This document shows, one piece after another, positions 1-64,000 of a stretch of 64,000 nt of DNA. A program made the translations under genes and the position numbers. Positions within the stretch are counted from its first letter, which is position 1. Each line of letters starts with the position of its first letter. The notes beneath the pieces are model-generated. The model had not been told where the DNA came from, made no database searches, and saw only the letters and a program-made list of their open reading frames with translations. Source of the DNA: Ancylomarina sp. DW003 (GTDB lineage: Bacteria; Bacteroidota; Bacteroidia; Bacteroidales; Marinifilaceae); assembly GCF_029029505.1 (NCBI RefSeq), contig NZ_JAKJSD010000006.1, positions 186,001 to 250,000 on the forward strand. Reading direction: 5' to 3'.

Positions 1-744
1 GGTATGATTTACTCCAACGAGAGTAATGAAATCCTGAAGAAATTAAGCCTTAAAACTTATGAATCTGATTACAAAATCATGATTATATGGCTACCGGAAA
101 AGATGCATGCTTCCTGTGCCAATAAATTGCTTAAACTTATTGAGGAACCGCCTCACAAAACCTTATTCTTCTTGGTTTCTGAAGAGCCCAACAAGATTAT
201 TCAAACGATTCGATCAAGAGCGCAAGTCACAAAAATTCCTAGAATTGATAAAGGTTCACTTAGCTCTGCTATAAATTCAGAATATAATCTTTCAGAGACT
301 GAATTGACCAACTTGGTTCGATTATCAGAAGGTAGTTATAGAAAAGCTAAAATCCTGATTAAGAACTCAGATGAAAATGCTTTTAATTTCGATCGTTTTG
401 TAAGCATTATGCGTATCTGCTACGCCAGAAATGTACTTGAATTGATGACTTGGGCAGAAGAGATCGCTGCAATTGGACGAGAAAGGCAAAAAAGTTTTCT
501 TCAGTATTGCCTGAGAATGATTCGTGAAAACTTCATTCTTAATTTGAAACAAGATGAGATGGTTTTTCTCAATGGAGAAGAAATGAATTTTTCCCAACGC
601 TTTTCACCTTTTATCAACGAAGATAATGTTTGGCCAATAGCGGACGAGTTGACTAAAGCCTATAATGATATTGAACGTAACGGGAACGCGAAAATCATTT
701 TTCTCGACCTAAGTTTACGATGGGTTAAGCTTTTACGACCATAA
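1..744 (+). CDS. holB: DNA polymerase III delta' subunit (5' partial)
   Basis: C-terminal 247 residues of a clamp-loader subunit; the reading frame is open to the left edge of the window, so the true start and the N-terminal nucleotide-binding loop lie outside. The segment KLLKLIEEPPHKTLFFLV followed by a TIRSRAQ motif is the typical AAA+ sensor-1/SRC region of DnaX/HolB proteins, and the rest fits the lid and collar helices. In the clamp loader, delta' helps open the beta clamp and load it on primed DNA in the cytoplasm. The SRC motif is shared with DnaX (tau/gamma), but the short tail after the collar and the lack of a long C-terminal extension favour delta'. No terminator is visible directly after the stop codon. 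Confidence 0.85.
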   Translation, partial: GMIYSNESNEILKKLSLKTYESDYKIMIIWLPEKMHASCANKLLKLIEEPPHKTLFFLVSEEPNKIIQTIRSRAQVTKIPRIDKGSLSSAINSEYNLSETELTNLVRLSEGSYRKAKILIKNSDENAFNFDRFVSIMRICYARNVLELMTWAEEIAAIGRERQKSFLQYCLRMIRENFILNLKQDEMVFLNGEEMNFSQRFSPFINEDNVWPIADELTKAYNDIERNGNAKIIFLDLSLRWVKLLRP

Positions 745-1082
745 TAAATTCGTTTTATTAAAAATATGAGCTGATAAGTCAATTCATATTCCACATGTAT
801 TTCACACTTCTTTCCTACAGATATTCAGCCTGATACAAAGAATACAAACCATATATTTTTCCTGATTCCTTAGTCCTTTAAAAAATTAATTAACTTTAGG
901 GGTTGTTTTTGGTATAGACTCTCAGTAAATCTGAAAGATATACCATTTTATTAGCTAATTTTGCAGGCAAGATTATAGTACTCTAAATTCGATATTATTC
1001 GAATCTGAAATGTAGATCATGCAAACCATTCTTGTACAAATAACCGTACAGTAATGTGTTACTGCACTCAATATATACACAT
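745..1082. other. Intergenic region, possible ricT promoter
   Basis: AT-rich spacer of about 340 bp with no credible open frame. A TAATTTTG box at 956-963 matches the Bacteroidota -7 consensus TAnnTTTG, but no TTTG element lies at the usual distance upstream, so the promoter call is weak. I see no hairpin terminator for holB and no RNA gene. Confidence 0.35.
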
Positions 1083-2234
1083 ATGATAGAAGAGAAGGAA
1101 CCAAAAGGTAAGTGTGGCGGTTGCGCTAAGGGTAAAACCGATCATCGACTTTTGGCAGGTAAACTAGATGTTTACGACTGGTTAGGTGACGTTCCTGAAA
1201 GCGCTTTATGTCCCGATATAATAGAAGTTAAATTTAAGAATACACGCAAAGGATTTTATTCAAATAATAATAAAATTAGACTAAAGCGTGGCGATATAAT
1301 TGCTGTTGAAGCATCTCCCGGACATGACATTGGTATTGTTTCGCTAACTGGTGATTTGGTGAATGAGCAAATGAAAAAACAAAAGCTCGACCCTAAAACC
1401 TATGAAGCAAAAAAGGTATACCGTATTGCCAAACCTGTTGATATCGATAAGTGGCACGAAGCCATTTCTCTCGAGCACAAAACGATGATTAAAGCGCGTC
1501 AGATTTCAGCTGAATTAAAGCTGAATATGAAGATTGGCGATGTGGAATATCAAGGCGACAAAACCAAAGCAATATTCTACTATATTGCTGATGAAAGAGT
1601 TGATTTCCGTCAATTAATTAAAGTTTTAGCCGAGGAATTTAGAATTCGTATTGAGATGCGCCAGATTGGTGCTCGTCAGGAAGCTGGACGAATTGGAGGA
1701 ATTGGACCTTGTGGTCGCGAGCTTTGTTGCTCAACCTGGATTACCAATTTTGTATCGGTAACAACCAATGCTGCTCGTTATCAGGAAATTTCACTGAATC
1801 CACAAAAGCTAGCTGGTCAGTGTGGCAAACTTAAATGTTGCCTGAACTACGAAATGGACGTTTATATTGATGCTCGAAAAGATTTTCCAGCTACGAATAT
1901 TCCTTTGGAGTGTAAAGATGGAACTGCATACCATCAAAAAACAGATATTTTTAAACGTTTGATGTGGTACAGTTTTGATAAGAATTACGCCGTAAATATG
2001 GTTCAAATTCCAATCGAACGAGTTAAAGAAATCATTCGCTTGAACAAGAAAGGAACGAAAGTTAATGAGCTTGTAAATAAGAAAGAGATTATTGCTCAAA
2101 AAGCTCTTGATTACGAAAATGTTGTAGGACAAGATAGCCTGAACCGTTTCGATAAATCAGAAGCGCCTAAAAAGCCTCGTCCTAAGCGTAAATTCCGTAG
2201 AAAACCACGTAAATTCAATAAGTCGAAAGATTAG
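1083..2234 (+). CDS. ricT: PSP1 domain regulatory protein, RicT/YaaT family
   Basis: A 383-residue cytoplasmic protein. A Cys-rich start (CGGCAKG, residues 11-17) is followed by the PSP1 core with GPCGRELCC near residue 207 and KLKCCLNYE near 248. In Bacillus, the homologue YaaT forms a complex with YlbF and YmcA that affects RNase Y-dependent mRNA maturation and carries Fe-S clusters; that role is not established in Bacteroidota. The C-terminus is a strongly basic Lys/Arg/Pro tail (last 30 residues), which suggests nucleic-acid contact. The ATG at 1083 is chosen because the MIEEKEPKG start follows an A/T-rich leader; an in-frame ATG at 1056 would add nine residues. A terminator separates it from gldH. 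Confidence 0.85.
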   Translation: MIEEKEPKGKCGGCAKGKTDHRLLAGKLDVYDWLGDVPESALCPDIIEVKFKNTRKGFYSNNNKIRLKRGDIIAVEASPGHDIGIVSLTGDLVNEQMKKQKLDPKTYEAKKVYRIAKPVDIDKWHEAISLEHKTMIKARQISAELKLNMKIGDVEYQGDKTKAIFYYIADERVDFRQLIKVLAEEFRIRIEMRQIGARQEAGRIGGIGPCGRELCCSTWITNFVSVTTNAARYQEISLNPQKLAGQCGKLKCCLNYEMDVYIDARKDFPATNIPLECKDGTAYHQKTDIFKRLMWYSFDKNYAVNMVQIPIERVKEIIRLNKKGTKVNELVNKKEIIAQKALDYENVVGQDSLNRFDKSEAPKKPRPKRKFRRKPRKFNKSKD

Positions 2235-2259
2235 GTTTTCTCCTGATAATAGAATAATT

Positions 2260-2306
2260 AAAGTATTGAGAACAGAGAAATACCTTTCTCAACTCAGTAC
2301 TTTATT
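2260..2306 (+). terminator. Hairpin terminator after ricT
   Basis: AAAGTATTGAG pairs with CTCAGTACTTT (one G-T pair), with an inner GAGAAA/TTTCTC stem and a tacc loop. The right arm runs into TTTATTT. It lies 26 bp after the ricT stop, so ricT and gldH are probably separate units. Confidence 0.7.
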
Positions 2307-2342
2307 TGATTAAAAGAAATAACGACTTGACATTTAATATCG

Positions 2343-2825
2343 ATGATGTTTAAATCCAAATACCTTTTACTTCTAAGTTTTGCACTTATACTAATAGCAA
2401 GTGCATGCAAAGACAATCGCGTTTACGAGAACTATATTGATATCCCTAGTCATGAATGGAATAAGGATAGCATAGCTCGCTTCGAAGTAGAAATAACAGA
2501 TTCCATCCAACTTCACAATATTTCAGTTAATATCCGAAACACGGGCAAATATCCCTTTAGTAATCTTTGGGTCTTTATCAAAGAAATTAGCCCCGAGGGG
2601 AAAATAAATGAAGAGAAGTTTGAGTGTCATCTGGCAAGCAAAACGGGAGAATGGTATGGCAGTGGATTCGGAAATATATTCGATTTACAAGTTCTTTATA
2701 AACCCGCCATTCAATTTACAAAACCTGGTCTTTATACCTTCGAGATGGTACATGGCATGCGAGATGAGAATCTTCCGGGAATGGTAAATGTTGGTTTAAA
2801 GATTGATAAAGCAAATAAAAATTAA
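2343..2825 (+). CDS. gldH: Gliding motility lipoprotein GldH
   Basis: A 160-residue lipoprotein. A hydrophobic signal sequence ends in the lipobox ASAC (Cys22), followed by the GldH pattern: short N-terminal linker, an immunoglobulin-like beta domain with NIRNTGKYPFSNLWVFI, and the closing GMVNVGLKI. GldH is one of the Gld lipoproteins needed for gliding in Flavobacterium johnsoniae; orthologues occur widely in non-gliding Bacteroidota, so motility is not implied. ricT followed by gldH is an order I recognise from this phylum. Two consecutive ATG codons (2343 and 2346) could both start translation. Confidence 0.88.
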   Translation: MMFKSKYLLLLSFALILIASACKDNRVYENYIDIPSHEWNKDSIARFEVEITDSIQLHNISVNIRNTGKYPFSNLWVFIKEISPEGKINEEKFECHLASKTGEWYGSGFGNIFDLQVLYKPAIQFTKPGLYTFEMVHGMRDENLPGMVNVGLKIDKANKN

Positions 2826-2877
2826 AATAGGCAGACAACTTGTCTGATAACTTATTACTCAATAATAGTACAATACA

Positions 2878-3657
2878 GTGGCTAAGAATAAATTAAAGCG
2901 TTTTGCAGAGGTAGAAACTTTTGAGAATGTTCTTCAACCCTCACACGAAGATGTTTGGAATAAGGAATTCAGACTTAAAAGCAAATGGAACAAGGAGTAT
3001 TTCAAAAATGATAACCCCATTGTTCTGGAAGTTGGATGTGGTAAAGGCGAATACACAGTAGGTTTAGCTCAACGTTTTCCTGACAAGAATTTTATTGGTG
3101 TCGATATAAAAGGTGCACGACTTTGGCAAGGAGCAACAATTGCCAATGAAGAGGGCTTAAAGAATGTTGCCTTTGTTCGTACTAAAGTTGAACTTTTACG
3201 TTCTGTTTTTGCCAGTGGAGAAATTTCTGAGATCTGGATTACTTTTGCCGATCCTCAAATGAAAAAAGTAACCAAACGACTCACCGGAACTCGTTTTATA
3301 CAACTTTATAGTGATTTGATGGATAACAGTGGTATCATACATATGAAATCGGACAGCCAATTTTTGTACCACTACACGCGTTATATGATTCAGGAAAACA
3401 ACTTGAAAGTAATCACAGATACCGATGATTTATACAATTCTGAACACGCTAACGATATTCTGGGGATTAAAACCTACTATGAAGCTCAATTCCTAAGCAA
3501 AGGCATTCCTATTAAGTATATTCAATTCCTGCTAGAAGGTAAAACTGAATTTGTTGAGCCGGATGTCGAATTGGAATTGGATGAATATCGAAGTTTTGGT
3601 CGCGACAGACGCAAACAGCCAACTGAAGAAAAGCATAAAAATCAAAAGAAGTATTAA
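2878..3657 (+). CDS. trmB: tRNA (guanine-N7-)-methyltransferase
   Basis: A 259-residue class I SAM-dependent methyltransferase that makes m7G46 in tRNA variable loops. The SAM motif is LEVGCGKGEY near residue 51 and the acidic motif II is FIGVDIKG. The family's proline-rich catalytic motif (FPDPWPKK in E. coli) reads FADPQMKK here, followed by KRLTGTRF. Translation starts at GTG, as the sequence has no in-frame ATG before the conserved KRFAEVETF segment. The C-terminus (after about 235) is hydrophilic and basic. It sits 52 bp after gldH with no terminator between, so co-transcription is possible. Confidence 0.93.
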   Translation: MAKNKLKRFAEVETFENVLQPSHEDVWNKEFRLKSKWNKEYFKNDNPIVLEVGCGKGEYTVGLAQRFPDKNFIGVDIKGARLWQGATIANEEGLKNVAFVRTKVELLRSVFASGEISEIWITFADPQMKKVTKRLTGTRFIQLYSDLMDNSGIIHMKSDSQFLYHYTRYMIQENNLKVITDTDDLYNSEHANDILGIKTYYEAQFLSKGIPIKYIQFLLEGKTEFVEPDVELELDEYRSFGRDRRKQPTEEKHKNQKKY

Positions 3658-3720
3658 TTCTCGAAACTTACCTTATTAAAACAGCTAACGGTTATCAATA
3701 AACAGAAATCAATAGATTAC

Positions 3721-4161
3721 ATGATAAATAAGAATATTTGGCTATACCTATTGATTGTTTTCGGACTTTCAAGCTGCACAACTTACTATATACCAATATA
3801 TAGTTTTAAGGAACAAGTTAAAGATATCGATTCAACAGAATTAAGAACAGTATACACAAGAGGGCCGATGGGTAATATTGTTGAATACAAGACTTACCCT
3901 ATTGACTATATTAAATGTGTGGACAAAAATAATAATCCTACTGAATTAAAAAATGGTCCTTCAATTGAAATAAGGTTTACTGAAAAAAATAACAAAAGGA
4001 CAATTTTTTATTTTGACCAGATCTATATTAAAGACTCAATGGTTATTGGAGATCGTTCTCGATTTATACAATATAAAAAAACAATTTTTATAGACAGTTT
4101 AAAACTGATTGAGGTACAGGATGGGAAAAAGAACTTTAAATACGTAAATAAAAAGAAATAG
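3721..4161 (+). CDS. Small hypothetical lipoprotein
   Basis: 146 residues. The first 18 residues form a short hydrophobic signal ending in the lipobox GLSSC, so Cys19 would be lipidated. The mature part is polar and Lys-rich with alternating beta-like segments and no motif I recognise. It is followed at 25 bp by the alkyltransferase-like gene on the same strand. I cannot assign a function; codon use looks like that of its neighbours. Confidence 0.65.
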   Translation: MINKNIWLYLLIVFGLSSCTTYYIPIYSFKEQVKDIDSTELRTVYTRGPMGNIVEYKTYPIDYIKCVDKNNNPTELKNGPSIEIRFTEKNNKRTIFYFDQIYIKDSMVIGDRSRFIQYKKTIFIDSLKLIEVQDGKKNFKYVNKKK

Positions 4162-4186
4162 CAAACCACGAACAAAAGATTATCAC

Positions 4187-4525
4187 ATGTCAGATATTTA
4201 CACACGTATATTTAAGGTGGTTCAAGAGATTCCTGCTGGAAGAGTAAGTAATTATGGCTCCATAGCCAAGTTTGTAGGCTCTCCTCGTGGTTCTCGACTT
4301 GTGGGTTGGGCAATGAACAAATCCCACACTAGTGAGGAATACGTACCTGCACATCGTGTTGTAAATCGTATCGGTATGCTTTCTGGTAAACATCACTTTC
4401 CTGGTGAAGACCTTATGCAACAACTACTAGAAAACGAGGGTGTTGTTGTGATTGATGATCAGATTCAAGACTTTGAAAAACATTTTTGGGATCCCATGAA
4501 GGAACTCCCCGAAGATTTTATTTAA
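4187..4525 (+). CDS. Alkyltransferase-like (ATL) DNA-binding protein
   Basis: 112 residues matching the C-terminal DNA-binding domain of O6-alkylguanine-DNA alkyltransferase (MGMT/Ogt). The helix-turn-helix and arginine-finger region (PAGRVSNYGSIAKFVGSPRG, then SRLVGWAMN with Arg37) is intact, but the active-site motif PCHRV is PAHRV: the acceptor Cys is Ala55. Such ATL proteins bind O6-alkylguanine, cannot repair it themselves, and in E. coli and yeast channel it to nucleotide excision repair. Trp is the usual replacement in E. coli-type ATLs; Ala occurs in other ATLs. The start ATG is 25 bp after the preceding lipoprotein gene. Confidence 0.88.
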   Translation: MSDIYTRIFKVVQEIPAGRVSNYGSIAKFVGSPRGSRLVGWAMNKSHTSEEYVPAHRVVNRIGMLSGKHHFPGEDLMQQLLENEGVVVIDDQIQDFEKHFWDPMKELPEDFI

Positions 4526-4541
4526 AATAAATCTAAATGCA

Positions 4542-4549
4542 TATCTTTG
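4542..4549 (+). promoter_or_regulatory. Candidate -7 box upstream of mrp
   Basis: TATCTTTG matches the Bacteroidota -7 consensus TAnnTTTG. It lies 120 bp before the mrp start; no clear TTTG -33 element is seen. Confidence 0.4.
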
Positions 4550-4670
4550 CTGACAGTTAAATAATTAAAGAGTCAATCAGTTAATGAGAATTCCTTTTTT
4601 TTAGGAGTATAACTTCAACATTTTGATCACTCATTCACTTATTAACTCAGTCATACATTCATTCTATATC

Positions 4671-5768
4671 ATGTCATATACAAACAAACAAGTTACCGAT
4701 GCTTTAAAACTTGTAAAGTACCCTGGTAGCGATCAAGATATTATTAGCCTGGACATGGTTCGTAATATGCAAATTGAGGGCAAAAAAATTGCGTTCGACT
4801 TAGTTTTCCAAAAATCTGATGATCCAAACATTATCCCTTTAAAAAAGGCTTGTGTTGCTAATGTTTTACGTTTTGTAGATAAGGATGCTGAAATTAAAGG
4901 AAACATCAAGGTAAAAGCTGTTCACGTTGTTGAGGCACCTTCAGTATTGCCTAAAGTGACCAATATTATTGCGGTAGCTTCTGGTAAAGGTGGCGTTGGT
5001 AAATCAACTATTTCGTCGAACTTAGCTGTAGCTTTAGCAAAGGCCGGTAAAAAAGTTGGTCTTATCGATGCTGATATTTATGGGCCTTCGGTTCCAAAAA
5101 TGTTTGGTTCAGAGAATGCAAGCCCAAAACTAATTCAGATTGATGGTAAGGATAGAATCGAACCACATGAGCGTTATGGAGTAAAAATGTTATCAATTGG
5201 TTTCTTTGTTGATCCTGCTCAGGCAACTGTATGGAGAGGTCCTATGGCTTCGAATGCACTTAAGCAAATGATTGAAGAAGGCAACTGGGGCGAGCTTGAT
5301 TTTGTATTGATCGACCTTCCTCCCGGAACATCAGATATTCACTTAACATTGGTACAAACTGTACCGGTAACCGGAGCTATCGTTGTAAGTACACCTCAAG
5401 ATGTCGCTTTGGCTGATGCTGTAAAAGGTATTAATATGTTCGAAGGTGCTGGTGTAAATGTGCCGATTTTAGGTTTGGTTGAAAATATGGCTTGGTTTAC
5501 ACCTGCTGAATTACCAGATAACAAATATTACATTTTCGGAAAGGATGGTTGTAAAAAATTAGCTGAAGAAAAAAACATCAACCTACTAGGTCAGATTCCA
5601 ATTGTACAAAGTATTCGTGAGGGTGGTGATAATGGTACACCTGCAGCTCTAAACGAAGACTCAGTAACAGGTATGGCTTTCGCCGATTTGGCTGACAAAC
5701 TCGTTACTGCTGTTGATGACAGAAACAAAAATCAAGATCCAACTGCTAAAGTTGAGATGACGAGATAA
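4671..5768 (+). CDS. mrp: Mrp/NBP35-family Fe-S carrier ATPase
   Basis: 365 residues. An N-terminal MIP18/DUF59-like domain (about 1-85) is followed by a deviant Walker A P-loop, SGKGGVGKST near residue 105, and a Walker B-like DFVLIDLPPGTSD. The family (ApbC/Ind1/Nbp35) binds and transfers Fe-S clusters in the cytoplasm. The C-terminal region that carries CxxC in E. coli Mrp reads ENMAWFTPAELPDNKYYIFG here and has no CxxC, a variant I have seen in Bacteroidota. ATG at 4671 gives the conserved MSYTNKQVTDAL start; a TTG at 4623 is in frame but its 16 extra residues are not family-like. A terminator follows. Confidence 0.92.
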   Translation: MSYTNKQVTDALKLVKYPGSDQDIISLDMVRNMQIEGKKIAFDLVFQKSDDPNIIPLKKACVANVLRFVDKDAEIKGNIKVKAVHVVEAPSVLPKVTNIIAVASGKGGVGKSTISSNLAVALAKAGKKVGLIDADIYGPSVPKMFGSENASPKLIQIDGKDRIEPHERYGVKMLSIGFFVDPAQATVWRGPMASNALKQMIEEGNWGELDFVLIDLPPGTSDIHLTLVQTVPVTGAIVVSTPQDVALADAVKGINMFEGAGVNVPILGLVENMAWFTPAELPDNKYYIFGKDGCKKLAEEKNINLLGQIPIVQSIREGGDNGTPAALNEDSVTGMAFADLADKLVTAVDDRNKNQDPTAKVEMTR

Positions 5769-5837
5769 TTTTAAGGATCGAAAAGTCAAACAGTCCAATA
5801 GTCTGAATGTCGATATGATCTGATAAATATTCATTAA

Positions 5838-5869
5838 AAAAGCACCTTCATATTTGGAGGTGCTTTTCT
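5838..5869 (+). terminator. Terminator after mrp
   Basis: AAAAGCACCT pairs perfectly with AGGTGCTTTT around a 10-nt loop. It lies 70 bp after the mrp stop codon. Confidence 0.75.
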
Positions 5870-5981
5870 ATTTTACAAAACAACGTAACTCTTTTCTTTA
5901 TAAGGGAACTTATCGTAACATTCGAAGGCTAAAACAACAAATTAATCGCAACTCCTATACTTATTACACCCTTTCGTGGTC

Positions 5982-6932
5982 TTAATTAGATAAGATTTTG
6001 ATAATTTCCTTGTCTCCTATTTCTTGAGCAACATCGATAACAGTTTGTTTTTTTTCTTTTGTTATGGCGTTTACATCAGCACCTGCACTTACAAGTAAAG
6101 ACAATATATTTAGCACCTGCTTCTTATTATTGGTAAGAATATCAGAGTCTTTGGATAGGTAGTACAATAGAAAATGCAAAGGCGTAAGGTTGTCATCAAA
6201 CATTCTTTGCCGCGTCAATCTAAAGAAGAGCTCGCTGTAAATGGGCATATTAACATCGGCATTATTTTTTATTAATAATTTAACTGCAGCAGGCTTCATT
6301 TTTTGAATGCTTACATGTAGTGCAGTCATACCTTTTTTATCGATAAGATTAATATTACACCCCTTTTTTAAGAGTTGCTTAGTAATTTTCAGTTTCTTAT
6401 CACTTATAGACGCAGCCAGCAAAAGAGGATCAGCAGGATCAGTATATGCCATATATGGATAATTGCTAATGGGTAATTTATGCTCGATAACTTTTGAAAT
6501 AACCTTCCCCATCCATTCGGGTACGTTCGATTTATCAGTATTATATTGCTCAATCCAATAGTTCATCTCTTCTACTTTAGGGTTAAAGCCCCCCTTTATA
6601 AGTAAGCCAATGATATTTATAAAATTTTTCTCTCCCGCCCAGTGTGCGGCTGTTCCATAAGGCGAAATAATGTTTGGATTAGCACCCTTATCAAGTAAAA
6701 ACTGTACCATTTCAACACTGCCAGTACTACAAGCATAAAACAAATAAGGTATCTCATCCTTATCTCCATCAATATTTACTTTGCACTCTAATAAAACTTG
6801 AGATAGACGGTTAACATCACCCGATTTAACAATCTCTTTTATCTCATTATAATTTGGAGATAAAGCCGTACTCTGTGCGAATAGGTTACTTATTTGAATA
6901 AAAAATAAGATGTAAATAATTAGTTTTTTCAT
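5982..6932 (-). CDS. Exported ankyrin-repeat protein
   Basis: 316 residues with a cleavable signal peptide (first 20 residues, ending LFAQ), so it acts outside the cytoplasm. At least five ankyrin-like repeats are readable: IPYLFYACSTGSVEMVQFLL near 62, then AAHWAGEKNFINIIGLLI, DPLLLAASISDKKLKITKQL, MTALHVSIQKMKPAAVKLLI, and a final LTPLHFLL/ADVNAITKEKKQTVIDVA pair. Ankyrin stacks are protein-binding scaffolds; the partner is unknown. Its upstream region carries the 22-bp palindromic repeat (7103-7168). Confidence 0.75.
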   Translation of the reverse strand: MKKLIIYILFFIQISNLFAQSTALSPNYNEIKEIVKSGDVNRLSQVLLECKVNIDGDKDEIPYLFYACSTGSVEMVQFLLDKGANPNIISPYGTAAHWAGEKNFINIIGLLIKGGFNPKVEEMNYWIEQYNTDKSNVPEWMGKVISKVIEHKLPISNYPYMAYTDPADPLLLAASISDKKLKITKQLLKKGCNINLIDKKGMTALHVSIQKMKPAAVKLLIKNNADVNMPIYSELFFRLTRQRMFDDNLTPLHFLLYYLSKDSDILTNNKKQVLNILSLLVSAGADVNAITKEKKQTVIDVAQEIGDKEIIKILSN

Positions 6933-7102
6933 GTATTGAATAATTATAAAAATATAATGTATTGTAACCTGCTGTTTGGAGATGCTTTTTTATTACCCTA
7001 AATATTGGTAGAGAGGAATGACCTTATCAGTCATGGATAAACACAGGATCATTCAGAGGAAAAGACCTTATTCTTTATATCTTTCATCTCTATCAAAATA
7101 AT

Positions 7103-7168
7103 TTTTGATGTACATCATAGTTTAGTTTGATGTACATCAAATCTATTTTTCATGTACATCAAACCTGA
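7103..7168. repeat. Three-copy 22-bp repeat with palindromic cores
   Basis: Three consecutive 22-bp units each contain the core TGATGTACATCA (third copy TCATGTACATCA), at 7106-7117, 7128-7139 and 7150-7161. Core centres are exactly 22 bp apart, about two helical turns. The middle copy extends to the perfect 14-bp palindrome TTGATGTACATCAA. On the minus strand the middle copy overlaps a TAGATTTG (-7-like) box at 7138-7145, in the direction of the ankyrin gene whose start is about 200 bp downstream. This looks like a dimeric-repressor operator array rather than an RNA hairpin, because the cores have no loop. Confidence 0.6.
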
Positions 7169-7204
7169 AAAACGTCCTTACTTCTTAAAGCAAAAGACGT
7201 GTCA

Positions 7205-7239
7205 TAAGAAAGCTCTGATCACTAGAGTAGGATCAGAGC
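7205..7239 (-). terminator. Terminator after SPFH gene
   Basis: GCTCTGATC pairs perfectly with GATCAGAGC around a 10-nt loop and, on the minus strand, is followed by TTTCTTA. It lies 21 bp beyond the stop of the SPFH gene. Confidence 0.6.
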
Positions 7240-7259
7240 CAGATTGTATTGTATAATTC

Positions 7260-8573
7260 TTATTTCTTACTTGTTTGTAATTGCTTCGCCATAGCTGCTC
7301 CAATTAAACTTTCAAGTGGTGTTCCTCCTTTTTTATCAGAAGTAATAATCATGGTTTCAGGGAATCTGATTTTAGCAATCTCAGCTGCAACCTTTATGTC
7401 ACGATTCAACTCCATCTGAAGTTTCACCTCTGGTGTAATACCTGCACTTACTTTCTTCGAAATCTCGTAAGCATCAGCATCTGCTGTTACTTTCTTCTTC
7501 AGAGAAACTAACTTCTCTGTTTCAAGAGCGATTTTAGCTAACTTTTTATTTGTTTCTTCTTGCTTAAGCTTCGTCTCAATTGCAATAAGTGCCTTTACTT
7601 GCTCCTTTTCTTGTGCGACACGCTCTGCAGCCTTATCACGTTCCCCCTCAGCAATAATACGCTGTTGCGCATCCTTAGCTGTTTCAACTTTCTGTTGTTC
7701 AAGCTGACGTTTAGCCGACTCATCTCTTTGCGCCTCAAGTCTCTGCTTAAAAGTTTTTTCAAGCTCAATATTATCTACAATCACTTGAGAAACAATAATT
7801 TTATTCTCACTCAACTCATGTTTTATACGCTTAGGAATTCCATTTACCAAGACTTTATTCACCTCATAAGAAGTCTGAATTTCTTTAATTCTACGATCAG
7901 CATTCTGAATATCAGCATAAACAGTATCTCTTCTTTCGATTTTCTCAACGGCATAAGCACCTCCTTTTAGCTGCTCTTCAAACACTTGTCTGAAATTCTG
8001 AGCCTCACCAGATATGTAATCCTGAGCGGCAAACATGTAGGCTGTATTAACCAATTGTTCTTTCACAGTTGGCACAATCGTATTATTCACCAAATTACTC
8101 ATCGTTCTAAACTTAACCGCTAAGTTTATAAAACTTTCGGAATCTCTGGGCATTTCAAAACGTGTAGAGACATAACCAGCAGATGTAACCTGATCGATAA
8201 AACGTAAAGGAATTGGCTTCATGATTCCTTCTACCTCATCTTCGTCAATCTCGATATTTTTACCAACCACTTTTACGTCGATAAACTTTTGCCACTTATC
8301 AATCTTAGCAAAACCTCTCCATTTAATTCCTTGCTCCATAACAGCACTCATTTTACCTGTCGGAGAAACCAATAAATAGTTAAAACCTCTATCAGCAAAA
8401 AAGAACATAGAACTCATTAAACTCAATATAATTCCAATCACAATAAGAGATAAACCATGAACATGAGTAATATGATTCATCCATTCGCCACTACCGGACT
8501 TCTTCTCTAATTTCGATATTATCAATGCTACAATTCCTACAAGCAAAGCTATTATCCCTAAAAATGTGGTCAT
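7260..8573 (-). CDS. SPFH/Band 7 domain membrane protein
   Basis: 437 residues. Two hydrophobic segments (about 3-21 and 41-60) separated by a short loop anchor the protein, followed by an SPFH/prohibitin domain (about 65-260), then a long Ala/Glu/Lys/Gln-rich coiled coil (about 265-370) and a short C-terminal cap ending in ESLIGAAMAKQLQ. Such proteins form ring-like oligomers in the inner membrane and scaffold proteases or other partners. ATG at 8573 is preferred over the in-frame TTG at 8594. A terminator follows the stop; no NfeD-like partner gene is adjacent. Confidence 0.85.
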   Translation of the reverse strand: MTTFLGIIALLVGIVALIISKLEKKSGSGEWMNHITHVHGLSLIVIGIILSLMSSMFFFADRGFNYLLVSPTGKMSAVMEQGIKWRGFAKIDKWQKFIDVKVVGKNIEIDEDEVEGIMKPIPLRFIDQVTSAGYVSTRFEMPRDSESFINLAVKFRTMSNLVNNTIVPTVKEQLVNTAYMFAAQDYISGEAQNFRQVFEEQLKGGAYAVEKIERRDTVYADIQNADRRIKEIQTSYEVNKVLVNGIPKRIKHELSENKIIVSQVIVDNIELEKTFKQRLEAQRDESAKRQLEQQKVETAKDAQQRIIAEGERDKAAERVAQEKEQVKALIAIETKLKQEETNKKLAKIALETEKLVSLKKKVTADADAYEISKKVSAGITPEVKLQMELNRDIKVAAEIAKIRFPETMIITSDKKGGTPLESLIGAAMAKQLQTSKK

Positions 8574-8613
8574 AAAGTTTTGTTTAAATTTCAATTATTT
8601 TTTTGATTGACAC

Positions 8614-8621
8614 CAAACATA
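8614..8621 (-). promoter_or_regulatory. Candidate -7 box for the SPFH gene
   Basis: On the minus strand TATGTTTG matches TAnnTTTG, 41 bp upstream of the ATG at 8573. No TTTG element is seen at the expected -33 position. Confidence 0.35.
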
Positions 8622-8667
8622 CATAAATATTTTGTTTTGTTTAGTTTTTAAAATAATATTTCCTTAA

Positions 8668-8703
8668 CAAAAAAAGCCCCAATCGTTTAGAACGATTGGG
8701 GCT
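8668..8703 (-). terminator. Rho-independent terminator after metG
   Basis: A perfect 13-bp stem (AGCCCCAATCGTT / AACGATTGGGGCT) with a 3-nt loop, followed on the minus strand by a run of T. It lies 22 bp after the metG stop codon. Confidence 0.9.
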
Positions 8704-8724
8704 ATATATTATACATTAATTTGC

Positions 8725-10755
8725 TTATCGAACTTCTGAACCAGCTGCAACAGCTTTCTCAGGCGAAACAAATGCTAACTTACCATCAGCATCCTCAGCC
8801 ATAAGAATCATACCTTGCGATTCGATACCCTTTAGCTTACGTGGCTCAAGATTCATCAAAACACTTACTTGCTTTCCGATAATTTCTTCTGGCTTATAGT
8901 GCTCTGCAATACCTGAAACAACCGTTCTCGTATCAACTCCTGTATCAACTTTGATTTTCAAAAGCTTCTTTGTTTTAGCAACCTTCTCAGCTTCGGTAAT
9001 CGTACCAATACGAATATCCATTTTCATGAAATCGTCGAAATTGATATTTTCTTTAACCGGAGTAGCAACTCTATTTTCAAGTTCATTGGCAACTTTAGTT
9101 GCTTCTAGTTTATCAACCTGAGCTTGAATCGTTGCATCTTCAATTTTCTCAAACAATAATTCCGGCTTATTAATCTGGTGTCCGACAGGAATAACAACGT
9201 CTTTCATATCTGCCCACTCAATACGATCTATATTAAGGAATCCACGAAGTTTCTCTGCTGTAAATGGCAAGAATGGCTCCATCAAAGTAGATAGGTTCGC
9301 TGAAATCTGTAAAGAGATATTTAGAATAGTCTTAACTCGTGCCTCATCGGTTTTAATCACTTTCCAAGGTTCTGTATCGGCTAAGTATTTATTACCTAAT
9401 CGAGCTAAATTCATAGCTACTTTAAGTGCCTCACGAAAATGATATGTTTCAAGATTCTTCTCAACCTCAGCTTTAAGAACAGGAATTTGAGCTAATGTTT
9501 CTTTATCGAAGTCAGTCAACTCACCAGCCTCAGGAACTAATCCTCCAAAATACTTGTGAGTTAATACCAAAGCACGGTTCACAAAGTTTCCAAAAATGGC
9601 AACCAACTCATTATTATTACGTGCCTGGAAATCTTTCCAAGTAAAATCGTTATCCTTAGTTTCAGGTGCATTTGCAGTTAATACGTAACGCAATACATCT
9701 TGTTTCTCAGGGAATTCTTCAAGGTACTCGTGCAACCAAACTGCCCAATTTCTAGATGTTGAAATTTTATCGCCTTCTAGATTTAAGAACTCGTTTGATG
9801 GTACATTCTCTGGTAAAATATATGAACCTTCAGCCTTAAGCATAGCTGGGAAAATGATACAGTGAAATACGATATTATCCTTACCAATAAAGTGAACCAT
9901 TTTTGAATCCTCAGCTTTCCAATACTTTTCCCAATCAGGCGTATGCTCTTTAGTTGCTGAGATATATCCAATAGGTGCATCGAACCAAACGTAAAGCACT
10001 TTTCCGTCAGCTCCCTCTACGGGAACAGGTACACCCCAATTTAAATCACGGGTTACTGCTCTTGGGTGAAGACCATTGTCTAACCAAGACTTACACTGTC
10101 CGTAAACATTTGGCTTCCATTCTTTATGCTCCTCTAGAATCCACTCTTTTAAAAAGGGCTCATATTTATCAAGAGGCAAATACCAGTGCTTTGTTTCTTT
10201 CAACTGTGGCTTATTTCCCGTAATTGCTGATCGAGCATCAATCAGATCAGTTGCATTTAAAGATGTTCCACAACTTTCGCACTGATCTCCATAAGCTTTC
10301 TCATTTTTACAATGAGGACAGGTTCCTGTAATATATCGGTCAGCTAAAAATTGATTTGCCTCAGAATCGTAAAATTGCTCCGATGATTTCTCAATGAACT
10401 CAGCTTTTTCGTTTAGAGTCTCAAAGAATTCAGTTGCTGTTTCATGATGTATCTTCGAACTTGTTCTTGAATAAACGTCAAAAGAAATTCCGAATTTTTC
10501 GAAAGAATCTTTAATTATATTATGGTATTTATCAACCACATCTTGTGGGGTAACACCTTCTTTTTTAGCCTTAATTGTAATAGGTACACCGTGTTCGTCC
10601 GAACCTCCAATTAATAACACATCCTCACCTTTCATACGCATATAACGCACATAAATGTCAGCAGGAACGTATACGCCCGCTAAATGCCCAATATGTACCG
10701 GCCCATTCGCATAAGGAAGAGCAGTAGTAACAAGTGTTCTGTTAAATTTTGTCAT
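8725..10755 (-). CDS. metG: Methionyl-tRNA synthetase
   Basis: 676 residues, the usual length for the long bacterial form. Class I signatures are present: HIGH as [10 protein letters not shown] near residue 20 and the KMSKS loop as DKISTSRNW near 333. A zinc knuckle ([17 protein letters not shown]) sits near 145-162. The C-terminal 105 residues are an EMAP/Trbp111-type tRNA-binding domain ([12 protein letters not shown] onwards). It charges tRNA-Met in the cytoplasm. The gene has its own promoter about 135 bp upstream and a strong terminator, so it is monocistronic, divergent from the LD-carboxypeptidase gene. Confidence 0.97.
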
Positions 10756-11057
10756 CTGAAAATCGAGGTTTTATAAGATCTAAATTCAACAAGAGAGATC
10801 AATTTGTCTCTTGGAATTTTGTAAGGACCTTAAGTATTAATAATGAAACTATTTGCGAGTTGTCGATTAATGAATCGGTCTCGGAAGCGCAAAGATAAAA
10901 TAGAATTCAGAATTTCAAGCATTTAGTTTTGAAATGATTCGGTATTCGCCATATTAATTTTAAGGATTTTATTGCTAATTTGGGTGCATAAAAAGAGACA
11001 ATTCTTAGATTACAAAAATCAAAGAATCATGAGATTGCATTTAAAATATTACATCAT
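10756..11057. other. Divergent intergenic region metG / LD-carboxypeptidase
   Basis: About 300 bp between two divergent genes. It holds the metG promoter and leader. For the plus-strand gene I find only an imperfect -7 match (TAATTTG near 10976). No RNA gene, riboswitch or repeat is visible. Confidence 0.4.
10890..10918 (-). promoter_or_regulatory. Bacteroidota-type promoter of metG
   Basis: On the minus strand TTG (10918-10916), an 18-bp spacer, then TATCTTTG (10897-10890) fit the -33/-7 pattern. Transcription from here would give a leader of about 125 nt before the ATG. Confidence 0.55.
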
Positions 11058-11963
11058 ATGTTTCAACCTGCTTTGTTAAATAAAGGTGATAAAATTGGAT
11101 TAGTTGCCCCTGCGGGGAAAATAGACCGTAAAAAAATAGATCTTGCTAAAACCGTACTCGAATCAATCGGATATGAAGTTATTTTAGGTAAGCACGTTTA
11201 TGATGAACACCACATATTTGCAGGGACAGATGAGAATAGAGCTGCAGATTTTCAATTCATGCTAGATCACGAAGAGATTAAAGCGATTATCTGTGCCAGA
11301 GGTGGATATGGCTGTATTCGTATTATTGACAAGCTGACTTTTGATGCTTTTGAAAGACATCCAAAACTATTAATTGGATTTAGTGATATCACGATTTTTC
11401 ATTCTCGGTTGAATCACCTTCATTTCGGAAGTTTGCATGCTACAATGCCAATCAATTTTACAGAAAACATTGCAGATTCCGGCTCCTTACAAAAACTTGT
11501 AGATTATTTAGATGGGAAATTAATGCATTATCAAATTCCTACTCATCAGCTTAACAGGTCAGGCTATTGTGAGGCTCAATTGGTAGGGGGTAATCTATCT
11601 ATTATTTGCAGCTTGAATGCGACAGATCATGAACTCAATACACATCGAAAAATTCTTTTTATCGAAGACCTTAATGAGGATCTTTATCATTTAGACCGAC
11701 TAATGCAAAACCTTAAATTAAGTGGAAAATTAGCACATCTGGAAGGCCTAATTATTGGTGGTATTAGTGATATGAAAGACAGTGATCCTTCTTTTGGCAA
11801 GTCTGCTTATGAAATTATTCATGACGCGATAAAAGATTATAACTATCCCGTTATTTTCGATTTTCCTGCTGGTCATATCGATCAGAATTGGCCACTACCC
11901 TTGGGGAAAAAGGTGACCTTAAGTGCGAGTGAAAAGGAAGTAACATTAGATTGGAAGAACTAA
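11058..11963 (+). CDS. LD-carboxypeptidase (peptidase S66)
   Basis: 301 residues, LdcA/MccF superfamily. The nucleophile Ser lies in LIGFSDITIFH (the family's G-[FY]-S-D motif, near residue 113), preceded by the glycine-rich ARGGYGCIRI. The Glu of the triad is expected in the LFIEDLNEDLYHLDRL segment and the His in FPAGHIDQNWPLPLG. LdcA cleaves the L,D bond of murein tetrapeptides during peptidoglycan recycling; no signal peptide is present, in line with a cytoplasmic enzyme. Followed at 9 bp by yraN, suggesting an operon. Confidence 0.92.
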   Translation: MFQPALLNKGDKIGLVAPAGKIDRKKIDLAKTVLESIGYEVILGKHVYDEHHIFAGTDENRAADFQFMLDHEEIKAIICARGGYGCIRIIDKLTFDAFERHPKLLIGFSDITIFHSRLNHLHFGSLHATMPINFTENIADSGSLQKLVDYLDGKLMHYQIPTHQLNRSGYCEAQLVGGNLSIICSLNATDHELNTHRKILFIEDLNEDLYHLDRLMQNLKLSGKLAHLEGLIIGGISDMKDSDPSFGKSAYEIIHDAIKDYNYPVIFDFPAGHIDQNWPLPLGKKVTLSASEKEVTLDWKN

Positions 11964-11972
11964 AAAAGCAAT

Positions 11973-12338
11973 ATGGCAGATCATAACGATTTAGGTAAAT
12001 TGGGCGAAGATTTAGCAGCAAAACATATGCTAAATTCAGGCTACAAGATTCTTGACAGAAACTGGATATATCTTAAAAAAGAATTGGATATTGTCGCTAC
12101 TGACGGAAAGAGTCTTATAGTGGTAGAGGTTAAGTCTCGTTCAACAGATTATTTCGAGCACCCTGCAGATGCAATCACACTATCGAAAATCAAATTTATT
12201 TGCAGAGCTACTCAAGACTATGTTGATTTAAAAGACATTGATATGGAGGTTCGTTTCGATGTTATATCAGTAATCAAACGAAACGATAAGTTTGAAATAG
12301 AACATATTGAAGACGCTTTTATTGCACCTATTGACTAA
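11973..12338 (+). CDS. YraN/UPF0102 family nuclease-like protein
   Basis: 121 residues with the family layout: LGEDLAAKHMLNSGYKILDRNW at the start, then KKELDIVATDGKSLIVVEVKSR, a restriction-endonuclease-like fold motif (Glu/Asp...ExK). Family members are widespread, small and of uncertain role, with a Holliday-junction-resolvase-like fold. Starts 9 bp after the LD-carboxypeptidase stop; the next gene starts 19 bp later, so three genes form a compact group. Confidence 0.88.
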   Translation: MADHNDLGKLGEDLAAKHMLNSGYKILDRNWIYLKKELDIVATDGKSLIVVEVKSRSTDYFEHPADAITLSKIKFICRATQDYVDLKDIDMEVRFDVISVIKRNDKFEIEHIEDAFIAPID

Positions 12339-12357
12339 TTAAAATAAACTTAACATT

Positions 12358-12711
12358 ATGAATATAGAAGAATTAAGAGATTACTGTATTACAAAGAAAG
12401 GCGTTACAGAAAGTTTCCCTTTCGATGAAGAAACGCTCGTTTTTAAAGTGATGAATAAAATGTTTTTGCTCACAAACATCAATAAAGAATTGAGCATGAA
12501 CGTAAAATGTGATCCTGAAAAGGCCATTGAATTACGAGAGGAATACAGTTCTGTTTTACCAGGTTGGCATATGAATAAAAAACACTGGAATACGGTAAAT
12601 ATTGATGGTAGTATTTCAGATAATCAACTTAAAGAATGGATTGATGATTCCTACAATCTAATAGTTACCAGCTTGACGAAAAAACTACAAAATGAGCTCT
12701 TAAGCATGTAA
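12358..12711 (+). CDS. MmcQ/YjbR family protein
   Basis: 117 residues: starts MNIEELRDYCITKKGVTESF and has the family signatures FPFDEETLVFKV, KCDPEKAIELREEY and PGWHMNKKHWNTV. These small CyaY-like-fold proteins are proposed to bind DNA; no catalytic role is known. It is the last gene of the LD-carboxypeptidase/yraN group; the following peptidase gene is 63 bp downstream. Confidence 0.9.
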   Translation: MNIEELRDYCITKKGVTESFPFDEETLVFKVMNKMFLLTNINKELSMNVKCDPEKAIELREEYSSVLPGWHMNKKHWNTVNIDGSISDNQLKEWIDDSYNLIVTSLTKKLQNELLSM

Positions 12712-12774
12712 TTAGTTGAGTAATCTTAATATCTTTCCATCCGAAAATAAATACACAACCATAAAATAACAATC

Positions 12775-13983
12775 ATGAATTTTAAACAACTAAGCGTTAT
12801 CGCTCTTTCTCTTACACTATGTGTACAAGGGCAGGCATTCGCGAAAAAGAAAAAAGCAACAAAACCAGAGGGCTTTAAGTTTACAAAAGTAGTAGATGTT
12901 CCTACAACTGAGGTTCGTAATCAGGAAAGTACCGGAACTTGCTGGGCATTTGCAGGAACTTCTTTCATTGAAGCAGAACTTATTCGTTTAGGTGCAGGCA
13001 ATATTGATCTTTCTGAAATGTTTACTGTTCGTCATGCCTATTCTCAAAAAGCATTACGCTATTTCCGTTTACACGGGAAAGGTAATTTTAGCGAAGGTGG
13101 TCAAGCTCACGATGTTTTAAACGTAGTGAAAGAATTTGGATTCATTCCTGAATCAGCCTATTCTGGTAACGAATACCAAAGCGATTTTCACATCCACAGA
13201 GAAATGGTGAAGTCTACCAAAGCCATGTTAGATCAAATTGTTAAAAATCCTAACAAGAAAATTACTCCAGTTTGGCAAAGCTCTGTAAATGGTGTTTTCA
13301 ATACTTATATGGGAGCAGCTCCAGAGAAATTCGAATCTAATGGTCAGACTATTTCTCCAGTAGAGTATATGAACAAAGCAGGATTCAATCCTGAGGATTA
13401 TATAGAATTAACTTCATATTCTCATCACCCATACTACAAAGAATTCAATCTTGAGATTCCAGATAACTGGTCTCACGACCTGTATTACAACCTTCCCATT
13501 GATGAGTTAATGGAAGTAATGGACAATGCATTAATGAATGGATATTCAGTTTGTTGGGATGGAGACGTAAGTGAGAAAGGTTTTTCTCATCGCAATGGTG
13601 TTGCTATCCTTCCAACTGCAGATACAAAGGATATGTCTCAGTCTGATTTTGAAAGATGGGAAGCAATGTCTTCTAAAGAAAAACAAGCTTCATTATATAC
13701 ATTTGACAAGCCAAAAACTGAATTAAAAGTTGATCAAGCTCTTAGACAAGTAACTTTCAACAACTATAAAACTACCGATGATCATCTAATGCACCTAACT
13801 GGTATTGTTAAAGATCAAAAGGGAACTCGTTACTACAAGACTAAGAATTCATGGTCAAAAACTTCGAATAAAATGGGAGGTTATTTGAATATGAGTGAAG
13901 CTTATGTTCGTTTAAAAACTGTAGCTATTATGGTTCATAAAGATGCTATTCCTGCTGCTCTAAAAACGAAGCTTGGTTTATAA
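12775..13983 (+). CDS. Exported C1-family peptidase (bleomycin hydrolase / aminopeptidase C type)
   Basis: 402 residues with a signal peptide (first 23 residues, ending AFA). Papain-fold catalytic residues are visible: Gln in EVRNQES, nucleophile Cys in TGTCWAFAGTSF (near 53-64), His in DDHLMHLTGI (compare THAMVLTG in PepC), and Asn in KTKNSWS. The domain is of the large PepC/bleomycin hydrolase subfamily, which is normally cytoplasmic and hexameric; here export is predicted. A Lys-rich stretch (KKKKATK) follows the cleavage site. It probably degrades peptides in the periplasm. Monocistronic, with a terminator behind it. Confidence 0.9.
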   Translation: MNFKQLSVIALSLTLCVQGQAFAKKKKATKPEGFKFTKVVDVPTTEVRNQESTGTCWAFAGTSFIEAELIRLGAGNIDLSEMFTVRHAYSQKALRYFRLHGKGNFSEGGQAHDVLNVVKEFGFIPESAYSGNEYQSDFHIHREMVKSTKAMLDQIVKNPNKKITPVWQSSVNGVFNTYMGAAPEKFESNGQTISPVEYMNKAGFNPEDYIELTSYSHHPYYKEFNLEIPDNWSHDLYYNLPIDELMEVMDNALMNGYSVCWDGDVSEKGFSHRNGVAILPTADTKDMSQSDFERWEAMSSKEKQASLYTFDKPKTELKVDQALRQVTFNNYKTTDDHLMHLTGIVKDQKGTRYYKTKNSWSKTSNKMGGYLNMSEAYVRLKTVAIMVHKDAIPAALKTKLGL

Positions 13984-14030
13984 ATTTTAAATCATTTTTC
14001 CAATTCTGAATTTGGGATAAAACACTATTT

Positions 14031-14066
14031 AAAGGTTCGAAGTTTTTACTTCGGACCTTTTTTTTA
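14031..14066 (+). terminator. Terminator after the C1 peptidase gene
   Basis: AAGGTTCGAAG pairs with CTTCGGACCTT (one G-T pair) around TTTTTA, followed by eight T. It lies about 50 bp after the stop. Confidence 0.85.
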
Positions 14067-14384
14067 CGTCAAATTCAATTCATTTCGTATCAAAATTATT
14101 TTTTTTGAAAAAAAATAAGTACCACAAATACAAAAGTTAAAAAACAAAGAAATTACCACCTCAATACACAAGCCTTATAATTCTGAATGAGTATATTTTA
14201 AGCCTACTTTCACCCTATCACAGCAAACTTATACATTAAGAACAATTATTTACAATAAAATATAATTATGGATATATAAGTATAGGGTAAAATGGATTAA
14301 CCTCAATTTATATTGAAAAATATGTAAGAAAAAATATATATAATTGTTCACCCAAAAACGGCTACGACTAACCAAAAAATATTC
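14067..14384. other. AT-rich leader region of the sigma/SusCD locus
   Basis: About 320 bp, strongly AT-rich, without an open frame. It must hold the promoter of the ECF sigma gene. No TAnnTTTG box at proper spacing is convincing, which would fit recognition by an alternative sigma factor, but absence of a match is weak evidence. ACCCTAT (14212) and ATAGGGT (14282) form a distant inverted pair of unknown meaning. Confidence 0.35.
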
Positions 14385-14921
14385 ATGAAATCCCTAACTA
14401 ATTCCGTTCTAAAGCAATTTAGAAATGGAGATAATATAGCTTTTAAAAAGATATATGAGCGCTACTTTGACGCACTGTATCTTTTTGGTAAGAAATATAT
14501 CTCCTCGCAAGACGCGATGGAGGATATTCTTCAAGAAGTTTTTATAAAAGCCTGGGAGAAGCGTGCCTATTTTTTTCATGAATTAGCCTTAAAAGCATTT
14601 CTCTATAAATCGGTTAAGAATTCCTGTTTAAATCATATAGAACATGAAACTGTTATAAAAAAGTTTGAACGAAGACAAGATCAAAACTCTTATGACGAAA
14701 ATATCTTTTTCAGAAATATTATTGAAGAAGAGGTTAATCGAAACATTGCAGATGCGGTGAAAGAATTACCAGAATCTGCTCGTATCATCTATCTTCTGAG
14801 TTTAAAGGGTGTAAAAAACAAAGAAATTGCAGAAGATTTAAAAATATCTATCAATACCGTGAAAACCCAAAAGCTACGTGCTAGTAGATTTCTAAAAGAA
14901 AAACTCAGAAAAGAAAGATAG
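14385..14921 (+). CDS. ECF-type RNA polymerase sigma factor
   Basis: 178 residues. Region 2 spans about 15-80 (FKKIYERYFDALYLFGKKYI, then DILQEVFIKAWEKR) and region 4 spans about 120-175 (LPESARIIYLLSLKGVKNKE with the helix-turn-helix IAEDLKISINTVKTQKLRAS). This is the FecI-like sigma of Bacteroidota, paired with the FecR gene that follows. It should direct transcription of the SusC/SusD genes downstream when released by the anti-sigma. A strong hairpin with T-run between it and fecR suggests that most transcripts stop after the sigma gene, or that fecR has its own promoter. Confidence 0.93.
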   Translation: MKSLTNSVLKQFRNGDNIAFKKIYERYFDALYLFGKKYISSQDAMEDILQEVFIKAWEKRAYFFHELALKAFLYKSVKNSCLNHIEHETVIKKFERRQDQNSYDENIFFRNIIEEEVNRNIADAVKELPESARIIYLLSLKGVKNKEIAEDLKISINTVKTQKLRASRFLKEKLRKER

Positions 14922-14960
14922 GTATACATCTATTATTCAATCCATTAAGAACTTTCTATA

Positions 14961-15004
14961 AAAAAGGGGGAGATAAAAAATATTTTTTTGTCACCCCTTT
15001 TTCA
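14961..15004 (+). terminator. Terminator between sigma factor and fecR
   Basis: AAAAAGGGG... pairs with ...CCCCTTTTT, continued by an A-rich/T-rich inner stem; long imperfect stem with a 2-nt loop, followed by TTC and T-rich sequence. It lies 40 bp after the sigma gene stop. Confidence 0.7.
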
Positions 15005-15036
15005 TTTTTACCTGTTTTAGTCAGTACAAACTACTA

Positions 15037-16227
15037 ATGTCAATACTAAGAATGAATAAATTAAATTCCACATTTAAAATCGCCGAACTTATAACCAAAA
15101 GGTTAGAAGGAAACTTATCTCTTGAGGAAGGTCACATTTTAGATGAATGGAAATACGATAGTGAAGAAAACTTAGCCCTTTACCATAAGCTTTCAAAGAA
15201 CCCAGAAAGTAACTATTTCAGCAATGAAGAAGCACTTGATTCTGTAAACAAAGATGAAATTTGGAATAAAATAAATACGAATTTACACAAGAAGAAAACA
15301 CGTAAAATAAGAACGGAGTTTCTAAAATACGCCGCAAGTATTATTGTAATAGGTGTTAGTGCCTTCTTTTTAATTACTTCCTTTCCTAAAGAGCAAAATG
15401 ATAATATAGCCCTCATCACACCAGGTAAAAATCAAGCACTTTTGATGCGTGATAAAGGAGAAACAATTGTTCTTGATGAATTTGTAAAACTTAAAGAGGA
15501 TGGCTTAGAAATAAATAATACTGAAGGTCATCTGGTTTATAAGAATAACAATAAAAAAACTAATAATGAGAAAGTTAATTACAACTCTATCATTATTCCT
15601 AAAGGAGGAGAATATAACCTTACTCTAAGCGATGGCACAAAAATCTGGCTAAATTCCAACTCAAAATTAAGATACCCTACTAAATTCATTGGCAAAGAAC
15701 GTTTGGTAGAATTAGAAGGAGAAGCCTATTTCGATGTAAGTGAAAATAAAGATTTTCCCTTTGTTGTAAAGATGAATGATATTCATGTAAAAGTTCTTGG
15801 AACTGAATTCAATATTAATGCTTATTCTGAAGACAATGAAATTGTTACAACTCTGGTAGAAGGAAAGGTCGAAGTTGGCGATAGATTAAGAAACCAAAAA
15901 GAAATTCTTGCTCCAAACGAACAATATTGCATCAATAAACACAATGGGAATTTTAAAAAATCTCAAGTGGATACCGAGATTTATACAGCATGGAAGAATG
16001 GACGTTTTGTATTTCAGAACGAAAAGTTGGAGGACATCATGATTCGACTTTCACGATGGTATAATGTAGAAGTATTCTTTATGAATAACGAATGTAAGAA
16101 TATTAAGTTTTCAGGAGATTTAGCGCGTTACGATGATTTCAGTAGCGTACTTGAAATGATTGAACTTACTGATAAGGTCAAGTTTTCAATTAAGAACAGA
16201 TCAGTGCTAGTAGAAAAATTATATTAA
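15037..16227 (+). CDS. FecR-family anti-sigma factor
   Basis: 396 residues. The N-terminal cytoplasmic part (1-91) contains helices that would bind the sigma factor; one transmembrane segment follows (about 94-114, AASIIVIGVSAFFLI). The periplasmic FecR domain runs about 180-285 (GGEYNLTLSDGTKIWLNSNS, LEGEAYFDVSENKDFPFVV, VLGTEFNINAY, TLVEGKVEV) and a DUF4974 domain closes the protein (about 320-395, RFVFQNEKLEDIMIRLSRWY). It should receive the signal from the STN domain of the SusC receptor. ATG at 15037 is used; ATG at 15052 is an alternative. Confidence 0.95.
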   Translation: MSILRMNKLNSTFKIAELITKRLEGNLSLEEGHILDEWKYDSEENLALYHKLSKNPESNYFSNEEALDSVNKDEIWNKINTNLHKKKTRKIRTEFLKYAASIIVIGVSAFFLITSFPKEQNDNIALITPGKNQALLMRDKGETIVLDEFVKLKEDGLEINNTEGHLVYKNNNKKTNNEKVNYNSIIIPKGGEYNLTLSDGTKIWLNSNSKLRYPTKFIGKERLVELEGEAYFDVSENKDFPFVVKMNDIHVKVLGTEFNINAYSEDNEIVTTLVEGKVEVGDRLRNQKEILAPNEQYCINKHNGNFKKSQVDTEIYTAWKNGRFVFQNEKLEDIMIRLSRWYNVEVFFMNNECKNIKFSGDLARYDDFSSVLEMIELTDKVKFSIKNRSVLVEKLY

Positions 16228-16233
16228 AAAATA

Positions 16234-16258
16234 CGGAGAAAGCTCACAACCTTCTCCG
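16234..16258 (+). other. Hairpin in the fecR-susC spacer
   Basis: CGGAGAA pairs with TTCTCCG around an 11-nt loop. No T-run follows, so it is unlikely to be an intrinsic terminator; it may set relative expression of fecR and susC or protect an mRNA end. Confidence 0.4.
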
Positions 16259-16319
16259 CATCATTAATTCACTCCTGTTGAAGCAGGAACGTAATACTAA
16301 TAAAATCAACTATAAAATT

Positions 16320-19300
16320 ATGGAAAAAAAACGAGAAAAGTCTTTCTATTTTCCAGAGAAAATTCTCAAGTGGAAAAGACTGTTACTCACGCTTTTAATT
16401 GTCGGGGTTATTCATATTAGCTCAATGGGGCTTCCACAACCTTCGTCATTTAAGCTGGAATTGAATCACACTTCTCTAATAGAGATATTCAATTCAATAA
16501 AAAAACAATCCAATTACACCTTTCTTTATAGTGTAGAAGATGTAGAAAAATTTGATGATGTTTCCATTTCAAATACGAATGCTAATATTCAAGATATTCT
16601 GGAAGAAACTCTAAAAGGAACTAATTTAGAATACAAGATCAAGGATAATGTTATCATCGTTAAACCTTCGAGTCAAAAACAGCTTAATACCAACACGAAT
16701 CAAGAAAAAGATACAAAAAAGATTTCAGGTGTTATTTCGGATGAAAGTGGAGAAACACTACCTGGCGTATCTGTTGTAATTAAAGGAACAAGTACAGGAG
16801 TATCGACTGATTTTGATGGGAAATATGAAATTGAAGTACCAATAGGAAGTATACTAATTTTTTCGTTTGTTGGTATGGATCCTAAAGAGGTGAAAATCAC
16901 GAATCAATCTTCACTTGATATCGTCTTAAATTCATCTGCAGAACAATTGAACGAAGTTACGGTTGTTGTAAGTACAGGTTACCAGAAAATTGACAGAAAA
17001 CTTTTCGCAGGTTCTGCTACAAAGCTAAAGGGGGAAGATGCAAAAGTTGCTGGGCTAAGCGATGTTGGACGTATGATGGAAGGAAAAGTAGCCGGAGTAA
17101 GTGTTCAAAATGTTTCCGGGACTTTTGGTGCAGCACCTAAAATTCGTGTCCGTGGTGCCTCTTCGATTTACGGTGATACAAAACCTCTTTGGGTAGTTGA
17201 TGGTGTTGTATTAGAAGACGTTGTTGATGTTAGTCCTGATCAATTATCATCAGGTGATGTTTCTACACTGATCAGTAGTTCTGTTGCAGGCTTAAATGCA
17301 GAGGATATTGCTGATTTTCAAATTTTGAAAGATGCATCAGCAACAGCTCTTTATGGTGCCAGAGCAATGAATGGTGTAATCGTAATTACAACTAAAAAGG
17401 GTGGTGCCGGTAAAGCAAAAGTTAATGTAACTTCTGAATATACAATCAAGACTAAACCAAACTACGGGCAATATGATATCTTAAATTCACAGGATCAGAT
17501 GTCTGTTTTTCGTGAGATGGAGCGTAAAGAATGGTTGGGTCTTGCCGAAATGCTTCGTAGTAAAGATGGTGGAGTTTACTTTCAAATGTACGATGCCATT
17601 GATACATACAAAGATGGTAAATATGGTTTGGAAAATACACCCGAAGCTCGTGCTGAATACTTAAGAAAATACGAAAAAGCAAATACCGATTGGTTCGATT
17701 TACTATTTCGTAATAGCTTAATGCAGAATCATTCTGTCAGTCTAAGCGGAGGTTCTGAAACTGCAAACTTCTACGTTTCGTCAAGTTTTTTACACGATGA
17801 TGGTTGGACTATTGCTGACGAAGTTGATCGTTACACAATCAACATGAAAGGAAATTTCAAATTAAATGAGAAACTTTCAGTTGGTATGTCAACAAAAGGA
17901 AGTTTTCGTGAGCAGAAAGCTCCTGGTACTTTTAGTCGCACATCAGATGCTGTAAATGGTGATTATAGTCGTGAATTTGATATCAATCCATTTTCATATG
18001 CTTTAAATACTAGCCGAACGGTTGTTCCCTACTCAGAAGACGGATCATACAGATATAATCGAATGAACTACGCCAACTTTAATATTTTGGAAGAGTTCAA
18101 AAATAATTATATCGACTTAAATGTGTTGGATTTAAGCATTCAGGCTGATTTAGATTACAACTTCAATAAGCATTTATCTTACAAATTTGTTGGAAACATG
18201 CGATATGTGAAATCTACTTCGGTTCACAAAATGAAAGAAAACTCAAATGTTGCAAATGCTTACAGAGCAGGTATTGGAGACGCAACAATTGAGGATGCAA
18301 ACAAATACTTATACACCGATCCTGAAAAGCCAAACGAGAGACCAGTTAGTACGCTTGAAAAAGGTGGTTTTTATAATAGAGAAGATAATATGTTGAAGAA
18401 TTTTTACTTCAGAAATGTTATCAATTATAACAATACTTTTAACGAAAAGCATTTAATCAATGTAATGCTTGGACAAGAAGTTCGATCTTCAGACAGAGAA
18501 GCAACAGGTTTCGATGGTTACGGTATTCAGTATGATAAAGGAAACACTGTATTTACTGATCCTAATATGATCAAGAAATTGACTCAAGCTGGTTTTCCAT
18601 ATTTTGGCACCTCAAACTCTCACGATCGTTTTGTAGCTTTCTTTGCGAATATGGCGTATAGCTTATCCGGGAAGTACACATTAAACACAACTGTTCGTGT
18701 TGATGGTAGTAACCGTTTAGGAGATTCAAAAGATTCTCGTTGGTTACCAACCTGGAACGTGAGTGGTAAATGGAATGCTAAAGAAGAAGATTTTCTAACA
18801 GATGTAGAATGGTTATCGAATCTAAGTTTTAGAGCAACATATGGTCTAACTGCAAGTATGGGGCCAGCTACAAACAGTAAAGCTGTTTTTCGTAGTGGAA
18901 TTACCGTTGCTCCTTTTCCTAACGAAATACAAAATGGACTACGTGTATCTAGTTTAATGAACTCCGAGTTAACTTGGGAAAAGCAATATGAAACAAATGT
19001 TGGTTTTGATCTGGGCATGTTTAATAATAGAATTAGTATCAGTTCTGACTTTTACCTAAGAAAAGGTTTCGACCTAATTGCTGCTATCAAAACAAGTGGT
19101 ATAGGCGGTGAGCTTTGGAAATTAGCTAATTATGCCGATATGGAATCAAAAGGTTTTGAGTTTAGCTTAAATACCAGGAATATAGAATCAGACGATTTTT
19201 CTTGGAATACAAACTTAACTTTTGCTTACAATAAGAATGAAATTACGAAGCTATACGGACAGCCAAACATCTTAGGTTTAACAAAAGCTGAAGGGGCAGC

Positions 19301-19979
19301 AACTCTAGGTGGTGCTGTTCGTGGACTTTTTTCAATTCCTTTTGCAGGTCTTGATAGCAGAGGTTTACCTACATTCTACGATAAAGATGGAAATGTTACT
19401 AAGGATATTTACTTCCAGGACACCGATGTTGACCATCTAAAATATGAAGGAAGCATCGATCCTAAAATTACAGGTGGTATATCAAATCGATTTAAGTATA
19501 AGAATCTATCTCTTAATATTTTCTGTACTTATCAATTTGGAAATGTTATTCGTTTATATCCAAGTTTCCATGCCAAGTATAGCGATTTAGATGCTATGCC
19601 ACAGGATATGAAAAACAGATGGATGAAAGCGGGTGATGAGAAGATCACTAATATTCCAACTATTCTAAGTAAACGAATTTACCAAGAGTATGGTAGTAGT
19701 ATAGAGTCAACTTATAATGCTTATAACTATTCAGATCAGCGAGTAGCAAAAGGTGATTTTATTCGTTTGAAAGAAGTTTCACTTTCCTACAATCTACCTA
19801 AGAAAATGCTAAATAAAATTGGAATCGGAAATGCCAGTATAAAAGCTGCAGGTACAAATCTATTCCTATTACATTCAGATAAAGCATTAAATGGACAAGA
19901 TCCTGAATTCTTTGGTAATGGTGGTGTTGCACTTCCTGTATCACGTCAATACACATTGAGCTTGAAGTTAAATCTTTAA
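16320..19979 (+). CDS. SusC/RagA family TonB-dependent receptor with STN domain
   Basis: 1219 residues. After a basic start and a hydrophobic signal segment (about 20-38), an STN domain (about 40-112, LNHTSLIEIFNSIKKQSNYT) precedes a carboxypeptidase-regulatory-like domain (about 133-205, ISGVISDESGETLPGVSVVI), the plug (about 215-360, with RIRVRGASSIYG-like text and LKDASATALYGARAMNGVIV) and a TonB-dependent beta barrel to the C-terminus ending in SLKLNL. It imports a large ligand across the outer membrane with the SusD partner; the STN domain marks it as a signalling receptor for FecR. ATG at 16320 is chosen over the in-frame TTG at 16278. The ligand cannot be read from sequence. Confidence 0.96.
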   Translation: MEKKREKSFYFPEKILKWKRLLLTLLIVGVIHISSMGLPQPSSFKLELNHTSLIEIFNSIKKQSNYTFLYSVEDVEKFDDVSISNTNANIQDILEETLKGTNLEYKIKDNVIIVKPSSQKQLNTNTNQEKDTKKISGVISDESGETLPGVSVVIKGTSTGVSTDFDGKYEIEVPIGSILIFSFVGMDPKEVKITNQSSLDIVLNSSAEQLNEVTVVVSTGYQKIDRKLFAGSATKLKGEDAKVAGLSDVGRMMEGKVAGVSVQNVSGTFGAAPKIRVRGASSIYGDTKPLWVVDGVVLEDVVDVSPDQLSSGDVSTLISSSVAGLNAEDIADFQILKDASATALYGARAMNGVIVITTKKGGAGKAKVNVTSEYTIKTKPNYGQYDILNSQDQMSVFREMERKEWLGLAEMLRSKDGGVYFQMYDAIDTYKDGKYGLENTPEARAEYLRKYEKANTDWFDLLFRNSLMQNHSVSLSGGSETANFYVSSSFLHDDGWTIADEVDRYTINMKGNFKLNEKLSVGMSTKGSFREQKAPGTFSRTSDAVNGDYSREFDINPFSYALNTSRTVVPYSEDGSYRYNRMNYANFNILEEFKNNYIDLNVLDLSIQADLDYNFNKHLSYKFVGNMRYVKSTSVHKMKENSNVANAYRAGIGDATIEDANKYLYTDPEKPNERPVSTLEKGGFYNREDNMLKNFYFRNVINYNNTFNEKHLINVMLGQEVRSSDREATGFDGYGIQYDKGNTVFTDPNMIKKLTQAGFPYFGTSNSHDRFVAFFANMAYSLSGKYTLNTTVRVDGSNRLGDSKDSRWLPTWNVSGKWNAKEEDFLTDVEWLSNLSFRATYGLTASMGPATNSKAVFRSGITVAPFPNEIQNGLRVSSLMNSELTWEKQYETNVGFDLGMFNNRISISSDFYLRKGFDLIAAIKTSGIGGELWKLANYADMESKGFEFSLNTRNIESDDFSWNTNLTFAYNKNEITKLYGQPNILGLTKAEGAATLGGAVRGLFSIPFAGLDSRGLPTFYDKDGNVTKDIYFQDTDVDHLKYEGSIDPKITGGISNRFKYKNLSLNIFCTYQFGNVIRLYPSFHAKYSDLDAMPQDMKNRWMKAGDEKITNIPTILSKRIYQEYGSSIESTYNAYNYSDQRVAKGDFIRLKEVSLSYNLPKKMLNKIGIGNASIKAAGTNLFLLHSDKALNGQDPEFFGNGGVALPVSRQYTLSLKLNL

Positions 19980-19992
19980 TGAATCAGACCAA

Positions 19993-21489
19993 ATGAGAAA
20001 TTATATAAACATATTAATGGCAACTTGTCTTTTAGCTTTTACATCATGTAATAGCTTCCTAGATGAGATGCCCGATGATAGAACAGTCATCGATTCTCCT
20101 GAAAAAATAGGAGAATTACTTACGCATGCCTATCCAGATCAAAATCATCAGATGTTCTGTTATGCAATGAGTGATAATGCAACAGATAAAGGCAAAAGTG
20201 GAAGAAAAAATGAAATTAATAGCGATGCCTATAATTGGCTTGACTTTAGATTAACATCGCAAGATACTCCAAATTCGTACTGGACTGGTTGTTATTCGGC
20301 TATTAAGCAAGCAAACCATGCCTTAGATGCTATTGAGAAAAGTAAGGTTAATGGAAAAATTGAGGCTGCAGCAAAACCATTTTATGGCGAGGCACTAATA
20401 GCAAGAGCTTATTGTCATTTTATGTTGGCAAATTTATGGTGTCCTACTTACAATCCTGCTACAGCAGAAAGTGATCTTGGAATTCCTTATGTAACAAAAC
20501 CTGAAACAAATGTTTTAACAACATACAAAAGAGGTACTGTTGCTCAAGTATATGAGAATCTTGAAAAGGATATTGTTGAAGGTTTGAAATATATCGATGA
20601 TAATGCTTATGACAATAAGGTACTGCATTGGAATACAAAAGCTGCTCATACTTTTGCCGCTCGTTTTTACAGCCTTAAAGGTGAATTTGACAAAGTTCTT
20701 GAACATACTAATAAAGTTCTTTCTTCAAATCCTGCAGAATCGTTAAGAGATCTCACTGGAAAATACTCAAAAATGGACATTAATGAGGCAATTATTGAGT
20801 GGGGAAAGACTGACGAAAAATCAAACTTACTTGTAACACCTCAATACAGTAGCTGGTTTGTTTATTTCCATGGTAGTTATCAGTACGCAATGAGTATTGA
20901 GTTTCACAAGTTTGTTTTCAGAAAAAGCTTTGTTGGTGCAGACTGGATTTGGGATTTATATGGTGGAGACCCGGATATTTTCTTTGTAAAATGGGGATAC
21001 CACACTGAAAAAACTGGCCTGAATAGCGATATCGGTTATTATATGATTATGAATGTTCTGGTTGATATGGAAGAAGCATTATTCCTAAGGATGGAAGCAA
21101 ATACGATGCTTAAAAACTATGATGCAACCCAAGCTGATATGGATTCTTATTTAAGCAAAAGACTTAAGGTTTATAATTCAACAACACATAAAGTTGATTT
21201 CGCGAAAATCGAAAAAGAATATAAAGAGTCCAATTATGAATATGGACTTAATCCATTCTACTCACTTGACGATACACAGAGAGTATATATGAACTGTTTA
21301 TATGATTTGAGGAGAAAAGAATACTACTATACAGGTATGCGTTGGTTCGATCACAAAAGATTTAACACTAAGGTTCGCCACTATTTTGCAAATGGTAGTG
21401 TATCATATTTAAGTGAAAAAGATCCTAAAAAACAGCTACAAATACCTCTAAATGCACAATCACAAGGTATCGAAGCTAACCCAAGATAA
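19993..21489 (+). CDS. SusD/RagB family outer-membrane lipoprotein
   Basis: 498 residues. Lipobox FTSCNS (Cys19). SusD signatures: FLDEMPDDRT at the N-terminus, TPNSYWTGCYSAIKQANHAL near 95, a TPR region including GEALIARAYCHFMLANLWCP, and the C-terminal LRRKEYYYTGMRWFDHKRF. SusD proteins form the surface lid of the SusC channel and bind its ligand. Starts 13 bp after susC. The C-terminus overlaps an alternative start of the next gene, but the chosen start lies 7 bp beyond its stop, so the genes are translationally close. Confidence 0.95.
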   Translation: MRNYINILMATCLLAFTSCNSFLDEMPDDRTVIDSPEKIGELLTHAYPDQNHQMFCYAMSDNATDKGKSGRKNEINSDAYNWLDFRLTSQDTPNSYWTGCYSAIKQANHALDAIEKSKVNGKIEAAAKPFYGEALIARAYCHFMLANLWCPTYNPATAESDLGIPYVTKPETNVLTTYKRGTVAQVYENLEKDIVEGLKYIDDNAYDNKVLHWNTKAAHTFAARFYSLKGEFDKVLEHTNKVLSSNPAESLRDLTGKYSKMDINEAIIEWGKTDEKSNLLVTPQYSSWFVYFHGSYQYAMSIEFHKFVFRKSFVGADWIWDLYGGDPDIFFVKWGYHTEKTGLNSDIGYYMIMNVLVDMEEALFLRMEANTMLKNYDATQADMDSYLSKRLKVYNSTTHKVDFAKIEKEYKESNYEYGLNPFYSLDDTQRVYMNCLYDLRRKEYYYTGMRWFDHKRFNTKVRHYFANGSVSYLSEKDPKKQLQIPLNAQSQGIEANPR

Positions 21490-21496
21490 AACTAAA

Positions 21497-22504
21497 ATGA
21501 TGAAAAATATTTATATAAAGTTTATCTGCATTTTTTCTCTTTTTGCACTTTTCTCTTGTGAGAAAGAAGATAATTTGCGCGAAGAATCAATCATTTTTGT
21601 TGAACAAAATCACGAAAGTGAATTTGACAAATGGTTGTATGAGACTTTTACCGTACCCTATAATATGGAAGTAAAATGGAAATGGGATGATGGTGAAGTA
21701 GATAATAATTTCCATGTTACTCCTCCAAGAAAAGAAAAAGCCGAGCAATTTATGAAGGCTTTATACAAAATTTGGATCAAGCCATACGAAGAAGTTGGAG
21801 GTGAGGAATTCATTAAAACTTACGTTCCTAAACTAGTTTATTTGGTGGGAACACCTCAGTATAACGATGATGGAACGATGACTCTTGGCCTTGCAGAAGG
21901 TGGTCGAAAAGTTACTGTTTTCGATGTGGATTCATTTGACAATTTAGATCTCGCTAAAATGTCTAAATCATTTCACACGATGCATCATGAGTTTGCTCAT
22001 ATTCTACATCAGAAGATTAGCTACCCTATCGAATTTAAAACCAAATCGAAAGGAAACTATACAGGAGCCTGGTACAACTTCAGCGAGTTAAAAGCAAACA
22101 CTTTAGGCTTTATTACTCCTTATAGTATGTCCAACGATCATGAAGATTTTGTGGAAATTGTAGCAACTATTTTAACTACTGTTCAAAATAGTAACACTCC
22201 AGTTGTTAGAACTGTTCCTGAAAAGAATGAATATGGTCTTGTTACTGGTAATCTGGTTAACATGGTGCTTTCTGACTTTCAAATGAAATTATACATGTTT
22301 GGTATCGGTATCACCCAAAATAAAAATGGGACATTAACATTACAGCAAGATCAAGCTGGTCCTATTGGACTATCTATCATGCTTGAAAAGATCGATATCA
22401 TCACTGAATATTATAAAACTGAATGGGGAATTGATTTGTTTGAATTACAAGGAAAGATTGAAATTGCTACAAACGAGTTGATTCTTGAGAATTCAGAGGA
22501 ATAG
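21497..22504 (+). CDS. SusCD-associated zinc metallohydrolase lipoprotein
   Basis: 335 residues with lipobox LFSC (Cys20). The HExxH zinc motif is HEFAH at about 164-168, in a TMHHEFAHILHQ helix; a downstream glutamate in HEDFVEIVATIL is a candidate third ligand. This agrees with the family of putative zinc-binding metallopeptidase lipoproteins (Peptidase_Mx1 type) that are encoded beside SusC/SusD pairs. It probably trims a peptide or protein ligand at the cell surface, but no substrate is known. ATG at 21497 gives a normal lipoprotein signal; an upstream ATG (21452) lies inside susD. Confidence 0.88.
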   Translation: MMKNIYIKFICIFSLFALFSCEKEDNLREESIIFVEQNHESEFDKWLYETFTVPYNMEVKWKWDDGEVDNNFHVTPPRKEKAEQFMKALYKIWIKPYEEVGGEEFIKTYVPKLVYLVGTPQYNDDGTMTLGLAEGGRKVTVFDVDSFDNLDLAKMSKSFHTMHHEFAHILHQKISYPIEFKTKSKGNYTGAWYNFSELKANTLGFITPYSMSNDHEDFVEIVATILTTVQNSNTPVVRTVPEKNEYGLVTGNLVNMVLSDFQMKLYMFGIGITQNKNGTLTLQQDQAGPIGLSIMLEKIDIITEYYKTEWGIDLFELQGKIEIATNELILENSEE

Positions 22505-22523
22505 ATTATTGATATTAAATAAA

Positions 22524-23936
22524 ATGAAATTCGTTATGAAAATTAGATATATCATATTATTCGTCTTAATCAGTTTTGGATTATCATCATGTGATAAAAA
22601 CGATTTTGAGAATAAATTTGACAAGTTGCCTGATGAAAGAATTCAATTGACAATGAGTGAATATAAGGATATTCTTACCGATTCTGAATTTGGTTGGAAA
22701 ATGACTTATTCATTAGGTAATGGAATGGAATATATTGTGTACAATATTGCTCATTTCAATAAAGATAATACAGTAAGTGTAAAGTCCAAATCAATTGAAG
22801 ATGCTGTAGTAAGTGAATTCAAATTAATTTCTGAAGCAGATATAGAACTTGTTTTCAACACTTTTAATGAAAACTTAACCGTATTTAGTTATCCTAGTGC
22901 GCAAGCTCCTGATGGTTATGGTGGTGATATAGAATTCAACTTTGTATCTGTATCAGAAGATAAATCAGAAGTTGTTTTAGAAGGAAAAGTTTACAAGGGA
23001 AAATTAAAGCTGCAAAAGGCAGATAGAGATCTTTCCGATTTTTCCTCAATTCAGAAATATATCAATTACTTGAGTGAGCAAAGAGTTGAGCCTCATATGA
23101 ATTTAGCAATTACATCCGGACTGGGAGCAACAGAAGATAATCCTGTAGTACTGGGAATGGATCTAAGTTCAATGGCTACTGCCTGCGATTATAATTTCAA
23201 TTATAAAGATAAGTTCTATACAGGAAGAAAGATGCTTTATTTTGATCATGATGGAATGGGTTTAAGTACACCAATTGAAATTGAAAATTATGAAATTCAA
23301 TATTTCACTTACAATGAGGAGAAAAGTCGATATGAATTAGCGAACTCTGATTTAGAAGGCTATTTATACTGCACAAAACTACCTACATATTTTGTTCCTG
23401 GAGTTTATGATGAGATTATGAATCATTACAGTTTGAAGCTTCGTTCAAGTTTTGGAAAAGCTTGGGACACATACATTCCAATGAAACAAGCAAACATCGT
23501 AATCAAGAATATGGTTATCTGTACCGACTACAAGCAGCGTATCCCATTATTTGATGAAGATGGGAATCCGATACTTGATTCAGCCTATAATGAAGATTAC
23601 GAGTTTGGTGATCACCTGGGTGAAGGCTTACTTTTCTCTTTTGAACGTTACACTCAATTCTACTTCTATTTTGTTCCAATCGAAATGGTAAAATTAAATG
23701 AAGATAGAGTTCAAATGAAACGTTTAAGCGGTGAATTTTGTGTAACAAAGAAAGGAACCGATCCAAATCCAATTGCTGAATCAATCAAAAATAACCCGGA
23801 ATTTAATGCTTGGGTAGATTATTTATGCAACGATGGAGGTTGGTATATTAGACGTACTGTTGAGAATGGATTAATCGATTGGGATTTCATTTCACAAGAT
23901 AATCCTGACGATTACTTTATCACTCGTCTTTACTAA
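22524..23936 (+). CDS. DUF4302 domain lipoprotein
   Basis: 470 residues with lipobox LSSCDKN. The N-terminal signature KLPDERIQLTMSEYKDILTD, then GWKMTYSLGN, is the start of DUF4302, a family found next to SusD and HExxH lipoproteins in Bacteroidota. The rest is beta-rich with several aromatic strands, as expected for a surface ligand-binding protein. Function is unknown. Starts 20 bp after the metallohydrolase gene; ATG at 22524 or 22536 are both possible. Followed by a strong hairpin before the last gene of the operon. Confidence 0.88.
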   Translation: MKFVMKIRYIILFVLISFGLSSCDKNDFENKFDKLPDERIQLTMSEYKDILTDSEFGWKMTYSLGNGMEYIVYNIAHFNKDNTVSVKSKSIEDAVVSEFKLISEADIELVFNTFNENLTVFSYPSAQAPDGYGGDIEFNFVSVSEDKSEVVLEGKVYKGKLKLQKADRDLSDFSSIQKYINYLSEQRVEPHMNLAITSGLGATEDNPVVLGMDLSSMATACDYNFNYKDKFYTGRKMLYFDHDGMGLSTPIEIENYEIQYFTYNEEKSRYELANSDLEGYLYCTKLPTYFVPGVYDEIMNHYSLKLRSSFGKAWDTYIPMKQANIVIKNMVICTDYKQRIPLFDEDGNPILDSAYNEDYEFGDHLGEGLLFSFERYTQFYFYFVPIEMVKLNEDRVQMKRLSGEFCVTKKGTDPNPIAESIKNNPEFNAWVDYLCNDGGWYIRRTVENGLIDWDFISQDNPDDYFITRLY

Positions 23937-23994
23937 CTCATTCTTTTAAAAATCAAGTAAATAAACATTTATTTTTTATTAAATCTTAATTTCT

Positions 23995-24038
23995 ACAAAG
24001 TGTACAATGCTTTGTGATATAGGCATTGTACACCTTGT
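23995..24038 (+). other. 16-bp intra-operon hairpin
   Basis: ACAAAGTGTACAATGC pairs with GCATTGTACACCTTGT with a single mismatch; the loop is 12 nt. No T-run follows, so it is not an ordinary terminator. It lies between the DUF4302 and FISUMP genes. Confidence 0.65.
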
Positions 24039-24063
24039 TCTAACCCTAAATAAATATATTATC

Positions 24064-26046
24064 ATGAAAAATTACTTTAAAATAGCACTTGTAGCTATTG
24101 GATTGTTGTCCCTATTTTCTTGCGATGATGATGACAAAAAAAATCGCTTACCTTCAGCAGCAGCCTTGACTTCACCTGAAAATGCAGCTACTGATTTGGC
24201 AACTTTGCCAACTTTGACTTGGGTAAAGAGTATTGACCCGGATAATGACGTTGTAAGCTATGATGTTTATGTTTCAGAATCAGAAGAATTTGTTTCAGAA
24301 GATAAAATGGGAGTAAAAATTGCAGAAAATACTTACACACTAAAAACTGCACTTAAGCCTCATACAAAATACTTTTGGAAAGTAGTAGCTCTTGATGAAG
24401 ATGAAGCTAGTGCTGAATCAGAAGTTCGTTATTTTACAACGATGAATTCCGCTCCTGCAATTTCTGGTCTTGAATTCCCTGCAAACGAAGCAACTGAAGT
24501 TGAAAAAAGTATTAACCTTAAGTGGACTGCTGCTGATGCTGATGGCGATGTGTTAAAATATACAGTTTACCTTGCTAAAGAAAACACTTTTACTGATGAT
24601 AATATTATAGCAACTGATATTTCAGAATCTGAATTTGCTGTAAATCTTGATGGTCATACTCAATATTTCTGGAAGCTTATTGCTACTGATACTGAAGGTG
24701 CAAAAATTGAATCTGATGTTGCAAGTTTTACTACCATGAACACTCTTCCATCTAAAGTAGATTTAACTGCTCCTGCTAACGAGTTTGATAAAGTTTCTGG
24801 TTCAGTAAAAATTGCTTGGTCTGCTGCAACTGATGCTGATAATGATGCCGTAACTTACAATGTTTTTTACGGAACTAACAAAGAGATAAATGAAAAATTC
24901 GCTTACAAAAAAGGATTCACTGAAACTGAGCTAACATTATCAAACCTTAGAGGTAATACAACTTACTATTGGAAAGTTATTGCTGTTGATAGTGAAGAAG
25001 GGATGACTTCCAGTGATGTTTTCTCTTTTAGTACAATCAATACAGTGCCTACAGCTTCAGTTCTAAATTCTGAAATTGAACAATTAATTGTTAATGAAAA
25101 ATTGAACGTAGTAATTAGTTGGAAAGCTTCTATTGATCCTGATAAAACTCGAAACAGTGAAAACAAGTTAGTTCCTGAACCTTTAGTATATGATATTTAC
25201 CTTAGTACAGATGCAACTTTCGAAGAATCAGAACTAATTCAGAAAGATGTATCTGATCTTTCATTTACTCTTGAAAATGTAGAATTTGCAACTAAATATT
25301 TCGCAAAAATTGAAACTCGAGATACTAAAAATGCAAAAGCAGAAAGTAATATTATAGAGTTTACAACTAAAATAAAAACAGTAGCTCTAGTTGATGGAAC
25401 AGAAGGAACATTTATTGATCCACGAGATAACCATGAATATAAAACTATCGTTATTAATGGTAAAGAGTGGTTAGCAGAAAACTTTGCTTATCTACCTTTC
25501 TTTGTTGATCCTAGCAGTGAAGATAATAAGTGTTCTGTTAATGGATTGGCTTTAAAACCTAGTTGGGGGCAAAAGGATTTTGTTATGCCAACTATAGAAG
25601 ATGCTAAAGCTCATGAAAACTATATTAAATATGGTGCAATGTATTCAAAAGGTATGCTTGCTACTTTAGCTCCAGAAGGGTGGCATGTTGCAACAGATGA
25701 AGAGTGGAAAGGAATTGAAAAATTCAGTGGAATGACAGACTCTGAGATTGCTGGCGGATTTGGTTATAGAGGAGAAACAGCAAATAAGTTCATCACTACA
25801 ACTGGAGAATGGTCCGCAAGTAAATTAACTATTACACCAACTGATGAGTTTGGTTTTACTGTAACCCCAGGAGGATATTTTTCATTATCAGATAAAGGAG
25901 TCGGAGCCTACACTTATTTTTGGACATCAACTTATTCTGGTTTTAATAATTGGTATAGATGTTTCTCTGGGGTAAAAACTGGTGTATATAGAAGAGATAA
26001 TAAGAATGCAAGCGTTAGAATGTATGTTCGCCTTGTAAAAGATTAA
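24064..26046 (+). CDS. Lipoprotein with Fn3-like repeats and FISUMP domain
   Basis: 660 residues with lipobox LFSCDDDD. Four tandem fibronectin-III-like repeats of about 95-105 residues (each with a PENAATDL/PANEATEV-like start, a DPDNDVVSYDVYVS-type strand and a TKYFWKV-type strand) occupy about 20-435. The C-terminal part is a Fibrobacter succinogenes major paralogous (FISUMP) domain: GKEWLAENFAY, PEGWHVATDEEWK, and YFWTSTYSG near the end. Such proteins are surface-exposed and probably bind ligand or matrix. It is the last gene of the SusCD operon; ATG at 24064 is used, as the frame upstream is not signal-like. Confidence 0.9.
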   Translation: MKNYFKIALVAIGLLSLFSCDDDDKKNRLPSAAALTSPENAATDLATLPTLTWVKSIDPDNDVVSYDVYVSESEEFVSEDKMGVKIAENTYTLKTALKPHTKYFWKVVALDEDEASAESEVRYFTTMNSAPAISGLEFPANEATEVEKSINLKWTAADADGDVLKYTVYLAKENTFTDDNIIATDISESEFAVNLDGHTQYFWKLIATDTEGAKIESDVASFTTMNTLPSKVDLTAPANEFDKVSGSVKIAWSAATDADNDAVTYNVFYGTNKEINEKFAYKKGFTETELTLSNLRGNTTYYWKVIAVDSEEGMTSSDVFSFSTINTVPTASVLNSEIEQLIVNEKLNVVISWKASIDPDKTRNSENKLVPEPLVYDIYLSTDATFEESELIQKDVSDLSFTLENVEFATKYFAKIETRDTKNAKAESNIIEFTTKIKTVALVDGTEGTFIDPRDNHEYKTIVINGKEWLAENFAYLPFFVDPSSEDNKCSVNGLALKPSWGQKDFVMPTIEDAKAHENYIKYGAMYSKGMLATLAPEGWHVATDEEWKGIEKFSGMTDSEIAGGFGYRGETANKFITTTGEWSASKLTITPTDEFGFTVTPGGYFSLSDKGVGAYTYFWTSTYSGFNNWYRCFSGVKTGVYRRDNKNASVRMYVRLVKD

Positions 26047-26088
26047 TCCAATATAGTTTTCAATTTTAATTTAGTATAGTTGTTAAGT

Positions 26089-26126
26089 AAAAAGGAGTTT
26101 GCTGTAGTTTGCAAACTCCTTTTTTA
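26089..26126 (+). terminator. Terminator of the SusCD operon
   Basis: AAAAAGGAGTTTGC pairs perfectly with GCAAACTCCTTTTT around an 8-nt loop, followed by T. The minus strand also reads into T-rich sequence, so it may end the convergent LuxE-like gene too. Confidence 0.88.
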
Positions 26127-26154
26127 TATCTTTTATTTTCTAAAATCAGGTATC

Positions 26155-27138
26155 TTATTCACTCACTAGAAGGTTACACCCTCTGATATCGGAGTTATCA
26201 AATCGACCAAGGATTTCGAACTTGCCATCAGGATAAATTTTCCCCAAATCTTGAGTCTCAATAAAGGAGCAAGAATTAAGATTAGCCAAATCGATCACAT
26301 TAACGCCTCCACTTCTTCCAGCTTTTTCATACGAAAATGGGTCATAGGCATCACGAATCATAATTTTCATCCAGGCTGGTGTTTCAAATAGGCTATCTCC
26401 TTTGCTGTAGCCTTGCGATAAGAGTTCTGTCATGCCATATTCCGAATGGATCTTTTTAACTCCCAGACGAGAGGTAAAAACAGCATGTAACTCTTCACGT
26501 GTCATTTCCTTGCGGCGACCTTTCATCCCACCTGTCTCCATCACAATAACATCGCCTAAATCGAGTTGATGATTTTCTGCTAATTCGAGTAATGCAAAAC
26601 TAACACCCAACAATAAAACCTTTTGATTTTGGGCTTTTAATTCTTCAAGATGAACTATCAATTCTTCATGATTATTCAGGTAAAATCCTGATTTAGGATG
26701 ATTGCTATCTTTAATCAATTTCTCCATCATGTAAATTAATGAAGAGCCTTCACGCTCAAGATAAGATGGTAACAGGGCTAGAATGCAATAATCTTTTACA
26801 GAGCCATAAAAAGCTTCAAATCCTTTTGTGAAACTATCCTCATAAATACCTAAATCTGGCACATAATGACGTGAAGTTAAATTCCCCGTTGTTCCACTAC
26901 TGGTAAAAATAGCTTTAGCCTCATCAGTTGTTGAAACAACCTTATGTGATTTAAAAAACTCTATCGGTAGAAAGGGTATTTCTTCAAGACAGCCTACAGT
27001 GTTTACATCAATATTCAGCAGTTCAATATATCGGGCGTAAACCGGATTATTTGATGCTTGAAACCGAAATACCTTAAGTGCTATGGAGATAAATTCTTCA
27101 TCTATTTTAATCTCAAATATATTATCCTTACAAATCAT
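26155..27138 (-). CDS. LuxE-like acyl-protein synthetase family protein
   Basis: 327 residues. The adenylation motif FTSSGTTGNLTSRHYV (near 80) and the downstream SEYGMTELLSQGY (near 233) match the LuxE/acyl-CoA ligase superfamily; IPFLPIEFFKSHKV is a LuxE-type N-terminal motif. In Photobacterium, LuxE activates a fatty acid for reduction by LuxC. No LuxC, acyl carrier protein or other partner is near, so the substrate is unknown. The gene ends convergent with the SusCD operon and starts 51 bp after the large surface-protein gene on the same strand. Confidence 0.85.
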   Translation of the reverse strand: MICKDNIFEIKIDEEFISIALKVFRFQASNNPVYARYIELLNIDVNTVGCLEEIPFLPIEFFKSHKVVSTTDEAKAIFTSSGTTGNLTSRHYVPDLGIYEDSFTKGFEAFYGSVKDYCILALLPSYLEREGSSLIYMMEKLIKDSNHPKSGFYLNNHEELIVHLEELKAQNQKVLLLGVSFALLELAENHQLDLGDVIVMETGGMKGRRKEMTREELHAVFTSRLGVKKIHSEYGMTELLSQGYSKGDSLFETPAWMKIMIRDAYDPFSYEKAGRSGGVNVIDLANLNSCSFIETQDLGKIYPDGKFEILGRFDNSDIRGCNLLVSE

Positions 27139-27189
27139 TTGTTTCGCTCTACTTAAATTACTTTTAACCAGACAAAGTTAGCGGAAATT

Positions 27190-30100
27190 CTAATCGAAAT
27201 AAAGTCGTGGTGATGGTTTAGGATGAATCGTCATACTTATTTCTGAACTATCCACTGAACAATCATTACTATCAGTAATTTTTACTTTGACGCTATCCCC
27301 ATCAATAAGATTTGATATTGTAAATGTATTTCCCGAAACGCCAGCTGTTATTTCAACATTGTTCACAAAGAATTTGTATTGATAACCAGCACTCCCTCCC
27401 GAAGCATTTGCTGTAAAAATAGTATCTTCAGAATCACAAACTTCATTTCCTGCAGGTCCACTTATTGAAACAGATAAATTTGTACTAACTGAAATTTGTA
27501 CAATCTTAGAAAGAATGTTTCCATGAATATCTTCAGCAGTCCAGGTTACATCCGTAGTTCCTATAGGAAAGCTTTTACCATTCAAGCTTGTTCCTCCTCC
27601 ATCATAATCGTGCGAAAAGGATTGAATCCCACAATTATCAGTCACTGTAAGGTCAAAACTTGTTCCACTAACCAAATATTCACATCCTGAATTATTAGGA
27701 TTAAGATTACGGTCAGCAGTATTATTAAATACAGGGTCCTGACCATCACTTACAGTTACGGTAAAACTTGATTGTATAGGTCCATTCCCGGATGCATCAG
27801 TATACTCGTAAGTCACAGTAGTGTTTCCCACAGGGAAGTTCGAACCACTTGATAATCCTACAATTAAAGTTCCGTTTTGATCCCCGTCACAATTATCCGT
27901 GAATATTGGGCCTGTATAATTTACTACAGCTCCACATATTCCAGCTTCGGCAGTAATTGTGGTATCAGCTTGACTTGTTTTAATTGTAGGGTTGCTATTA
28001 TCTAAAATGGTGATATCAGTTGTACAAGTTGTACTCGATAGATCCTCGTCAGTTACTGTTAAGATTACCGTTACGATTCCTTTATCCGAGCAATCGAAAG
28101 TATTGGGAGAAACAGATAAACTCACTGTTCCACCATCGCTGTCATCATTTGATCCATTGTCTATTTCGGCAGGTGTTAATGTATAGGATCCTGAAGCATC
28201 CAAGTAAATGCTTACGCCACTTTTACAAATGGCTACAGGTGGGTCATTATCTACAGTTACATTAATTGAAACAGTTGCTGTATTTGATTCAGCACCTGAA
28301 TTGTCTTTTATAGTGTAAGTAAAACTATCAGCACCTGTAAAATTATTATTTGGTGTATAGGTTACTTCACCGGTAACAAAATTTTGCGAGAGACTTCCAT
28401 TTGCCGGACCGGATTTAATCAGAACACTTGCCTTATCTATGGTTTGATTGCCATCAATGTCGGTATCGTTTGCCAGAACATCAATCGTAACGGCTGTATC
28501 TTCATTTGTTGAAGTATTATCATTATTTGCAACTGGCGCAGCATCATTATTAAAAATTACGTTTATGCTTGCACTTGCCTGTACTGCATCTCCATTTCCA
28601 TCCGTTAGTTTATAGGTGAATCCATCCGACCCAAAATATTCTGAATTTGGGGTATAGGTAAATGTACCATCAGCATTAAGCGTAAGGCTACCGTTACTCA
28701 CATCGCTAACCAAAGAGTAGGTAATTGGCAGATCAAATAAATTCTGGTCATTGCTACTCACATCATCACTAAGAGCTGTGTCTTCAGGAGTTGAATAAGT
28801 ATCATTATTAGCAATTGGTAAATCATTCATTGGATTTACTGTGATCGAAACAGTTGCTGTAGATTGATCTCCATCAACATCTTCAATTGTATATTGAAAT
28901 GAGTCGTTACCATTATAATTGGCATTTGGTGTGTAAGTAAAACTGCCATCATTGTTAATTACCAGATTCCCATCTGTTGGATTAGTATTGTTGATCACCA
29001 ATACAGGAGGATCTCCAAGTCCAAGATCATTGGTCATTACATTGTTTGTTAAAACATCATCTTCATCAACTGTAAAGTTGTCATTACGAGCATCTGGCGT
29101 GTCATCATCATCAATGATGGTTCCTGTAGCTTGTCCGAGACCTATGTCAACTTGGCTTGGAGGATTTCCAATTTCTACAGTAAAAGATTCATTTTCTTCT
29201 TCCTCGGTGTCTTGGGTTGTTGAGATACCGAGTGTCATGCTTGATTGATTTGCAGGCAAGGTAATTGATGTCCAGCCACTACCAGTAAAATCGGAAGAAG
29301 CATTGGCTGTCCCATTTACGGTTCTGTAATCGAAAGTAATATCCGAACTTTTTACAGGGCTTACCGTTATCGTAAAATTTATGGTGTTTCCTTCAGTTGC
29401 TGATGCATTTGAAATTGATAGTGTAGGATTTCCTTCATTGTCTAAAATTGTTCCATTTGCTGAGGTATTTCCAAGTACAGCATTACTAACAGATGAAAAA
29501 TTAACAACAAAGGCTTCGGTTTGCTCATTTGCATTATCATCATTGGTAATAAAGGCCGGAAAGTTGACAGATGTACTTCCTGCTGGTATCGTAATTGTCC
29601 CACTGGAGAAAGAACTATAGTTTACAAAATCATTTTGTTTTGCATTGCTGGGACCATTACTTAGTACAATTTGATAATCGAAAGTAATATCAACATCAGC
29701 AATATGATTGATTACTGCTTGAAACACAATATTAGTTCCTTCAATTTCACTGACATCGCTTACAGTAATTGTTGGACTTGATTCATTATCGATTATAGAT
29801 ATGCTGGCATTGATATTTCCAGCAGTAGCATTATTAAGATTACTTAATTGGAAACTGAAGTTTTCATTTGATCCTGGTTCATATATGTTGTCATCAATTA
29901 TCGAGATACTGACGGTTTTATCTTTTTCTCCCGGAGCAAAACTGATGCTTCCACTGTAGATTGCTGAAGTGTAATCTTCGGGGTGGGTGGCTGTATTGTC
30001 AGTTAAGGTGTAATTTGTGCTTACAGTTTTACCACTTTCGGTATTTAAGCTAACAGGTAAGTTTACTGTTCCTGCATCTTCATCAAAACTTTGATCATTA

Positions 30101-32178
30101 ACAGTGATTGTTGGAAGTGGGTCGTTATCATCCTGAATGGTAACCGTTCCTGATAGAATACTTTCTACAGCTTCCTCTACATTGCTAATTGTGAAGGTAA
30201 AATCTTCATCATTTTCATTCAAAATATCATTAGTTATAGGAACCAATATATCCACGTAGCTATCTCCAGATGATATTGTTGCCGATCCGCTTTTTGGCGT
30301 GTAGTCTTTTCCACTAGCTGCAGAACCTGCAGTTGTTTGATAATCAAATGTAACATCAACATTATCAGAAGCCAACCAAGGATGTGAGAGTTCTATTCGC
30401 AAAGCGGCATTTAAATCTGTTCCTTCCGTAACGGTAACATTTGTTGATGTGACTGATAAGCATGGGAGAATTCTAATCTCATTTGAAGGGAAAGATTCCG
30501 TAGATGAAGCACCGCAGGGAGACAAACCAGTTACTTTATATCTGCCTGGCTCAGAAGGTTCGTAAGTAGCATCATCATTAGCAGAAACAAGAACACCATC
30601 TTTGTACCAGTTGTAGTTTGTAAAACCAGATGCTGTTAAAACAACATTATCACCACACAAGCCTTGTTCTGCAATTTCAGGATTTTGATCAATTTGAGGT
30701 ATATCTCCAAAACCTGAGAAAAAACCACCACCACCTACATTATTACTTTCAACAGCAAGCATTGCATTTAATGCTCCCGTAGAAGATATGTCAAAAATCC
30801 AATTGGAGCCTTTCTCATATATATCCTTAATAAGCTCAGATCTAGGAATATTGTAGGTTTCCCAATAGGGATTCCCCGGAACTGATTTTCTGTAAGTCGA
30901 TGCATTTTGAAGATTTACTCCATTTAGTTTAATTTGTGAGCCTTCTTGGGTAACTAGCTTTAAAATAGGATTTACACCTAAGCTGGAAAGTTTGTTTGCA
31001 AAAGCTACGGTTACCTCTTTATCCGCAGTACATTTTAACGGAGGAATAAAACACAAACCAGCGGTTTGTTTTTTATTGGCACCGGAAAGGGTTTGATAGA
31101 CAAAAACTTTTTTATCACCATGAATATATATATTCCCATCAGTAGTATTACTAAAATCATTGATACTGGTAAAGAAATAATCTCCAGCATTTACTAACGT
31201 TTTTGTTTTAGTATTGTTCTTATAGGTTACTACAGTATTTGCTTCCGTTGCAACAACCAAAGCTCTTTCGTTGTGTTGAGCTCCTCCACTTCTTCCTTCT
31301 CCCTTAATTAAAATGTATTCATCACCAACAACATCTGTTGGGACCAATTGATCAAATCCAACATCACGTCCGGGATTAGAGTTTCCATAACCTGAAGCAC
31401 ACCATGAACCAGAACTTACTGCAATAGGTTTATTGGAAGTTATGTGAGTTCCGTTTACCACATTCAGATCTTTAGTTGAGCCTTGTTGTGATTTAATCTG
31501 ATTCACACTAACGCCAACAACTACCGATTGTCCTTTGTTTAAGCTTATTGTAAAGGTATGTGACGTTTGTCCTGAAAAAAGAATATTAGAATTATCAAAC
31601 GTAACATTGGTATTGTTTTCAGTCGCCATCACACCTATAAAATGTCCGTTTTGACTATCATACCCGCCTACAGAGGAGTACATATGACCACTATAAAAAT
31701 TAGTTCCAAATGCAGTTGTACCTTTCGAGGTAAGTAAATCTCCTTGTGCGCCAGATTTTTGTTGGATATTGACAAAGAATTTTTTTGAACCTGAGACAAT
31801 TAGCCCTTCAATATCCAAAACATTATTCAATTGTGTTGTGCCAACTACCCCCTGTGAACCTAAGCCAGTTGCAGGTGTATTGTTTGAACTTGATGTATAA
31901 GCAGAATAATTTAAACTAATTTTTTGAGGGCTCGAACTTGATAAACTTACAGTTCTCGTAAAGGTGCCATCATTGTTTCTTATCGTTACATTAAAAGCTG
32001 TTGATTCCGTAGTTGTCAACACCATTTGGTGATCCTGTACATTCGAAGATGAACTAGTAAACGAACACATGGGTGGAATATAGTGTAAGCTGTCAACTTG
32101 GGCATGCGTTTTTTCTATTACAAATAGTAAAAAAAAGATGCTTATTGTTAAAACATATAGGTGTAGATTTCTTTTCAT
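27190..32178 (-). CDS. Giant secreted protein: IgGFc-binding-like domain, Calx-beta, cadherin-like and HYR repeats
   Basis: 1662 residues with a signal peptide (about 26 residues, ending THAQ). Domains in order: an IgGFc-binding-protein N-terminal-like beta domain (about 90-490); an Ig-like domain (CGDNVVLTASGFTNYNWYKD, about 505-575); four Calx-beta repeats (about 575-1030, each with a T-EG start and DN/DD linker, e.g. ATEGNTINFTITV); three cadherin-like/tandem-95 repeats (about 1035-1330, FTYTPNANYNGNDSFQYTI); then HYR and Ig-like modules. Acidic Asp/Asn-rich linkers suggest calcium binding. It looks like an adhesin. The protein ends in PKPSPRLYFD with no recognisable type IX sorting domain, which most such proteins carry. 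Confidence 0.85.
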   Translation of the reverse strand: MKRNLHLYVLTISIFFLLFVIEKTHAQVDSLHYIPPMCSFTSSSSNVQDHQMVLTTTESTAFNVTIRNNDGTFTRTVSLSSSSPQKISLNYSAYTSSSNNTPATGLGSQGVVGTTQLNNVLDIEGLIVSGSKKFFVNIQQKSGAQGDLLTSKGTTAFGTNFYSGHMYSSVGGYDSQNGHFIGVMATENNTNVTFDNSNILFSGQTSHTFTISLNKGQSVVVGVSVNQIKSQQGSTKDLNVVNGTHITSNKPIAVSSGSWCASGYGNSNPGRDVGFDQLVPTDVVGDEYILIKGEGRSGGAQHNERALVVATEANTVVTYKNNTKTKTLVNAGDYFFTSINDFSNTTDGNIYIHGDKKVFVYQTLSGANKKQTAGLCFIPPLKCTADKEVTVAFANKLSSLGVNPILKLVTQEGSQIKLNGVNLQNASTYRKSVPGNPYWETYNIPRSELIKDIYEKGSNWIFDISSTGALNAMLAVESNNVGGGGFFSGFGDIPQIDQNPEIAEQGLCGDNVVLTASGFTNYNWYKDGVLVSANDDATYEPSEPGRYKVTGLSPCGASSTESFPSNEIRILPCLSVTSTNVTVTEGTDLNAALRIELSHPWLASDNVDVTFDYQTTAGSAASGKDYTPKSGSATISSGDSYVDILVPITNDILNENDEDFTFTISNVEEAVESILSGTVTIQDDNDPLPTITVNDQSFDEDAGTVNLPVSLNTESGKTVSTNYTLTDNTATHPEDYTSAIYSGSISFAPGEKDKTVSISIIDDNIYEPGSNENFSFQLSNLNNATAGNINASISIIDNESSPTITVSDVSEIEGTNIVFQAVINHIADVDITFDYQIVLSNGPSNAKQNDFVNYSSFSSGTITIPAGSTSVNFPAFITNDDNANEQTEAFVVNFSSVSNAVLGNTSANGTILDNEGNPTLSISNASATEGNTINFTITVSPVKSSDITFDYRTVNGTANASSDFTGSGWTSITLPANQSSMTLGISTTQDTEEEENESFTVEIGNPPSQVDIGLGQATGTIIDDDDTPDARNDNFTVDEDDVLTNNVMTNDLGLGDPPVLVINNTNPTDGNLVINNDGSFTYTPNANYNGNDSFQYTIEDVDGDQSTATVSITVNPMNDLPIANNDTYSTPEDTALSDDVSSNDQNLFDLPITYSLVSDVSNGSLTLNADGTFTYTPNSEYFGSDGFTYKLTDGNGDAVQASASINVIFNNDAAPVANNDNTSTNEDTAVTIDVLANDTDIDGNQTIDKASVLIKSGPANGSLSQNFVTGEVTYTPNNNFTGADSFTYTIKDNSGAESNTATVSINVTVDNDPPVAICKSGVSIYLDASGSYTLTPAEIDNGSNDDSDGGTVSLSVSPNTFDCSDKGIVTVILTVTDEDLSSTTCTTDITILDNSNPTIKTSQADTTITAEAGICGAVVNYTGPIFTDNCDGDQNGTLIVGLSSGSNFPVGNTTVTYEYTDASGNGPIQSSFTVTVSDGQDPVFNNTADRNLNPNNSGCEYLVSGTSFDLTVTDNCGIQSFSHDYDGGGTSLNGKSFPIGTTDVTWTAEDIHGNILSKIVQISVSTNLSVSISGPAGNEVCDSEDTIFTANASGGSAGYQYKFFVNNVEITAGVSGNTFTISNLIDGDSVKVKITDSNDCSVDSSEISMTIHPKPSPRLYFD

Positions 32179-32252
32179 ACTTTATATTATATGTTGGACA
32201 CTACAAATTACGAAAATATACTTAAAATATTTAACATCTATTAACGTTAATC

Positions 32253-32280
32253 AAAAAAAGCAGTCCACTTGGACTGCTTT
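32253..32280 (-). terminator. Terminator after pgk
   Basis: AAAGCAGTCC pairs perfectly with GGACTGCTTT around a 4-nt loop; the minus strand then reads into TTTTTTT. It lies 26 bp after the pgk stop and also in front of the surface-protein gene start. Confidence 0.9.
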
Positions 32281-32305
32281 CTGTACCTATAAAAATTTTA
32301 ATGGA

Positions 32306-33493
32306 TTATCCTCTAATAGCTTTTACACCTGGTAATTCTTTACCTTCAATGTATTCTAGAAGTGCACCACCACCTGTTGATACATAACTGACTTTATCAG
32401 CAAGCTTATATTTATTAATTGCTGCAACAGAATCACCTCCTCCAATTAATGAGAAAGCACCTTTTTCAGTTGCTGTTACAATAGCATCAGCAATAGCTTT
32501 AGTTCCTTTAGCGAAAGTGTCCATTTCGAATACACCCACAGGGCCATTCCAAAGAATAGTTTTTGATTCAGCAATAACTTTGAAGAAATTATTAGCCGAT
32601 TCATCAGCAATATCTAATCCCATCCATCCTTCAGGAATCTCATGTACAGCACAAACTTTAGTATTTGCATCATTTGAGAAATCATCAGCAACCAAAGCAT
32701 CAGTAGCTAAGTGAAGCTTTACATTATTCTCTTCTGCTTTTGCCAGAATTTCTCTTGCAACTTCAAGTTTATCATCTTCACACAAAGAATTACCAATATT
32801 ACCACCCATTGCTTTCACAAAAGTGTAAGTCATACCACCACCAATAATCAAGTGATCAACCTGTGACATTAAAGTCTGAATGATTTCAATTTTTGATGAA
32901 ACTTTGGCTCCCCCCATAATTGCAGTTAATGGACGCTTAGTATCTTTCAATACCTTATCAACACTTGATAGTTCACCTTCCATTACATATCCGAAAAGTT
33001 TGGCTTCAGGGAAAAATTTAGCAATAACAGCAGTAGAAGCGTGAGCACGGTGAGCAGTTCCAAAAGCATCATTAATCCAAAGGTCAGCCAAATCAGCTAA
33101 TTTCTTAGCGAATGCCTCATCACCTTTTTTCTCCTCATCGTAATAACGAAGGTTTTCAAGTAAAAGAACTTCACCTGGCTTCAATTCTGCAGCCATTGTT
33201 CTAGCACTTTCACCAATACAATCATCAGCAAACTTAACTTCAACACCAATCGATTTTGACAAGTGAGCAACAATATGCTTTAATGAAAACTTTTCATCTT
33301 TTCCCTTTGGACGACCTAGGTGAGACATTAAAATTGCTGAACCATTACCCTCTAATACTTTCTTGATAGTAGGCAATGCAGCACGGATACGAGTATCATC
33401 AGTAATTTCGAATTGCTCGTTTAAAGGCACATTAAAGTCTACACGAATAATAGCCTTCTTATCTGAAAAATTGTATGAATCAATAGCTTGCAT
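32306..33493 (-). CDS. pgk: Phosphoglycerate kinase
   Basis: 395 residues, normal length. N-terminal substrate motif [10 protein letters not shown] (near 18-27), then [19 protein letters not shown], the basic-patch helix and the nucleotide motif [12 protein letters not shown] near 355. It catalyses the ATP-forming step of glycolysis. ATG at 33493 gives the usual MQAIDSYNF start; the in-frame extension to 33529 is not family-like and would overlap the promoter. A clear promoter and terminator make it monocistronic. Confidence 0.97.
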
Positions 33494-33526
33494 GATATAA
33501 TTATATTTAGTTTTTTTTCTGCCAAA

Positions 33527-33557
33527 CAAAGTTACACTATTATCTTTTCTACAACAA
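33527..33557 (-). promoter_or_regulatory. Promoter of pgk
   Basis: On the minus strand TTTG (33557-33554), a 19-bp spacer and TAACTTTG (33534-33527) match the Bacteroidota sigma consensus exactly. The ATG lies about 34 bp downstream of the -7 box. Confidence 0.7.
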
Positions 33558-33673
33558 AGATTGCCAAATATATAAACTCAAAAAACTATAAATAAGATAG
33601 ATAGAGCGGGATTATGTCTCATCCTGTAACGATTGCATAAAGATCTCAATTTTAGAATTTTAGTTCTAAAACG

Positions 33674-34798
33674 TCATTTTTTCAATTGAAAATTCAGCTT
33701 GCTATATTTTTTGCCATTAACCTGAATTTCTATTTCATGAAGCCCTTCATAGTATTTTCTAGTAGAAATGGCTTTAAATGAAAGTTTCTTCTTAAAATTG
33801 AATTTTTCTTTAGCTGGCAACTTCTTTTTTGACAGTTTAAATACCTTAGGAGCTGTCTTGCCATTAGCTTTCATATAATGGACAATAAAATCAACCATCA
33901 GGTTTTGTTCTTCACCCGCCTTTGAGATCAGCTCAAATGAAAATTCAATTTCATCACCCATTTTGCATACCTCTTTATTCACTTTCAAATTTTCAAGTGA
34001 AATTTTCACATCAACAGGATAGCCTAATAATTCAAGAGCTTCAGGTATACCTTGCTTTAAAAGGGTACGCGATGCATGAGAAATAATCCACTGTGTCCCT
34101 TTATTTTCAATCTCCTTCCATCGCTTAAGTATTTTAATAACCAATTGAGGGTGATCTTTTGCAATATCATTCAAATTATTGGCAACCGATCTTCGAACAT
34201 ACAATTCAGGATCTGTTTTTAATCCTTCGAGTAATTTTATAACTGGCTTGGGATCATTTATAAACTCTCTTAAGACTGATGACCATGGCAAACGTGATCG
34301 TGTTCCTTCTGAAACTAATCTTCTAACATGTACATTTTCATCAACCGACCATTGATAAAGGTATTCAAATGTTCTATCAGGATATTTACGGATAAATGGA
34401 CGAATAGCATCTTCAGAAGTAAAACGCTTGGTTATTTCAATTAGAGCTTTCATAGAAATTTCAAAATCATGCTCTTCTAATCCGAACGTAGAAACATATT
34501 TTCCAATTGGCATAAAATAGAAACCTTCAAATCCTGTCATTTCACTGGTTTCAACAACCTTATCGAAAGTTGATAGAAGTAATTCTATTGCTTCATTATA
34601 ATTCTCAGGAAGATATATCTTGAGCTTATCACATATGAGCTGAGATCGTTCGGACAAACTCAAAGGTTCCAATTTGCTAATAATATCATTAGAAAAAGAT
34701 TTATCTTCAAATTGAGACCAAACAGCTTTGATTCTAGCTCCCATTCTTTCAACTAAATCAGCATTAAAAACATCCTTAAATAAAAAGCCCTCTTCCAT
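33674..34798 (-). CDS. DNA alkylation repair protein (AlkD-like HEAT repeats)
   Basis: 374 residues. Residues about 1-265 form a superhelix of HEAT-like repeats with the AlkC/AlkD signatures (PFIRKYPDRTFEYLYQWSVD, VRRLVSEGTRSRLPW, YVRRSVANNLNDIAKDHPQL), which in AlkD flip-free excise cationic alkylbases from DNA. The last 105 residues (from about 270) are a separate Lys-rich beta domain, not part of E. coli/Bacillus AlkD. Located 12 bp after the Fic gene on the same strand, so an operon is likely. Catalytic aspartate identity cannot be verified by eye. Confidence 0.85.
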   Translation of the reverse strand: MEEGFLFKDVFNADLVERMGARIKAVWSQFEDKSFSNDIISKLEPLSLSERSQLICDKLKIYLPENYNEAIELLLSTFDKVVETSEMTGFEGFYFMPIGKYVSTFGLEEHDFEISMKALIEITKRFTSEDAIRPFIRKYPDRTFEYLYQWSVDENVHVRRLVSEGTRSRLPWSSVLREFINDPKPVIKLLEGLKTDPELYVRRSVANNLNDIAKDHPQLVIKILKRWKEIENKGTQWIISHASRTLLKQGIPEALELLGYPVDVKISLENLKVNKEVCKMGDEIEFSFELISKAGEEQNLMVDFIVHYMKANGKTAPKVFKLSKKKLPAKEKFNFKKKLSFKAISTRKYYEGLHEIEIQVNGKKYSKLNFQLKK

Positions 34799-34810
34799 AA
34801 TTTATATATT

Positions 34811-35971
34811 TTACATTTCGAATATTGCCAAATACTCCCACAAATAGAAAATTCTATTTCTTCTGGCTCCTGCCATTTCCTTAATAAAACCAACTTCGTC
34901 CAATTCTTTCACCAGTTGATTTGCTGATTGAAAACTCAACTGCATCTCTTCCTTTATTTCATTAACTGAAAGATAAGGTCTTGAATAAAATATTTGCAAT
35001 AATTGCTTTGCTGAAGGGTGTCTCTTTTTTCCTAATTTTGTCTCAATTCTTTCCTGATAAGTATTTTTGAGTTTCTGCAGCTCGTCCAATTTTTCTATGC
35101 AAAATGTAGCTGTTTCATTCATTCCTGTGATAAAAAATCGAATCCATTGTTCAACATCATTTCTCGATCGAATCAAATTCAGACGATGATAATACTCCAA
35201 TCGATTCTTTTCGAAAAAAGCAGAAAGGCAAAAAATTGGCTTCGACAAAAAATTCAAACTAATTAACTCCAATAGAATAAGAGTACGAGCCGTTCGCCCA
35301 TTTCCATCCAGGAAAGGAAGTATGGTCTCGAACTGACAAAGTGAAATCGCCATCTTAATAAGATAAGGCAGCTCGAGATCCTCATTACGCCAAAACCACT
35401 TAGCATCATTAATCAATATTTTCAAGTCATGCTTGCTGGGCGGCGTGTATTTTGAACCAGATGATTTTTGCTGCTTATTGTCTTTTGCATTATACTTCAT
35501 TCGTAGCTTCCCTGCTGTCTCTTCTTCTTTGGGTAAATCAGCATATAGCATACGATGTGTTTCCTTTACCATATGCAAGGTTAGTGGGAATTTTTCAAGC
35601 TCTTTAACTGCCCAATCAATAGAATTTATATAATTTGTCACTTGCTTATGAGCAATAAGGCTTCTATAACCTTTAGATGCAGAAGGTAAAAAAGCCTGAG
35701 TCATATTTGAACGAATACCTTCCATCATATTCGAAGCAGTAACTTCAATAGCTGTAAACATAGGAAGATGCAGATCGATATCCTTAAAATATTTACAATA
35801 AGCATTCAACTCACCAAGGCGGTGCATACAGGACTCAAGCATGATATTTATTTGCTTATCCTGCCATTCAAAGGAACGATTAATTAGAAAAGATGATGTA
35901 CTCTTGTATCCTTCTCTATGACTTTGATTAACAAAATTCCCTTTATCTCTCATATTAAACTTATCGTTCAT
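34811..35971 (-). CDS. Fic family protein with substituted catalytic histidine
   Basis: 386 residues. Fic/DOC N-terminal domain (about 45-190) containing an inhibitory-helix motif SNMMEG (residues 80-85, [S/T]xxxE[G/N]), Fic core (about 120-290) and a C-terminal winged helix (about 320-386, LSVNEIKEEMQLSFQSANQL). The Fic motif, canonically HPFxDGNGRxxR, reads LPFLDGNGRTAR: residue 218 is Leu (codon CTT at 35320-35318), one base from a His codon. His is the general base for AMPylation, so activity is likely lost or altered, while the phosphate-binding DGNGR loop is kept. Most Fic proteins AMPylate target proteins. It precedes an AlkD-like gene by 12 bp. Confidence 0.88.
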   Translation of the reverse strand: MNDKFNMRDKGNFVNQSHREGYKSTSSFLINRSFEWQDKQINIMLESCMHRLGELNAYCKYFKDIDLHLPMFTAIEVTASNMMEGIRSNMTQAFLPSASKGYRSLIAHKQVTNYINSIDWAVKELEKFPLTLHMVKETHRMLYADLPKEEETAGKLRMKYNAKDNKQQKSSGSKYTPPSKHDLKILINDAKWFWRNEDLELPYLIKMAISLCQFETILPFLDGNGRTARTLILLELISLNFLSKPIFCLSAFFEKNRLEYYHRLNLIRSRNDVEQWIRFFITGMNETATFCIEKLDELQKLKNTYQERIETKLGKKRHPSAKQLLQIFYSRPYLSVNEIKEEMQLSFQSANQLVKELDEVGFIKEMAGARRNRIFYLWEYLAIFEM

Positions 35972-36190
35972 AAAATTGAATAAAAACTCCTTATTGAGGT
36001 AAAAATACTAATAATTTAATAAGATGAAAAGGTCCGATTTAATACAAATTTATTTCTTTAAAATTATGATCTACTGTAAGTATCATAAAATCAAGTCTTC
36101 CACAAAGTCAGGATTTAGTTTAACTCCTAAACATTCTTTCGAAAATTAGATTAAGTCTATATTGGCGGCGAATTTTAAAACTTCAATTCT

Positions 36191-37468
36191 ATGTTAAGAA
36201 AAATTTATTTAGCAATAGCTCTTATTGCTTTCACTTATAGCGTAAAAGCTGAAGGCTATGCCGTAAATGTTCAGGGCGCAAAACAAACCGGTATGGGACA
36301 TGTTGGTGTTGCCATCAACTGGGATGCAAGTAGTATGCAGTTTAATCCTGGGGCACTTGCAACTCTAGATGCAAAATATTCTCTATCTATGGGAGGTAGT
36401 TTAGTTTGGTCAAATACTGATTATACTCACCCTTCAAATTCGGCTTTAAACACTGAAACTGATAACCCAATTGCTACACCATTTTATCTTTATGGATCAG
36501 CTAAATTAAATGATAAATTAGCTGTTGGATTAGCTGTATATACGCCTTTTGGTAGTTCTAATATTTGGGGCGATAACTGGGCAGGTAAATATTTGATTCA
36601 GGAAATTACGATGAAATCCATTTATATCCAACCAACTGTTTCATATAAAGTGAACGATTGGATGTCTGTTGGTGCTGGCTTAAATATCGTTTATGGTGAC
36701 TTTAAATTAAATAAAGCATTTCCTATTATGAATCCTGCAGATGGATCATATATTACTGATGGGGGAGCTGAGTTAAGTGGTAACACAGTAAAATATGGTT
36801 ATAACTTAGGTATCTTCTTACAACCAACTGAAAAACTAAACATTGGTATTTCATACCGTTCTAAAGTTGATATTGAATTAGATGATAGCGAAGGTGAGGG
36901 CGAATTTTCTTTCCCATCAACTGTACCTCCTGCATTAGTTGCCGGGTACAATGCCTTGGGTGTTAAGGATGGTTCTTTCACTGCAACACTTCCATTACCT
37001 GCTAGCTTAAATGTAGGGCTTGCTTATCAGATCGATGAAAAGTGGTTGGTATCTGCTGATGTAAATTTCGTTGAATGGTCTGTTTACAAAAAGCTTGAAT
37101 TTATTTCAAAAGATGCAGCAGCTCTTAATTCTTTAAATAAAAGAGAATGGGATAATTCTATAACCTATAGAATTGGTGCTCAATACTCGGCTAATGAGAA
37201 ATTAGATCTACGTGCTGGTTTTTATTATGACGAAACACCAACAAATGATAAATATTATGCTCCTGAAACTCCTGGCGCGAACAAAATTGGTATAACAGGT
37301 GGTTTTTCTTATTTACTAAATGAGAAGTTCAGTATTGATGCTGCTTTCATTTACTCAAAAGGTGAAAAAAGAAAAGCATTTGATACAAATACAAACTCAC
37401 AAGGTTTTGGTGGTGAATATCAAAATACAGCTTTTATACCAAGCATAGGTATTACTTACAACTTCTAG
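36191..37468 (+). CDS. FadL/TodX-family outer membrane transport protein
   Basis: 425 residues with a signal peptide (first 20, ending VKA). After cleavage, EGYAVNVQGAKQTGMGHVGV is the OmpP1/FadL N-terminal hatch motif, followed by SSMQFNPGALA and a series of aromatic-rich beta strands ending in a C-terminal phenylalanine (GITYNF). FadL proteins move hydrophobic compounds such as long-chain fatty acids across the outer membrane. A terminator lies directly behind the gene; upstream is a 219-bp spacer with no convincing promoter consensus. Confidence 0.93.
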   Translation: MLRKIYLAIALIAFTYSVKAEGYAVNVQGAKQTGMGHVGVAINWDASSMQFNPGALATLDAKYSLSMGGSLVWSNTDYTHPSNSALNTETDNPIATPFYLYGSAKLNDKLAVGLAVYTPFGSSNIWGDNWAGKYLIQEITMKSIYIQPTVSYKVNDWMSVGAGLNIVYGDFKLNKAFPIMNPADGSYITDGGAELSGNTVKYGYNLGIFLQPTEKLNIGISYRSKVDIELDDSEGEGEFSFPSTVPPALVAGYNALGVKDGSFTATLPLPASLNVGLAYQIDEKWLVSADVNFVEWSVYKKLEFISKDAAALNSLNKREWDNSITYRIGAQYSANEKLDLRAGFYYDETPTNDKYYAPETPGANKIGITGGFSYLLNEKFSIDAAFIYSKGEKRKAFDTNTNSQGFGGEYQNTAFIPSIGITYNF

Positions 37469-37489
37469 AAAACTCAACTTCTAGGGAAG

Positions 37490-37517
37490 GAGCTATCTTT
37501 ATGGTAGCTCTTTTTTT
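37490..37517 (+). terminator. Terminator after FadL-type porin
   Basis: GAGCTATC pairs with GGTAGCTC (one T-G pair) around TTTAT, followed by seven T. It reaches the stop codon of the convergent HAD gene. Confidence 0.85.
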
Positions 37518-38349
37518 ATACCCTAATTTTTAGAACATGCTTGATGGCATGAGAAAACCCACTTTCATCAACAGTTTCTGATATGGTATATTTCTCTTTT
37601 AACTCCTTTGGTGCGTTAGCTACAACAAAAGGATATTTACACCATTCCAGCAGATCTAAATCATTATAGTCATTTCCTATTGCCATAGATAAGGACGAAT
37701 CAATATTTAACTCTTCACAAAGCCATTCTGCACCAAAAGCTTTGGAAATATGCTTTGGGAAGATTTCCATCCAAATGGATTCATGATCTAAAGGAGAAGT
37801 TGCTCTAATAATTTTCACATTCTCAAATCTCGATTTCAACTCATTATAACCATTCACACAATTAGAAAGGATAACGATCAGTTGACATGCATCTAAACGA
37901 GTATCTTCAATACAACTTATTGGTTTAGCAAATGGCTTATATAAACTTAAACGTCTGTCAAAATCAGAATTCAAATTTCCTGAACGATAATAAGCAAAAT
38001 GGTGATTATTAGGAATTGGATCTTGAATCATAAAATCAAGCTTCAACTTCATTAATTCAGAAGAAAGTTCATGCACCAAATCAGAATCGAGATGTTGTGA
38101 AAAAATCAACTCTTTCTTTTCCCAATGATAAATTCCTGCTCCCGATGCAAAAATCAAATAATCGATAGGAAAATCTGAAGGAAGTACAGATAATGCCGAA
38201 TAAAGATTTCGACCAGTTGCAATTACTCTGGTAATGCCTTCTTTCTTTAGAGTATCCAGAGTATTCAGATCAGTTTCACTTATTTTGCCTTGAGCCGGTA
38301 AAAGCGTTCCATCCAAATCAGTAATTACAATTTTAAGCTTCTTGTTCAT
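37516..38349 (-). CDS. HAD-IIB (Cof-type) phosphatase
   Basis: 277 residues. Motif I DLDGTLLPAQGKIS (nucleophile Asp near residue 11), motif II IATGRNLYSAL, a C2-type cap in the middle, and motif III/IV MAIGNDYNDLDLLEWC near 215, as in Cof/YbiV-type enzymes that dephosphorylate sugar phosphates or pyridoxal phosphate. The substrate is not predictable. Its start lies about 135 bp downstream of glmS in the same orientation, with the glmS terminator between. Confidence 0.9.
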   Translation of the reverse strand: MNKKLKIVITDLDGTLLPAQGKISETDLNTLDTLKKEGITRVIATGRNLYSALSVLPSDFPIDYLIFASGAGIYHWEKKELIFSQHLDSDLVHELSSELMKLKLDFMIQDPIPNNHHFAYYRSGNLNSDFDRRLSLYKPFAKPISCIEDTRLDACQLIVILSNCVNGYNELKSRFENVKIIRATSPLDHESIWMEIFPKHISKAFGAEWLCEELNIDSSLSMAIGNDYNDLDLLEWCKYPFVVANAPKELKEKYTISETVDESGFSHAIKHVLKIRV

Positions 38350-38430
38350 ATTTTACCTTTCTTAAAAATCAAAATCTAAGATAAAGAATTAGTTTGGCTA
38401 AATAATAAGAGAAAACGAAAGTCTTGATCA

Positions 38431-38460
38431 AAAAAAAGCGACACCCTTAGGTATCGCTTT
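38431..38460 (-). terminator. Terminator after glmS
   Basis: On the minus strand AAAGCGATACC pairs with GGTGTCGCTTT (one mismatch) around a 4-nt loop and runs into eight T. It lies 24 bp after the glmS stop. Confidence 0.88.
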
Positions 38461-38483
38461 TAAATCTATCTATATGATATTTT

Positions 38484-40319
38484 TTATTCTACTGTAACAG
38501 ACTTTGCCAAGTTTCTTGGCTGATCCACATTACAACCTCTCAATACCGCAATGTAGTATGAAATCAATTGGAATGGAATAACTGTCAACAATGGAGCCAA
38601 AGCCTCTAATGTTTCCGGAATTTCAATCACATGATCAGCCATTCCTGTTATCACAGTATCACCTTCGGTAACAATTGCAATAACATGACCTTTACGAGCT
38701 TTCACTTCCTGAATATTACTTACAATCTTCTCGTAAGATTTATCTTTGGTCGCTGCTACAAAAACAGGCATTTGCTCATCGATAAGAGCAATAGGACCAT
38801 GTTTCATCTCAGCCGCAGGATACCCCTCTGCGTGGATGTAAGAAATCTCTTTCAACTTAAGAGCTCCTTCCAATGCAACCGGGAAAAGATAACCTCTTCC
38901 TAAATATAATGCATTAGTTGACTCAACATATTTTGTAGAAAGCTCTTTTATAGCTTCACTCTTATCCAGAATAGTTTGAATCTTCTCTGGTAAGCAAGCT
39001 AGTTCGTCAATATGTTTCTCGTACTCTTCCTTAGAAAGTGTGCCTTTTCTATAACCAACTAACATAGCCATCATAGTCAAAACAGTTACCTGTGCAGTAA
39101 ATGCTTTAGTTGATGCAACACCAATCTCCGGTCCGGCATGTGTATAAACACCTGCATCAGTATTTCTAGGAATACTAGAACCAACAACATTACAAATACC
39201 CAAAACTGTTGCTCCAGCTTGCTTAGCAAGGTTGATAGCAGCTAAAGTATCAGCTGTCTCACCACTTTGACTAATTGCCAATACAATATCGTCCTTATAA
39301 ATAACTGGATTTCTATATCGGAATTCTGAAGCATATTCAACTTCAACCGGAACTCTGGCAAACTCTTCAAATAGGTATTCACCTACCATTCCTGCATGCC
39401 ACGAAGTACCACAACCAATAATAAGGATGCGACGCGCTTCAACTAATTTTGGAATAACTTCCTGTATACCTCCTAAAAAGAGTTCCTTAGATTTAGGTAT
39501 AACACGCCCACGGAAAGTATCTTTAATAGATTGAGTTTGTTCGAAGATCTCCTTTAACATGAAGTGTTCGTAACCATTCTTCTCAATTTGTTCAATATCC
39601 AAATCTAATTCTTGAATATGCGGTGTTAATTTGTCGTTGTGAATTGTTTTTAAAGTCAACTCATCACGACTAATGATAGCAACATCATCATCGTTTAAGT
39701 ATATTACACTTTGAGTATATTCAATAATAGGCGTTGCATCAGAAGCTAAAAAGTACTCCCCTTTTCCAACACCAATTACAAGTGGGCTACCTTTACGAGC
39801 AGCAACCAATTGATCTGGCTCATCTTCACAAATTACCACTAATCCATAAGCACCAACTACTTTTGATAGAGCTAAACGTACTGCCATTTCAGCAGTAACA
39901 TTCCCTTTTAAGTATATATACTCAATTAGGTTAGCTAAAACTTCAGTATCGGTATCACTCTCAAATTTATAACCTCTACGAATTAGTTTTTCCTTTAATG
40001 GAGCATAATTCTCAATAATCCCATTGTGAATAATTACAAACTTATTATTCATCGAACGGTGAGGATGAGCATTCTGATCGTTAGGCTCACCATGTGTTGC
40101 CCAACGTGTATGACCAATACCTATATGTCCGGAAGTATCCAGACCAGAAACATGATTTTCTAAATCCTGAACTTTTCCTTTACATTTAAAAACATTCGTT
40201 GTTTCAGTTCTAAGAGCAATTCCTGCAGAATCGTAACCTCTATACTCAAGTCTTTTCAATCCATTTACCAGAATAGGATAAGCATCCCTTTTTCCAATAT
40301 ATCCAACTATTCCACACAT
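38484..40319 (-). CDS. glmS: Glutamine--fructose-6-phosphate aminotransferase
   Basis: 611 residues, full length. The N-terminal glutaminase starts MCGIVGYIG, so Cys2 becomes the nucleophile after Met removal; GHTRWATHGEP follows. Two SIS isomerase domains (about 285-425 and 460-600) contain GTSWHAGMVG, SQSGETADTLAA and the C-terminal DQPRNLAKSVTVE. It makes glucosamine-6-phosphate, the entry to peptidoglycan and LPS amino sugars. A consensus promoter and a 110-nt leader with a small hairpin precede it. No glmS-ribozyme-like leader is visible. Confidence 0.97.
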   Translation of the reverse strand: MCGIVGYIGKRDAYPILVNGLKRLEYRGYDSAGIALRTETTNVFKCKGKVQDLENHVSGLDTSGHIGIGHTRWATHGEPNDQNAHPHRSMNNKFVIIHNGIIENYAPLKEKLIRRGYKFESDTDTEVLANLIEYIYLKGNVTAEMAVRLALSKVVGAYGLVVICEDEPDQLVAARKGSPLVIGVGKGEYFLASDATPIIEYTQSVIYLNDDDVAIISRDELTLKTIHNDKLTPHIQELDLDIEQIEKNGYEHFMLKEIFEQTQSIKDTFRGRVIPKSKELFLGGIQEVIPKLVEARRILIIGCGTSWHAGMVGEYLFEEFARVPVEVEYASEFRYRNPVIYKDDIVLAISQSGETADTLAAINLAKQAGATVLGICNVVGSSIPRNTDAGVYTHAGPEIGVASTKAFTAQVTVLTMMAMLVGYRKGTLSKEEYEKHIDELACLPEKIQTILDKSEAIKELSTKYVESTNALYLGRGYLFPVALEGALKLKEISYIHAEGYPAAEMKHGPIALIDEQMPVFVAATKDKSYEKIVSNIQEVKARKGHVIAIVTEGDTVITGMADHVIEIPETLEALAPLLTVIPFQLISYYIAVLRGCNVDQPRNLAKSVTVE

Positions 40320-40439
40320 AGTATAAATATTTTTTAAGGTTCCAATTTTAGGACTAAAGTCCCTATTTCTTTTATCAATTAATCTGAAACTAAAGGGAGT
40401 AAAAAACCTTTTGTTTCAGCAAATAATCATAATTTCATT

Positions 40440-40471
40440 CAAATATACTCGAAGGATTTTTCACAAGCAAA
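40440..40471 (-). promoter_or_regulatory. Promoter of glmS
   Basis: On the minus strand TTTG (40471-40468), a 20-bp spacer and TATATTTG (40447-40440) match the Bacteroidota consensus. The leader of about 115 nt contains a small hairpin (AGGGACT/AGTCCTA type) at 40349-40363. Confidence 0.7.
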
Positions 40472-40482
40472 AATAAACTGCC

Positions 40483-40526
40483 TAAAAAAAAAGTGAGTCT
40501 CTAACAAACGTTAAAAACTCACCTTT
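40483..40526 (-). terminator. Terminator after the glycogen-synthase-like gene
   Basis: On the minus strand GGTGAGT pairs with ACTCAC over a long AT-rich loop and is followed by nine T. It ends the gene stopping at 40549 and adjoins the glmS promoter. Confidence 0.65.
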
Positions 40527-40548
40527 TAGTATTTTTTTTAATGCTTAA

Positions 40549-41358
40549 TTATTCAGTAACCAAGCTATCGTATAGTTCAGAGTAAGCCTGAACATACTCT
40601 TCTCCATTCTTATATTCCATAAAGGTCTTTCCTGAAGATTTAGCATATGCCAGAAGATCTTCATTTATTGATTCACTTCCCATAATAACAGCATCAGACC
40701 AATCAATAGCCAATTTGTTAATTGCTAAATAGTCAGCATTTTCAAGAATCTTTACATCTTCAGATTCAACACCTTCTATAAGTGATTTCTCTGCAAAATC
40801 TTTGCTAAATGTTGATGAGAACTCATCATTATACATTGAGAATACAACTTTAGTATCGGTGAACAATGGGTCCTCGTTGAATGCTTTTTTAAGATATAAT
40901 GGTAAAAGTCCGGTAAACCATCCTTGACAATGAACCACATCCGGAGCCCAACGTAGTTTCTTCACAGTTTCTAAAACACCACGTGCGAAGAAAATAGCTC
41001 TCTCATCATTATCAGTAAAAGCCTGACCTTCATCATCAAGTAATACTTTCTTACGATGGAAGTAATCTTCGTTGTCGATAAAATAAACCTGCATTCGCGC
41101 AGCCTGAATTGAAGCAACCTTTATAATCAATGGGTGATCGGTATCATCAATAATCAAATTCATACCTGATAAACGAATAACCTCGTGTAGCTGATTTCTT
41201 CTTTCGTTGATACAGCCATATCTTGGCATAAATGTTCTTATTTCTTTTCCTTTTTCTTGGATTCCTTGTGGCAAATGTCTTCCGACTTTAGACATCTCAG
41301 ATTCAGGAAGGTAAGGCATTATCTCTTGTGATACAAAAAGTACTTTAGTCTTTTCCAT
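40549..41358 (-). CDS. Glycogen/starch synthase N-terminal-domain protein
   Basis: 269 residues covering only the N-terminal half of a GT5 glycogen synthase: VLFVSQEIMPYLPESEMSKV at the start, RTFMPRYG, and the DVVHCQGWFTGLLPLYLKK motif. The C-terminal GT-B lobe, which holds most of the ADP-glucose site in GlgA, is absent. Full-length GlgA is near 480 residues. Short forms beside panC are known to me in Bacteroidota, so this is probably a family trait rather than a pseudogene; the frame is intact. Its substrate and activity are uncertain. Divergent from panC. Confidence 0.8.
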   Translation of the reverse strand: MEKTKVLFVSQEIMPYLPESEMSKVGRHLPQGIQEKGKEIRTFMPRYGCINERRNQLHEVIRLSGMNLIIDDTDHPLIIKVASIQAARMQVYFIDNEDYFHRKKVLLDDEGQAFTDNDERAIFFARGVLETVKKLRWAPDVVHCQGWFTGLLPLYLKKAFNEDPLFTDTKVVFSMYNDEFSSTFSKDFAEKSLIEGVESEDVKILENADYLAINKLAIDWSDAVIMGSESINEDLLAYAKSSGKTFMEYKNGEEYVQAYSELYDSLVTE

Positions 41359-41667
41359 GTGATCGCTTATATTGTAATACAGATTATCCGTGCAAAATTA
41401 AGAAAATAATTTGTAATACTTCTACTTAAGCGTATCTAAAACGTCTAGTGTACAATTAAATGACCTCTTATTGGATTTCGTATTTATTAATTTTATTTAT
41501 TTGCACTTCCATTCAGGTTGATTTTTAAACAAAAAAAAATCATTTCTACCTGACTGATAATCTAATAATGAGACTAATAACTAACTTATTGTTATCGAAT
41601 AATCATTTTTTTTATTGGATATAAATAACATGTAAAGTTGCCTGTATATTGGGCAAGAGAAAAAATA
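41359..41667. other. Divergent spacer glycogen-synthase-like gene / panC
   Basis: About 310 bp of very AT-rich sequence. Apart from the minus-strand -7 box I find no clear plus-strand promoter, terminator, repeat or small gene. Confidence 0.4.
41393..41400 (-). promoter_or_regulatory. Candidate -7 box for the glycogen-synthase-like gene
   Basis: On the minus strand TAATTTTG matches TAnnTTTG, 35 bp upstream of the start codon; no TTTG at -33 is seen. Confidence 0.4.
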
Positions 41668-42510
41668 ATGATGCAAATAGTTAAATTAATTGCTGAAACA
41701 CGTTCTATTATCGGTCAACATAAAGCCGATGGGAAACGTATTGGTTTTGTTCCAACTATGGGAGCTCTTCACAAAGGACACTTGTCTTTAGTTGAACAAT
41801 CGAAAGAAAACAACGATATAACTGTTGTAAGTATCTTTGTAAATCCTACTCAATTTAATAATCCTAATGATTTAAAAACTTATCCTCGAATCTTAGATAA
41901 GGATCTGGAAATGTTATCTGAATTCGAACCAGATTTAATCTTTATTCCAGAAGTTGAGGAAGTTTATCCGGAGCCTGATACACGTATTTTTGACTTTGGT
42001 GAGCTTGAACAGGTAATGGAAGGGAAAAATCGTCCGGGGCATTTTAATGGTGTTGCACAGGTTGTGAGCAAACTTTTCAGCTATATTAATCCTGATAATG
42101 CCTATTTTGGACAAAAAGATTTCCAACAAGTTGCTGTTATTAAGCAGATGACAAAAAATCTTAAACTAGACATAAATATAGTACCATGTCCCATTATTAG
42201 AGAGGTAGATGGACTAGCAATGAGTTCAAGGAATATGCTACTTTCAGAACTTGAACGAAAAAATGCTGGAAAAATATCTGAAACTTTATTTAAAGCTTGT
42301 AACTTAGTGCCCGATTTTGGCGTATCCCAATTAAAAGAGTGGGTTGTAACCGAGATTAATAATAATGCTTATCTGGAAGTTGAATACTTTGAGATTGTTG
42401 ATGATACGAGTTTAAAATCCATTGAAAAATGGGAAGATTCGAATAATCGAATTGCTTGTATCACTGTTCAAGTAGGAAAAGTGAGACTAATAGATAATAT
42501 TTCTTTATAA
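41668..42510 (+). CDS. panC: Pantothenate synthetase
   Basis: 280 residues. The nucleotidyltransferase signature is TMGALHKGHLSLVEQSK (HxGH) near residue 36, with FVNPTQFNNPNDL and GQKDFQQVAVIKQM further on, and the KMSKS-like MSSRNMLLS near 190. It condenses pantoate with beta-alanine, the last step of pantothenate synthesis. Followed at 18 bp by panD, which supplies the beta-alanine, so they form an operon. ATG at 41668 or 41671; the upstream TTG (41638) is unlikely. Confidence 0.96.
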   Translation: MMQIVKLIAETRSIIGQHKADGKRIGFVPTMGALHKGHLSLVEQSKENNDITVVSIFVNPTQFNNPNDLKTYPRILDKDLEMLSEFEPDLIFIPEVEEVYPEPDTRIFDFGELEQVMEGKNRPGHFNGVAQVVSKLFSYINPDNAYFGQKDFQQVAVIKQMTKNLKLDINIVPCPIIREVDGLAMSSRNMLLSELERKNAGKISETLFKACNLVPDFGVSQLKEWVVTEINNNAYLEVEYFEIVDDTSLKSIEKWEDSNNRIACITVQVGKVRLIDNISL

Positions 42511-42528
42511 TATTTAGTTTTAAGCGAC

Positions 42529-42879
42529 ATGTATATTGAAGTTTGCAAATCGAAGATTCACAAAGCATCGGTAACCAGTGCGAATCTACAATATGTTGGA
42601 TCAGTAACCATTGACGAAGATTTAATGGATGCAGCCAACCTTATTGAAAACGAAAAAGTGCAGATTGTTAACGTTAACAATGGCGAGCGCCTGGAAACCT
42701 ATATCATCCGGGGAGAAAGAGGTTCTGGCACTATTTGTTTAAATGGTCCTGCTGCTCGTAAGTGCGCTGTAGGCGATGTGGTAATTATCATTTCTTATGC
42801 CTCAATGGAATTTGAAGAAGCTAAGACTTGGGAACCTGCTTTGGTTTTCCCCGATACTGAAACCAATAAATTGATCTAG
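42529..42879 (+). CDS. panD: Aspartate 1-decarboxylase
   Basis: 116 residues, a proenzyme. The self-cleavage site is [12 protein letters not shown]; cleavage between Gly24 and Ser25 would create the pyruvoyl cofactor. Other family landmarks are [17 protein letters not shown] and [11 protein letters not shown]. It makes beta-alanine for PanC. The panC-panD pair ends in a terminator at 42902-42930. Confidence 0.96.
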
Positions 42880-42901
42880 AAAATCAATTTAAGATACACA
42901 C

Positions 42902-42930
42902 AAGGCTGTTCGTTTAGAGCAGCCTTTTTT
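42902..42930 (+). terminator. Terminator of panCD
   Basis: AAGGCTG pairs with CAGCCTT with a short inner pairing; followed by TTTTT. It lies 22 bp after the panD stop. Confidence 0.85.
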
Positions 42931-43015
42931 CTTTGGTGTCCATAGCTATAATGATTAACTTCCCCTGAATTTTAAAATTAACTTGAATCATCTGATTCAA
43001 TTCTTCAAAAAAAAT

Positions 43016-43513
43016 ATGAACAAGCTCGAAATAATAAAGAACAAAATATTTACCGATAAAAACGATGCATTCGCGACTTTGCAAACCTGGCGATTTAAAG
43101 AGGAGAAAATTGTTTTTACAAACGGCTGTTTTGATATTGTACATCGCGGTCATTTGGAATACTTAGCAGAAGCTTCAAACCTGGGGCATAAATTGGTCAT
43201 GGGATTAAATACAGATGCTTCAGTTCAACGATTGAAAGGTCCTAACCGCCCTATTAACGATGAGTATTCTCGTGCTTTACTTCTTGCATCTTTAGGTTTT
43301 ATCGATATGGTTGTGTTCTTCGATGAAGAAACGCCTTACGATTTGATTAAGTTTATTCAACCAGACATATTAGTTAAAGGAAGCGATTACAATGCTGAAG
43401 ATATTGTTGGTTACGATATCGTAAAAGCCAAGGGTGGTGAGATTATTACTTTAGATTTTATCGAAGGGTTTTCTTCAACCGGAATCATTAATAAAATCAT
43501 CAACACTCACTAA
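43016..43513 (+). CDS. D-glycero-beta-D-manno-heptose 1-phosphate adenylyltransferase
   Basis: 165 residues, equivalent to the C-terminal domain of HldE (RfaE2). The signature is FTNGCFDIVHRGHLEYL (HxGH at about 48-51), then KLVMGLNTDASVQRLKGPNR and the C-terminal GFSSTGIINKI. It activates heptose-1-phosphate with ATP for LPS core heptose. Bacteroidota often split the HldE kinase and adenylyltransferase; the kinase is not in this window. ATG at 43016; an upstream TTG in frame at 42983 is not used. Confidence 0.93.
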   Translation: MNKLEIIKNKIFTDKNDAFATLQTWRFKEEKIVFTNGCFDIVHRGHLEYLAEASNLGHKLVMGLNTDASVQRLKGPNRPINDEYSRALLLASLGFIDMVVFFDEETPYDLIKFIQPDILVKGSDYNAEDIVGYDIVKAKGGEIITLDFIEGFSSTGIINKIINTH

Positions 43514-43586
43514 CAAAATATTGATTTAAGATTTACGGATGACCTTCTTTATCCTTTTCCACTTTAACCTTAATCCTTAACCAACT

Positions 43587-44957
43587 ATGCCTCCAAAAAC
43601 TAAAACAGCTTTTTTCTGTCAGAATTGTGGTGTTGAATCGCCCAAATGGGTTGGTAAATGTCCATCGTGTAACGAATGGAATACCTTTGTTGAAGAGGTT
43701 ATTGTAAAAGCGAATCCGAAGCAAACCGTCGGAACGAACGGACAAGCACCCAATAAACCACAAAAAATATCTGAAATTGTTACGTCGGAGGAAAAACGTT
43801 ACGATACTCAAAATGCAGAGCTTAACCGAGTTTTGGGTGGAGGGCTTGTGCCGGGGTCAATGGTTCTTATTGGAGGAGAACCAGGTATCGGGAAATCAAC
43901 CCTCGCCTTACAGATTGCTTTACACTTAAAAAACCGTACAACGCTTTATATTTCCGGCGAGGAAAGTGCTCAGCAGATTAAACTTCGAGGAAACAGATTA
44001 AAATCGGATAATGATAAGTGTTTAATCGTAAGTGAAACATCAATGGAGAATATTTTTTCTCACATCAAAAACACCAAACCTGATGTTTTAGTCATTGATT
44101 CCATTCAAACCTTAGGCACACAAAATATTGACTCAGCACCCGGATCTATCTCTCAAATTAGAGAATGTACCACTCAGTTGTTACACTTTGCAAAAGAATC
44201 ATCGGTTCCTGTCCTGTTGATTGGACATATAACCAAGGATGGAAACTTGGCTGGTCCAAAAATTTTAGAACATATTGTCGATACAGTCTTGCAATTCGAG
44301 GGCGATCAAAATCATATGTACCGTATTCTTCGCGCAACTAAAAACCGTTTTGGATCAACTTCTGAAATGGGTATTTACGAGATGCGTAGCGATGGTTTGA
44401 GAGAAGTCAGCAATCCATCTGAACTTCTGCTTTCGTCAAACGAAGAGAGTTTGAGTGGTGTTGCAATCTCTGCATCGATGGAAGGTATGCGCCCTTTCCT
44501 TATCGAAGTACAAGCCTTAGTGAGTACTGCCGCTTATGGCACACCACAACGCTCGTCAACAGGTTTCGACCTTAGGCGATTAAATATGTTACTGGCTGTT
44601 TTAGAGAAGCGTGCAGGCTTCCGAATCGGAACCAAAGATGTTTTCTTAAATATTGCAGGTGGTATCAAAGTCAACGACCCCGCTATCGATTTAGCTGTGA
44701 TTATTGCCGTTCTTTCATCGAGTATGGATATATCACTTCCAAAGGAGGTTTGCTTTGCAGGAGAAATTGGCTTATCGAGTGAAATTCGACCTGTTAACCG
44801 AATCGATCAACGAATTTCGGAAGCTGAAAAGCTTGGGTTCAAACATATCTTTATTCCTAAAAATAATTCTAAGGGATTAGATACTTCAAAGTTTAAAATC
44901 AAAATTCACTTTGTCAGTAAAGTTGGACAAGTCTTCCAAACCTTGTTCAAGCAATAA
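43587..44957 (+). CDS. radA: DNA repair protein RadA
   Basis: 456 residues. A C4 zinc finger opens the protein (CQNCGVESPKWVGKCPSCNEW), followed by the RecA-like ATPase core with Walker A GGEPGIGKSTLALQ near 96, the RadA-specific KNRFGSTSEMGIYEM motif near 250, and a Lon-protease-like C-terminal domain (about 280-450, GGIKVNDPAIDLAVIIAV). It helps branch migration during recombinational repair. A terminator follows. Confidence 0.96.
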   Translation: MPPKTKTAFFCQNCGVESPKWVGKCPSCNEWNTFVEEVIVKANPKQTVGTNGQAPNKPQKISEIVTSEEKRYDTQNAELNRVLGGGLVPGSMVLIGGEPGIGKSTLALQIALHLKNRTTLYISGEESAQQIKLRGNRLKSDNDKCLIVSETSMENIFSHIKNTKPDVLVIDSIQTLGTQNIDSAPGSISQIRECTTQLLHFAKESSVPVLLIGHITKDGNLAGPKILEHIVDTVLQFEGDQNHMYRILRATKNRFGSTSEMGIYEMRSDGLREVSNPSELLLSSNEESLSGVAISASMEGMRPFLIEVQALVSTAAYGTPQRSSTGFDLRRLNMLLAVLEKRAGFRIGTKDVFLNIAGGIKVNDPAIDLAVIIAVLSSSMDISLPKEVCFAGEIGLSSEIRPVNRIDQRISEAEKLGFKHIFIPKNNSKGLDTSKFKIKIHFVSKVGQVFQTLFKQ

Positions 44958-44968
44958 ATACATTTCAT

Positions 44969-45007
44969 AAAAAGGCTTCAAGCACAATGCTCGAAGCCTT
45001 TTTTATT
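44969..45007 (+). terminator. Terminator after radA
   Basis: AAAAGGCTTC-A-AGC pairs with GCT-C-GAAGCCTTTT around ACAAT, followed by T. It lies about 12 bp after the radA stop. Confidence 0.88.
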
Positions 45008-45196
45008 TTTAATTATTCACATAATTACACAATTTCCAGGATTATAAGAATTTACATTCTTCGAGAATGAAGTTTTATAGACATTGAATTTATAAACTCA
45101 TTCAAGTGCTTCTCCCCAAATAAATATGTCAATTATGCGAATTATGTCATTTTGTGCATTTTATCTTTTAAGAAGGTCAAATACACGTTTTAAAAA

Positions 45197-47332
45197 CTAA
45201 GCTAAAACAAAATCCAGTTGCTTAGCAGCCAAGTTTGCTTTTGTAACAAGTATCTTCACCTCATCGCCTAATTGGTATATTTTTCTGTGATGACGACCAA
45301 CAATACAGTAGTTCTCTTCGTCAAACTCATAATAATCATCCTCCAGCTCACGAATAGAAACCATTCCCTCACACTTGTTGTCATTCAGTTCTACGTAGAA
45401 TCCCCATTCAGTAACGCCCGAAATGGTTCCTTCAAATTCCTCACCCACATTGTCGATCATAAACTCAACTTGCTTGTACTTGATTGAGGAACGTTCTGCC
45501 TGAGCAGCACGTTGCTCCATATCACTACAATGCTTACACTGCGATTCGGTTTTATCCAAATTAGCCGATTTTCCACCATTTTCATACTGGTTCAACAAAC
45601 GATGAATCATCATATCCGGATAACGACGAATTGGTGATGTAAAGTGTGAATAGTAATCGAAATGCAAACCATAGTGGCCTACATTATTGGTCGTATATTC
45701 AGCTTTTGCCATTGATCGTATCGCCAATGTCTCAACCAAATTCTGAATCGCATTTCCTTTTACATTGTGCAGCAAATCGTTCATCGATTTTGAAATCGCC
45801 GACGGAGAAGCCGTTTTTATACCAAATCCAAACTTGTGAATAAAGTTATTGAAGGTTTCCAGCTTTTGTGTATTGGGTTGATCGTGTGTTCTGTAAACAA
45901 AAGTTTTAGCTGTTTTCCCTTTTGGTACCCGACCAACTGACTCAGCCACTTTTTTATTTGCCAAAAGCATAAATTCTTCAATCAACTTATTCGAATCTTT
46001 CGACTCTTTAAAGTAAACACTAAGCGGTTTTCCGTTTTCATCGATATCGAATTTCACTTCATATCGGTCAAAATCAATAGCACCTTGCTTAAATCGTCGT
46101 GCTCTTAGCTTTTTAGCTATTTTATCGAGGCAAAGAATCTCTTCCTCATAATCCCCCTCGCCTGTTTCAATTACATTTTGAGCTTCTTCATAGGTAAAAC
46201 GACGATCAGAACAAATTACCGTTCTACCAATCCAGGTTTTACTGATATCACCATTCTCATCCATCTCAAACACCGCCGAGTAAGTCAATTTCTCTTCATT
46301 AGGACGCAATGAGCACAAGCCATTCGATAAACGCTCTGGTAACATCGGTACAACTCGATCAACCAAATAAACTGAAGTTGCACGCTCGCAGGCTTCTTGC
46401 TCAATAATGCTTCCCGGACGCACATAATGCGTTACATCGGCAATATGAACACCAACTTCCCAATTGCCATCCTCTAATTTTCGAAGCGATAAAGCATCAT
46501 CAAAGTCCTTTGCATCAGCCGGGTCAATTGTAAAAGTCGTGATATCTCTAAAGTCACGTCGTTTAGCAATCTCTTCTTTAGTGATCTCATCAGAGATTTC
46601 TTCTGCCGCTTCGTTCACATGCTCCGGAAACTTATATGGCAAATCGAACTCTGCAAGAATCGAATGCATCTCGGTATCGTTGTCACCTGATTTCCCTAAT
46701 ACATCCGTTATTCGCCCTATAGGATTCTTCGCTTTCTTAGGCCATTCTGTCATCTGAGCAATAGCTTTATCGCCATCTACCGCTCCATTTAGTTGTGACA
46801 AAGGAATAAAAATATCGTGAGGCATATTTCTTCCAAGAGGAATTAAAAAAGCAAAGTTTTTTGAGGTTTGAACAACTCCAACAAAACTGGTTTTCTTCCT
46901 TTTAATAATTTCGACAACTTCTCCCTCAGGCTGTTTGCTTTTTTTACGTGCAAACAAGAAGATTTTGACCTTATCGCCATGCAAGGCTCTATTTACATTA
47001 GCTGGGCTAACAAAAATATCTTCAGTTACTTCCTCCGAAACAATATAGGCAGCTCCACGCGAAGTCATATCAACGATACCTTCAATTGTGCCCATTTTAG
47101 CCTTCAATTTGTACTTTCCTGTCGATACTTCGCTAAGTTGATCTAAAGCAACTAAATCATATAAAATCGAAACAATTAGTCGTTTAATGCCCATGTCTTT
47201 TATTTCAAGAACAGAAGCAATTTGTTTATAATTTAAGGTTTTAGCCGGCGATTTTGCAAAAACTTCCATCACCTGTTGCATCAAACTTTGTTTGTTATAT
47301 CGGGATTGTGTTTTTTTTCTTTTTCCTACCAT
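45197..47332 (-). CDS. rnr: Ribonuclease R
   Basis: 711 residues. N-terminal helix-turn-helix (about 12-75), two cold-shock domains (about 80-225), the RNB catalytic domain (about 260-590, TIDPADAKDFDDALSL with the metal-binding Asp residues near 270 and SPIRRYPDMMIHRLL near 573) and a C-terminal S1 domain (about 632-708, FEGTISGVTEWGFYVEL). It is a 3'-5' exoribonuclease that degrades structured RNA. Total length is near the usual 700-800. Convergent with radA. Confidence 0.96.
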   Translation of the reverse strand: MVGKRKKTQSRYNKQSLMQQVMEVFAKSPAKTLNYKQIASVLEIKDMGIKRLIVSILYDLVALDQLSEVSTGKYKLKAKMGTIEGIVDMTSRGAAYIVSEEVTEDIFVSPANVNRALHGDKVKIFLFARKKSKQPEGEVVEIIKRKKTSFVGVVQTSKNFAFLIPLGRNMPHDIFIPLSQLNGAVDGDKAIAQMTEWPKKAKNPIGRITDVLGKSGDNDTEMHSILAEFDLPYKFPEHVNEAAEEISDEITKEEIAKRRDFRDITTFTIDPADAKDFDDALSLRKLEDGNWEVGVHIADVTHYVRPGSIIEQEACERATSVYLVDRVVPMLPERLSNGLCSLRPNEEKLTYSAVFEMDENGDISKTWIGRTVICSDRRFTYEEAQNVIETGEGDYEEEILCLDKIAKKLRARRFKQGAIDFDRYEVKFDIDENGKPLSVYFKESKDSNKLIEEFMLLANKKVAESVGRVPKGKTAKTFVYRTHDQPNTQKLETFNNFIHKFGFGIKTASPSAISKSMNDLLHNVKGNAIQNLVETLAIRSMAKAEYTTNNVGHYGLHFDYYSHFTSPIRRYPDMMIHRLLNQYENGGKSANLDKTESQCKHCSDMEQRAAQAERSSIKYKQVEFMIDNVGEEFEGTISGVTEWGFYVELNDNKCEGMVSIRELEDDYYEFDEENYCIVGRHHRKIYQLGDEVKILVTKANLAAKQLDFVLA

Positions 47333-47381
47333 ATTATGGATATTAATGCTGGATGAAACAGAAGTCCAGCAGCTTCTAAAA

Positions 47382-47389
47382 CAAAAGTA
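47382..47389 (-). promoter_or_regulatory. Candidate -7 box for rnr
   Basis: On the minus strand TACTTTTG matches TAnnTTTG, 50 bp upstream of the ATG at 47332. No TTTG at -33 is seen. Confidence 0.4.
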
Positions 47390-47488
47390 ACTAAATAGAT
47401 TGAGTATGTGTTTGTTTTATATTATTCAAATGTAAAATCTTTACTATCATAATTGAAGTTCGTTTTTATTTTACACACAGATTATTTT

Positions 47489-47496
47489 TATATTTG
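47489..47496 (+). promoter_or_regulatory. Candidate -7 box for the alpha-2-macroglobulin gene
   Basis: TATATTTG matches TAnnTTTG, 81 bp before the ATG at 47577. The -33 element is not evident. Confidence 0.35.
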
Positions 47497-47576
47497 TCAT
47501 CAATTTAGTGTAAAGCATAATCATCCATTACACTCAGTTTAAGAATAATTACACCACAATTTCTAAAAATTCCTTG

Positions 47577-50500
47577 ATGAAACAATTTCACTCATTCCTA
47601 ATACTATTATTGAGCTTAATAGTATTTACCCAGTGTAATGAAAAAAAAACAACAAAGACCGCCAAAGTTGATCCGGCATTTTCAGCTCATATCGTTGGAT
47701 ACACATCTGGTATTGTTTCGAAAGATGCTAATATTAGAATTGTTCTAAGAGATGCTGTCGATAAAGATGTTGAAGATACTAAGGTTGAAGAGGATTTGTT
47801 TTCCTTTTCACCATCAATTAAGGGAGAAGCATGGTGGCTCGATCGAAAAACAATTGAGTTTAGACCTGCAAAACATTTAAAATCGGGACAAGATTATAAA
47901 TTTGAATTTAAACTGGGTAAACTTCTGACTGTTTCCGAAAAGCTTCAGGTTTTCAAATCGGCATTTAAAGTCAAAAACCAAAGTATAACCGTAAGCTTCG
48001 ATGGGATGAGTGCCTATGAAGATTCTAGCCTTGAGGTTCAAAAACAGGAAGGTAAAATTCTTACTGCCGATATAGCTGCTGAATCTGATGTCGAATCAGT
48101 TCTGTCGGCAAGCCAAAATGGCTCCGGACTTAAAATTACCTGGGAGCACAATGCCAAAGGAACCGTTCATAAGTTTACCATTGATAGTTTAAAACGTGGT
48201 GAAAAAAGATCAGAACTCTTTTGCCAATGGGACGGTTCAAGCCTTGGAGTGAAAGAAAAGAGTGAAAAAACAATTGAAATTCCTCCTTTGGGAAATTTCA
48301 AGGTGAGCTCAAGTCATGTTTATCAAACTCCCGAACAATACGTTCTCATCTATTTTTCAGATCCATTAGATTTAGATCAGGATTTGGAAGGCTTAGTACG
48401 ATTGAAGTCGGGAAAGAGTGTTAGGTTAGAAGTAAACGCAAATACAGTAAAATTATACCCACGAAAGCGATTAATCGGTAAAAGCGATGTGATTGTTGAG
48501 ACAGGGGTTAGAAATTCCAGTGGCTACCAATTGGAAAAGGAATTTCACAGAGAGGTTACTTTTACAAGTATTAAACCCAATGTTGAATTAATTGGCGATG
48601 GTGTTATTATTCCAAATTCCAATGGTTTAATTTTTCCATTCAAGGCTGTGAATTTGAGCGGTGTGAATGTTAAAATCGTGAAAATATTCGAAAATAACAT
48701 ACCTTACTTTCTTCAAAAAAATCAATTCTCCGGAGATAGAGAAATGAAGCGTTGGGGGCGAATTGTATACAAAAAAGCAGTGCCTTTAGTATCTGAAAAG
48801 AACATCGATTACTCCAAATGGAATACCTTCTCTTTAGATTTATCAGAGATGATAGCCACAGAGCCTGGTGCCATTTATCGTGTTCATATCAGTTTTGATA
48901 TGTCTCAGTCGCTTTATCCATGTTCCGATTCCGAAGAAAAGGAAGAAGAGAAAGATCTTTTTGTCGAAGATTCGGAACAAAAATTCTATGATGGTCCTTC
49001 AGGATACTATAATGACGACTATTATTACGATTATAATGATGGTTACCGATATTCTGATAGAGACAACCCTTGTAAAAAATCCTATTACCTAAGAAACAGG
49101 CATTCTGTTGTTCGCAATGTTTTGGCTTCGAACTTGGGGATTATTGCAAAAGGTGGCGATGGTGGCAAGCTTTGGGTGGCTGTTACAGATATCGTGACAA
49201 CGGAGAAACTATGCGATGTTGATATTGAACTGTACAATTACCAAAATCAACTTATTACCAAAGGCAAAACAAATGCCGAAGGTTTATACGAAGTCCATTC
49301 AGATAAAAAACCATTTCTGTTGGTTGCCCGTAAAGACAATCAGCTTGGCTATTTAAGACTCGATGATGGTTCGGCACTATCCTTAAGCATGTTCAATGTT
49401 TCCGGAGGTAAAACGCCCAATGGTGTAAAAGGTTTTATTTACGGAGAACGGGGCGTTTGGCGTCCGGGTGATTCCTTATTTGTGTCTTTCGTATTGGAAG
49501 ATAAAAACCATTTTTTACCCAAAGATCACCCTGTTGTTTTCGATTTGTATTCGCCGGATAATCAACTCTTCCAGCGTAAGGTGAAAACCAGTTCGGTAAA
49601 TGGCTTTTACGATTTTAGAACGGCTACCGACTCTGATTCACCAACAGGAAATTGGTTGGCAAAAGTTAAAGTTGGTGGTGCCAGTTTTTCTAAAACAATT
49701 AAGATAGAAACGGTTAAGCCTAATCGTTTGAAAATTAAGATTGATTTTGCTGATAAAATTTTACGAGCTAAAAAAGCCAATACCGGTAATTTACAAGTTA
49801 ACTGGCTACATGGCGCAGTGGCAAACAACTTAAAAGTTGATGTTAATTTAAGCCTGGAAGCTCAAAGAACACAATTCAAAGCTTTTCAGGGCTATACTTT
49901 TGATGATAAGTCTAAGTCGTTTGACTCTCATGAACAACGTATTTTCGATGGGAAAGTTAATGCTGATGGTCATGCAAACCTGAAGTTTAAAGTTAATATC
50001 AAGCGGAATGCACCCGGAATGCTAAAAGCTAAGTTTAAAACGCGTGCTTTTGAAAAGGGTGGCGATTTTAGTACCGATATTTATAGCATGCCCTACTCGC
50101 CTTTCGCAAGTTATGTTGGTTTTAAAATCCCTAAAGGGAAAGGTTGGAACAATGCACTGTATTCTAACGAAAGCAATCTAATTCCTATTGCAACAGTCGA
50201 TGAATTTGGTGCTCCTATCAGTAAGAAAAATATCAAAATTGAAGTCTTCGAGATTAAATGGCGATGGTGGTGGGATAATAGTGCCAACGATGATCTTTCG
50301 CGCTATGTGAGAAATCAAAGCCGCAATTTAATTCACACGGGGCATATCAGCACTAAGAATGGAAAGGCTGTATACGAATTGAATTTAGGAACCGAAACCT
50401 GGGGCCGTAAATTCATTCGCATTACCGATCTTGATAGTGGTCACACATCAGGAAAAACCTTTTATACCAGTTATAAAGGTTGGTGGAATCAATCGTCAAG

Positions 50501-53201
50501 TAATACGCCTGGTGGCGCTGAAATGCTAAGTTTTAGCACCGATAAAAAGAAATATAAGGTTGGCGATCAGGTTAAGGTGCAACTGCCTACCAAATCGAAA
50601 GGGAAAGTTCTGGTCAGTATTGAATCGGGAGATAAGGTTGAGAAACTGTTCTGGGTAGAAACATCAGAAGAAAACAACAGCTTTACTTTTGAAGCCACCG
50701 AAGCCATGGCACCCAATGTTTACATACATGTATCCTATATACAAGCCTATAATCAGGTTGATAACGATTTGCCAATTCGATTATATGGTGTGGAACTTAT
50801 AAATGTTGAAGATCCTCAAACGCATCTGAACCCCATAATTGAAATGGATGATGAGTTTCGCCCCGAAGAAAAGTTTAAGGTGACCGTAAAAGAAGCCGCA
50901 GGGAAAAAAATGACCTATACACTCGCCATTGTGGACGAAGGTTTATTGGACTTAACCCGATTTAAAACGCCTAATGCCTGGTCGCACTTTTACACCAAAG
51001 AAGCTTTGGGTGTTAAAACCTGGGACATGTATAAGTACGTGTTAGGAGCCTATTCTGGCGAAATGTCGGGCTTACTGGCCTTAGGTGGCGATGAAGATTT
51101 GGCAGCCAAAGGCGGTAAAAAAGCAAACCGATTTAAGCCTGTTGTCAAGTTTATTGGGCCTATCGAATTGGAATCAGGATCGAACACGCATGAGTTTACC
51201 ATGCCTAATTATATTGGCTCGGTAAAAGTGATGCTGGTTGCTGGTGATAATGGCGCCTACGGAAAAACACAAAAGGTTTGTCCTGTGAAAAAGCCACTGA
51301 TGGTATTGGGTACGCTGCCTCGTGTTGTTGGACCTGCCGAAAGTTTAAGACTACCGGTTACTATTTTTACAATGAAAGATGATATCAAAAATGTAAAGGT
51401 AAGCCTGGAAACAAACGACTTGTTTAAGATTAAAGGCAGCAAATCGCAGAATTTGACTTTCGGCAAGCAAGGCGAACAAATGGTCTACTTCGATTTACAG
51501 TTGAGTGAGAACATTGGTATCGGAAAAGTCAAAATTATTGCCACAAGTGGTAGTGAACGTGCGGAATATCCTGTTGAATTAGATGTACGTTTACCTAATC
51601 CTTCAATACACAAAGTGATTGAATACGCCATTGAGCCTGGCAAAACCTGGACTGAGAGTTTTAAAGCCATTGGTGTAAAAGGAACCAACAAAAGCATCTT
51701 AGAAATTTCTCGTATTCCCGCTATTAATTTGGGACAACGACTCGAATATTTAATTCGATACCCACACGGCTGCATAGAGCAAACCACATCGTCGGTATTT
51801 CCTCAATTGCATTTGGCAAAACTAATGGACATTAGCGAAGAGGATAAGCAAAAGATTGAAGACAATATTCGTGAAGGCATCAAGCGTTTAAAAAAGTTCC
51901 AGGTAACTGGTGGAGGCATGACCTATTGGCCGGATTCGTATAACGAGCATCCCAGCGATTGGGGAACCAATTATGCAGGGCATTTTATGCTGGAGGCCAA
52001 GGCACAAGGTTACCAACTGCCTGTGGGATTTTTAAGCAAATGGATTTCCTACCAATCTAAGCGTGCTAACGATTGGACTTCGAATAGTCACAGGTACTAT
52101 TACCGTAGCGACCAATTGATTCAAGCTTACCGACTTTACACTTTAGCTTTAGCCGGGAAACCTGCCTTGGGAGCCATGAACAGAATGCGCGAAATGAGCA
52201 ATTTATCGACCGTATCGCAATGGCGATTGGCAGCAGCCTATCAACTGGCTGGTCGCGAAAGTGTGGCTAAAGCCATCATCTCTAATTTAGATGTCAGCGT
52301 AAAAGATTATAAAGAGCTGTCCTATTCTTACGGAAGTTCGGAGCGCGATCAGGCTATGATTTTAGAAACCCTTGTGCTAATGAATAACAAGGTAAACGCT
52401 AAAAATGTACTCGACAATTTGGCTAAGAAACTATCCTCTGACAAGTGGATGAGTACCCAAACAACGGCTTATTCCCTATTGGCCATTTCTAAATTTGTTG
52501 GTGTAGGTGCCGATAAAGTTGATTTAAAATATGAGTTTACTCTCGATAAGAAAAACGCGAAGTCGATCAATACAACATCGCCTATTTCTCAATCAGAATT
52601 GACCGTTGATGCCATTAAGTCACATCAGTTAAAAGTGACAAACACGAGCAATCAAATTCTATTTGCGAAATTGCAGTTGGAAGGGATTCCATTGCTTGGC
52701 GACTCAACCTCTTCGGCAAATCATTTAAAAATGAAGGTTAACTATTATACGCTCGATGGCAAAAGCTTAGATCCAAGTCGATTGGTACAAGGCACCGATT
52801 TTGTAGCCGAAGTGAGCATCTCACATCCGGGTATTAAGGTCGATTATAAAGAAATGGCTCTAACTCAAATATTCCCATCGGGATGGGAAATTAGAAACCT
52901 AAGAATGGAAGGTAATACCACAAGCGATTCAGGCGATAAGGCACGTTATCAGGACATCAGAGACGATAGGGTTTATACGTATTTCGATATCGCTAAGAAT
53001 AAAACGAAGAAGTATAAGGTAATATTAAATGCAGCTTATCTGGGTCGATTCTACCTCCCAACCGTATATTGTGAGGCCATGTACGATAACGAAATAAACG
53101 CTAGCCAAGCAGGCCAGTGGGTGGAAGTTGTATCACCTATACCTGTAAAAGCTGCTAGTGTTAGCGAAATTGAAAGTGGTGCGGTGAAAGCTACAAATTA
53201 A
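47577..53201 (+). CDS. Bacterial alpha-2-macroglobulin family lipoprotein
   Basis: 1874 residues, similar to E. coli YfhM. Lipobox VFTQCNEKK (Cys21) anchors it in the periplasm-facing or outer membrane. The layout fits MG1/MG2-type macroglobulin domains (VFHIxx strands; GERGVWRPGDSLF near 627 is the MG2 start), a bait-like stretch, and the A2M domain (IVDEGLLDLTRFKTPNAWSHF). The thioester-type motif GCIEQ is intact near residue 1398 (Cys1399), followed by the alpha-helical TED domain (GGGMTYWPDSYNEHPSDWGT). These proteins trap proteases and are usually paired with penicillin-binding protein 1C, which is 2.8 kb downstream here. An acidic Tyr/Asp-rich loop lies at about 448-505. Confidence 0.93.
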   Translation: MKQFHSFLILLLSLIVFTQCNEKKTTKTAKVDPAFSAHIVGYTSGIVSKDANIRIVLRDAVDKDVEDTKVEEDLFSFSPSIKGEAWWLDRKTIEFRPAKHLKSGQDYKFEFKLGKLLTVSEKLQVFKSAFKVKNQSITVSFDGMSAYEDSSLEVQKQEGKILTADIAAESDVESVLSASQNGSGLKITWEHNAKGTVHKFTIDSLKRGEKRSELFCQWDGSSLGVKEKSEKTIEIPPLGNFKVSSSHVYQTPEQYVLIYFSDPLDLDQDLEGLVRLKSGKSVRLEVNANTVKLYPRKRLIGKSDVIVETGVRNSSGYQLEKEFHREVTFTSIKPNVELIGDGVIIPNSNGLIFPFKAVNLSGVNVKIVKIFENNIPYFLQKNQFSGDREMKRWGRIVYKKAVPLVSEKNIDYSKWNTFSLDLSEMIATEPGAIYRVHISFDMSQSLYPCSDSEEKEEEKDLFVEDSEQKFYDGPSGYYNDDYYYDYNDGYRYSDRDNPCKKSYYLRNRHSVVRNVLASNLGIIAKGGDGGKLWVAVTDIVTTEKLCDVDIELYNYQNQLITKGKTNAEGLYEVHSDKKPFLLVARKDNQLGYLRLDDGSALSLSMFNVSGGKTPNGVKGFIYGERGVWRPGDSLFVSFVLEDKNHFLPKDHPVVFDLYSPDNQLFQRKVKTSSVNGFYDFRTATDSDSPTGNWLAKVKVGGASFSKTIKIETVKPNRLKIKIDFADKILRAKKANTGNLQVNWLHGAVANNLKVDVNLSLEAQRTQFKAFQGYTFDDKSKSFDSHEQRIFDGKVNADGHANLKFKVNIKRNAPGMLKAKFKTRAFEKGGDFSTDIYSMPYSPFASYVGFKIPKGKGWNNALYSNESNLIPIATVDEFGAPISKKNIKIEVFEIKWRWWWDNSANDDLSRYVRNQSRNLIHTGHISTKNGKAVYELNLGTETWGRKFIRITDLDSGHTSGKTFYTSYKGWWNQSSSNTPGGAEMLSFSTDKKKYKVGDQVKVQLPTKSKGKVLVSIESGDKVEKLFWVETSEENNSFTFEATEAMAPNVYIHVSYIQAYNQVDNDLPIRLYGVELINVEDPQTHLNPIIEMDDEFRPEEKFKVTVKEAAGKKMTYTLAIVDEGLLDLTRFKTPNAWSHFYTKEALGVKTWDMYKYVLGAYSGEMSGLLALGGDEDLAAKGGKKANRFKPVVKFIGPIELESGSNTHEFTMPNYIGSVKVMLVAGDNGAYGKTQKVCPVKKPLMVLGTLPRVVGPAESLRLPVTIFTMKDDIKNVKVSLETNDLFKIKGSKSQNLTFGKQGEQMVYFDLQLSENIGIGKVKIIATSGSERAEYPVELDVRLPNPSIHKVIEYAIEPGKTWTESFKAIGVKGTNKSILEISRIPAINLGQRLEYLIRYPHGCIEQTTSSVFPQLHLAKLMDISEEDKQKIEDNIREGIKRLKKFQVTGGGMTYWPDSYNEHPSDWGTNYAGHFMLEAKAQGYQLPVGFLSKWISYQSKRANDWTSNSHRYYYRSDQLIQAYRLYTLALAGKPALGAMNRMREMSNLSTVSQWRLAAAYQLAGRESVAKAIISNLDVSVKDYKELSYSYGSSERDQAMILETLVLMNNKVNAKNVLDNLAKKLSSDKWMSTQTTAYSLLAISKFVGVGADKVDLKYEFTLDKKNAKSINTTSPISQSELTVDAIKSHQLKVTNTSNQILFAKLQLEGIPLLGDSTSSANHLKMKVNYYTLDGKSLDPSRLVQGTDFVAEVSISHPGIKVDYKEMALTQIFPSGWEIRNLRMEGNTTSDSGDKARYQDIRDDRVYTYFDIAKNKTKKYKVILNAAYLGRFYLPTVYCEAMYDNEINASQAGQWVEVVSPIPVKAASVSEIESGAVKATN

Positions 53202-53264
53202 TATTCCTGATAGATCAGATTTATATACAAAATGGATTTTACACATACGTTTTAGCGAATTAAA

Positions 53265-54173
53265 ATGAGCAAAATAGAAGAACTATATAAGCTTAAAGAT
53301 ATTCTACACAAAGTTGATTATAAAACTTTGTGTGGAATTCTTGATACATACCTGCCAAGGATTCCTATAAGTATTAAAGATTTTAAGAATGAACGATTTG
53401 AACTAAATAAAAATGTCGGAGAAGGTTCCAATCTCCTTTTTCGTGCGAGAATATTAAATTCTGACATAAGCTATAAAACTCTTAGTGAAATTTCATACAT
53501 AACTGAGAAAGATAAAAACTTGATTAAGGATTATGGGAGAGTCAATAAACCAGGAGAATCTATGTTTTATGCTTCGTCAGATATACTTACTGCTTGTGTT
53601 GAAACATTTTCAAAGGGAGAAAATATGAAAAGGTTCCTTGCTAAAGGTAACTTAGTGTTAGTTGTCGGTGTCTGGAAGATAAAAAAACCAATGTCTTTTG
53701 CACAATTAGTAAGTCCAGAATCTCATTATGAAGAGTTTATTAAAGATTTCGAATTCAGCCAAAATAAAGTTAGCATAGAATCAGTAAGAAAATATAATTC
53801 GTGGCTCAAGAATGCACTTAATGATGACGAACAATTTAAAATACTTGAGTTTTTCTCAGAAGAATTTGCAAAAACTAATATTAAAAATGGTAATGATTAT
53901 ATGATTACCAATTATTATAAAGACCGAGTTTTAAACCGTAATTCTAGATACAAACTTGCAGAAAAATTAGATGGAATTTGGTATCAAAGTGTTGTGTCAT
54001 CTTATCAAGAAACAAACGTTGCAATACCTCCCAATGTTGTTGATGAAAAACTTGAGTTTTTATGGGCTGATACATTTTGGTGTGTTCATGATAAACATAG
54101 CAAAAGAATAAGTCTAAATTCAATGCAACAAAGGGCTCACTTAGGGGATATAGATATTCTAAATTGGAAATAA
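53265..54173 (+). CDS. RES-domain-like protein
   Basis: 302 residues. The central part has the conserved text of RES-domain toxins: LLFRARI near 66, then YGRVNKPGESMFYASSDILTACVET (the R..., GR-N-xxG, Y, TAxxE signature) near 90-115. RES toxins of RES-Xre modules degrade NAD+. No Xre-type antitoxin gene is adjacent, and the protein is longer than typical RES toxins, with an N-terminal helical part of about 60 residues and an unknown C-terminal half. It is AT-rich compared with its neighbour and lies in the interval that separates A2M from PBP1C, suggesting insertion. Identification of the domain is by eye. Confidence 0.6.
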   Translation: MSKIEELYKLKDILHKVDYKTLCGILDTYLPRIPISIKDFKNERFELNKNVGEGSNLLFRARILNSDISYKTLSEISYITEKDKNLIKDYGRVNKPGESMFYASSDILTACVETFSKGENMKRFLAKGNLVLVVGVWKIKKPMSFAQLVSPESHYEEFIKDFEFSQNKVSIESVRKYNSWLKNALNDDEQFKILEFFSEEFAKTNIKNGNDYMITNYYKDRVLNRNSRYKLAEKLDGIWYQSVVSSYQETNVAIPPNVVDEKLEFLWADTFWCVHDKHSKRISLNSMQQRAHLGDIDILNWK

Positions 54174-54186
54174 CAATAACTGGCTA

Positions 54187-54238
54187 CAACAACTAAGCGT
54201 TCGTGTGGCAGGCACTGCCCAACATGAACGGTTTGTTG
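54187..54238. repeat. Imperfect 52-nt inverted repeat downstream of RES gene
   Basis: CAACAA/TTGTTG outer stem, then CGTTCGTGT/ACATGAACG with a G-T pair, then GGCAG/CTGCC with a 3-nt loop. It lies 13 bp after the RES gene stop and opens a GC-richer segment (to about 54340). The paired structure is clear; its identity is not. A terminator is unlikely because no T-run follows. Confidence 0.55.
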
Positions 54239-54357
54239 CCCCAGCTGGTGCGCGATTAGCTATGTTACTCCCTCTGGTCGTGAGCTCACTGCGTTCGGTT
54301 CGCTGATCTCCACTTCGTATCGGTAGTATCGCGTTCCTTAGATTAAAAAATATAACC

Positions 54358-54736
54358 ACACGATAAAATCGTGCGACAGCGAGTATAAAAGCAAAAAATT
54401 AGCTTTTTGATCAATATAAAAAGTTACAATGTTCGAAGAATTGTCTTTTTGCTCATTGTACAAAGTACAAAGCATGAGAAATTGTTTTTTTATCAATACC
54501 AATATTAATAAAGCATGAATAATTGCTTTTTCACTCAATATCAATACTGGCAAAGCACAAAAAACTTATTTTTTACTAAATATCAATAGTGATAAAGCAT
54601 GGAAAATTGATTTTTTAACCAATACCAATATTGATAAAGCCTGAATAATTGCTTTTTTGCCCAATATCAATATTGACAAAGCACAAAATGATAATTTGAA
54701 AAATCAATAAAATCGTGCGGCAGCGAGGCCACGATT
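54358..54736. repeat. 42-bp minisatellite array bounded by 20-bp direct repeats
   Basis: About seven degenerate units of 39-42 bp, with unit starts at 388, 427, 469, 510, 552, 594, 636 and 678 (all +54000); most units begin AAAGCATGA or AAAGCACAA and carry a T-run and a CAATATCAATATTG-like palindrome. The array is bounded by 20-bp repeats that differ at one base, at 54364-54383 (TAAAATCGTGCGACAGCGAG) and 54708-54727 (GGCAG for GACAG). Each boundary also makes a small palindrome (CACGAT/ATCGTG at the left; AATCGTG/CACGATT at the right). No open frame on the plus strand; the minus strand has a phased but unsupported frame. Confidence 0.75.
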
Positions 54737-54820
54737 CATAGAATTTACCTTTATGCTACATTAGCTGTAACTCACATAATCCTTTATACGTCTTAGTTAA
54801 AACTAAAAGAATTAATAAAA

Positions 54821-55894
54821 ATGAAAAAGGTAATCTACATAGTTGCTATTCTAAGTCTATTGTTTTCTTGTGGAAAAGAAAAGAGTGTTAACAAAAGTGA
54901 GACAGATAAAAAACTACTGGAAGTCCTGGGGGAATTCCCGGAAAAGCCGAAGCTTTCAATTGACACATTAGAAACAGCAGAATTTAATAATGGGTGGAGG
55001 TACAAAATCAAATATCTTGCAGAAGACAGTATTCCTTCCTTAGGCATACCTCAGGATTGGGTTTTTGCTTATTTATTTGTACCTAAAACTGAATATCGTA
55101 AAAAATTACCCGGAATTGTTGCTATTCATCAAGATGATATAGCATGTCATATTGGAAAATCAGAACCAGCAGGTATAGATGGCGATTCAACAATGTTTTA
55201 TGGCTTAGACTTATTTAATCAAGGCTATGTGGTTATTTGTCCTGATAGATTTTATCATGGCGAGAGAAGATTGCTGTCAAAAATGCATCCTTGGAAACGG
55301 AAAAAAAACATAAATCCGGAAAGAGATTTTCGTCTTCTCGATTATCAGGTGGGCGTTCTTTTTCTACAAGGAAGGACACTATATTCAAAACAAGCTTATG
55401 ATGTATCACGAGCGGTAGATGTATTAACTTCATTGAGTCTTGTAGATGAGGAGAATATTGGAATTATCGGACATTCAGCAGGTGGAAACGTAGTGCCTTA
55501 TGCTATGTTTTTTGATAAGAGAATAAAATTAGGCGTCTCTTCTTGCGGAGTTTTTGATGTTGCCCAAATATTTAAAATGAATGTTCGTCAGCCATTTCCT
55601 TCTTGTATGGCAATACCTGCTTTGGTTAAAAATAATTTAACAACGGCAGACTACTTAAAAAGTATTTACCCCAGAAGTTTACTTTTGACTCGTGGAAAAC
55701 ACGAGTGGGGAAAAGGCGATATAGGTAGTATCACAATGATTGAAGAATTAAGACGTTTTGAAAAAACGTATAATTCTAATGGCGATAAAGGAGATATTAA
55801 AACAATCGTTTTTGAAGAGAATGGAGGAGAACACGCCTTCCCTAAGAATGTTAAAAAGGATGTTTATAAATGGATAGATCAAAGACTAAAATAA
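54821..55894 (+). CDS. Alpha/beta-hydrolase lipoprotein (dienelactone-hydrolase-like)
   Basis: 357 residues with lipobox LFSCGKE (Cys17). The fold signature is ENIGIIGHSAGGNVVPYAMF (nucleophile Ser in GHSAGG, near 217), an oxyanion-side PGIVAIHQDD, and a C-terminal His in NGGEHAFPKNV near 345. The catalytic Asp may be in the LLLTRGKHEWGKGDIG region. It could be an esterase or acyl-peptide hydrolase acting on the cell surface or periplasm. No partner gene nearby suggests a substrate. Confidence 0.8.
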   Translation: MKKVIYIVAILSLLFSCGKEKSVNKSETDKKLLEVLGEFPEKPKLSIDTLETAEFNNGWRYKIKYLAEDSIPSLGIPQDWVFAYLFVPKTEYRKKLPGIVAIHQDDIACHIGKSEPAGIDGDSTMFYGLDLFNQGYVVICPDRFYHGERRLLSKMHPWKRKKNINPERDFRLLDYQVGVLFLQGRTLYSKQAYDVSRAVDVLTSLSLVDEENIGIIGHSAGGNVVPYAMFFDKRIKLGVSSCGVFDVAQIFKMNVRQPFPSCMAIPALVKNNLTTADYLKSIYPRSLLLTRGKHEWGKGDIGSITMIEELRRFEKTYNSNGDKGDIKTIVFEENGGEHAFPKNVKKDVYKWIDQRLK

Positions 55895-55993
55895 ATACAG
55901 TTTCCAACCGATTAAGTTTCCGCTAGAACAAGTCTGGCGAAGAATACTTTCAATAATCAATTGGAATTAAGATCAACAAGGGGTAAGTAACTG

Positions 55994-58366
55994 ATGAAAC
56001 AAATATCTTTCAAATCTTTATTAAAACTTCCAAACCTCATTAAGTTTGGGAGTTTTCTTGTTTTATTAACTTGGTTTTGGTTGAGTTTGCCCCAACCCAT
56101 ATTCAACACACCTTATTCAAGTTTACTTTTCGATCGGAATAATCATTTGCTGGCAGCAAAAATAGCTCCCGATGGGCAATGGCGTTTCCCCGCTAGCGAT
56201 AGCATTCCCTATAAATACGAACAGGCACTCCTTCATTTCGAAGATCAGTATTTCTATTATCATCCAGGCGTTAACCCCTTCTCCATTAGTAGAGCATTAG
56301 TTCAGAATATATCTGATAATCGTATTGTAAGTGGTGGTAGTACTATTACCCAACAGCTCATTCGCATGAGCCGAAATGGGAAACAAAGGAATTTGTATCA
56401 AAAACTAATTGAATTTATTCTATCCATCCGATTAGAGTTCTCCTATTCTAAAAAAGAAATTCTCAACCTATACGCTTCGCATGCACCCTTTGGTGGCAAT
56501 GTTGTGGGTTTGGAAACCGCCTCCTGGCGATATTACGGACGTCCATCGAATAAATTATCCTGGGGAGAAACAGCGATTTTGGCAGTGCTTCCCAATGCTC
56601 CATCCTTAATTTATCCCGGAAAAAACCACCGCGTATTGTTAGCAAAGCGAAATCGATTATTGGATAAGTTGGCTAAAAACAACATCATCGATTCCTTAAC
56701 TTGTGAGCTAGCTAAAGCTGAAGAGTTGCCGCAAAAACCCAAAGCTTTGCCTCAGTTAGCCCCTCACCTACTAACACGTGCCATAAACGACGGACAACAG
56801 GGCAAATCGATTCAAACAAGTTTAGACATCCATATTCAGAAATCCTGTAATCGGATTATTGCACAACATTACAGTCGCCTGAGAGAAAATCAAATTCAGA
56901 ACGCCGCAGCCTTAATTATCGATGTAAAATCGGGGAAAGTACTTTCCTATGTGGGAAATACACCAGGTGAAGATATCAACTCGGGCCATCAGGTCGATTT
57001 AATCACCTGCAACCGAAGCTCCGGCAGTATTCTCAAACCTCTTCTTTATTCTTTGATGATTAAGGAATCGCAACTTTTGCCACATACCTTATTAGCCGAT
57101 ATCCCAACCCAAATATCGGGCTATGCACCCAAGAATTTTAACAAAAAACACGATGGAGCTGTAAAAGCCAGTGATGCATTGGCAAGGTCCTTGAATATTC
57201 CTGCCGTTTTAATGCTTCAGAAATATGGCGTGGGAAAATTTCTGAATAAACTTAGAGAACTAGGTTTCACAAGTGTTAATCGATCGGCTGATAATTATGG
57301 ATTGAGTTTAATATTGGGAGGAGCTGAGGTTAATTTATGGGAACTGGGAAGCGTTTACTCCAGTCTTAGCAGAAGCTTGCAATTTTATACCAATGGAAGT
57401 TCAGAATATTCAAAAGATCTCTATTTTCCTGCCTCCTATAAGTCATCATTTTCTTACAATATCCAAAATAAATCCTTTAACGATATGATGGGAGCAGCTC
57501 CCCTTTATCACGCTTTCGAAGCGCTTAAGGAAATGGACAGACCTATTGATGGCATCAATTGGAGCCTGTATAATTCATCACGAAAAATTGCATGGAAAAC
57601 AGGAACGAGCTTTGGCCATCGTGATGCTTGGTCGGTTGGTATCACACCCGAATATGTTGTGGCTGTTTGGGTTGGTAATGCCGATGGTGAAGGACGCCCT
57701 GGCTTAACGGGTGGTGCAGCTGCTGCGCCAATCTTATTTGATATTTTTAAATCGCTACCCGCTAGTACCTGGTTCCAAAAGCCATACGACGACATGCTAA
57801 AAGTAGCTGTTTGCAGAAAAAGCGGTTATAAAGCCTCATTCAATTGTAGCGAAATAGACAGTTTGGATATTGCAGTTGCGGGAGAACGAACAAACGCTTG
57901 TCCCTATTGCAAAAAAATAAACTTAGATAAAACCGGGCAATATCGAGTTAATGCCGATTGTTACCGTGTTAGCGATATGATTCAGAAATCCTATATGGTT
58001 TTACCTCCGGCAATGGAATGGTACTATCAAAGAAAAAATCCCTTATATCAATCCCGACCACCCTATTTAGAAGGTTGCATGAGTCAGGATAATGAGAATA
58101 TTGATATCATTTACCCCAAGAATAACACCCGCCTTTTTATCCCTAAAAACTTTGGTGGATTACTGGAACGGTCCATCTTTCAAGCTGCTCATAGTATTCC
58201 GGAAGCAACAATTTATTGGCATATCGATAATGAATATTTAGGCAGCACCAATGATGTACATGAGAAGGAAATATCTGTAGGCTTGGGCAAACATACGCTC
58301 ACATTGATAGATGATAAGGGGGAGGTTTTAACCCGAACATTTGAGGTATTAATGAGTGAAAAATAG
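55994..58366 (+). CDS. pbpC: Penicillin-binding protein 1C
   Basis: 790 residues. Cytoplasmic start, one membrane anchor (about 18-36), then the glycosyltransferase domain (about 70-240) with FEDQYFYYHPGVN (catalytic Glu near 83) and GGSTITQQLIRM, a transpeptidase domain (about 290-620) with nucleophile Ser345 in SGSILKP (SxxK) and KTGTSFGHRDAW near 535, and a C-terminal BiPBP_C domain (about 690-790, SIPEATIYWHIDNEYLG). PBP1C is usually adjacent to an alpha-2-macroglobulin gene such as E. coli yfhM; here two other genes lie between. Both would act at the periplasmic peptidoglycan. Confidence 0.94.
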   Translation: MKQISFKSLLKLPNLIKFGSFLVLLTWFWLSLPQPIFNTPYSSLLFDRNNHLLAAKIAPDGQWRFPASDSIPYKYEQALLHFEDQYFYYHPGVNPFSISRALVQNISDNRIVSGGSTITQQLIRMSRNGKQRNLYQKLIEFILSIRLEFSYSKKEILNLYASHAPFGGNVVGLETASWRYYGRPSNKLSWGETAILAVLPNAPSLIYPGKNHRVLLAKRNRLLDKLAKNNIIDSLTCELAKAEELPQKPKALPQLAPHLLTRAINDGQQGKSIQTSLDIHIQKSCNRIIAQHYSRLRENQIQNAAALIIDVKSGKVLSYVGNTPGEDINSGHQVDLITCNRSSGSILKPLLYSLMIKESQLLPHTLLADIPTQISGYAPKNFNKKHDGAVKASDALARSLNIPAVLMLQKYGVGKFLNKLRELGFTSVNRSADNYGLSLILGGAEVNLWELGSVYSSLSRSLQFYTNGSSEYSKDLYFPASYKSSFSYNIQNKSFNDMMGAAPLYHAFEALKEMDRPIDGINWSLYNSSRKIAWKTGTSFGHRDAWSVGITPEYVVAVWVGNADGEGRPGLTGGAAAAPILFDIFKSLPASTWFQKPYDDMLKVAVCRKSGYKASFNCSEIDSLDIAVAGERTNACPYCKKINLDKTGQYRVNADCYRVSDMIQKSYMVLPPAMEWYYQRKNPLYQSRPPYLEGCMSQDNENIDIIYPKNNTRLFIPKNFGGLLERSIFQAAHSIPEATIYWHIDNEYLGSTNDVHEKEISVGLGKHTLTLIDDKGEVLTRTFEVLMSEK

Positions 58367-58612
58367 TTAACTACCTCTTTGTACGACTATTATTGCACAT
58401 AATCAGGCTTTGAAACTATTTTTTTTATAATTTTACACACCCAAAAGAAACCAAGCATTCTTTTGATTCATATAAAGAAGTCTATCAACAAGTATGAATT
58501 GCTGATATTTAAATACAATGACGATGAAACGAGCCATAAGAAAAGTTTTATCACACAAGACAACGATTAATTGGGCGGCTTACATCCGACCCAAATATTA
58601 AATTATAAACGG

Positions 58613-60088
58613 ATGAAAAATAATTTGCAAATTTACAATACACTCAGCCGAAAGAAAGAGCTGTTTACGCCTATTAACCCCGGACATGTTGGCTTATATG
58701 TATGTGGGCCTACTGTTTATGGTGATGCGCATTTAGGGCACTCTCGTCCAGCAATTACATTCGATATATTATTCCGTTTCCTAAAGCATTCTGGTTACAA
58801 AGTGCGTTACGTTCGTAACATTACCGATGTTGGACACCTTGTAAACGATGCTGACGAAGGAGAAGATAAAATTGCTCAAAAGGCTCGTTTAGAAGAGTTA
58901 GAGCCAATGGAAGTGGTTCAGTATTTTACGGATCGCTACCACACCAATATGGATGACTTAAATGTACTAAAGCCAAGTATTGAGCCTCGTGCTTCCGGTC
59001 ACATTATTGAGCAAATGGAAGTGATTGATAAATTGTTTGAGAATGGTTTTGCCTACGAAAGCAACGGTTCGGTTTATTTCGATGTAGAATCATACAGCAA
59101 GCAACACGATTACGGTAAGCTTTCCGGTAGAAAAATTGAAGATCTTATCTCAAACACTCGCGAGCTGGAAGGACAAAGCGAAAAGAAAAATAGCTTCGAC
59201 TTTGCACTTTGGAAAAAAGCGAATCCTGAACATATCATGCGATGGCCATCAAAATGGAGCGATGGTTTCCCGGGATGGCACCTTGAATGTTCGGCTATGA
59301 GTCAAAAATATTTAGGTTCTGAGTTTGATATTCATGGCGGTGGACTTGACTTACAATTCCCTCACCACGAATGTGAGATTGCACAATCAACAGGAGCACA
59401 CGGTCACGAAGCAGTTCGTTACTGGATGCACAACAACATGATCACCATCAATGGTCAGAAGATGGGAAAATCATTGGGTAACTTTATTACGCTTGATCAA
59501 CTGTTCTCTGGTGACAACGATGTGTTAGAGCAAGCTTACAGTCCTATGACGATTCGTTTCTTCATATTACAAGCACATTACCGTAGTCCTCTTGATTTCT
59601 CAAATGATGCGCTTAAGGCTGCAGAAAAAGGATTCAACAGATTGATGGCTGCAGTTGCAACTCTTGATAAAATTAAATCTGGCGCAGAGTCAACAGTTAA
59701 TGTTGAAGAGCTAAAAACAAAAGCTTATGCGGCATTAAATGATGATATCAATACGCCAATTCTAATTGCTCATCTTTTCGATGGTGTAAAAATGATCAAC
59801 TCATTAGCAGCAGGCAAAGAGCAAATCACAGCAGAGCAACTCGAAGATCTTAAGAAACTTTATAACGAATTGGTTTATGATGTTCTTGGATTGAAAGATG
59901 AAAAAGAAGCTGAGGGAGGAGCCAATGAGATTCTTGATAAGCTAATTTCTTTATTGCTTACAACCCGAAACGAAGCAAAACAAAATAAAGATTGGGCGAC
60001 TGCTGATAAAATTCGTGACGAATTAAACAGTTATGGTATCGCCATTAAGGATACAAAAGATGGTTCCGAATGGGAAATCATTCAATAA
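58613..60088 (+). CDS. cysS: Cysteinyl-tRNA synthetase
   Basis: 491 residues. HIGH as [12 protein letters not shown] near residue 40, a zinc Cys in VCGPTVYG (C-terminal ligands in [10 protein letters not shown] and HHECEIA), and the KMSKS loop as [10 protein letters not shown] near 285. It charges tRNA-Cys. ATG at 58613 gives the family-like [14 protein letters not shown] at 58571 is an in-frame but atypical start. A terminator follows. Upstream, 246 bp hold no other gene except a 27-codon frame listed as rejected. Confidence 0.97.
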
Positions 60089-60095
60089 TACAGAA

Positions 60096-60127
60096 GCTGC
60101 TCGATTAATTTCGAGCAGTTTTTTTTA
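60096..60127 (+). terminator. Terminator after cysS
   Basis: CTGCTCGA pairs perfectly with TCGAGCAG around TTAATT, followed by eight T. It lies 8 bp after the cysS stop. Confidence 0.9.
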
Positions 60128-60215
60128 TCCAATTGTTAATTCAGCCTCATTATTTTAACTTTGATGGTCGGAGTTTATGACTCTCTTATCTATAAAATCA
60201 TATCGAACTGAAAAT

Positions 60216-61334
60216 ATGAAAATTCAATCTCTAATATTCCTTCTTAGTTTAGCGCTTCTAAGTTCATGCAATGGCAATGGTTCTCACAAAAGCATAACTA
60301 AAGCTCAAAACGAACCTCAAGAAAAGGTTATTGAATTTATTCGTAGTTTAAAATTAAAGCAACCACAGAGAGCTAAGGTTTTTGCTCAAGGTGATACCAT
60401 TGAAATTTCTATTAAAAAACGTAAGAAATCTGAAGATATTGATTCGCTTCAATTGATTGTTGATGGAAAACTAAGTCAAACGCTTTTCTCAAAACCATGG
60501 AACTTCTCGCATATTGCCAATGAGAAAAAAATGGGTAAGCACAATTTTCAGGTTTTGGCTTTTCATGAAGATGGAAAAAGAGGAAATGTTTCATCCTACT
60601 ACAATATCAAATCTAATACTGCTCCTAAGGAGCTAAGCTATAAAGTTATCAACACGTTCCCTCACGATAAAAAATCCTATACTCAGGGTTTGTTTTTTCA
60701 TGATGGTTATTTATATGAAGGAACAGGACAATATGGAGAATCAACACTTCTTAAAGTCGACGTAAAAACAGGGAAAAGTGTTTTCGATAGAAAATTAGAG
60801 AGGAACTATTTTGGAGAAGGCATTACCTATTATAAGGGTAATATCATACAATTAACCTGGAGATCTGAAAAAGCATTTGTTATTGATGCTGAAGATTTTT
60901 CACAAAAAGATTTCTTCAGACCACCTACTGCCAACGGTGAAGGTTGGGGAATTACAACAATGAACAACCAATTGGTAATATCAGATGGAAGTAACAAGCT
61001 AACCATAGTTGATCCCAATAACTATGGTAAAATAGATGAGATTGAAGTATACAATGATAAGGGTAAAGTAGATACTCTAAACGAATTGGAATATATAAAT
61101 GGTCTAATTTACGCTAACGTATGGCTAACTGATACCATTGTTATAATCAACCCTGCTACTGGTCAGGTTGAAAGTAATATTAACTTAGAAAAGCTTCTTA
61201 CACCTGCCGAAAGAAGAAAGTTAACCGAAGGGGATGATGTCCTAAATGGTATTGCTTACGACTCGATTAATAATCGTCTTTTTGTTACAGGTAAACGATG
61301 GTCAAAACTTCTTGAAATCAAAATTGAAGAATAA
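60216..61334 (+). CDS. Glutaminyl-peptide cyclotransferase-like lipoprotein
   Basis: 372 residues with lipobox LLSSCNG (Cys18). An N-terminal beta domain (about 45-140) precedes a glutaminyl-cyclase-type beta-propeller (about 145-370; FPHDKKSYTQGLFFHDGYLYE at its start, later LNELEYINGLIYANVW). Plant and bacterial QCs of this type turn N-terminal Gln into pyroglutamate and thereby protect exported proteins. Lipoproteins mature with Cys-Asn/Gln neighbours in this phylum often carry pyroGlu after signal peptide removal, but here only the domain match is shown. ATG at 60216 gives the signal; TTG/ATG extension to 60177 is unlikely. Confidence 0.85.
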   Translation: MKIQSLIFLLSLALLSSCNGNGSHKSITKAQNEPQEKVIEFIRSLKLKQPQRAKVFAQGDTIEISIKKRKKSEDIDSLQLIVDGKLSQTLFSKPWNFSHIANEKKMGKHNFQVLAFHEDGKRGNVSSYYNIKSNTAPKELSYKVINTFPHDKKSYTQGLFFHDGYLYEGTGQYGESTLLKVDVKTGKSVFDRKLERNYFGEGITYYKGNIIQLTWRSEKAFVIDAEDFSQKDFFRPPTANGEGWGITTMNNQLVISDGSNKLTIVDPNNYGKIDEIEVYNDKGKVDTLNELEYINGLIYANVWLTDTIVIINPATGQVESNINLEKLLTPAERRKLTEGDDVLNGIAYDSINNRLFVTGKRWSKLLEIKIEE

Positions 61335-61339
61335 TCGGT

Positions 61340-62179
61340 TTATTCAATATCAAGTTTACCCGATTTTGTTTTAAAAAGAGAATTGCGAGTAGAACGAAGG
61401 CCTTCATAAGAATCGAGGAGGCCTTTTACACTTCCTATTAAAACTTTAGCTTCAACCATTATTGGAACTCTGTTCTTATCGTTGCTCACCCAAATGGTCA
61501 TATCTTCTCCACCTTTAAAAAGATGTCCCTTTACTAACATAGGCGAAAACTTTAAGCACTCATAAACATCACCATTTTTTAGTTTCACCTTTTCAATTCC
61601 TCTATATCTGATGTATAAATCATGAATCTCATTATCTATGAGCATTCGAAGTGGAATTTTTTCTTTCTTTTTATACTTCGAAAAATCTAAGTTTCGAGCA
61701 TAATAAGCTACTGATACGATGTCTGAACTAATATGCTTATTCTCTAAGGTATCTAGCTTTGTAGCCTTTTCTTTCTTCTTAATCTTTGAGTAAACACAAT
61801 CCTTTTCGTAATCGAACCAGTATTGATGTCGTGCTATATAGTTCGATTCGTTGGTTTTTCTATCAAAATAAAAGGGTTTTAAGCTTGTTGTATCAACATA
61901 GCACGAAATGGTGTCACGTAGCTTGAAAAACCAATCAAAGGCCTTTAAAGTCTTACCTTGAGCTTCTAACTTGTATGTTGGCTTATCAGAATAGTTTTCA
62001 CCGGTAACCTCTAGTTTCACTTCACCTGCAGCTACCCAAATAAACCCCCAATTATAATAACCCCGGTAAGTCAGTTTTTCACCCGATTGAAATGCAAAAT
62101 TTTCAATTTCAGATTTTCCCTGAGACTGAAGTTCACCAAGGCTTAATAAGAAAACAAGTAATAGAAACGTATACTTCAA
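61340..62179 (-). CDS. DUF3108 family protein
   Basis: About 279 residues with a signal peptide (first 20 or so, KYTFLLLVFLLSLGELQSQ). The mature part starts SEIENFAFQSGEKLTYRGYY and has the DUF3108 beta-barrel-like pattern (VAAGEVKLEVTG, KTLKAFDWFFKLRDTI, RDTI.. and a C-terminal VPIMVEAKVLIG). Function unknown. No ATG is available before the conserved region. A TTG at 62179 is chosen because it gives a standard signal peptide; a TTG at 62209 would add ten residues and overlap the preceding gene by 20 bp. Either way the genes are coupled. Confidence 0.75.
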   Translation of the reverse strand: MKYTFLLLVFLLSLGELQSQGKSEIENFAFQSGEKLTYRGYYNWGFIWVAAGEVKLEVTGENYSDKPTYKLEAQGKTLKAFDWFFKLRDTISCYVDTTSLKPFYFDRKTNESNYIARHQYWFDYEKDCVYSKIKKKEKATKLDTLENKHISSDIVSVAYYARNLDFSKYKKKEKIPLRMLIDNEIHDLYIRYRGIEKVKLKNGDVYECLKFSPMLVKGHLFKGGEDMTIWVSNDKNRVPIMVEAKVLIGSVKGLLDSYEGLRSTRNSLFKTKSGKLDIE

Positions 62180-62189
62180 GTCTGTAATT

Positions 62190-62501
62190 TTAATGATTGA
62201 CTTTGCCAATTTTATTCTCTATGGAACTTACTTTTGAATTAAGGCGATTGGACTTGTTTTTTTGAATATCAACTGTCATAGTCGAATAAACGCGATCGGA
62301 GTGAGGTTCAAGAATAGCATAAGCTCTGTTTACAATTTCAAGAGCTTCAGGAAAAGTATCCGTTTCAATTAGGGTTCCCATTGCAGTGAGTTGATAATCG
62401 ACTCCACTTTCACGAATCATATCAATTACCTGACTTACATATTGACTAACACTATCTCCTTTATCTGTAGGAAAAATGGCAAATTCTAATAATGCTGACA
62501 T
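62190..62501 (-). CDS. MTH1187-family thiamine-binding protein
   Basis: 103 residues. LLEFAIFPTDKGDSVSQYVS at the start, then MGTLIETDTFPEALEIVNRA, is the YqgV/MTH1187 fold (ferredoxin-like, YkoF-related). These small proteins bind thiamine or related ligands in the cytoplasm; no enzymatic role is known. It is followed by, or slightly overlaps, the DUF3108 gene and starts 9 bp after the Ig-like lipoprotein gene, so the three minus-strand genes look like one operon. Confidence 0.85.
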   Translation of the reverse strand: MSALLEFAIFPTDKGDSVSQYVSQVIDMIRESGVDYQLTAMGTLIETDTFPEALEIVNRAYAILEPHSDRVYSTMTVDIQKNKSNRLNSKVSSIENKIGKVNH

Positions 62502-62510
62502 GTCTATATT

Positions 62511-64000
62511 TTAATGGTTATGAGGTAAAACAATATTTTCTTCAACATCCCAATTGGAACGAACTTTAATCTCCTTTCGGAAATAATGCACGGCTTCTGG
62601 TTGCAACTTCAACTTATAATTCCCTGTATCCCAGCTACCATTATCATTCCAGTCCTCAATAACTTTAATGATATATGTTTTAGGTTCTAAATAATTAAAA
62701 GTGACGAGTTGATCTGAATAAATCTTTTTACTCTGAATCAAAGTCTCGTTTTTATTACTTTCTAAAATCTGAACTATAATTGGTCCATGAATATGTTCTA
62801 CTCTAAGCAAGATTTTTCCATAAAACTCCAATTCTTTGGTCTTAAATTTCTTTGTAAATGCATCACTTTCTATTCCATAGATATTTTTAAAAGCTGTCGA
62901 ATCAAAATCCAAACGATATTCGGTATCTGATTCCCACTTCGCCTTCAAATGATAGGTACGCAATAGTGAGCTATCTTTAATAAAAGTAAAAGGAACCGGC
63001 ATTTCCAAAGTATCAACCTTCTTAATAAGGTGCATGCTATCCAGCTTGAATTCTGCCAATGGTTCTACAAATTCAAACTCTATATCTTTATTTAAATGTT
63101 GAGACGTTTTCGCCGTAGATTTAAATGTATAAACAGGCTTCTTTATTTTTGATTTCTTCTTTTGCTTTTTAGTTTGTTTCGCTTTTTTAGGATCCTTGAA
63201 ATTCAATTTTAAGGTATCGCTAAAACTAACAAGTTGGTTCGTAGAATCCGTCTTTAAGTAGTTTAATACAGCAGTTAAAGTATCTTGTTTGTAGATATTC
63301 GAATCTACCATCCAATATGACAAGGTATCTTGTCTACCATTCATTTCAATCAAAAAACTACTATCATCACTGTCGACTTCCAAAAAGTCAATCTTAATTT
63401 TATCATTTCTCTTAAATGAAAACTCAAAATCCAGTTTTTCTCTCCTGGTACGATTGTAGTTTGTCAGATAAAGTAATGGGTTTTCTTCCTCAAATAAATC
63501 AATGTGAATATCAGCAGGACTAAAAGCTGTATAAGTTCGCATCGCCATAGAATCAGGGGCAACACTATCCAGTTGCTGAAATAGTTCAGCTGTAGGAGTT
63601 AGTAAGGTATCAAGAAACCCAATAACTTCACCCGGACCATTATATTTATAATCTCGATTACCATCTACCAAAGCAAATAGTTTATAAGTACCAGCTTTTA
63701 GGTTATTCAATTTAAAATTACCTGCCGTATCGGTTTGTGCAACATAGTCAGGAATCGTAGTTAAAGGAAGTGAATCCTGATGATTTGCATAAGCAAATAT
63801 TTGAACCTTTTCTACAGGCAAACTAGTGAAACCATCAACAGCGTGCCCTTGAATACTCAAAGAATCCAAATCTGTACCTGTCGAAAAGACATACTGATAG
63901 TTCCCTAAAGGATTTCCTTCGTTATTATCAGCAATGCCATCAGCAAAATCGAGAGTGTAGGTTGTATTAGCTTTCAAACTATCACCCATCTCCACATAAA
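62511..64000 (-). CDS. Ig-like (Big_5) lipoprotein, 5' partial
   Basis: The reading frame is open to the right edge of the window, so the start and any signal peptide lie outside. The visible text (GDSLKANTTYTLDFADGIAD, GNPLGNYQYVFSTG) is the end of a bacterial Ig-like Big_5 domain found in many Bacteroidota outer-membrane or secreted proteins, followed by a carboxypeptidase-regulatory-like strand set (GTYKLFALVDGNRDYKYNG) and long Lys/Asp-rich beta-rich parts. Function unknown. Probably the first gene of a unit with the thiamine-binding and DUF3108 genes. Confidence 0.75.
   Translation of the reverse strand, partial: YVEMGDSLKANTTYTLDFADGIADNNEGNPLGNYQYVFSTGTDLDSLSIQGHAVDGFTSLPVEKVQIFAYANHQDSLPLTTIPDYVAQTDTAGNFKLNNLKAGTYKLFALVDGNRDYKYNGPGEVIGFLDTLLTPTAELFQQLDSVAPDSMAMRTYTAFSPADIHIDLFEEENPLLYLTNYNRTRREKLDFEFSFKRNDKIKIDFLEVDSDDSSFLIEMNGRQDTLSYWMVDSNIYKQDTLTAVLNYLKTDSTNQLVSFSDTLKLNFKDPKKAKQTKKQKKKSKIKKPVYTFKSTAKTSQHLNKDIEFEFVEPLAEFKLDSMHLIKKVDTLEMPVPFTFIKDSSLLRTYHLKAKWESDTEYRLDFDSTAFKNIYGIESDAFTKKFKTKELEFYGKILLRVEHIHGPIIVQILESNKNETLIQSKKIYSDQLVTFNYLEPKTYIIKVIEDWNDNGSWDTGNYKLKLQPEAVHYFRKEIKVRSNWDVEENIVLPHNH

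Follow-up and report, generated by a model that had tools for sequence, protein, structure and literature searches.

Phased palindrome arrays before HU-HIG genes of Bacteroidales and a candidate in-trans reader of one array in Ancylomarina sp. DW003

The array in the window and its gene setting

We analysed a 64,000-nucleotide stretch of the Ancylomarina sp. DW003 genome, referred to here as the window. Its palindrome array occupies the spacer between two minus-strand genes. The gene at 5982-6932 encodes an ankyrin-repeat protein (Pfam) with a signal-like N-terminus (by eye), and on the minus-strand side of the array its start is the nearest of any gene. The gene at 7260-8594, whose 3' end points towards the array, encodes a membrane protein with a coiled-coil-like part that is prohibitin/HflC-like by eye and had no Pfam or NCBIfam match at an E-value of 0.001. 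The flanking ORFs also include an Mrp-type ATPase (Pfam) and a methionyl-tRNA synthetase-like protein (by eye), and no replication or recombination gene was seen among them. A hairpin (GCTCTGATC...GATCAGAGC) at 7212-7239, just past the 3' end of the membrane-protein gene, looks terminator-like by eye.

Three palindromic units, none with an assigned strand, were located at 7105-7118 (TTGATGTACATCAT, one mismatch), 7127-7140 (TTGATGTACATCAA, perfect, with zero mismatches) and 7149-7162 (TTCATGTACATCAA, one mismatch). Their spacing of exactly 22 bp, pointed out in the initial annotation, proved to be real and not a product of chance. The triple-palindrome score at phase 22 was 19 of 21, whereas 100 dinucleotide-shuffled versions of the window reached 17 at most; with between-unit identity added the score was 31, and the shuffles reached no more than 21. 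The same period-22 array was called at this site by Tandem Repeats Finder. We add a degenerate fourth unit to the three described before, at 7083-7096 (TTCATCTCTATCAA, likewise unstranded) and in the same 22-bp phase, in which the outer frame TTNAT....ATNAA is kept but the core is lost.

The array lies upstream of the ankyrin gene, whose start codon is 172 bp from unit 1 and 150 bp from the fourth unit. Any effect on a flanking gene would be expected at the ankyrin gene, since that is the start the array faces. Bacteroidota promoters carry TTTG near -33 and TAnnTTTG near -7. A weak -7-like box directed towards the ankyrin gene was seen by eye on the minus strand at 7093-7101 (TTATTTTG/TATTTTGA); it lies just past the unit at 7105, and not over the middle copy as had been described. 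Elsewhere in the window, five 42-bp tandem repeats (2 x 21 bp) at 54469-54683, each with an inner palindrome like ATCAATATTGAT, precede a hydrolase-like gene at 54821 and may represent another phased array.

A genome scan for TTGATGTACATCAA with up to two mismatches returned 60 forward-strand sites versus 18 for the reversed control, but phasing among them was rare: of the loci L001 to L015, phased units were present only at L001 and at the three belonging to the window array (L002, L005 and L006). Comparison with related species did not reveal a conserved spacer. A DNA search of four congeners did not find the window array and gave no array except those at the HU-HIG promoters of G003 and G004, and among the 56 family genomes searched the array at the ankyrin gene occurred in Ancylomarina sp. 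DW003 only. The membrane protein was matched in two congeners, G001 and G003, where nothing but a spacer separates its gene from mrp and both the ankyrin gene and the array are absent; it had no match in the remaining two. Two congeners encode ankyrin homologs (51% identity), and no array precedes their genes. The initial annotation had held that an unconserved spacer, together with the lack of any other site in the genome, would speak against a regulatory site. The first half of this was borne out; the second was not, since a second array stands before an HU-HIG gene.

A twin array before an HU-HIG gene

The only further array of the window motif found in the genome by DNA searches lies at C13:73025-73082 and ends 85 bp before an HU-HIG gene (G000:C13:73168-73557), whose neighbours look like valS and an NADH dehydrogenase gene (ndh-like). 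The initial annotation had correctly seen no adjacent regulator gene for the window array; the candidate regulator is encoded in trans, by this HU-HIG gene with the twin array at its own promoter. The same arrangement, at equal distance, was found in the congeners G003 and G004 and in the Labilibaculum-group genomes G026, G068, G071 and G072. In Marinifilum an HU-HIG gene is located elsewhere, by a rimO-like gene (by eye), and is still preceded by an array.

The encoded protein of 130 amino acids matches PF18291 (HU-HIG) at 2e-30, with 105.9 bits against a curated cut-off of 26.2, and NCBIfam TIGR01201 (HU_rel) at 1.6e-23. An AlphaFold2 model of the Ancylomarina euxinus ortholog (monomer only, pLDDT 92.2) was predicted to adopt the HU/IHF (DNABII) fold with beta arms plus an extra N-terminal hairpin, and its Foldseek matches were HU/IHF proteins. 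The best structural match to the model was 4fmr (BVU_2165 from Bacteroides vulgatus, E-value 4.8e-05), which however shares 14% identity, has a chain of 234 residues compared with 130, and is listed with no target DNA. HU and IHF kink DNA with a conserved intercalating proline at the arm tip. This proline is absent from the arm of the cognate protein (AEGVDSEELVTRYRI), and DNA bending is therefore not assumed here; some paralogs have a proline near that place.

Array and ortholog showed the same distribution. Strong array matches (best E-value 5.4e-17 or lower) were present in 8 of the 56 family genomes (G000, G003, G004, G026, G066, G068, G071 and G072), and HU-HIG orthologs of at least 80% identity were found in the same eight. 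Both were present in three of five genomes of the window's genus and five of nine of Labilibaculum; the other genomes of these two genera, including G070, which is 63% complete, had neither at the thresholds used. The chance of such co-occurrence, 1/C(56,8) = 7e-10, ignores relatedness, though both genera are split. Of two weak array matches, the one in G012 precedes the HU-HIG gene of that genome and the one in G022 is part of a satellite belonging to a different HU-HIG array. The G066 ortholog matches from residue 38 only, the gene being truncated. At this locus (L099, 3640-5266), the valS-like and ndh-like genes enclose an unrelated ORF in the place expected for the array and the 5' part of the HU-HIG gene. 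Two satellite arrays are kept elsewhere in G066, although its own array is gone.

Private arrays of HU-HIG paralogs and satellite arrays

Other HU-HIG paralogs showed arrays of the same design, with a 22-bp phase and different core letters. Marinifilum array types are near TTRATATATATYAA, TTTACCATGGTRAA, TTRACACGTGTYAA, TTAACGCGCGTTAA and TTAATAGCTATTAA, and Marinifilum flexuosum has three paralogs with three arrays of the core types ATAT, CATG and CACGTG. An array of TTCAGGCGCCTCAA was seen by eye in Marinilabiliaceae JC017, below the score threshold, and a Prolixibacteraceae MAG array had four units with varied cores. With a threshold of 15 of 21 palindromic pairs at phase 22, applied to HU-HIG upstream regions with enough DNA, the array score was reached upstream of 21 of 24 HU-HIG genes versus 0 of 94 other ORFs in the same loci; these 24 loci are orthologs and paralogs and not independent draws. 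L119 and L136 (upstream DNA too short) and L124 (truncated gene, upstream replaced) had been left out before this count. The three loci below threshold were L133, L135 and L137, the gene of the last being itself broken. At the other phases from 16 to 32 the count was at most 8, and at phase 33, one and a half periods, it was 13. An AACTTG/AACTTAGG-like element, resembling AACTTGTAGG or AACTTAGGG, begins 22 bp past the start of the last unit at 16 of these 24 promoters; two of the 16 carry a change in its first five bases.

Motifs diverged along with the proteins. Motif distance correlated with protein distance across 21 loci (Mantel r = 0.60, 0 of 5000 permutations as high) and across 12 less redundant loci (r = 0.41, 10 of 5000 as high), a correlation that still contains shared ancestry and falls once near-duplicates are dropped. 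At close distance, a footprint test was mixed, and the palindromes were not consistently better conserved than the linkers. The fraction of differing sites in palindromes versus linkers was 0.05 versus 0.38 at the aroA site (inflated by one inverted array), 0.02 versus 0.14 at the TPR site, 0.06 versus 0.00 in the Labilibaculum HU promoters and 0.11 versus 0.21 in the HU promoters of the genus Ancylomarina.

A further 41 HU-HIG or HU-family genes were scored, and 11 of them, including genes of Parabacteroides distasonis and Bacteroides finegoldii, had arrays of 21 to 23 bp, whereas the other 30 had no significant array in this range. Twenty-one phases were tried per locus in both sets, and a result of 0 of 200 shuffles is an uncorrected probability. 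One set comprised 31 further HU-HIG genes, three from the same genome and 28 from other families of the class, picked from 82 listed matches and mostly the stronger ones. Eight of them scored best at 21 to 23 bp with 0 of 200 shuffles reaching the score: L138, L143, L169, L182 and L185 (22 bp), L188 (21 bp), and L191 and L195 (23 bp). L145 was best at phase 15 bp, also with 0 of 200 shuffles. Ten HU-family genes in named records, from 15 tblastn records (27-36% identity), formed the other set; three had an array (P. distasonis L228 at 22 bp and L230 at 21 bp, and B. finegoldii L229 at 22 bp, with four units by eye) and seven had none. Two other short HU-HIG genes of the DW003 genome, C12:110983 and C14:51106, showed no significant 21-23-bp array, and its long HU-HIG proteins (L173 to L177) had none upstream. 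Arrays were likewise not found upstream of the HU genes that neighbour DUF4248 in B. finegoldii and P. distasonis (L223, L225, L226 and L227), of two Phocaeicola HU genes (L224 and L231) or of one Treponema HU gene (L232). The four DUF4248-linked HU genes also have a gene for an amidase or a glucosaminidase next to them, and two of them a 'smalltalk' gene as well.

Array copies away from HU-HIG genes, or satellites, kept both their position and their flanking genes in several species (neighbour names are by eye unless annotated). Those of Labilibaculum lie near aroA (four genomes), near a TonB-receptor-like gene (one genome) and beside a TPR-hybrid kinase gene (four genomes; domains checked for one protein). 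In Marinifilum, a satellite with a membrane-protein gene on one side and a gene for a peptidase-like lipoprotein on the other was seen in three genomes (six units in one of them), and another, flanked by a response-regulator gene and a bioB-like gene, in two. The array of a second HU-HIG gene of the DW003 genome (C12:111577) recurs partly at C14:51034 and C6:24843. At G000:C12:110983-111954, two tandem HU-HIG genes have a TTCGCAA....TTGCGAA array between them, and part of that array lies just beyond the 3' end of a related HU-HIG gene at G000:C14:51034-51474. In one Labilibaculum genome (L095, 4957-5014, compared with L035, L093 and L098), the inside of the aroA-site array, that is, the linkers and middle unit, reads as inverted with unmoved flanks, as would follow from recombination between the outer palindromes.

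The P. distasonis L228 array had matches in eight records, its own included, at 18 places, which may include one array counted in shifted register. All five satellites opened were intergenic and scored highest at 22 bp among phases 19 to 25; one lies upstream of a Dabb-family gene and one upstream of a recombination-protein-A gene, and the other three are found between an M48 peptidase gene and argR, between guaA and an integrase gene, and between rsmH and an acyltransferase gene. The sole B. finegoldii satellite opened lies upstream of an AraC-family gene. Some satellites have convergent genes on either side, or the nearest start codon hundreds of bases away.

Candidate reader of the arrays and alternative explanations

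HU is the textbook non-specific nucleoid protein, and to our knowledge neither a DNA target nor an operator array has been published for the HU-HIG family (PF18291, TIGR01201). The descriptions of the PF18291 and TIGR01201 profile matches mention neither. No description of HU-HIG operator arrays was found in the literature searched. PMC11035120 contains the term HU-HIG once, within a protein list. A 2017 Cell Cycle paper reportedly describes new HU/IHF clades. The closest known systems are the DNABII proteins, which share the predicted HU fold, and in E. coli HU has been linked to autoregulation of hupA (cited in PMC3969353). However, IHF sites lack symmetry and HU binds largely without sequence specificity, as opposed to the paralog-specific tandem palindromes at HU-HIG genes, and the cognate HU-HIG lacks the arm-tip proline. 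In Porphyromonas gingivalis, according to PMC3969353, the HU protein PG0121 binds a 77-bp inverted repeat upstream of an operon. This would resemble our case in that a Bacteroidota HU protein binds an inverted repeat, but PG0121 recognizes a single long repeat and prefers certain DNA structures, whereas the HU-HIG arrays consist of phased short palindromes.

We consider it likely that the window array is an in-trans site of the C13 HU-HIG protein, a dimeric palindrome reader that would repress its own gene and also regulate the ankyrin gene. A dimer with the HU fold would read the 14-bp palindrome, and successive dimers would align on one face of the DNA at a spacing of two turns (22 bp), from which we infer cooperative binding. 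At its own promoter, the last unit would span the presumed -33 region, and the promoter-like AACTTG starts exactly one period on. Binding there would block the polymerase, and we therefore favour a homodimer that represses its own promoter and also targets further arrays. The C13 protein may also occupy one or a few other arrays, such as the one in the window, through which it would regulate the exported ankyrin-repeat protein; related HU-HIG proteins would act likewise on their own palindromes. The kinks introduced by IHF are spaced 9 bp apart. An IHF-like geometry was dropped, as the palindrome is of even length and does not match this spacing.

Among the three options offered in the initial annotation, a cooperative same-face site appears best supported on the sequence evidence, by the arrays before HU-HIG genes and the phase kept across families, and the window array itself has its sites in phase, on the same face of the DNA and ahead of a gene. 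An iteron-like site or the relic of an integrated element, already disfavoured, is in our judgement highly improbable. The absence of the ankyrin gene and array from this place in the two congeners with the spacer read would suit such an element. However, no replication initiator gene of the kind expected beside a plasmid iteron was seen next to the window array, nor was a recombination gene; arrays in several species keep their places and neighbours, and viral contigs, searched with one query, gave no HU-HIG relative.

It is also unlikely, if less so, that the arrays are nucleoid or centromere-like sites, at a few of which HU-HIG would nucleate a compact DNA wrap on the chromosome for domain organisation or segregation, with one array by its own gene and incidental effects on nearby genes. 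DNA searches did find few arrays per genome, some satellites, such as that between the response-regulator and bioB-like genes (by eye), lie between convergent genes or far from starts, and a wrap by three phased dimers would be plausible given the modelled HU fold. The fixed distance from array to promoter-like element in 16 of 24 HU-HIG promoters argues against this, as does the placement of the five opened P. distasonis satellites before a gene start or between divergent genes. An intermediate and still low probability goes to a different regulator, whose operators the arrays would be, controlling HU-HIG and a few other genes while HU-HIG itself does not bind. The two satellites that persist in G066 with its truncated HU-HIG would fit such a regulator. 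However, paralogs of one genome have different cores, so one shared trans regulator would not explain the arrays; every HU-HIG paralog would need its own unlinked, co-evolving regulator, and by eye no other gene accompanies array and HU-HIG at both of the genomic locations read (valS/ndh-like and rimO-like).

Our confidence in HU-HIG as the reader of its own array is lowered by several observations. The G066 satellites outlast the truncated HU-HIG gene, which could reflect recent decay or another binder, and satellites between convergent genes or far from a start codon do not fit a simple operator. The HU-HIG genes lacking an array, the mixed footprint and the weaker correlation among less redundant loci lower it as well. 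The role at the ankyrin gene is the weakest link of the explanation, since the array is found there in one of 56 genomes and at 172 bp from the start codon.

A number of the Bacteroidales genomes searched encode several HU-HIG proteins. We give about even chances to the broader view that HU-HIG is a large family of sequence-specific HU-fold regulators, each with its own 14-18-bp palindrome in two-turn arrays, combining self-recognition (autoregulation) with dispersed targets, core and protein co-evolving and paralogs free of cross-talk. The arrays suggest that these little-studied HU-like proteins read specific DNA sequences, and they make the question of HU-HIG recognition directly testable. 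If this is true, HU-HIG proteins without known targets would become predictable regulators, with the target readable from the DNA before the gene, and the arrays seen in marine and gut Bacteroidales would provide a natural set of protein-DNA specificity pairs.
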